This document shows, in pieces, positions 1-28,590 of a stretch of 28,590 bases of DNA. Position numbers and translations under genes: made by a program. This DNA is from Clostridia bacterium. GTDB taxonomy: Bacteria > UBA6262 > WVXT01 > JAUXBS01. Location: assembly GCA_030618495.1 (NCBI GenBank), contig JAUXDE010000007.1:1-28590 (forward strand), given 5' to 3'. The notes under the pieces are model-generated. The model was not told the origin of the DNA and did not search any database. It saw nothing but the letters and a program-made list of their open reading frames with translations. Position 1 is the first letter of the stretch. Every line of letters starts with the position of its first letter.

Positions 1-726
1 TCCATGGAAGGATGCGAGGCGTTCTACTTGGTCATCGGTACTTTAACAAGTTCTGCTGCTGAAACAACGCTTAGTCTGACCTATGTTTCCAGGGCTCTTA
101 TTTACACTATACATGACCAAGGTAATGTCGCTGCAATTACTACTTTGGTGAATGCGGGCGATGGTTGGTATGAAGCTGATGTGTTTGATATGCCTATATC
201 ACTTAAATGCACTGATTCAGCTGGTTCGCCGCAAGTTATCAGCGGTTTACCAGATTTATCCAATATTGAAATTTTTAGTATAAAGATGGCAGGAAGTGAT
301 AGCGGAGGGTCCTCTGATATTCAGCTTAGTTGGTCAAATCCGTCAGCCACTCCAACGGCTAACGGGACCATGACATATACTGCATCTGACGGAAGCAGCT
401 GCGATGGAACTTTTACAAATCTTACGTATGATGCGGTTTCCAGCTCTACTTCTACGCAGGGTTATCCAAGCGGAGGTAGCTCTACAATGGTATGGACAAC
501 GGGTGATGCTCTTCTCAGTAATTTTACCGTTGTACTGACATATGGGAGTGATTGTGCTGCAACAGGAACGGTGGGACTGAACGCGTCATCCAGCGGTCTT
601 GGTGATGTCAGTTTAGCGGTGGTAGCCGGCGGCTTCGTAGGAGCGGGCGCTCAGCACTATACCATTTCTTTAGTTGACTCAAATGATGTCACAACGGATA
701 TAACTCCGGACGTAGCAACGCAATAA
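1..726 (+). CDS. Probable secreted/surface protein, 3' part of gene (partial)
   Basis: The reading frame is open from the first base of the window, and the first ATG is at position 4, so the real start probably lies upstream. The visible 240 residues are rich in Ser, Thr, Gly and Asp and poor in Lys and Arg. They alternate short beta-prone stretches with Ser/Gly/Asn loops, as in extracellular beta-sandwich proteins. Three cysteines sit in small-residue contexts (SLKCTDS, SSCDGT, SDCAAT). No signal peptide is visible, which fits a missing N-terminus. No sortase motif, autotransporter barrel or C-terminal membrane anchor is seen. I do not recognise the family. Codon use is more A/T-rich than in the downstream housekeeping genes, which could mean a fast-evolving or acquired surface gene. 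A strong terminator follows 34 bases after the stop. Confidence 0.55.
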   Translation, partial: SMEGCEAFYLVIGTLTSSAAETTLSLTYVSRALIYTIHDQGNVAAITTLVNAGDGWYEADVFDMPISLKCTDSAGSPQVISGLPDLSNIEIFSIKMAGSDSGGSSDIQLSWSNPSATPTANGTMTYTASDGSSCDGTFTNLTYDAVSSSTSTQGYPSGGSSTMVWTTGDALLSNFTVVLTYGSDCAATGTVGLNASSSGLGDVSLAVVAGGFVGAGAQHYTISLVDSNDVTTDITPDVATQ

Positions 727-759
727 GCAGGGAAGATAAGTTATTTTAAGGGTTTAATT

Positions 760-805
760 AATAAGTTGTAGTGGAGCCGTAAGGCTTTACTACAACTTAT
801 TTTTT
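760..805 (+). terminator. Strong intrinsic terminator after the surface-protein gene
   Basis: Positions 760-778 pair with 783-801 around a GTAA loop: 19 consecutive pairs, two of them G-T. A run of T follows to 805. The hairpin ends only 11 bases before the start codon of the downstream kinase, so it may also act as an attenuator for that gene. Confidence 0.9.
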
Positions 806-816
806 AGAGGGATAAT

Positions 817-2307
817 ATGTATTTACTCGGGATTGATATCGGGACCAGTTACTGGAAGGCAGTTCTCTACGATATAAGCGGCAGGGTTGTTGCCGGAAGC
901 GTCTTGCCCGCGAAGGTTCATCGCGGCGCTAAATTTGATTACTATGAACCGGGACGGCTATGGCAGTCAGTTACCCTACTGATACGGAAGATAGTCAGCC
1001 AGGTAAAGGACCCCGTGAGTATCGGGGGAATTGCCGTTGCCAGCATGGCGGAATCAGGCGTTCCTCTGGATAAAAGGGGAAGGGCTCTTTTCCCTATAAT
1101 TGCCTGGTACGATAAATGCACGATGGCCCAGTCTGAATGGTGGCTTGAGAATGCCGACAGGAGGAAGGTGCGCGGTATAACGGGCCTTCACGCAAAACAT
1201 ATATACAGCGTCAATAAAATAATGTGGCTAAGAGAAAACGAACCTGCCGTGTACGGTAAAATGGCAAAATGGCTTTGCATTCCTGGTTTCATCGTCCATA
1301 AACTCACAGGCGCCTGCTCAATGGATTACTCGATTGCCTCCAGGACGATGCTTCTTGACATCAATAAGCGGAAATGGTCGGAGGAGATGATTGAGCATGC
1401 AAAACTTGACAGGAATATCCTGCCGCCGCTTTATCCTGCCGGAACCGCCATTGGGAAACTGACCAAAGAAGCGGCAGAGGCAACAGGTTTGGACAGGAAG
1501 ACGGTTGTTGTCACAGGCGGCCATGACCATGTCTGCGGAGCATTTGCCGCGGGAGCGGTTAATGAAGGGACTATGGTTGATTCCATGGGAACCGCGGAGA
1601 GCATGTTTTGCGCGGTAAACGCTCCCGTCCGGTCCAAAAATATCTATAAGGCAAAATTCTCTTCGGGCTGCCATGTACAGCCCGGCAAGTACTACGTCAT
1701 GGGCGGCATTTACACTTCGGGCGCCGCTGTTGACTGGGTGGCAGGATTGTTTTCATCGGGAAAGAAGCCCGTAAAAGAAGATAAAATGAACTTCTACAAA
1801 AAAATCATCAATGAATCTTCAAAACTGTCGTCCAAAGAGCATGATCTTTTCCTGGTTCCATACTTCAGGGGAAGCGGCCCGCCGGACGTGGATTATAACA
1901 GGAGGGCTATGATATTCGGGCTTAATCTTTCCGTTACGAAACATGACCTGGTTGCTGCCGCTATAAGGGGCCTATGCTGTGAGTCAAGGAAAACGATGGA
2001 AGCATTGGAAAGCTGCGTAAACGGGAAAATGAGGAAGGTTGTTGTTGTCGGCTCGCTTTCCGGAATAAAAACATGGATGCGGACAAAGGCAAACACGCTG
2101 GGCAGGGACATAGAAGTAATGGGAGTTCCCGAGGCGGGCGCGCTCGGCGCGGCAATGCTTGCGGGAATGGGGTCAGGGATATTCAAGTCCGCCGGTGAGG
2201 TGGGGGAAAACATGAGACCGAAAAAAACGCTGATAAAATATGAGCCTGCCGAAACGTTAAAATTAAACAGTTACTACAAAACCTACTGTACCCTTTTGAT
2301 AAAATAA
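817..2307 (+). CDS. FGGY-family carbohydrate kinase, substrate unknown
   Basis: The 496-residue protein has the standard length and layout of the FGGY kinases (xylulokinase, gluconate, glycerol and fuculose kinases), which phosphorylate a sugar or polyol with ATP in the cytoplasm. The N-terminal phosphate-binding loop LLGIDIGTSYWKAVLYD occupies residues 3-19. The catalytic Asp is D237 in GGHDHVCGAF. The C-terminal domain contains MGTAES, a SGAAVDWVAG segment and the adenosine-binding GALGAAMLAG near residue 445. The ATG is preceded by AGAGGG at a good distance. The gene stands alone, with no sugar transporter, isomerase or regulator next to it, so the substrate cannot be inferred from context. 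It lies between a terminator and the promoter of the ribosomal-protein operon. No clear promoter is visible; transcription may come by read-through of the terminator at 760-805. Confidence 0.85.
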   Translation: MYLLGIDIGTSYWKAVLYDISGRVVAGSVLPAKVHRGAKFDYYEPGRLWQSVTLLIRKIVSQVKDPVSIGGIAVASMAESGVPLDKRGRALFPIIAWYDKCTMAQSEWWLENADRRKVRGITGLHAKHIYSVNKIMWLRENEPAVYGKMAKWLCIPGFIVHKLTGACSMDYSIASRTMLLDINKRKWSEEMIEHAKLDRNILPPLYPAGTAIGKLTKEAAEATGLDRKTVVVTGGHDHVCGAFAAGAVNEGTMVDSMGTAESMFCAVNAPVRSKNIYKAKFSSGCHVQPGKYYVMGGIYTSGAAVDWVAGLFSSGKKPVKEDKMNFYKKIINESSKLSSKEHDLFLVPYFRGSGPPDVDYNRRAMIFGLNLSVTKHDLVAAAIRGLCCESRKTMEALESCVNGKMRKVVVVGSLSGIKTWMRTKANTLGRDIEVMGVPEAGALGAAMLAGMGSGIFKSAGEVGENMRPKKTLIKYEPAETLKLNSYYKTYCTLLIK

Positions 2308-2335
2308 TGAGTTGCCATTTTTAGAGGAAATCTCC

Positions 2336-2364
2336 TTGACATACAATAACATAATATATATAAT
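2336..2364 (+). promoter_or_regulatory. Consensus sigma-70 promoter for the rplU operon
   Basis: TTGACA at 2336-2341 and TATAAT at 2359-2364 are both perfect consensus hexamers, separated by exactly 17 bp. Transcription would begin near 2371, giving a leader of about 37 nt before rplU with AGGAG at 2395-2399. A promoter this strong fits ribosomal-protein genes. Confidence 0.9.
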
Positions 2365-2407
2365 AACAAAATTAATTAAAATCTTTGGTTAGTTAGGAGT
2401 AAAAAGT

Positions 2408-2722
2408 ATGTACGCAGTGATTGAAAATGGCGGCAAACAGTACAAGGTTGAAAAAGGCATGGTTATTGAGATAGACAGAATGGGGGGGAAACCCGGGGAT
2501 TCTGTTGAACTGGACAAAGTTTTGATGCTTGTTGACGGCGAAAAGATCAGCATTGGAAAACCTTATCTCGCTAACACCAGGGTTTCTGCAGAGTTTCTCG
2601 GTGAAATTAAGGCTAAAAAGGTGATTGCCTTCAAGAAGAAGAAACGCAAGGATTACAAGAAGAAGATAGGTCATAGGCAAAAATATGACCAGGTTTTGAT
2701 AAAGAACATCATCGGAGGTTAA
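2408..2722 (+). CDS. rplU: 50S ribosomal protein L21
   Basis: The 104 residues match L21 along their whole length. It begins [17 protein letters not shown] and ends with the conserved basic segment [13 protein letters not shown], which contacts 23S rRNA, followed by a short hydrophobic tail. L21 is a large-subunit protein that binds domain VI of 23S rRNA next to L20. AGGAG lies 8 bases before the ATG. It is the first gene of a compact operon and sits one base ahead of rpmA, the usual L21-L27-Obg order. There is no gene for the Prp cysteine protease between L21 and L27, unlike Firmicutes. Confidence 0.97.
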
Positions 2723-2723
2723 A

Positions 2724-2975
2724 GTGGCTCACAAAAAAGGACAGGGTTCAACAGGGAACGGGCGCGAAAGCGCCGGGCGGCGGTTGGGAGTGAAGGAAGG
2801 TGACGGTTCTTTTGTCACCGCGGGAAGCATATTGGTAAGACAGCGCGGGACCAGGATTTATCCGGGAAATAACGTCGGGAAGGGTTCGGATGACACTCTC
2901 TTTGCAATGATTTCGGGTCATGTAAAATTTGAACGTGTGAAGAAAAAGAGAAAGAAAGTGAGTGTCTACCAGTAA
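2724..2975 (+). CDS. rpmA: 50S ribosomal protein L27
   Basis: The 83 residues are a complete L27: [22 protein letters not shown] at the N-terminus, then the conserved [15 protein letters not shown] core. L27 reaches the peptidyl-transferase centre with its N-terminal tail. The start is GTG, one base after the L21 stop, with GGAGG at 2714-2718 inside the end of rplU. The protein starts directly at the mature AHKKG sequence and lacks the cleavable N-terminal extension of Firmicutes L27, which agrees with the absence of Prp. Confidence 0.97.
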
Positions 2976-2992
2976 CAGGATATTGACATCAA

Positions 2993-3985
2993 ATGTTTAT
3001 TGACGAAGCTAAGATTCTTGTTCAGTCAGGAAACGGCGGTAACGGTTGTCTTTCATTCAGGAGAGAGGCTCATGTGCCGCGCGGGGGACCCGATGGCGGC
3101 GATGGCGGCGATGGCGGCAATATAGTGATTGTAAGTTCCCCGAACAGGCAAACGCTGATAGATATGCGGTATCGTTCGCATATCCGCGCGAAAAACGGGG
3201 GCCACGGCAGAGGAAAGAACTGTCACGGCAAAAACGCTCCCGAAGAGATTTTAGAAGTTCCCGTAGGAACGACTGTTTACAGGGATTCAACTAAAATTGC
3301 CGATATGGTTGAAAAGGAACAGCGGTTGATTGCGGTTCACGGCGGGAAGGGCGGAAGAGGCAACTTATCATTTAAAACTCCCAGAACTCCCACTCCAAGA
3401 ACTTTCGAAGAAGGCTTTCCCGGTAAAAAAATTACTTTAATTTTAAAACTTAAACTGATTGCGGACGTTGGTTTAATAGGTTATCCTAACGTGGGGAAAT
3501 CCACATTGCTTTCCAGGATTTCCAGCGCGCATCCGAAAATAGCTGACTATCCGTTTACAACGCTTGCGCCGAACCTGGGAGTGGTTAAGCTGGATGCGGC
3601 GGAAAAAATGGATAGTTTTGTCGTGGCTGACATACCGGGACTGATTGAAGGAGCGCATAAGGGGAAAGGCCTGGGAGACAGGTTTTTACGCCACATTGAA
3701 AGGACAAGGCTGCTGGTGCACATAGTTGATGTTTTAGGGTACCAGGATGCTACTCCCCAAGAGAAGTACAGGGCAATCAACGAGGAGTTGAAATCGTATA
3801 GTCCGGTACTTGCGGGAAAGCAGCAGGTGGTCGTTGCCAACAAGGTAGACCTTCCGGAATTCAGGAAAAAACTTAAGGGATTTTCTTCCAGTATAGGGAA
3901 AAGGGTATATGCCATTTCAGCCGTTACGGGAGAGGGTGTTGATAAGTTGATGCATGTTATCAAGGGCAAGTTGAGTAAAAGGTAA
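2993..3985 (+). CDS. obgE: Obg/CgtA GTPase, ribosome assembly factor
   Basis: Obg is an essential GTPase that binds the 50S subunit during assembly and is linked to the stringent response. The glycine-rich N-terminal Obg fold covers about residues 1-157 and includes GGPDGGDGGDGGN. The G domain follows, with G1 GYPNVGKST, switch region FTTLAPNLG, G3 DIPGLIEGA and G4 NKVD, and a G5-like SAVTGEG near the end. At 330 residues the protein stops just after the G domain. It therefore lacks the variable C-terminal OCT domain seen in Bacillus-type Obg, which is common in other phyla. It is the third gene of the rplU operon, with AGGA about 10 bases before the ATG. Confidence 0.97.
   Translation: MFIDEAKILVQSGNGGNGCLSFRREAHVPRGGPDGGDGGDGGNIVIVSSPNRQTLIDMRYRSHIRAKNGGHGRGKNCHGKNAPEEILEVPVGTTVYRDSTKIADMVEKEQRLIAVHGGKGGRGNLSFKTPRTPTPRTFEEGFPGKKITLILKLKLIADVGLIGYPNVGKSTLLSRISSAHPKIADYPFTTLAPNLGVVKLDAAEKMDSFVVADIPGLIEGAHKGKGLGDRFLRHIERTRLLVHIVDVLGYQDATPQEKYRAINEELKSYSPVLAGKQQVVVANKVDLPEFRKKLKGFSSSIGKRVYAISAVTGEGVDKLMHVIKGKLSKR
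3092..3118 (+). repeat. Three tandem GATGGCGGC units inside obgE
   Basis: Three perfect 9-base copies (3092-3100, 3101-3109, 3110-3118) encode DGG three times within the glycine-rich Obg fold. This glycine pattern is normal for the family; only the exact DNA identity of the units is unusual. Confidence 0.9.
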
Positions 3986-3988
3986 TTC

Positions 3989-4786
3989 ATGGATAAAGAA
4001 AAACGAATAGTAATTAAAGTAGGAACGGCGGTTCTGACCGGGACAAGCGGCGTTATAAACGAGGGGGTTATAAAAAAACTGGTGGAATCAACGGTTAAAC
4101 TGCTTGAGTCCGGCTGCCAGATTATCATAGTTACCTCGGGCGCCATAGGGGCAGGAATGGGCAGGATAAAACTTTACGGGCATTCCCTGCGGCACAAACA
4201 GGCGCTGGCAAGTATAGGCCAGCTACACTTGATGAACATATATGACAAGTATTTCAGCCGTCATAAACGGCTGGTCGCGCAGGTGCTCCTCACAAAGGAT
4301 GACCTGGATAATCACAGCAGGTGTATTAATGCAAAACATACCATGGAAACCCTGCTGAAATCCGGTGTGGTGCCAATTGTAAATGAAAACGATACCGTGG
4401 CGGTAGATGAATTGCCGAAGGATAAGAAATTCGGAGATAATGATATTCTCTCGGCCGAGGTGGCGCTTAAATTTGATGCGGATATGCTTATCATTCTCAC
4501 TGACGTTGAAGGTTTCTGCACCATAGACCCGCGTTTCGGGAAGGAAGTTAAGCTGATAAAAGAAGTAAGGGCCATCACGGGCGACCTGGAAAAATGCGCC
4601 GGCAGGGCGGGCAGTCAACGGGGGACGGGGGGTATGATATCAAAACTTCAGGCAATGAAAATGGCAACTTCAAAAGGCATCGTAGCCTATATTGCCAACG
4701 GGAGAAAGAAGGATGTTCTTTTAAAAATACTGGAAGGTAAGAGCGCGGGGACAAAATTCCTGCCCCGGGGAAAGAAAAGCCGGTGA
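3989..4786 (+). CDS. proB: Glutamate 5-kinase, short form without PUA domain
   Basis: Catalyses ATP-dependent phosphorylation of glutamate to gamma-glutamyl phosphate, the first step of proline synthesis. It shows the amino-acid kinase fold: VIKVGTAVLTG at the N-terminus, VTSGAIGAGMGR, the substrate loop VPIVNENDTVAVDEL, FGDNDILSAEVA, and the ATP-site segment ILTDVEGFCTIDPR. GTGGMISKLQAMKMA follows near residue 215. At 265 residues it has only the kinase domain. The common bacterial enzyme is about 370 residues with a C-terminal PUA domain; kinase-only forms are known and active. The ATG lies 3 bases after the obgE stop. No proA is adjacent. The end overlaps pyrF by 4 bases, implying translational coupling. 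Confidence 0.93.
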   Translation: MDKEKRIVIKVGTAVLTGTSGVINEGVIKKLVESTVKLLESGCQIIIVTSGAIGAGMGRIKLYGHSLRHKQALASIGQLHLMNIYDKYFSRHKRLVAQVLLTKDDLDNHSRCINAKHTMETLLKSGVVPIVNENDTVAVDELPKDKKFGDNDILSAEVALKFDADMLIILTDVEGFCTIDPRFGKEVKLIKEVRAITGDLEKCAGRAGSQRGTGGMISKLQAMKMATSKGIVAYIANGRKKDVLLKILEGKSAGTKFLPRGKKSR

Positions 4787-5463
4787 AAAACAATAAACTT
4801 ATTGTTGCGCTTGATGTTGATGATATAAAGGAAGCAGAGAGTCTTGTTGACGGGTTGCAATCCATTGTTTCAATTTTCAAAATTGGCAGCCGCCTGTTTA
4901 CGGCGTACGGTCCTGAAGTTATTAAGATGGTAAACGGGAAAGGGTGCAGGGTTTTCCTTGATTTAAAATATCACGATATTCCTACGGTTATAGCCGATTC
5001 TGTCAGGATGGCCGGCCGCCATGACGTTTTTGCGCTGACGCTTCATACGCTGGGAGGAAGGGAAATGCTCGAACGGTCGGTATCCGTCGAATCAAGGCCG
5101 CTGCTGTGGGGTGTAACCGTTCTTACGAGCATGAATAATGAAGATTTAAAAACCATGGGGGTTAACAGGGACGTAGGGGAAGAGGTTCTTTCGCTTGCGG
5201 GGCTGGCGCGTTCAGCCGGTATGGACGGTGTTGTGTGTTCCGCGCGGGAGATAGAAGCCATAAGGAAAGAGGTTGGCGGACAATTCATGGTTGTAACACC
5301 GGGAATAAGGCCCGCGGGGTCGGCAGAGGATGAGCAGAAGAGAGTAATGACCCCGAAACAGGCAATCACAAAAGGCGCCACGTATATTGTCGTTGGAAGG
5401 CCTGTTATAAAAGCCGACAATCCGCATGAAGCGGCCGAGAATATACTCAGGGAAATCGAATAG
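4783..5463 (+). CDS. pyrF: Orotidine 5'-phosphate decarboxylase
   Basis: Converts OMP to UMP, the last step of de novo pyrimidine synthesis. The 226 residues fit the short bacterial (PyrF group I) TIM barrel. LIVALDV is at residues 6-12, the catalytic D-x-K-x-x-D is D60, K62 and D65 in FLDLKYHDIP, and the phosphate-binding end carries VTPGIRP and VVGRPVIKADNP. The start is GTG in a GTGA overlap with the proB stop. Choosing it keeps MKNNKLIVALDV, as expected for the family. pyrE begins on the base after its stop, so the last two pyrimidine enzymes are made together. Confidence 0.95.
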   Translation: MKNNKLIVALDVDDIKEAESLVDGLQSIVSIFKIGSRLFTAYGPEVIKMVNGKGCRVFLDLKYHDIPTVIADSVRMAGRHDVFALTLHTLGGREMLERSVSVESRPLLWGVTVLTSMNNEDLKTMGVNRDVGEEVLSLAGLARSAGMDGVVCSAREIEAIRKEVGGQFMVVTPGIRPAGSAEDEQKRVMTPKQAITKGATYIVVGRPVIKADNPHEAAENILREIE

Positions 5464-6033
5464 ATGATTAAAGAAGCTGATGTTCTGAAAATATTTGAAG
5501 ACAGCAATGCGCTGCTGAATGGGCATTTCCTGTTATCCAGCGGACTTCATTCGGACAGGTACCTGCAATGCGCCCTTGTCCTTCAACATGCCGGGATTGC
5601 TTCGAGGCTTTGCGGCGAAATTGCCGAAAAGTTCAGGGATGACGCTGTTGATGTTGTCGTTTCACCCGCAATAGGTGGGATTGTCGTGGGACAGGAAGTG
5701 GCGAGGGCCTTGAAGTGCAGGGCGATTTTCTGCGAAAAAGAAAACGGAAAAATGGTGCTTCGCAGGGGTTTTAGTGTTGAAAAAGGCAGCAGGGCTATCG
5801 TTGTTGAAGATGTTATAACTACGGGCGGTTCGATCATGAGGGTTGCGGATACCGTTCGCAACGAGGGAGCGGATGTTATAGGTTACGGCTGTATCGTGGA
5901 CAGGTCCGGTGAAGAACAGGACTTCGAGTTGAAGAGTCTTCTGAAAATCCATGTTAAAACATACAAACCGCAGGAATGCCCCATGTGCGCAAAAGGGGTT
6001 GCATTCAGAAAGCCGGGGAGTAGTGCTCCGTAA
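5464..6033 (+). CDS. pyrE: Orotate phosphoribosyltransferase
   Basis: Joins orotate to PRPP to give OMP, the step before PyrF. The 189 residues include the substrate-binding LLSSGLHSDRYLQC (24-37), the SPAIGGIVVGQEVAR loop, the catalytic EKENGKMVLRRGF hinge, and the PRPP motif VVEDVITTGGS at 113-123. The C-terminus has CPMC before a short tail, a pair often seen in this subgroup. The ATG directly abuts the pyrF stop. It is the last gene of the rplU operon. The transcript probably runs on through the structured element to the terminator at 6419-6439. Confidence 0.95.
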   Translation: MIKEADVLKIFEDSNALLNGHFLLSSGLHSDRYLQCALVLQHAGIASRLCGEIAEKFRDDAVDVVVSPAIGGIVVGQEVARALKCRAIFCEKENGKMVLRRGFSVEKGSRAIVVEDVITTGGSIMRVADTVRNEGADVIGYGCIVDRSGEEQDFELKSLLKIHVKTYKPQECPMCAKGVAFRKPGSSAP

Positions 6034-6142
6034 CATAAATTACCGCTATTTTTGAGGCTATAGTCTGGGCAAATTCAAGGCGTGAGGAGTGGCGCAATGT
6101 GGTGACATTGTAACCGACGAAACAACGAAGAAGTCGACCATA

Positions 6143-6412
6143 AGTGCCTTGTTAAACAACTTATGTAATCATAACATGTCTGGATATGGTATGATTGCAA
6201 CGAACGACAACGCCGGCGTGCTGAATGCACGTCAAGGCGAAGGGAGGAAGCAAGTAACCATATACGGATATGACCGTTAATGGTAGAAATTCTTTTAACT
6301 GGATTTTGCATCACTCGTCACTCATTTGCAACAAGCAAACATCGTTTCTCGTTCTTTGAATCCAGTTAAAATAATATCTGTTATGATTACATAGGTTATT
6401 TAACCAGGTACT
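6143..6412 (+). other. Large nested inverted-repeat element, candidate structured RNA or small non-autonomous element
   Basis: The outer arms 6143-6176 and 6379-6412 are complementary over 34 positions: 30 Watson-Crick pairs, two G-T pairs and two mismatches. Two further arms lie inside. Arm A pairs 6184-6190 with 6257-6263 and holds a hairpin (CGCC 6211-6214 with GGCG 6236-6239; CGTGC 6217-6221 with GCACG 6227-6231). Arm B is a perfect 13 bp pair, 6293-6305 with 6359-6371, holding TTTGC 6325-6329 with GCAAA 6335-6339. A separate 6 bp hairpin (6095-6100 with 6105-6110, GGTG loop) sits just upstream. Short ORFs in this stretch (such as 6089-6280) resemble no protein and look incidental. I know no RNA family that fits. 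It could be the 3' end of the pyrE transcript, an independent RNA, or a MITE-like insertion. Confidence 0.6.
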
Positions 6413-6418
6413 AAGCCT

Positions 6419-6439
6419 CCCGAAGGGCTTCGGGTTTTT
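6419..6439 (+). terminator. Intrinsic terminator of the rplU-pyrE operon
   Basis: CCCGAA (6419-6424) pairs with TTCGGG (6429-6434) around a GGGC loop, followed by five T. It lies 7 bases after the nested inverted-repeat element, so both are probably at the 3' end of one transcript. Confidence 0.85.
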
Positions 6440-6618
6440 GGCCTGTGCCTTTGCAACGCTCGGTTTACATACAATTAGTATGCTCACCTCTCGTTGCTTC
6501 GGTTCGACTCAAAATCCTCTAGCAAAAACATCGGGAATTTATGTCACAGAGCATAAAACCCTGCCACAGGGTAATCAAAAAAAACGGTGATGCGGGTAAT
6601 TATTTTTTAGGAAGTAAA
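6440..6618. other. Non-coding gap before the secA leader, little recognised
   Basis: No gene is supported here. A short hairpin, ACCCTG (6558-6563) with CAGGGT (6567-6572), is followed by eight A. GGTTCGACTC at about 6500-6509 resembles a tRNA T-arm, but no tRNA can be folded around it. I could not find a convincing promoter, although one for secA is expected between the terminator and the leader ORF. Confidence 0.5.
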
Positions 6619-6702
6619 TTGAAGGAAGCTATCCTGGTAAGGGAATACCGGCGTATTAATACCGCAAAAAAGAAGGTAAAAGAGAGGAAACGCGCTTATT
6701 AG
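6619..6702 (+). CDS. Candidate 27-residue leader peptide upstream of secA
   Basis: A TTG codon at 6619, preceded by AGGAAG at 6609-6614, opens a 27-codon frame rich in Lys and Arg, beginning [12 protein letters not shown] and ending KVKERKRAY. Its stop lies two bases before the secA ATG. The secA start has no Shine-Dalgarno at normal distance: the nearest GAGG (6684-6687) is 17 bases away, inside this small frame. secA may therefore be translated by termination-reinitiation from it. It is not similar in sequence to SecM or VemP. It could also be chance, since the frame is short. Confidence 0.4.
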
Positions 6703-6704
6703 CT

Positions 6705-9338
6705 ATGATTAAATTAATTATTAAAAAAATATTTGGCAGTAAGAATGAAAGGGAGTTGAAGGATTTTGAGGTTATTGTCGATAAAGTTAATTCCCTGGAA
6801 AAAACAATTTCGGGTTTGTCTGACGAGGAACTTCAGGGCAAGACAGTTGAGTTCAGGTCAAGGTGCCGGGAGGGTGAAACCCTCGATGAAATTCTGCCTG
6901 AGGCATTCGCTGTTGTGCGGGAAACCGCAAAGCGCGTGTTGAACATGCGTCATTTTGACGTACAGCTTGTTGGCGGATTAGTGTTGCACCACGGCAGGAT
7001 TGCCGAGATGGCAACCGGGGAGGGGAAGACTCTCGTTGCCACTCTGCCGGTGTATTTGAACAGTCTCGCGGGAAAAAACGTGAGCGTGGTTACCGTTAAC
7101 GATTACCTGGCAAAGAGGGATTCCGAGTGGATGGGTAAAATCTATAAGTTCCTCGGGCTGTCCGTGGGACTGGTTCAGCATGATATGTCTTCGAGCCAGA
7201 GGCAGGAGTCCTATCAATGCGATGTTACTTACGTTACCAACAACGAAGTGGGTTTTGATTACCTGAGGGACAACATGGCAACGACCATGGATGACTGTGT
7301 CCAGGGTGAATTGAATTACGCTATTATTGATGAAGTCGACAGCATCCTGATAGACGAGGCAAGGACCCCGTTGATTATATCGGGCCCCGCGGAGGAGTCC
7401 ACCGACAAGTACTACAAGGTTAACAGGGTTATACCCATGCTCAAAGGCAAGTTCGTAACCGAGAAGGAAGAAGCGGAGGCAAAAGAACAGGGGGAGGACC
7501 TGGGCAAGGGTTTTGATTATCTTTCGGATGAGAAAGCCGGAACTTCAACGTTGACCGAGCAGGGTATCAGGAAGTGTGAAAACCTCCTCGGTGTTGAAAA
7601 CATTTATGCTGACATTGACAGTGAATGGGTGCATCACATAAATCAGGCGTTAAGGGCATACAATCATTTTAAGAAGGACGTGGCCTACGTTGTGAAGGAC
7701 GGACAGGTTATGATTGTTGACGAGTTCACGGGGCGGTTGATGCCGGGAAGGCGCTGGAGTGAAGGTCTCCACCAGGCGATAGAAGCTAAAGAGAACCTCA
7801 GGATAGCCGAAGAAAACCAGACGCTTGCAACGATAACTTTCCAGAATTATTTTAACATGTACAACAAGCTTGCCGGGATGACGGGTACGGCTATTACCGA
7901 AGCGGATGAATTCTGGAAAATATATAAATTGGATGTTGTTGTCGTGCCTACCAATAAGCCGTTGAGGAGGGGACGCCCTAAAGACGTTATATACAAGACA
8001 AAAAGAGAAAAGGACAATGCTATCATAACCGAGATTGTGGAATTGAACAAGGCGGGACGTCCTATGCTTGTCGGCACGAAGTCAATAGAGTACAGCGAAC
8101 ATTTAAGCAGTATGCTTTCAAGAAAGGGCGTGCAGCATAACGTTTTAAATGCGAAATACCATGAGAGAGAAGCCGAAATAATTGCCCAGGCAGGGCGAAA
8201 GGGAGCCGTTACAATCGCAACGAACATGGCGGGCCGCGGAACGGATATCATACTTGGCGGCAATCCGCCCGATCCGAAGCAACATGAGGATGTTGTCGGG
8301 CTGGGAGGCCTTCACATAATCGGCACGGAGGGGCATGATTCGAGGAGGATAGACAACCAGTTGAGGGGAAGGTCCGGCAGGCAGGGGGACCCGGGTTCAT
8401 CGCGTTTTTACCTGGCGCTTGAAGATGATGTAATGAGATTATACGGTTCGGACAGGATTACCGCGGTCATGGACAGGCTCGGGTGGGAGGAAGACCAGGA
8501 CATTCAGCATCCGTTGATAAGCAGGGCGCTGGAATCAGCCCAGAAAAAGATTGAGGGTATGAACTTTGATATCCGCAAGCAAATACTTGAATTTGATAAC
8601 GTTATGAATAAAAAGAGGGGGGTTATTTACTCCTGGAGGCAGGAGGTTCTCAAGGGTGAAAACATCAAGGAAGATGTATTTGCCATGATGGAAGATGTTA
8701 TTGATGACAAGCTTGACCTTTACGCCCCGCCGAAGGTCTACCCGGAAAAATGGAATATGTCGGAAATAGGCGCGTGGATGCAGCGCTCTTTTGATGTCAA
8801 TTTCAGTATCAACAGGGATGAGCTGGCAGGGTTTACAAGGGAAAGGCTCGGCATGATGCTGGCTGAGAAGATAAGGGAAAGATATGACGGCAGGGAAAAA
8901 GAGGTGGGTGTGGAAGTAATGCGGGACATTGAACGTATGGTAAAACTGCATGTAATTGACAGCAGGTGGAAGGACCACCTCTATGATATGGATCACCTGA
9001 GGAAGGGTATTAACCTGCGCGCGTACGGGCAGAAAGACCCTCTTATTGAATACAAACGCGAATCGGCAAGATCCTTTGACATGATGGAGCAGCGTATAAA
9101 AGAGGAAATAACGGCGCTGATATTCAGGGTTAAGGTAGCGCCTCATATGGTCAGAAGGCCTGAGTCCGGCAGGGAATATGTAAAACCTGCCTCAGGAGGA
9201 CAGGTTGGCAGGGCAGGCGGTCCTTCCGCTGCCCCCGGCGCCGGGAAAAAGAAACCTGCGCCGGTAACAACGGTTGGAAGAAACGACCCCTGTCCGTGCG
9301 GAAGCGGAAAGAAGTATAAAAAATGCTGCGCGCGATAA
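6705..9338 (+). CDS. secA: Preprotein translocase ATPase SecA
   Basis: SecA is the ATP motor that pushes unfolded preproteins through SecYEG. The 877-residue protein has the standard parts in order: Walker [12 protein letters not shown] (about 100-110), DEAD-type [21 protein letters not shown] around D209, the preprotein cross-linking region after it, a second motor domain with [14 protein letters not shown] and [10 protein letters not shown], the helical scaffold and wing, and a C-terminal linker. It ends in a zinc-binding tail [19 protein letters not shown] with C863, C865, C874 and C875, which binds SecB and phospholipid in other bacteria. The ATG at 6705 gives the expected N-terminus but lacks a close ribosome-binding site (see the leader ORF). 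A palindromic repeat follows 23 bases after the stop. Confidence 0.98.
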
Positions 9339-9361
9339 AAAAAACCGGAAATCGGGACGTA

Positions 9362-9437
9362 AAAACCGGGACGGTTCTGATTTTAAACCATCAATAAAAA
9401 TCAGAACCGTCCCGGTTTTCAGAACCGTCCCGGTTTT
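9362..9437. repeat. Palindromic GGGAC-type repeat 1 with tandem right arm
   Basis: Positions 9362-9384 and 9397-9419 form a perfect 23 bp inverted pair with a 12-base loop; the arm core is CCGGGACGGTTCTGA. The last 18 bases of the right arm (9402-9419) are then repeated exactly at 9420-9437 with no gap. A degenerate partial copy lies upstream around 9343-9359. The element fills the space between secA and lnt. It may stop transcription or stabilise RNA. Its form resembles REP-like repeats linked to Y1 transposases, but no such transposase is in this window. Confidence 0.9.
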
Positions 9438-9456
9438 TAGTCCTGGTTTTTATCCA

Positions 9457-11022
9457 ATGATAAAAATGAAAAAATTCAATATCATAGAAATAATAAAACG
9501 AACCGACAGGTTTACGTTGCTCTCAGCCCTCTCGGGTGTTTTGACAATACTCATTTTTCCGGGTTTTAACCTGTCATTTCTTGCCTGGATTGCCTTTATC
9601 CCGCTGCTGGTTGCCGTAGACGGCAGGAGTAAAGGACGTTCCTTCAGGCTGGGATTTCTTGCGGGTTTTATCTCGTTTGCGGGCATCCTTTACTGGGTAG
9701 TGCCAACGATCGTAGCGGATGGCGAAAGCGCGCTGTTTGCGATTTTTGTACTGGTGTTGTTTAGCGCCATTCTGGCGGCGTTTTACGGCATTTTCTGTCT
9801 TGGATTAAACCTGTTCCAATCCGGGAAAGCAAGGCCGGTTATCGTTAACTCTCTTTTTGCCGCCTCGCTATGGGTTCTTGTAGAGTGGCTGAGGGGGCAT
9901 TTATTTTCCGGTTTTCCCTGGGCGGCTTTCGGTTACTCGCAGTGGCGGAATCTAACGGTTATTCAGGTTTCGGAGTTTACGGCTGTTTACGGTGTTTCAT
10001 TTCTGATAATATTTGTAAACACGGTTCTTAAGAACGTGATAATGAATTTTAAAGGTTGGCGCAAGGTCATCGGGAACAAGTACGTTATCCTGGCCTTAAT
10101 TATAGTTATGGCAAATTCCATATTTGGTGCCATAAGAATATACAGTATTGCAAAAAGAGAGACCGGGGATTCGGTGAAGGTGAGTATTTTGCAGGGGAAT
10201 ATTGATCAGTACATGAAATGGGATGATGAATATAAAGAAATGATTTTCAATTCCTATGCGGGGCTTACGGCGGAAGCAAAAAAGGAAGAACCGGAAATAA
10301 TCGTCTGGCCGGAAACCGCGGTGCCCGGGTATCTAAGGCTGGACGGGCATATCCATGACTGGGTAACCGGACTTGCGCGATTTAGCGGCGCTTATCATGT
10401 TATAGGCAGTCCCGAGTATGAAAACGGAACATATTTCAATTCGGCGTTTCTGGTTTCTCCCGACGGAGACATTGTTGACAGGTATGATAAAATACATCTT
10501 GTCCCGGTCGGTGAATATGTTCCCTTCAGGTCCGCGCTTGAAAAAATATTCAGGGTGTTAGGAGACCTGGGGGATTTCTCCCCCGGCGAGGAATACAGGA
10601 GGTTTGAAACGCCTTTTGGTATATTCGGCACGGTCATATGTTTTGAATCCATATTCCCTGACCTGACGAGGAAAATCGTTGGAATGGAATCGGACTGCCT
10701 GATCAACATCACCAATGATGCCTGGTATTTGAGAACGGCCGCTTTACAGCAGCATTTTTCAATGAATGTATTCAGGGCGGTTGAAAACAGGATTAATATT
10801 ATTCGCGCGGCGAACACGGGTATTTCAGGGTTTATTAATGAGTACGGGGGAATCGAAGAGGAGACGGAAATATTTGAAAAGGCCTGCATTACGGCCAGGC
10901 TTTCGAAGAGAAAAGCCGTAACGTTTTATACCAGGCATGGTGATGTATTTGCCTACCTGTGTATCGCTTTTGCGATTCTGATGGGTTTTATAAAGATGAA
11001 GAATACCCGTAAAAAACGGTAA
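9457..11022 (+). CDS. lnt: Apolipoprotein N-acyltransferase
   Basis: Lnt adds the third acyl chain to lipoproteins at the outer face of the inner membrane, preparing them for Lol export. From ATG 9457 the protein is 521 residues. An N-terminal half has about five or six hydrophobic membrane segments, including LWVLVEWLRGHLFSGFPWAAFGYSQ. A nitrilase-fold domain follows with the Glu-Lys-Cys triad: E in VWPETAVPG, K in DKIHLVPVGEYVPFR, C in VICFESIFPDL. NITNDAWY is also present. The frame stays open upstream to 9274, inside secA and across the palindromic repeat, but that extension (KIRTVPVFRTVPVF) is repeat-encoded. I therefore choose 9457; 9466 is also possible. No good ribosome-binding site precedes either, perhaps because the repeat replaced it. 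Confidence 0.93.
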   Translation: MIKMKKFNIIEIIKRTDRFTLLSALSGVLTILIFPGFNLSFLAWIAFIPLLVAVDGRSKGRSFRLGFLAGFISFAGILYWVVPTIVADGESALFAIFVLVLFSAILAAFYGIFCLGLNLFQSGKARPVIVNSLFAASLWVLVEWLRGHLFSGFPWAAFGYSQWRNLTVIQVSEFTAVYGVSFLIIFVNTVLKNVIMNFKGWRKVIGNKYVILALIIVMANSIFGAIRIYSIAKRETGDSVKVSILQGNIDQYMKWDDEYKEMIFNSYAGLTAEAKKEEPEIIVWPETAVPGYLRLDGHIHDWVTGLARFSGAYHVIGSPEYENGTYFNSAFLVSPDGDIVDRYDKIHLVPVGEYVPFRSALEKIFRVLGDLGDFSPGEEYRRFETPFGIFGTVICFESIFPDLTRKIVGMESDCLINITNDAWYLRTAALQQHFSMNVFRAVENRINIIRAANTGISGFINEYGGIEEETEIFEKACITARLSKRKAVTFYTRHGDVFAYLCIAFAILMGFIKMKNTRKKR

Positions 11023-11057
11023 TAACCCGTTTCGCGGGGCAAGGGAGGGAAGTAGTT

Positions 11058-12177
11058 ATGGTTGACAAGCAATTACTAAAAGAACTGTCAAACGGCATAA
11101 AGAAATTTAGCGCTCATATTGAAGAATCAAGGAGGTTTCTTTGAAATAGATGATAAGAAAAAGAGGATTATAGAACTTGAAAAAACCATATCAAAGAATG
11201 ATTTCTGGGATAATGCGGATGAAGCAAAAAAAATAATGCAGAAATTGAATGATTGCAGGAAGGACGTCAAGGAGTATGAGGGTTTGAAAACAAAGTATGA
11301 TGATATGGAAACACTGCTGCTTCTGGTGAGGGAATCCCAGGGTGATTCCGGGGAAGTCCGGGAAACGGTCAACGAGATAACGGAAGGCATCAATGAACTG
11401 GAGAAGGATTTCAAGAAGTTAATACTTCGCTCAAGACTGGGGGGCAAATTTGATAAGAACAATGCAATTTTCACCCTTCATTCGGGAGCCGGAGGCACCG
11501 AGGCGTGCGACTGGACTGAGATGTTGTTAAGGATGTACCTGCGCTGGGCGGAAAAAAGGGGTTACGAAGCCACCGTTACCGATGTTTTGTCGGGGGATGA
11601 AGCCGGAATAAAAAAGGTTACCTTTGTCCTTAGCGGGGAATATGCTTTTGGATACTTGAAGTCCGAAATTGGCATTCACCGCCTGGTGAGAATTTCACCT
11701 TTTGACGCAAATAAACGCAGGCATACAAGTTTTGCCGCCTGTGATGTGATTCCCTCAGTGGAAGACATGCCGACGGTTGTAATCGAAGGAAAAGACCTGA
11801 GGATCGATACTTACCGCGCAAGCGGCAAGGGCGGACAGCATGTGAATAAAACGGACTCAGCCGTGAGGATTACGCACTTACCGACGAAAACTGTCGTTCA
11901 GTGCCAGAATGAAAGATCTCAACACAAGAACAAGGAAATGGCCATGAAACAGTTGAAGGCCAGGCTCTTTGAAATTCAGCAGGAAAAACTTCGCAATGAA
12001 AAAGAAAAACACTATAATGAAAAAGGCGATATTGCATGGGGAAGCCAGATTCGTTCATACGTTTTCTGTCCCTACACGATGGTGAAGGACCACCGCACGG
12101 GTACGCAGACAGGAAATGTTGAGGCCGTAATGGACGGGGAAATTGACGATTTTATTGAATCATACCTTTCAACTTAA
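11058..12177 (+). CDS. prfB: Peptide chain release factor 2, with programmed +1 frameshift
   Basis: RF2 reads UGA and UAA stop codons and triggers peptide release. Translation starts at ATG 11058 (GGAGGG 8 bases upstream) and runs 28 codons to a TGA at 11142. A +1 shift on CTT at 11139 joins the main frame at 11143, giving 372 residues in total, the usual RF2 length. The tripeptide SPF that recognises the stop codon is at about 213-215, and the catalytic GGQ at about 258-260 in ASGKGGQHVNKTDSAVRITH. SPF, rather than the PxT of RF1, identifies RF2. An automatic call starting at 11119 would miss the true N-terminus. It follows lnt by 35 bases. Confidence 0.96.
11129..11144 (+). promoter_or_regulatory. 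prfB autoregulatory +1 frameshift site
   Basis: AAGGAGG (11129-11135) lies three bases upstream of the slippery CTT TGA (11139-11144), the same internal Shine-Dalgarno spacing as in E. coli prfB. When RF2 is scarce the ribosome slips forward one base at CTT instead of terminating, making full-length RF2. Confidence 0.95.
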
Positions 12178-12217
12178 CCTTAACTAACCTTAATTCTACC
12201 ACTAATAAAGATTACTA

Positions 12218-12246
12218 TTGTAATATATTTATTTGTATGATATAAT
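12218..12246 (+). promoter_or_regulatory. Possible promoter for the TPR/HEAT-lysS-lol operon
   Basis: TTGTAA (12218-12223, four of six consensus bases) and a perfect TATAAT (12241-12246) are separated by 17 bp. Transcription from here would give a leader of about 185 nt containing a TPR-like remnant and a terminator just before the next gene. The region is A/T-rich, so a chance match is possible. Confidence 0.5.
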
Positions 12247-12312
12247 AATAATGTCTTAAATAACGATGTAGAAGTGAAAAATGCAACTAAATAAAAGGTT
12301 TATTGCCATACC

Positions 12313-12378
12313 CCTGATAATAAAAAGGCAAAAGAAATGTTAGCAAAAATGAAGGACATTATATTACTGGTCGAATAG
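12313..12378 (+). pseudogene. Possible TPR-protein remnant, start missing
   Basis: A frame without its own start encodes PDNKKAKEMLAKMKDII and a short tail, ending at TAG 12376-12378. This looks like the last helix pair of a tetratricopeptide repeat. Just upstream, in another frame, ATG 12281 opens a 20-codon stretch (MQLNKRFIAIP and onward), so a frameshifted relic is conceivable. The downstream gene also has TPRs with a similar [11 protein letters not shown] segment, so this may be a decayed partial duplication. The evidence is one short motif. Confidence 0.3.
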
Positions 12379-12422
12379 AAAAACCGCGGCATTTTATGAA
12401 TAAATCATTCGTGCGGTTTTTT
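12379..12422 (+). terminator. Intrinsic terminator or attenuator before the TPR/HEAT gene
   Basis: AAAAACCGC (12379-12387) pairs with GCGGTTTTT (12413-12421), ending in six T. A small inner hairpin, GAAT (12398-12401) with ATTC (12407-12410), fills the loop. It ends 18 bases before the ATG at 12441. It could end the prfB transcript, or attenuate transcription started at 12218-12246. Confidence 0.8.
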
Positions 12423-12440
12423 ACGGATAGGAACTTTTTT

Positions 12441-13589
12441 ATGAATCGATACCCGCTCGTGGCGGTTCTCGCCTTTCTTGCAATAACACTTTCTTTATTT
12501 CCTTCTGTTTCCCATGGAGGCGATATGGATTTGTTTTTCAATAAAGGCCTCCAAAAATACCTGCGCGGGGATATGAAAGCGGCGATAGGCGATCTTGAGA
12601 AGGCAATAGGACTTGACCCTGAAAATGAGAAAACAAAGAAGTTCCTCATAAAGGCGCTCGTTGAATACGGTGCGGAGTTTTCCGATAGTAAAGATTATGC
12701 TTCTGCCCTGCCTCTTTTAAGAAGAGCTTATGAACTGGCTCCCGGAGACGCAGGAATCAGGAATATTTATACGGGGTTGGAAGGCAGCCTGAAGGCGGAG
12801 GATAAAGCCAGAAGGCAAAGGGAACAGTCCATGATGGTATTTATCATATCACTCATTTTAGTTATTGGCATTGTCGCGGTGATTTTAATTCTAATCATAA
12901 CACTCAGGAGGAATAGCGAAGCCGGTACTGCAGCGACGAGGCAGGCGACGGACAGGGCGGTTCAGCTTACGAAACAGCAGAACACGGAAATAAGCGATAA
13001 GGTGAACCAGTTAGGGAGCGGCATCAAGGATATACTCACCAACCAGATGGAAAGAGTGCTCAGTATGATGGAGGAGCAGAGCAAGGCAAGCGCCCAGGAA
13101 ACGGTAAAGATGGCAATTGCCAGGCCTGACGGGACTACGGAAATAAGGACGGATATCAATCCTCATATAAGGGCAAGGGCAAACGGGGTAGAGTTGATAG
13201 AGGAAACAATAGATGATCCCGAGACCGGGGAGAGGCTGATTGAGCCTTTCCTCTCGGACGTGGACAGTAGGGTAAGAGCCAATGCGGGCAAAGCCATGTA
13301 CAAGTTTAACAAGGAAAAGGCAATGGTTGTTATTAGCCGGATGTGCGGGTCAACCGACGCGTGGATGCGCCTGAGCGGCGCCTGGGCAATGGGTGAGATA
13401 GGCAACGACATCGCAATCAACGCCCTTATTCCGATGCTGGAAGACCTGAGGGATTTTGTGGTTAAAAGAGCTATAAGTTCACTGGAAAATATATTGAAGG
13501 CGAAGGGCAGCCAGCTTGAGGAAGAAATGGTGCAGAAAATAAAGCGGAGGATAAAGGATGCAAGAATCCAGAGAAAATTCAAAGAATAG
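12441..13589 (+). CDS. Membrane protein with extracytoplasmic TPRs and cytoplasmic HEAT repeats
   Basis: The 382-residue protein has no established family name that I recognise. It starts with a signal peptide (about 1-26, [20 protein letters not shown]). TPR-like helices at about 30-115 include [25 protein letters not shown] single transmembrane segment lies at 131-155, followed by basic LRRN. A coiled-coil-prone stretch at about 175-220 leads to HEAT-like repeats at about 250-375 ([22 protein letters not shown] and similar). The arrangement predicts TPRs outside the inner membrane and HEAT repeats in the cytoplasm, suiting a scaffold that links the two sides. ATG 12441 has GGA 8 bases upstream. 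An in-frame ATG at 12396 lies inside the terminator and is less likely. The end overlaps lysS by 32 bases, so the two are co-translated. Confidence 0.8.
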
Positions 13590-15051
13590 CAAGTCTCCCA
13601 TAGATGACCTGATTTCCCAGAGAAGGCAGAAAATGAAAGAACTCAGGGAGAAGGGGGTTGACCCATACCCGAACGGGTTTGATGCGACGCACTGTATCAG
13701 CGATATATTGAAAAAAGGCAGGGAACTGGAGGGTAAGGCCGTATCCGCCCACGGTAGAATCATGTCCATGCGCAAGATGGGGAAGGCGAGTTTTATTCAC
13801 ATCCAGGACATGACCGGCAGGGTTCAGGCGTATCTGAAAAGAGACGATGTCGGCAGTGAAAACTACATGATATTCAAGTTGCTGGACATAGGTGATTTCG
13901 TGGGACTATCCGGGAAGATGTTCTATACTAAAACGGGAGAGCTAACGATACACGTTGAATCGCTTCTTCCGCTGGCAAAGTCGCTTCGCCCTTTGCCCGA
14001 GAAATGGCACGGACTCAAGGATGTTGAAACGAGGTACCGCCAGAGGTACGTAGACCTGATAGTTAATGAGGACGTCAAGGAAGTTTTCAGGCTCAGGAGC
14101 GGGATAGTGCAGGCGATAAGGAAATTTCTCGATGAAAAGGACTACCTTGAAGTTGAGACTCCCATGATGCAGTCCATTGCCGGAGGCGCTACGGCAAAGC
14201 CGTTTATCACGCATCATGAATCGCTTGATATGGATTTATACCTTCGCATCGCCCCGGAACTTTACCTGAAACGCCTGGTGGTAGGGGGCATCGAGAAGGT
14301 TTATGAAATAAACAGGAACTTCAGGAACGAAGGTATATCCACGAAGCATAATCCCGAATTCACGATGCTTGAGGTTTATAACGCCTACACGGATTACACG
14401 AGCATGATGGAGTTGTGCGAATCATTGTTTAACTTCATTACAAAAGAACTTCTCGGGAAACCGGAAGTACAGAGCCGGGAAAAAACGATTAACCTGAAAA
14501 CGCCGTGGCCGCGCGTATCTCTTTACGACATACTGAAGGAGAAAACGGGCAAGGATTTCTCAGAAGTGGACGGCAGGGACGATATGGCGAAGCTTGCGGA
14601 CAGCCTGGGCGTTAAGTACTCCGAAGACAACGGCGAGCATAAAATAATGGAGCATATTTTTGATAAATTTGTCCAGCCGACGCTGGTTGACCCGGTTTTC
14701 ATCGTGGATTATCCCGCGAAGCATTCGCCTCTTGCCAAACCGAAAAAGGACAATCCAAAAATAGCCCAAAGGTTTGAGTTGTTCATAAACGGCCAGGAAA
14801 TAGCAAACGCCTATTCCGAATTGAACGACCCGATCCAACAGAGGGCGAAAATGGAAGAGCAGATGAAAGACAGGGAACTCAAGAAAGAGGGCGGGGTGGT
14901 TGACGATGACTATATCCGCGCCCTTGAATACGGTATGCCCCCGTGTTCCGGGCTCGGGATAGGGGTAGACAGGCTTGTGATGCTTTTTACAGGCTCAGCC
15001 TCGATAAGGGACGTAATACTGTTTCCCCAGATGAAAAAAGAGAGTGATTAA
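13558..15051 (+). CDS. lysS: Lysyl-tRNA synthetase, class II
   Basis: Charges tRNA-Lys with lysine. The 497 residues follow the class II LysRS plan. An N-terminal OB-fold anticodon-binding domain (about 55-150) includes [23 protein letters not shown]. The catalytic domain follows, with motif 2 [20 protein letters not shown] and motif 3 [27 protein letters not shown] at the end. Between them are [14 protein letters not shown] and [20 protein letters not shown], typical of bacterial LysS. GGAGG (13546-13550) lies 7 bases before the ATG, supporting this start even though it is inside the previous gene. Its stop overlaps the next start by one base. A lysS-lolC-lolD order is also familiar from Deltaproteobacteria. 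Confidence 0.97.
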
Positions 15052-16292
15052 TGAGATACGAGCTGTTTGTAAGTTTAAGGTATTTGAAAGCCAGGAGGAA
15101 GCATGCATTTATATCCGTGATTTCCCTGATTTCCATCGGGGGCGTGGCGCTGGGAGTCGCGGCTCTCATTATTACCCTTTCAATAATGAACGGGTTCCAG
15201 GTTGATATTAAGAAGAAAATCGTTGCCAACAGTTCCGATATCGTTATCGCCGACCAGAGAAATATAGGTTTAAGCGATGTAGAAACCGTCAGGAGCAGGA
15301 CTGAGGAAGTTGATACGGTTATTGCGACGGCTCCCTTCATTTACGGCCAGGTGATGTTGAAATACAGGGACAATACTTCGGGCGCGGTTGTGAAGGGCAT
15401 TATACCGGAACTGACGTCCAGGGTCCTGGATATTGAAAAGAACACCAGGGAAGGAGACCTGTCTCGTTTGTCGGGAAACGGGGTCCGCAAGGCGGGCGAG
15501 AAGCCGCCAATAGTGCTTGGATACGAGCTGGCTAATAACCTGGGCGTTACCCTTGGCAATACCGTATCCGTGATGTCCCCTTCGGGAAAGGCAACCCATC
15601 TTGGCTTGATTCCCAGGATTAAGAGGTTTCAGGTTGCGGGGATTTTTAATTCCGGTATGTATGAGTATGACAGCAACCTGGGGTATATTTCAATGGCGGC
15701 GGCCCGGGAGATGTTCAATATGGGGGAGGATGTTTCCGGGATAGAAGTGAAAATAGAAGACATGTTCAAGGCGCAGAATGTAGCCGCCAGAATACAGGAA
15801 AAACTGGGATACCCGTACTGGGTCAGGAGCTGGATTGACACCAACAGGAACTTGTTTTCAGCGCTTAAACTTGAGAAAGTTATCATGGCAATTGTTTTAA
15901 TACTGATTATACTTGTGGCTGCTTTCAACATAATATGCACGCTCATAATGATGACGCTGGAAAAAACAAGGGATATCGGTATATTGAAGGCGCTCGGGGC
16001 AAAAAGAGGGAGCATAATGAAAGTGTTTGTTTTCCAGGGCGCCGTAATTGGTGTCGTCGGCACGTTTGTGGGGACGGTTTTGGGGTATATCACATGCCGA
16101 TTGATTGACAAGTATGAATTTATCAAGTTACCTGCCGATATTTATTATTTAAGCACCGTTCCGGTGAGGATGCAGGTAAATGACATCATATTCGTATGCG
16201 CCGGCGCAATATTAATCAGCCTGGCATCAACGATATACCCGGCGAGGCAGGCTTCAATGCTGGACCCCTGTGAGGCGATAAGGTACTATTAG
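15051..16292 (+). CDS. lolC: Lipoprotein-releasing ABC transporter permease (LolC/LolE type)
   Basis: Inner-membrane subunit of the complex that pulls mature lipoproteins out of the membrane for delivery to the outer membrane. The 413 residues have the MacB/LolCE layout. Transmembrane segment 1 is at about 19-45. A large periplasmic domain with small-residue loops covers about 46-270. Three more segments lie at about 276-302, 324-348 and 376-397. The coupling sequence EKTRDIGILKALGAKRGSIM precedes segment 3, and the protein ends PARQASMLDPCEAIRYY. Only one permease gene is present, so the complex may be a homodimer as proposed for LolF-type systems; a second permease elsewhere cannot be excluded. 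Start and lysS stop share one base. lolD begins 2 bases after its stop. Confidence 0.9.
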   Translation: MRYELFVSLRYLKARRKHAFISVISLISIGGVALGVAALIITLSIMNGFQVDIKKKIVANSSDIVIADQRNIGLSDVETVRSRTEEVDTVIATAPFIYGQVMLKYRDNTSGAVVKGIIPELTSRVLDIEKNTREGDLSRLSGNGVRKAGEKPPIVLGYELANNLGVTLGNTVSVMSPSGKATHLGLIPRIKRFQVAGIFNSGMYEYDSNLGYISMAAAREMFNMGEDVSGIEVKIEDMFKAQNVAARIQEKLGYPYWVRSWIDTNRNLFSALKLEKVIMAIVLILIILVAAFNIICTLIMMTLEKTRDIGILKALGAKRGSIMKVFVFQGAVIGVVGTFVGTVLGYITCRLIDKYEFIKLPADIYYLSTVPVRMQVNDIIFVCAGAILISLASTIYPARQASMLDPCEAIRYY

Positions 16293-16294
16293 AA

Positions 16295-16981
16295 ATGGAA
16301 AATATTCTTGAAGTAAAGAACGTGTGTAAGAGTTTTTACCAGGGCAGTAAGGAAATAGAAGTTTTGAACGATATCAATTTAACCGTAAAGAAAAATACGC
16401 TTATTTCAATACAGGGGGCTTCGGGTACGGGGAAGAGCACCCTGATGCACATAATGGGTGTGCTGGAAAAGCCGACGTCGGGCGGGATAGTTTTTGACGG
16501 TGTCAGTATGACGGATAAGTCCGACAAAGAACTTGCCGTGTGGCGAAATGAAAAGATAGGGTTTATCTTCCAGTTCCATAACCTGCTGCCCGAGTTTTCC
16601 GCGTTGGAAAATGTCATGCTTCCCGGTATGATAAACGATGCGTGGAAGGATAAAGGCGGGAGGCAGTCAATCAGGGATAAAGCGGAGAGCCTCTTAAGGG
16701 AAGTGGGGCTTGAGGACAGGATGAATCACCATCCTTCCATCCTTTCGGGAGGCGAACAACAGCGCGTGGCAATAGCCAGGGCATTGATTAATGACCCCGT
16801 ACTGCTGCTTGCCGACGAGCCGACGGGCAACCTTGACAGGAAAACGGGTGAAGTGGTATATGAACTCCTGATACACTTAAGCCGTTCGAGAAGCAAGGCA
16901 TTTATCGTGGTAACGCATGACGAGGAACTCGTAAACAAATCCGATTGCCTGTTCCATCTGAAGGATGGGGGGCTGTCGTAG
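16295..16981 (+). CDS. lolD: Lipoprotein-releasing ABC transporter ATPase
   Basis: The ATP-hydrolysing subunit paired with the preceding permease. In 228 residues it has Walker A GASGTGKST (41-49), Q-loop FIFQFHNLLPEFSALENV, signature LSGGEQQRVAIARAL (from about 150), Walker B LLLADEPTGNLD, and the switch His in VVTHD. FHNLLPEFSALENVMLP and the GEQQR signature are characteristic of LolD and related MacB ATPases. With a lolC-type gene directly upstream, LolD is preferred over MacB or FtsE. The operon feel ends here: the next frame, for an unrelated ORF6N protein, starts about 30 bases later. Confidence 0.93.
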   Translation: MENILEVKNVCKSFYQGSKEIEVLNDINLTVKKNTLISIQGASGTGKSTLMHIMGVLEKPTSGGIVFDGVSMTDKSDKELAVWRNEKIGFIFQFHNLLPEFSALENVMLPGMINDAWKDKGGRQSIRDKAESLLREVGLEDRMNHHPSILSGGEQQRVAIARALINDPVLLLADEPTGNLDRKTGEVVYELLIHLSRSRSKAFIVVTHDEELVNKSDCLFHLKDGGLS

Positions 16982-17010
16982 AAATTGAGAAAAATGAAGG
17001 GAACAAAGAA

Positions 17011-17520
17011 TTGGCAAATATAATTCCATTGGAACGTATACAGCAGAAGATTTATATATTTCACGGCAAAATGACAATGCTTGACAGGGACCTGGCGGAG
17101 CTGTACGGGGTAACAACAGGAAATTTAAATAAGGCAGTTAAAAGGAATATTAAACGCTTCCCGGCAGACTTTATGTTTCAGTTAACAAGAAAGGAGCATA
17201 ATTCTTTGATATTCCAAATTGGAATATCAAAAAAAGGAAGAGGCGGCACTCGCAAACTTCCTTATGTCTTCACTGAACATGGGGTATTAATGCTTTCAAG
17301 CGTACTTAACAGTGAGAGGGCCGTTCAGGTAAATATCCAGGTCATGAGGGTTTTCACTAAAATAAAAGAGTTTCTATACACGAACAAGGAACTGAGGTCA
17401 AATATTGAACAAATGAGAAAATCGTATAACCGGCAGTTTCAAATTGTGTTTAAAGCATTGGATGAAATTAAGAAAGGATTAAAACCAAAGCGCAAGAAAA
17501 CAAGAAAGATTGGATTTTAA
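17011..17520 (+). CDS. ORF6N-domain DNA-binding protein (KilA-N related)
   Basis: An N-terminal ORF6N domain covers about residues 5-95. It is recognised by IPLERIQQKIYIFHGKMTMLDRDLAELYGV, then KAVKRNIKRFPADFMFQLT and the RGGTRKLPYVFTEHGVLMLSSVL block. This domain is common in phage antirepressors and stand-alone chromosomal genes. A helical C-terminus with ELRSNIEQMRKSYNRQFQ follows, probably for oligomerisation. The basic tail ends KPKRKKTRKIGF. I choose TTG 17011, with GAAGGG 9 bases upstream, giving 169 residues that begin at the domain edge. A longer frame from ATG 16945 would overlap lolD by 37 bases and add residues foreign to the family. It is likely an acquired gene inserted after lolD; its target is unknown. 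Confidence 0.82.
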   Translation: MANIIPLERIQQKIYIFHGKMTMLDRDLAELYGVTTGNLNKAVKRNIKRFPADFMFQLTRKEHNSLIFQIGISKKGRGGTRKLPYVFTEHGVLMLSSVLNSERAVQVNIQVMRVFTKIKEFLYTNKELRSNIEQMRKSYNRQFQIVFKALDEIKKGLKPKRKKTRKIGF

Positions 17521-17550
17521 TATAAAATTGAGAAAAAGGGGAGATGTTAT

Positions 17551-18441
17551 ATGAGTTTTAAGGTATATTTAAATGGTAAGCTGGTGGATAAGAAGGATGC
17601 GAAAATATCCGTTTTTGACCATGGGCTTCTGTACGGTGACGGGGTTTTTGAGGGTATCCGCGCTTATTCGGGCAGGGTGTTTAAATTAAGGGAGCATCTT
17701 ACCCGCCTGTACGATTCTGCCAGGGCTATCAGGTTGACAATTCCCATGAAACCGGAGGAACTCGAGAAGATAGTAATTAACACCCTGAGGGCAAACGATT
17801 TGAAAGACGCCTACATCCGGCTGATCGTTACGAGAGGCATCGGAGACCTGGGGCTTGACCCGGATAAGTGCAAAAGCCCGGGAATAATCGTCATTACCGA
17901 TAAGATTAAACTCTACCCGGAAACATACTACAAGAAAGGACTGGGTGTCGTCACGGTATCAACCAGGAGGAATATCCCTGATGCCATAAACCCATCCATA
18001 AAATCATTGAATTACCTCAATAACATACTGGCAAAGATAGAGGCAAAACTCTGCAAAGCTCCGGAAGCGATATTATTAAGTAAGGACGGGTACGTGACCG
18101 AGTGCACGGGGGATAATATTTTTATCATTAAGGGCAGGTCGTTGATTACACCGCCTTCCTATATCGGGATACTGAACGGCATAACGAGAAAGGCCGTGAT
18201 GAAAATTGCGGAAAAGAACATGGGATTGTCAATAAAGGAGGAAGTGTTCACGCAGTTTCATATGTATACCGCAAACGAGTGCTTTCTCACGGGTACCGCG
18301 GCTGAAATAATTCCTGTCGTAAAAATCGACGACAGAATCATCGCCGATGGCAAGCCGGGGAAGTTCACGGCTAAACTCATAAGTGAATTTAAGAAATTAA
18401 CACAGTCGGAGGGAGTGAAGATTATGGGGACATGTACTTAA
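17551..18441 (+). CDS. ilvE: Class IV aminotransferase, probably branched-chain (IlvE)
   Basis: A PLP enzyme, most likely exchanging amino groups between glutamate and the keto acids of valine, leucine and isoleucine. The 296 residues match fold type IV. N-terminal [21 protein letters not shown] is followed by [15 protein letters not shown]. The PLP lysine is K151 in [24 protein letters not shown] and [17 protein letters not shown] come next. The length and TRGxGxLGL motif favour IlvE, but D-amino-acid transaminase and aminodeoxychorismate lyase share the fold. GGGGAG lies 7 bases upstream of the ATG. The last seven or so codons (IMGTCT and stop) lie inside a palindromic repeat, so the native C-terminus has been replaced or extended. 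Confidence 0.88.
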
Positions 18442-18523
18442 TTGTTTTTCAGGCTAAGAAATTATGTCAGTATTTTATTAATCAATTAAGTACGTGTCCC
18501 CATAATTCCGTGTTCCCATAAAT
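18421..18523. repeat. Palindromic GGGAC-type repeat 2 with extra right-arm copy
   Basis: Positions 18421-18444 and 18483-18506 form a 24 bp inverted pair with one G-T, around a 38-base loop; the arm core is GGGGACATGTACTTAATTG. The outer part of the right arm is repeated imperfectly right after it: 18493-18507 and 18509-18523 agree at 13 of 15 positions. The aminotransferase stop codon lies in the left arm. The layout copies repeat 1 (9362-9437) although the sequences differ apart from the GGGAC core. Confidence 0.88.
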
Positions 18524-18536
18524 CAAAAGGATAATT

Positions 18537-19079
18537 ATGCTTTGTAATATATGCCATGGTAGACAGGCAACGATTCATTTTAAGCACGTGAGCAATAACG
18601 AAATCGTGGAAATTCACCTTTGTGAGGATTGCGCCCGGGAGAAAGGAATAAACCTGTTTGAGATAGAGGATGTTCCGTTTGGAGAGGAGCAGCATGATCT
18701 GGCTGGCCTCCTTGCGGGATTCACGGACGCGCCTTCTTCCCCGGAAGTGAAGAAGGTTGTCAGGAAGTGTCCAAACTGCGGGATTACCTACGCTGAATTC
18801 AAGAAATCCGGCAGGTTGGGGTGTTCGGAGTGTTACAGGGCATTCAAGGTTCAGCTTACCCCGCTGCTGGGAAGGCTTCAGGGGGCTACTCATCACAAGG
18901 GGAAGATGCCCGAAATGCAGGGAAAGCCTAAAAAAACAAAAACGAAAAAGACCCTGTACGAATTAAAAGAGGATTTAAAGTCCGTAATTGAAAACGAGGA
19001 ATATGAAAAAGCGGCTGTAATCAGGGACAAGATAAAGGAGATTGGAAAGAAGAAAACAATAAGCCGGGGATTGAAATGA
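18537..19079 (+). CDS. mcsA: McsA, zinc-binding activator of arginine kinase McsB
   Basis: In Bacillus, McsA binds McsB and stimulates it. The 180 residues carry three CxxC pairs: C3/C6 in MLCNICHG, C29/C32 in LCEDCARE, C78/C81 in KCPNCG. A fourth, C96/C99, lies in GCSECYRAF, and together these make two zinc sites. A C-terminal UVR helix pair (about 140-170, LYELKEDLKSVIENEEYEKAAVIRDKI) is of the type that binds ClpC. Between them LLGRLQGATHHKGK matches the family. AAGG lies 6 bases before the ATG, just after the palindromic repeat. The gene overlaps mcsB by 4 bases. No ctsR gene precedes it and no CtsR-type heptad repeat is visible upstream, so the stress control known from Bacillus seems absent. 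Confidence 0.93.
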   Translation: MLCNICHGRQATIHFKHVSNNEIVEIHLCEDCAREKGINLFEIEDVPFGEEQHDLAGLLAGFTDAPSSPEVKKVVRKCPNCGITYAEFKKSGRLGCSECYRAFKVQLTPLLGRLQGATHHKGKMPEMQGKPKKTKTKKTLYELKEDLKSVIENEEYEKAAVIRDKIKEIGKKKTISRGLK

Positions 19080-20131
19080 AATTAATGCCGATGTTGAAAT
19101 ACAAGAGCGGCTGGCTGTCAGGCAAAGGGCCATTGAATGATATCGTTGTATCTTCCCGCGTTCGTATAGCGCGGAACCTGCGCATGATTCCATTTCCCCA
19201 AAGGGGAAACAGCCAACAGCAAAGAAAATCCTATGATTTGATAGAAGCCGCCTGTAAAAAGAATAATTACCTGAAAAAAGCGGTTATACTTGACATGAAA
19301 GACTACGACAGGGTTGATAGGCAGTTCCTGATGGAACGACACTTGATTTCCTACGAACATGCCAACGGAAGAGGAGTAAGAGGAATTGTAATCGGGGACA
19401 GGGAACTGATAAGCATCATGATTAACGAAGAAGACCACCTGCGCCTGCAGGGTATACAATCAGGCCTGCAGTTAAAGGAAGTATGGGATGTGGTGGAGAA
19501 AATTGACAAAGACCTTGAGAAAAAACTGAACTTTGCTTTTTCGGATGAGATAGGGTATCTTACGGCATGCCCCACGAATACGGGGACAGGATTGAGGGCA
19601 TCCATACTGGTGCATTTGCCGGCGATGGTTGTCAGAAACGAAGTGGACAAATTACTGCAAACCCTTGGAAAAATAGGGATTGTTGCCCGTGGTTTATACG
19701 GGGAAGGGACTAAAGTCATAGGAGACATGTTTCAGATATCCAACCAGGTTACCCTTGGGTCTTCAGAGGAAACAATAACAAGCAAGCTTGAAAGTGTTGC
19801 CAGGCGTGTTGTCGATAATGAGGCAAGGAGCAGAAAAATTTTATACAATGAGGATAAAAAGGAGTTTGAAGATAAGGTTTTCCGGGCGTACGGGGTACTT
19901 TCAAGCGCGCGTATAATCAGTTACAATGAGACGATGGATTTGATTTCCAGGATAAAACTCGGGATTTACATGGGAATGAATTTTAATGCGGGCATTGAAA
20001 CACTCAATGAACTGATGATTATAACTCAACCGGCGCACCTGCAGGAGACAGCAGGGGAGACATTGTTGTCCAACAAGAGGGATACTTCGCGCGCGGATTT
20101 GATCAGAAAGAAATTAAAAGGAGATTTGTAA
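19076..20131 (+). CDS. mcsB: Protein arginine kinase McsB
   Basis: McsB phosphorylates arginines on client proteins, marking them for ClpC-ClpP. The 351 residues have the guanidino-kinase catalytic fold: VVSSRVRIARNLR (24-36), the reactive loop CPTNTGTGLRAS with C165, and GEGTKVIGDMFQISNQ near 220. Near the C-terminus the allosteric phospho-arginine-binding motif RDxxRA is intact (R335, D336, R339, A340). The enzyme is therefore expected to be a true protein kinase with feedback activation, not a metabolite kinase. It overlaps mcsA by ATGA and touches clpC directly, so the three are made in fixed proportion. Confidence 0.95.
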   Translation: MKLMPMLKYKSGWLSGKGPLNDIVVSSRVRIARNLRMIPFPQRGNSQQQRKSYDLIEAACKKNNYLKKAVILDMKDYDRVDRQFLMERHLISYEHANGRGVRGIVIGDRELISIMINEEDHLRLQGIQSGLQLKEVWDVVEKIDKDLEKKLNFAFSDEIGYLTACPTNTGTGLRASILVHLPAMVVRNEVDKLLQTLGKIGIVARGLYGEGTKVIGDMFQISNQVTLGSSEETITSKLESVARRVVDNEARSRKILYNEDKKEFEDKVFRAYGVLSSARIISYNETMDLISRIKLGIYMGMNFNAGIETLNELMIITQPAHLQETAGETLLSNKRDTSRADLIRKKLKGDL

Positions 20132-22585
20132 ATGCAAAATAGATTTACTCAGAGGTCTAAGACGGCATTGATACTGGCCCAGGAAGAAGCAAAGAGAATG
20201 AATCACGATTATCTTGGGACTGAGCATATACTGATGGGGCTTATAGCGCTCGGTGAAGGGGTTGCGGCAACCGTCCTGGCGGGATTGAACGTGAATCTGA
20301 AGAAGTTAAGACTTGAAGTTGAAAAGATAGTGGGGGCCGGTGATAATGTGTTGTTGGTCGGTGATGTCCCTTTTACTCCCAGGGCAAAAAGAATTATTGA
20401 ACTCTCCGTACGGGAAGCCGACAATCTGGGGCAGGAATACGTGGGCACGGAACACATACTCCTGGCGCTGTTGATGGAGAGTGAGGGTGTTGCCGCCAGG
20501 GTATTGGAAACCATTGGAATAAATCCGGAAGTAGTGAAAAAACAGATAATAGAAATCCTGGGCGAAGCCGCGTTTAAGAGTCCCCCGTTTTCGCCTTCAT
20601 CCAAGGAAAAGGAAACTAAGGTTAAATTAGCTGTCCTGAATGAATTCAGCACGGATTTAACGGAAATGGCGGCAAAGGGTAAACTTGACCCGATAATCGG
20701 AAGAGAAAGAGAGATTAACAGGATAATACAGATACTTTGCAGGAGAACAAAGAACAATCCGGTGCTGATGGGCGATCCAGGCGTGGGGAAAACCGCCATT
20801 GTAGAGGGGCTGGCCCAGCACATTTCAAATAATGATGTACCGGAGATACTGCTGAACAAGAGAGTCCTTGTTTTGGACCTGGCCGGCATGATTGCGGGCA
20901 CTAAATACCGGGGGGAGTTTGAACAGAGACTCAAGCGCGTAATGAATGAAATCAGGCGCGCCCAGTCATCAATAATACTTTTTATCGATGAATTGCATAC
21001 GGTTGTAGGCGCGGGAGCCGCTGAAGGGGCAATGGACGCTTCAAACATGCTTAAACCGGCCCTTTCCAGGGGGGAACTGCAGTGCATAGGCGCCACGACA
21101 ATTGATGAGTATCGCAAGTATATCGAGCATGATGCGGCTCTTGCAAGAAGGTTCCAGCCCATCATGGTGGACCCGCCTTCCCCGGATGAAACGATAGAAA
21201 TTCTCAAGGGGTTGCGGGACAGGTACGAAGCCCATCACGCGGTTAAGATTACCGATGAAGCAATAGTTGCGGCGGTGAAATTGTCACAACGCTTTATTAC
21301 TGACCGTTTTCTGCCCGACAAGGCAATTGATATAATTGATGAAGCGGGTTCCAGGGCAAGATTGCAGTCATCTATCCTGCCCAGGGAAATAAAGGACATG
21401 GAAAACGAAATAGAGAAAATTACCGGCGAGAAAAAATCCGCGATTGCAGGCCAGGAATTTGAGAAAGCCGCCAAATTCAGGGATGAGGAAAAGAAACTTC
21501 AGAAGAAGTTCCAGGACATGAAGAAAAGCTGGGGAGAGAAGAAAAAGAATATCATTAAACCGGTTAAGGAAGAGGATGTTGCTCATATCGTTTCGGAGTG
21601 GACTAAGATTCCATTATCCAGGCTGACTGAAAAGGAATCGGAGAAACTACAGAATATGGAAGAAGTTCTGCATAAGAGGGTAATAGGACAGAACGAGGCG
21701 ATAGCAGTGCTTTCCGACGCCATACGGAGGTCAAGAGCGGGATTGAAGGATGTAGACAGGCCCATAGGCTCTTTTGTTTTTCTCGGGCCTACGGGTGTTG
21801 GCAAGACAGAACTCGCCAAGACGCTTGCCGATTTCATGTTTGGAAATGAGGACTCAATAATAAGAATTGATATGAGCGAGTACATGGAGAAATTCGCGGT
21901 GTCACGCCTGCTCGGAGCTCCCCCGGGATACGTGGGTTATGACGAGGGGGGGCAATTGACAGAGGCTGTAAGGCGCAAGCCCTATTCCGTGGTGCTGCTT
22001 GATGAAATAGAAAAGGCTCACCCGGACGTTTTTAATATTCTGCTCCAGGTTTTTGATTCCGGGCATCTTTCGGATTCGTTAGGCCATAAGGTTGATTTCA
22101 AAAATACCGTTATTATCATGACTTCCAATATCGGCGCGAAGGAACTTGAAGCAGAAAAAACCATGGGATTTGTCACCGGGGGAACGAAGCAAATATCATA
22201 CAAGGAAATGAAGAAAACCATTATGGAGTCAGTGAAAAAAGTTTTCAAGCCGGAGTTTCTAAACAGGATTGATGAGTTTATAGTTTTTCATGCCTTGTCA
22301 AGGGATGAGATGAAACAGGTAATCGACCTGATGCTGGGCAAAATGCTAAAACGTGTTTCCGAAAAAGGCATAACGCTTGAAATTGGTAATAAGGCAAAAG
22401 ATTTTCTTATAGAGAAAGGGTATGACCCGAAATACGGAGCAAGGCCGCTCAGGAGGGCGATACAGAAGTACATGGAGGATTCCCTTTCAAGGGAGATTCT
22501 TGCGGGTAAGTTAAAGTCCGGGGCGAAGGTAATGGCTGAAATATCCGGGGACAAGATTATATTCAAGGGTAAAGAGAAAAAATGA
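20132..22585 (+). CDS. clpC: ATP-dependent unfoldase ClpC
   Basis: ClpC unfolds substrates and feeds them to the ClpP protease. The 817 residues contain a double Clp N-domain (1-145) with both GTEH motifs. E31 and E107 correspond to the glutamates that hold phospho-arginine in Bacillus ClpC. AAA1 follows with Walker A GDPGVGKT and IILFIDELH. A middle domain has a UVR motif (IAGQEFEKAAKFRDEEKKLQ), the marker that separates ClpC from ClpA and ClpB. AAA2 has Walker A GPTGVGKTE and VVLLDEIEKAHPDV. The ATG is the base after the mcsB stop. Its own stop overlaps the tamB start by 4 bases. No clpP is in the window. Confidence 0.96.
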   Translation: MQNRFTQRSKTALILAQEEAKRMNHDYLGTEHILMGLIALGEGVAATVLAGLNVNLKKLRLEVEKIVGAGDNVLLVGDVPFTPRAKRIIELSVREADNLGQEYVGTEHILLALLMESEGVAARVLETIGINPEVVKKQIIEILGEAAFKSPPFSPSSKEKETKVKLAVLNEFSTDLTEMAAKGKLDPIIGREREINRIIQILCRRTKNNPVLMGDPGVGKTAIVEGLAQHISNNDVPEILLNKRVLVLDLAGMIAGTKYRGEFEQRLKRVMNEIRRAQSSIILFIDELHTVVGAGAAEGAMDASNMLKPALSRGELQCIGATTIDEYRKYIEHDAALARRFQPIMVDPPSPDETIEILKGLRDRYEAHHAVKITDEAIVAAVKLSQRFITDRFLPDKAIDIIDEAGSRARLQSSILPREIKDMENEIEKITGEKKSAIAGQEFEKAAKFRDEEKKLQKKFQDMKKSWGEKKKNIIKPVKEEDVAHIVSEWTKIPLSRLTEKESEKLQNMEEVLHKRVIGQNEAIAVLSDAIRRSRAGLKDVDRPIGSFVFLGPTGVGKTELAKTLADFMFGNEDSIIRIDMSEYMEKFAVSRLLGAPPGYVGYDEGGQLTEAVRRKPYSVVLLDEIEKAHPDVFNILLQVFDSGHLSDSLGHKVDFKNTVIIMTSNIGAKELEAEKTMGFVTGGTKQISYKEMKKTIMESVKKVFKPEFLNRIDEFIVFHALSRDEMKQVIDLMLGKMLKRVSEKGITLEIGNKAKDFLIEKGYDPKYGARPLRRAIQKYMEDSLSREILAGKLKSGAKVMAEISGDKIIFKGKEKK

Positions 22586-25500
22586 AAGAAGTTTCAATAA
22601 GAAAATGTTTTTTTAAAATATCCATTACTTTTCTGGTTGCCGCATTATGCATCCTTGGATTATTAAAAATAAACAATTCCATGGAAAGAGCCAGGGTAAT
22701 CATTGCCCAACGCCTGGAAAAGGTTGTCGACAGGGAAATCAGCATAGGCGAGGTCAGGGTAAATTTATTCGGGTATGTTATGCTTGATGATGTTAAGGTA
22801 GCCGGACATAAGAAACTGGAAGAAGGAAAACTTCTTGATTGCGGTAGAATCGTGGTCAGGTTCAACCTTTTTAAGTACCTGTTTAAGAAACGGCCTATTG
22901 AAGAAATCATATCGAAAATCGTTTTCCACTCCCCCGTACTGTCGCTGAGTTCGGAGGGGGAAATGGCGGATTATGGAATTGCGCCGGTTATCCCTATAAC
23001 ATGTAATGTTGTAATTAAGAATGGAACAGCGGATGTTGAGTACGGCAGTATTTTCTCGTTGAAAGCGATTAATGGTTCGTTTAAGCTGGACGAAGACAAA
23101 AACAAAGTCGAATTTACAATAAGCGCAAAAACAGGGGGCAGCGCTGAAGGCAGGATAAAGGTTGACGGTGTTTTACGCGCCGAAGAGTTCGCTGTCAGGT
23201 TGAACGGGAAGGACATCGGACTTAAGGATTATTTTAAATTATTGTCGCCGGAAAGCAGGTTCGTAATCAGTCGGGGAACAGGGGATATACAGCTGATACT
23301 GAGTAGGCAGAGCAAGCGGAAAAAACTCTTTCTTTCGGGTGAATTGCTTGTCAGGGATGGAAGTTTGAGTTTTAAAGAGGCCCCTTATGCGGCCGGTATT
23401 ATAAACGGCAGGATACAATTTGATAATGACATGATTAGCTGTGAAAACCTGGGACTGAAATATGGCGAGTCGGAGTCCATGGTATCAGGCGCAGTTATGG
23501 ATTTTCTTTCACCTTCTCCGAAGTTGGAGTTATCGGCAGAATCCCTGGTTGAACTGGCGGATTTGCCGGGTATCGTTAAACAGGATTGGATGGATGGCAT
23601 AATGCCTTTAAACGGCAAAGCCAAAATAGAAATGAAAGTTGCGGGAACCCTGGATAATCCTGTTCTTAACGGCTCGCTTATCCTGGATGAGTCAACGGTG
23701 GCAGGTGTCAGGATTGATAATTTTGAAACAAAGTTTAAATACTCGGATAGAGTAATTGACATGCAAGGGTTCAAGGTCAGCCTTTACGAGGGTGTTTTTA
23801 ACGGGAAAGGCAGTGCGGATTTCAGTAAAATCAAGAATCCGAAACTGGACCTTGATTTCAACCTTGATGGGATGAACCTTGCTTTAATCCCGGTTCTCCG
23901 GGAACCGCATGAGGGTTACCTGAACTTCAGGGCAAGGCTTTCGGGGGGACTGGATAACCTGCAATGTGAAGGAGACATGAGTGTCAGGAAAATGAAGATA
24001 GGGGACTACGCGCTTGGTTCTGTTTCCGGGCCATTCAGGTACAGGGGCGGAAGACTGCGGTTTAATGTCAGGGAGCTTGATAATTCCTATGATCTTGCGG
24101 TAAACTGTTTGTGGAAAAAAGAAGAAAAAACAATAGACCTGACTGAATTTAAGATGACGCTCAATAACGGAGGTGTATTAGAGTTTTCAGGCAATGTTTT
24201 CATGGACGGTAAGGATGAACTGAACGTTCAGGCGTCCATTGAGAATATCATGGCAAATCAAGCGCCTTTTATCCGGCGTTATTATCCGGACATTAACGGG
24301 TTGTTTGATTTTAACGGGTGGATAAAAGGAACCATTCAATCGCCTGATATTTCAGGATTATTTACGACGAAAGACATGACGGTTAATTCGCTGGATATAA
24401 ATATTGAAGCTGATTTCAGGTATTTTGAAAAAGCGTTGTCGATGAAAGCGTTTAATGTCAACGATTCCTATTTTGGTAACATTCTGCTTGATTTTGCCGG
24501 GGGAAAACCCCGGGTTTCCGGCAAAATGAAATGTATTAATGCTGAAATGGAAGTTGCCTTGAACCTTCTGCCAGTAGAGATGAAGAAGGATGTAAACGGA
24601 GTCGTGAACGGTAATGTAGAATTTTCCGGTCCGTTCGTGAGTGAATCGCTGGAAGCGTCGGGAGAACTTTCTATAGAAAATGTCAGTTTCGGCAGGTCCG
24701 GGATTTTCCAGAAAGTGGGTTTTGGTTTTAATATCGCCGATGAAAAACTCATGATAAAGGAATTTGCCTGTATTAATGAACAGGGAAAGATAGAGGGCAG
24801 CGCCGAGGTTGGCTTGAAAAAAGACACGGCAAATAAATTCAGGATAAAAACACGGTGGGATAACTATTCGATAAGCAGTTCCACTCCAATGCCGTATAAT
24901 GCTGTTGTCAGCGGGGAATGCGCTTACAGCGGGAAATTATATGTAACCGAAAAATGGAAAACCGATATAAGCGGTTACCTGTCAACGAAGAATTTAACCG
25001 TGAATGAGGAGCCCTTAGAAGAGATTAATACGAAAGTGAGTTATAAAAATAAAATTTTGAGCATCCGTTCGTTTACGTTTGGTGAAATTGTCAGGGGCAA
25101 CGCAAAGTTGAGTTTTAATAAACCTGTTTCAATTGACAGCCGCTTTAGGATAAAATCGAAGGATATACCTGATTTCATAAATTCCTTCCTGAGGAGGAAG
25201 TTCGTTTGTGAAGGGGGCATAATGGGGGAACTCACGGGAGACGTATTGTTTTACGGAACGGTTGAAAGTCCCGTGATGGAAGGCGCGTTCAGGATAAAAG
25301 ACGGAGAATTCAGGGGCCGGAATATAGGGTTTGGCTGGGAATCAAAGTTCAAATACGCCGGTAAGATTCTGGATTTTGAAAATGCCAGGCTGAAGTTTGA
25401 TAAGCCTTACGGGGAGATTATTGTAGCCGGAAAAATAGATTTCAACTCTGACAGCCCTTTTGAGCTGGACGGCAGGTTAAAATCAGTTCCTGTTGAAGTT

Positions 25501-27870
25501 ATGGAAGATATTCTAATAAACTACCTGGATTTTGCGGGGGAGGTGGACGGGAACATCTATCTTCGCGGGGATTATAACAAACCTGTTTTAAGGGCTGATT
25601 TAGTTTCAAAAAACAACACTATTTTCGGATACAAACTGAAGAACCTTAAAACGAAAGTAAGAATTCAGGAATCCGTACTGTACGTGGATTCGCTGTCCGC
25701 GGAATACGCTCAGAGTATCATCCGCCTCGGCAGAAAAAGTGTTTTTACAAGCAAGGGTGGGAAGAAGTACGGGTTTTCTTTTCCCGTTCACCTTAGAAAC
25801 GTCGGGATGAAAAATCTTTCATTATTCGGTGAATTGAAGTTGGAGGGGGTCGCGGATTTCTCGGGAGAACAGAGCAGGATTAACACGGAGATTACAATCA
25901 ATGACCTGTGGATTAACCAGTGGAACATTGCGGGAATGAAGACAAGGCTGGATTACAAGAATGATATAATCAGGTATATTTATCCCGGCAAGGAAACCAA
26001 GTTCGGGGCAAAAGTAAATTTAAGCGATCCTGATATTATCAGAGTGGAGAACATTGAAATTTATGACGGTAAAAAGAAAATATTAGATGTTAAGTGCGAT
26101 GTAAATATGAGAAACGGACATATAATAGGCAGCATGAAAACATTAAATCATGGGATAGAAACCCGGACGCTGGGTAAACTGTTGAACCTCAGGGATGAAC
26201 AGAAAGGACAAACGACATTTAATGTTAACCTGGCCGGCAACTGGCTTGGTTTACTGTCAGGCTCAAAGGAATATTTGGAGGAAAAGCCTTCTGTGGAAGG
26301 GACGGTGGAAATCAACGGGGGTAACCTCCGTTATCTTGATTTTGATAAACTAAGGGCTTCTTTCAAAGGTGATGAAAAAGAGATTGAACTGGAATACCTG
26401 CAGGTAATGAAAACCGACAAGTACGTTATAGATGCCTCGGGAAAACTGCCGTATGAAACTGCCGGAGAAACCCCGGAGAAGGACCATCGGATAAGAGTAA
26501 AAATGTTCGGTGACAACAGCATGCAATTGCTTTCTTTCCTGGGGCCAATAATTGAAGACTGCAGCGGCGCCATAGATGGAGAGGCAACAATAACCGGTTC
26601 GGTCAGCAAGCCGGTAATCAATGGCTATTTCAAGGGCAGCGGTGGAGTTATTAAGAAGAAAATAAAAAAACCGTATTTTGGCGGCAGGATAACGGATGTT
26701 TTAGTCGATATCGGTATTAAAAACAATAACCTGAAGATAAATAAATTCCGCGGCAGGATGGAAGATGCCAGGCTTGACATCTCCGGGGACCTGTCCTTTA
26801 CAGGAGATTCAGTAAGGGATTTTGATCTGTATATGGAAATGGAAGGAGGAGCCGGCATATCGATAGAAAGCCATTACCTTGCTATTCCCATTGGTCTGCT
26901 TGGCGGCGAACGGGGGGGGAGTCCGTCAAAAGGAAAGATAAAAGGCGAAATACATGCATACGGAAGCATGGGGGCTTATCAGATTGACGGGGAAATTGAA
27001 TTAAACGAGTCGCATTTTACCTTCCCGGCGATGCCGAAAAACAGAGACAAGGGAAGGATGGAATTTTTAATGCCTGCGACGTGGGACCTGAAGCTGACTA
27101 CGGGAGAGAATGTTACTTATACCAAGCAGTACATTACCGCCCGCATTAAAGGCGGCATTGGAATTGCGGGTAACACGAACGAATTGATAGTGAACGGTGA
27201 AGCGCAGACTATAGACGGTGATATATATTATCTTAATTCCAACTACAAGCTAAAGGAAGGAAACATTGAAATAATAGACAACAATGTGATGATGAGCGGA
27301 AGAGCGGAGACCAGGATTCCGGGCGATACGATAATCATGTCCATAGAAAGGTCGAGTTTTCCGGACCTTAAAATCAGATTGTCCTCGCTTACCGACAGTG
27401 AAATGAGTTCTGAAGACGCTCTCTTAAAGGTTGCCGGGATGTACTACAAGGACATGTCTGAGAGGGAGAGAAATGCCATGTTGAGCCAGGAGCTCGTAAA
27501 GACATTGGATATGACCCTTGCTCCCTTGCTTGAAGACGCTATCAGGGCTGTCAGCAGGGAGTTGAAGTTACCCAAATTCCTCCAGCCGGACAGGATCAAG
27601 GTTGAACTTCCGATGATTGAAAGGTTCAGGGAATGGAATTTGCCCTACAGGATTTCAGTCGGTAAATACCTGGATAAGGAAGGGCTGTATTTCGGATATG
27701 TAATAAACAGCGATATTGCCGAGGGCGGCGAAATTGAAGTGTCACACGACGTTGATTTTCTTTCAAGATTGTTTAACCTCCCCAGTGGAGGTGAGTTTAT
27801 CAAGGTAAGACAGAAGCTCCCCCTGGGAAGAGATACGATTATTACGCTTGAAAAACAGGTAAGATTTTAA
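22582..27870 (+). CDS. tamB: TamB/AsmA-like inner-to-outer membrane bridge protein
   Basis: A very long protein (1762 residues) anchored by an N-terminal hydrophobic segment (about 11-29, FFKISITFLVAALCILGLL). The rest is almost all beta-prone repeats, as expected for a periplasm-spanning groove. Its start (MERARVIIAQRLEKVVDREISIGEVRVNLFG) is typical of the AsmA-like family. The C-terminal TamB domain (DUF490, about 1480-1762) ends with SVGKYLDKEGLYFGYVI and VRQKLPLGRDTIITLEKQVRF. Relatives move phospholipid to the outer membrane or aid barrel assembly. bamA lies 15 bases downstream and no tamA is seen, suggesting pairing with BamA as in spirochaetes and some other phyla. Its start overlaps the clpC stop. 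Confidence 0.93.
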   Translation: MKEVSIRKCFFKISITFLVAALCILGLLKINNSMERARVIIAQRLEKVVDREISIGEVRVNLFGYVMLDDVKVAGHKKLEEGKLLDCGRIVVRFNLFKYLFKKRPIEEIISKIVFHSPVLSLSSEGEMADYGIAPVIPITCNVVIKNGTADVEYGSIFSLKAINGSFKLDEDKNKVEFTISAKTGGSAEGRIKVDGVLRAEEFAVRLNGKDIGLKDYFKLLSPESRFVISRGTGDIQLILSRQSKRKKLFLSGELLVRDGSLSFKEAPYAAGIINGRIQFDNDMISCENLGLKYGESESMVSGAVMDFLSPSPKLELSAESLVELADLPGIVKQDWMDGIMPLNGKAKIEMKVAGTLDNPVLNGSLILDESTVAGVRIDNFETKFKYSDRVIDMQGFKVSLYEGVFNGKGSADFSKIKNPKLDLDFNLDGMNLALIPVLREPHEGYLNFRARLSGGLDNLQCEGDMSVRKMKIGDYALGSVSGPFRYRGGRLRFNVRELDNSYDLAVNCLWKKEEKTIDLTEFKMTLNNGGVLEFSGNVFMDGKDELNVQASIENIMANQAPFIRRYYPDINGLFDFNGWIKGTIQSPDISGLFTTKDMTVNSLDINIEADFRYFEKALSMKAFNVNDSYFGNILLDFAGGKPRVSGKMKCINAEMEVALNLLPVEMKKDVNGVVNGNVEFSGPFVSESLEASGELSIENVSFGRSGIFQKVGFGFNIADEKLMIKEFACINEQGKIEGSAEVGLKKDTANKFRIKTRWDNYSISSSTPMPYNAVVSGECAYSGKLYVTEKWKTDISGYLSTKNLTVNEEPLEEINTKVSYKNKILSIRSFTFGEIVRGNAKLSFNKPVSIDSRFRIKSKDIPDFINSFLRRKFVCEGGIMGELTGDVLFYGTVESPVMEGAFRIKDGEFRGRNIGFGWESKFKYAGKILDFENARLKFDKPYGEIIVAGKIDFNSDSPFELDGRLKSVPVEVMEDILINYLDFAGEVDGNIYLRGDYNKPVLRADLVSKNNTIFGYKLKNLKTKVRIQESVLYVDSLSAEYAQSIIRLGRKSVFTSKGGKKYGFSFPVHLRNVGMKNLSLFGELKLEGVADFSGEQSRINTEITINDLWINQWNIAGMKTRLDYKNDIIRYIYPGKETKFGAKVNLSDPDIIRVENIEIYDGKKKILDVKCDVNMRNGHIIGSMKTLNHGIETRTLGKLLNLRDEQKGQTTFNVNLAGNWLGLLSGSKEYLEEKPSVEGTVEINGGNLRYLDFDKLRASFKGDEKEIELEYLQVMKTDKYVIDASGKLPYETAGETPEKDHRIRVKMFGDNSMQLLSFLGPIIEDCSGAIDGEATITGSVSKPVINGYFKGSGGVIKKKIKKPYFGGRITDVLVDIGIKNNNLKINKFRGRMEDARLDISGDLSFTGDSVRDFDLYMEMEGGAGISIESHYLAIPIGLLGGERGGSPSKGKIKGEIHAYGSMGAYQIDGEIELNESHFTFPAMPKNRDKGRMEFLMPATWDLKLTTGENVTYTKQYITARIKGGIGIAGNTNELIVNGEAQTIDGDIYYLNSNYKLKEGNIEIIDNNVMMSGRAETRIPGDTIIMSIERSSFPDLKIRLSSLTDSEMSSEDALLKVAGMYYKDMSERERNAMLSQELVKTLDMTLAPLLEDAIRAVSRELKLPKFLQPDRIKVELPMIERFREWNLPYRISVGKYLDKEGLYFGYVINSDIAEGGEIEVSHDVDFLSRLFNLPSGGEFIKVRQKLPLGRDTIITLEKQVRF

Positions 27871-27885
27871 AGAAAAGAGAAAATA

Positions 27886-28590
27886 ATGAACAGGAAGCTT
27901 TCAATAGTTTTTATACTGCTGTTGTTTTTTGCGCAAAATATTTTCGCCGGAGCAAACATGATGGTAATGGGGGTGGAAATAGAGGGATACAGGGATACGC
28001 CGGTAAAGAAGATAAGAAAAGTAATCAAAACCAGGGTCGGGAAGGAATATTCAGAATATGAATTAAACAAGGATATCGAAAACATTTATGAATTAAACAA
28101 TTTCAATGAAGTCATGGTTGACGTTTCGGATTGTGAGGGCGGAGTAAATATTACTTTCATAGTGGTTGAGAAGCACCGCGTAAAAAGAATTGATTTTAAG
28201 GGCAACAGGAAATTCAAGGATAAAATGCTGAAGAATAAAATCGGGTCCGGTGAGAAGAAACCATTTGACAGAAAACAGATGATTGACGATGTTGACATCC
28301 TGGTCAACCTGTACAAGGAAAAGGGTTACAGCGACGTAACGGTGGAGCCTTTTACGAGTTTTGATGATGAGGGGCAGGAAGTTGCCCTTACATTTTTTAT
28401 AACGGAAGGAAATAAAATAAAAATCGGTAAGATTAATTTCATCGGCGTTAATTCCTTCAGGGTCAAGAAGATACAGGGCCTTCTTGATATAAGCAAGGGT
28501 GATATTTTTAAACCGGAGGAACTTGAGGAGGAGAGCAAGAAAATAGGGGTTTTTTATAAGAACGAAGTCGGAGGCCAAGCGGTCTTAGGA
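27886..28590 (+). CDS. bamA: Outer-membrane assembly factor BamA, N-terminal part (partial)
   Basis: BamA folds beta-barrel proteins into the outer membrane. Only about 226 genuine residues are visible. A signal peptide (MNRKLSIVFILLLFFAQNIFA) is followed by POTRA repeats at about 28-95, 96-175 and from 176. RIDFKGNRKFKDKMLKNKI, LVNLYKEKGYSDVTVEP and IGKINFIGVNSFRVKKI mark the repeat boundaries. The barrel is beyond the window. The ribosome-binding site is weak (AAGAGA). The last 26 bases of the window match a sequencing adapter, so the translation after FYKN at about 28564 is not real. POTRAs are also found in TamA, but BamA is preferred from overall style and the operon; without the barrel this is not certain. 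Confidence 0.85.
   Translation, partial: MNRKLSIVFILLLFFAQNIFAGANMMVMGVEIEGYRDTPVKKIRKVIKTRVGKEYSEYELNKDIENIYELNNFNEVMVDVSDCEGGVNITFIVVEKHRVKRIDFKGNRKFKDKMLKNKIGSGEKKPFDRKQMIDDVDILVNLYKEKGYSDVTVEPFTSFDDEGQEVALTFFITEGNKIKIGKINFIGVNSFRVKKIQGLLDISKGDIFKPEELEEESKKIGVFYKNEVGGQAVLG
28565..28590 (+). other. Sequencing-adapter contamination (MGI/BGISEQ)
   Basis: The final 26 bases begin AAGTCGGAGGCCAAGCGG and match, base for base as I recall it, the start of the standard MGI/BGISEQ forward adapter. They sit exactly at the end of the window and interrupt bamA. They should be trimmed; the real sequence ends near 28564. Confidence 0.93.

Follow-up and report, generated by a model that had tools for sequence, protein, structure and literature searches.

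What is the densely base-paired 270-bp segment that lies between pyrE and secA at 6143-6412 of the 28,590-nucleotide Clostridia bacterium contig sequence analyzed here (the window)? A preliminary description, made from the sequence alone, had left three options for it: an undescribed structured RNA, a small RNA derived from a 3' UTR, or a MITE-like element. We addressed these options by examining the fold of the segment, its copies within and beyond the genome, the sites at which those copies lie, and the transposase genes that might have moved them.

Architecture of the pyrE–secA interval

The segment had been described as a 34-position outer stem with 30 pairs enclosing two inner arms, and each of these parts is present. 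The outer arms (6143-6176/6379-6412) form 30 of 34 possible Watson-Crick pairs, whereas the best of 200 shuffles, designed to maintain dinucleotides, reached 23/34, and a small hairpin separates the two internal arms. A 412-nt region folds at -132.7 kcal/mol, compared with -100.1 on average for shuffled sequences (z -5.87; 0 of 100 shuffles as low). Both controls bear out the earlier view that the arrangement is beyond chance. The boundaries drawn at that time delimit a real 270-bp unit (hereafter B) but an incomplete picture, as B sits within a 532-bp element (A) whose outer inverted repeat (6023-6054/6523-6554), absent from the earlier description, encloses both B and a terminator-like hairpin. 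This hairpin (CCCGAAGGGCTTCGGG-TTTTT at 6419-6434) had been taken for an intrinsic terminator following the segment; a terminator-like hairpin does stand there, but it is an internal hairpin of A, outside B, and its sequence recurs, with variation, in other A copies. Its T-run reads GGGCTTTTGG in most copies versus GGGTTTTTGG in the window. No ORF of at least 80 aa is present within 6037-6704. The features of the interval are as follows:

5464..6033, plus strand: pyrE (NCBIfam TIGR01367, 8.7e-63), with its last codons and stop in the left end of A
6023..6554, no strand assigned: MITE family A, the outer element, split by B; about 265 bp without B, terminal inverted repeats matching at 26/32
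6023..6054, plus strand: left terminal inverted repeat of A, GTGCTCCGTAACATAAATTACCGCTATTTTTG, 32 bp
6141..6143, plus strand: left-hand TAA of B, which with 6412-6414 may form a target duplication of 2-3 bp (CCATAA|GTGCC...GGTAC|TAAGCC)
6143..6412, no strand assigned: inner element, MITE family B (the feature first reported), 270 bp, with copies elsewhere in the genome
6143..6176, plus strand: left terminal inverted repeat of B, matching the other arm at 30/34 positions
about 6176..6271, no strand assigned: the first of two internal palindromic arms in B, retained in three copies, its basal helix paired at 97% of cells
about 6285..6379, no strand assigned: the second of these arms, its basal helix paired at 93% of cells over three copies
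6379..6412, minus strand: right terminal inverted repeat of B, pairing with 6143-6176
6412..6414, plus strand: right-hand TAA of B, perhaps the duplicated counterpart of 6141-6143
6413..6440, plus strand: internal hairpin of A, terminator-like (6419-6434 plus T tract)
6523..6554, minus strand: right terminal inverted repeat of A, matching the left repeat at 26/32 positions
6705..9338, plus strand: secA, the downstream neighbor (NCBIfam NF009538, 1163.9 bits)

Other repeats lie near genes of the window. A perfect 23-bp inverted repeat, AAAACCGGGACGGTTCTGATTTT, is located at 9362-9419, just after secA, with partial copies of CCGTCCCGGTTTT alongside, and a terminator-like 24-nt inverted repeat (83%) with a 4-nt loop lies between two genes at 755-806.

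Copies, nesting and target sites

Searching the host genome (G000; 1.69 Mb in 179 contigs, 98% complete) with positions 6024-6560 returned 41 matches. Besides the window, B occurs in full at two loci, C151:6053-6321 and, on the opposite strand, C1:1021-1289, each 269 bp; complete copies thus number only three in this 179-contig assembly, with the window included. They are 87-89% identical, with both orientations represented. Of the partial copies, one is a truncated form at C178:6, and another survives at C92:6478 as a stump of 35 bp. Copies of A without B are found at several loci and measure exactly 265 bp in six cases, four in the host genome and two in the same-genus genome G001, while two shorter ones measure 226 and 156 bp. 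Ends of the A terminal repeat, at up to three mismatches, occur 25 times in the host genome versus 0 for a reversed control pattern. For both families the same ends were recovered at other copies. As a separate observation, A-family elements at about 1500-1823 of locus L157, from 1326 of L020 and from the start of L161 carry an extra G+C-rich module (GGGGGAGGCAGTGACCGAAGGCTTGCCGAGGGAACGTCACCCCGGGGGAG), making a mosaic variant that occurs in both genomes.

Beyond these two genomes, the searches recovered neither A nor B. A was absent from 58 other, less related genomes (four of the same order), and the B end pattern had no match in a set of 85,000 genomes, from which near relatives may be missing. 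Phage and plasmid collections likewise gave no match. In IMG/VR the A end pattern was absent, and the B half-end produced one coincidental match lacking a partner end. Comparison of the non-repeat flanks of A copies between the two same-genus genomes revealed no convincing orthology.

The nesting can be read from the junctions. In five B-free A copies (C129, C103, C92b, C54 and C172) the sequence at this point is GACCGGAATTTAGCC or a near variant of it, whereas in the window the same site of A reads GACCATA-[B]-AAGCC. The B stump at C92 is flanked by the same ATA/AAG junction as the window B, and C106 breaks off a short way inside the left junction. At C1, B is embedded in a member of a third family, D, and the matching D copy at C64 lacks it. 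A is itself inserted in D at GGCTAGGAGG, and the halves GGCTT|GTACTC and GAGTAC|TGGGAGG occur elsewhere. A fourth repeat, C (ends GTGTTGGGTAACATAAATA), sits inside A at C92 and at C147 of G001. We thus recovered three kinds of filled and empty pairs (for B in A, for B in D and for A in D), all of them between paralogous repeats rather than at one locus in two strains. Since these four families are found inside one another, they insert into each other.

The clearest target duplication is CTAG on both sides of an A copy at C137 of G001 (TTCTAG|TGCTC...GAGCA|CTAGTC), and the left flanks of many copies end in TA(G). Across copies, the duplication would be 2-4 bp long; it is clear at few copies and, at most others, decayed or never present. 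Insertion would have been at TA-containing targets, with CTAG in the clearest case.

Multiple copies, both orientations, B-free and B-filled sites, and terminal repeats are direct observations at this point. A and B are both short, lack a transposase gene, and are present as multiple dispersed copies in one genome. The earlier option of a MITE-like element is borne out by the test that accompanied it, as scattered copies were found, and they have TA-containing flanks. We consider it very probable, on sequence grounds, that B is a non-autonomous, non-coding MITE inserted in the 265-bp MITE A of a different family, itself located at the 3' end of pyrE. The likely order of events is that A landed at this 3' end, after which B, with its terminal repeats of about 34 bp, inserted into A.

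RNA readings and the 3' end of pyrE

An alternative account of the fold is that this is an undescribed structured non-coding RNA whose branched shape is conserved for the function of its transcript. The fold z of -5.87 and three pairs changed on both sides among the three B copies speak for it, but that level of covariation (3 of 94 pairs) was reached by 49 of 500 shuffles, so the compatible base changes proposed earlier as a check show no significant excess; with three sequences only, the test is a weak one. B folds strongly on both strands in all copies, and for two of the three full ones it is the opposite strand that gives the more stable fold (C151, -111.4 versus -89.1; C1, -114.4 versus -96.0). 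Copies also lie in both orientations and within other repeats, and the element is missing from the four same-order genomes. An Rfam scan of the whole window gave 0 matches above the gathering threshold, in agreement with the earlier statement that no RNA family was recognizable, and no promoter-like site was found. These observations leave both the structured-RNA option and the proposed 3'-UTR small RNA without support, and we regard the former as highly improbable.

The pyrE reading frame continues into the left terminus of A, where it terminates as KPGSSAP-stop, versus KPGSR-stop in four same-order genomes; the insertion therefore replaced the end of the gene, and A supplied the new PyrE C-terminus. 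In those four genomes, pyrE has a different gene next door and no element, and in G001 the contig available for the pyrE–secA empty-site comparison ends inside pyrE. The protein with its replaced end presumably stays active.

Once transcribed from pyrE, the nested MITEs would form a long hairpin with branches within the 3' UTR and, as a side effect, may stabilize or terminate pyrE mRNA. A further proposal, additional to the MITE origin, is that the element now serves at this locus as a 3' UTR stabilizer, a terminator or a processed small RNA. It immediately follows the pyrE stop, its T-tract hairpin is better than that of most other A copies, and bacterial MITEs have been reported to alter mRNA stability and to yield small RNAs (PMC10969869, PMC3733652, PMC3049150). 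However, pyrE of the four same-order genomes does without the element, and the window copy bears no sign of selection specific to it; we regard such a role as unlikely.

Candidate transposases and relation to known systems

A transposase acting in trans would be expected to recognize the GTG(C/T)-tipped terminal repeats. Six transposase domains were searched in G000 and G001, and no such partner was found. DDE_Tnp_1, DDE_Tnp_1_6, DDE_3 and DDE_Tnp_1_2 (PF01609, PF13751, PF13358, PF13586) are absent from both genomes. Two rve genes lack ends matching A or B in the flanking DNA examined, and no long-spaced pairs of A ends with a gene between them were found in the 98% complete assembly. The only apparently full-length rve-domain protein seen is a transposase-like product of 331 aa, encoded on the minus strand at L170 (C116 of G000). 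The partner transposase may have been lost, may be unassembled, or may belong to a family other than those searched.

A Y1_Tnp (PF01797) gene is present at C61 of G000 and was considered as a partner, but was rejected as the repeats on its flanks, GGGGACACGTACCTAATTA, show no relation to either A or B. The same gene invites the proposal that A and B are REP/RAYT-type elements moved by a tyrosine transposase of this genome, in line with described terminal-inverted-repeat families linked to Y1-type transposase genes (PMC3733652). Besides the unrelated repeats, the 265-270 bp of A and B with their 32-34 bp terminal repeats contrast with palindromes of 20-40 bp, and we judge this origin extremely unlikely. 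At 18421-18506 of the window lies ATTATGGGGACATGTACTTAATTG, a 27-nt inverted repeat (93%) with a tip like that of the repeats on either side of the C61 Y1/RAYT-like gene (L168); it is probably a miniature derivative of that element.

A and B are accordingly new families of an ordinary, known kind, namely nested bacterial MITEs, and they add to the MITE families of a poorly sampled lineage. The closest match to SecA, at 84%, comes from a MAG labelled Clostridia bacterium CSMAG_2805, and the next one reaches 58%. A candidate new RNA is thereby removed and replaced by a documented nested MITE, with the caution that strong branched folds beside a terminator can be mobile palindromic DNA; the locus also shows a housekeeping gene, pyrE, whose end comes from a mobile element. 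A more speculative extension, to which we assign little credence, is that a transposase type beyond the families tested moved all of these MITE families, at least four in number (A-D), which would have in common similar GTG(C/T) tips, CTAG/TA targets and, for A and B, a similar branched fold; an undescribed group of insertion sequences would then be represented by them in this lineage.

IS481, IS5 and IS630 types are examples of IS elements that target CTAG or TA, as in the clearest A copy. Unlike in those systems, no matching transposase was found here by PF01609, PF13751, PF13358 or PF13586, and the rve genes that were found lack matching ends. The REP/TIR repeats of RAYT/TIRYT transposases resemble A and B in being palindromic and intergenic, and such a transposase exists in this genome, but their terminal sequence differs and A and B are far longer. 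Bacterial MITEs are typically 70-300 bp, non-coding, intergenic and highly base-paired, with terminal inverted repeats of 15-30 bp or more (PMC3733652, PMC10969869). Correia/NEMIS, Nezha, ERIC and QMITE are like A and B in size, terminal repeats, absence of coding capacity, intergenic placement and base pairing, whereas A and B have no sequence match in the collections searched, are lineage-specific, and have a partner IS that was not found. A parallel in organization is offered by the pneumococcal BOX, RUP and SPRITE families, which insert into one another and, like A-D, comprise several folded families near gene ends with terminator-like hairpins (PMC3049150, PMC10969869); the likeness is one of description, and the present lineage differs in that four or more families have similar GTG(C/T) tips.
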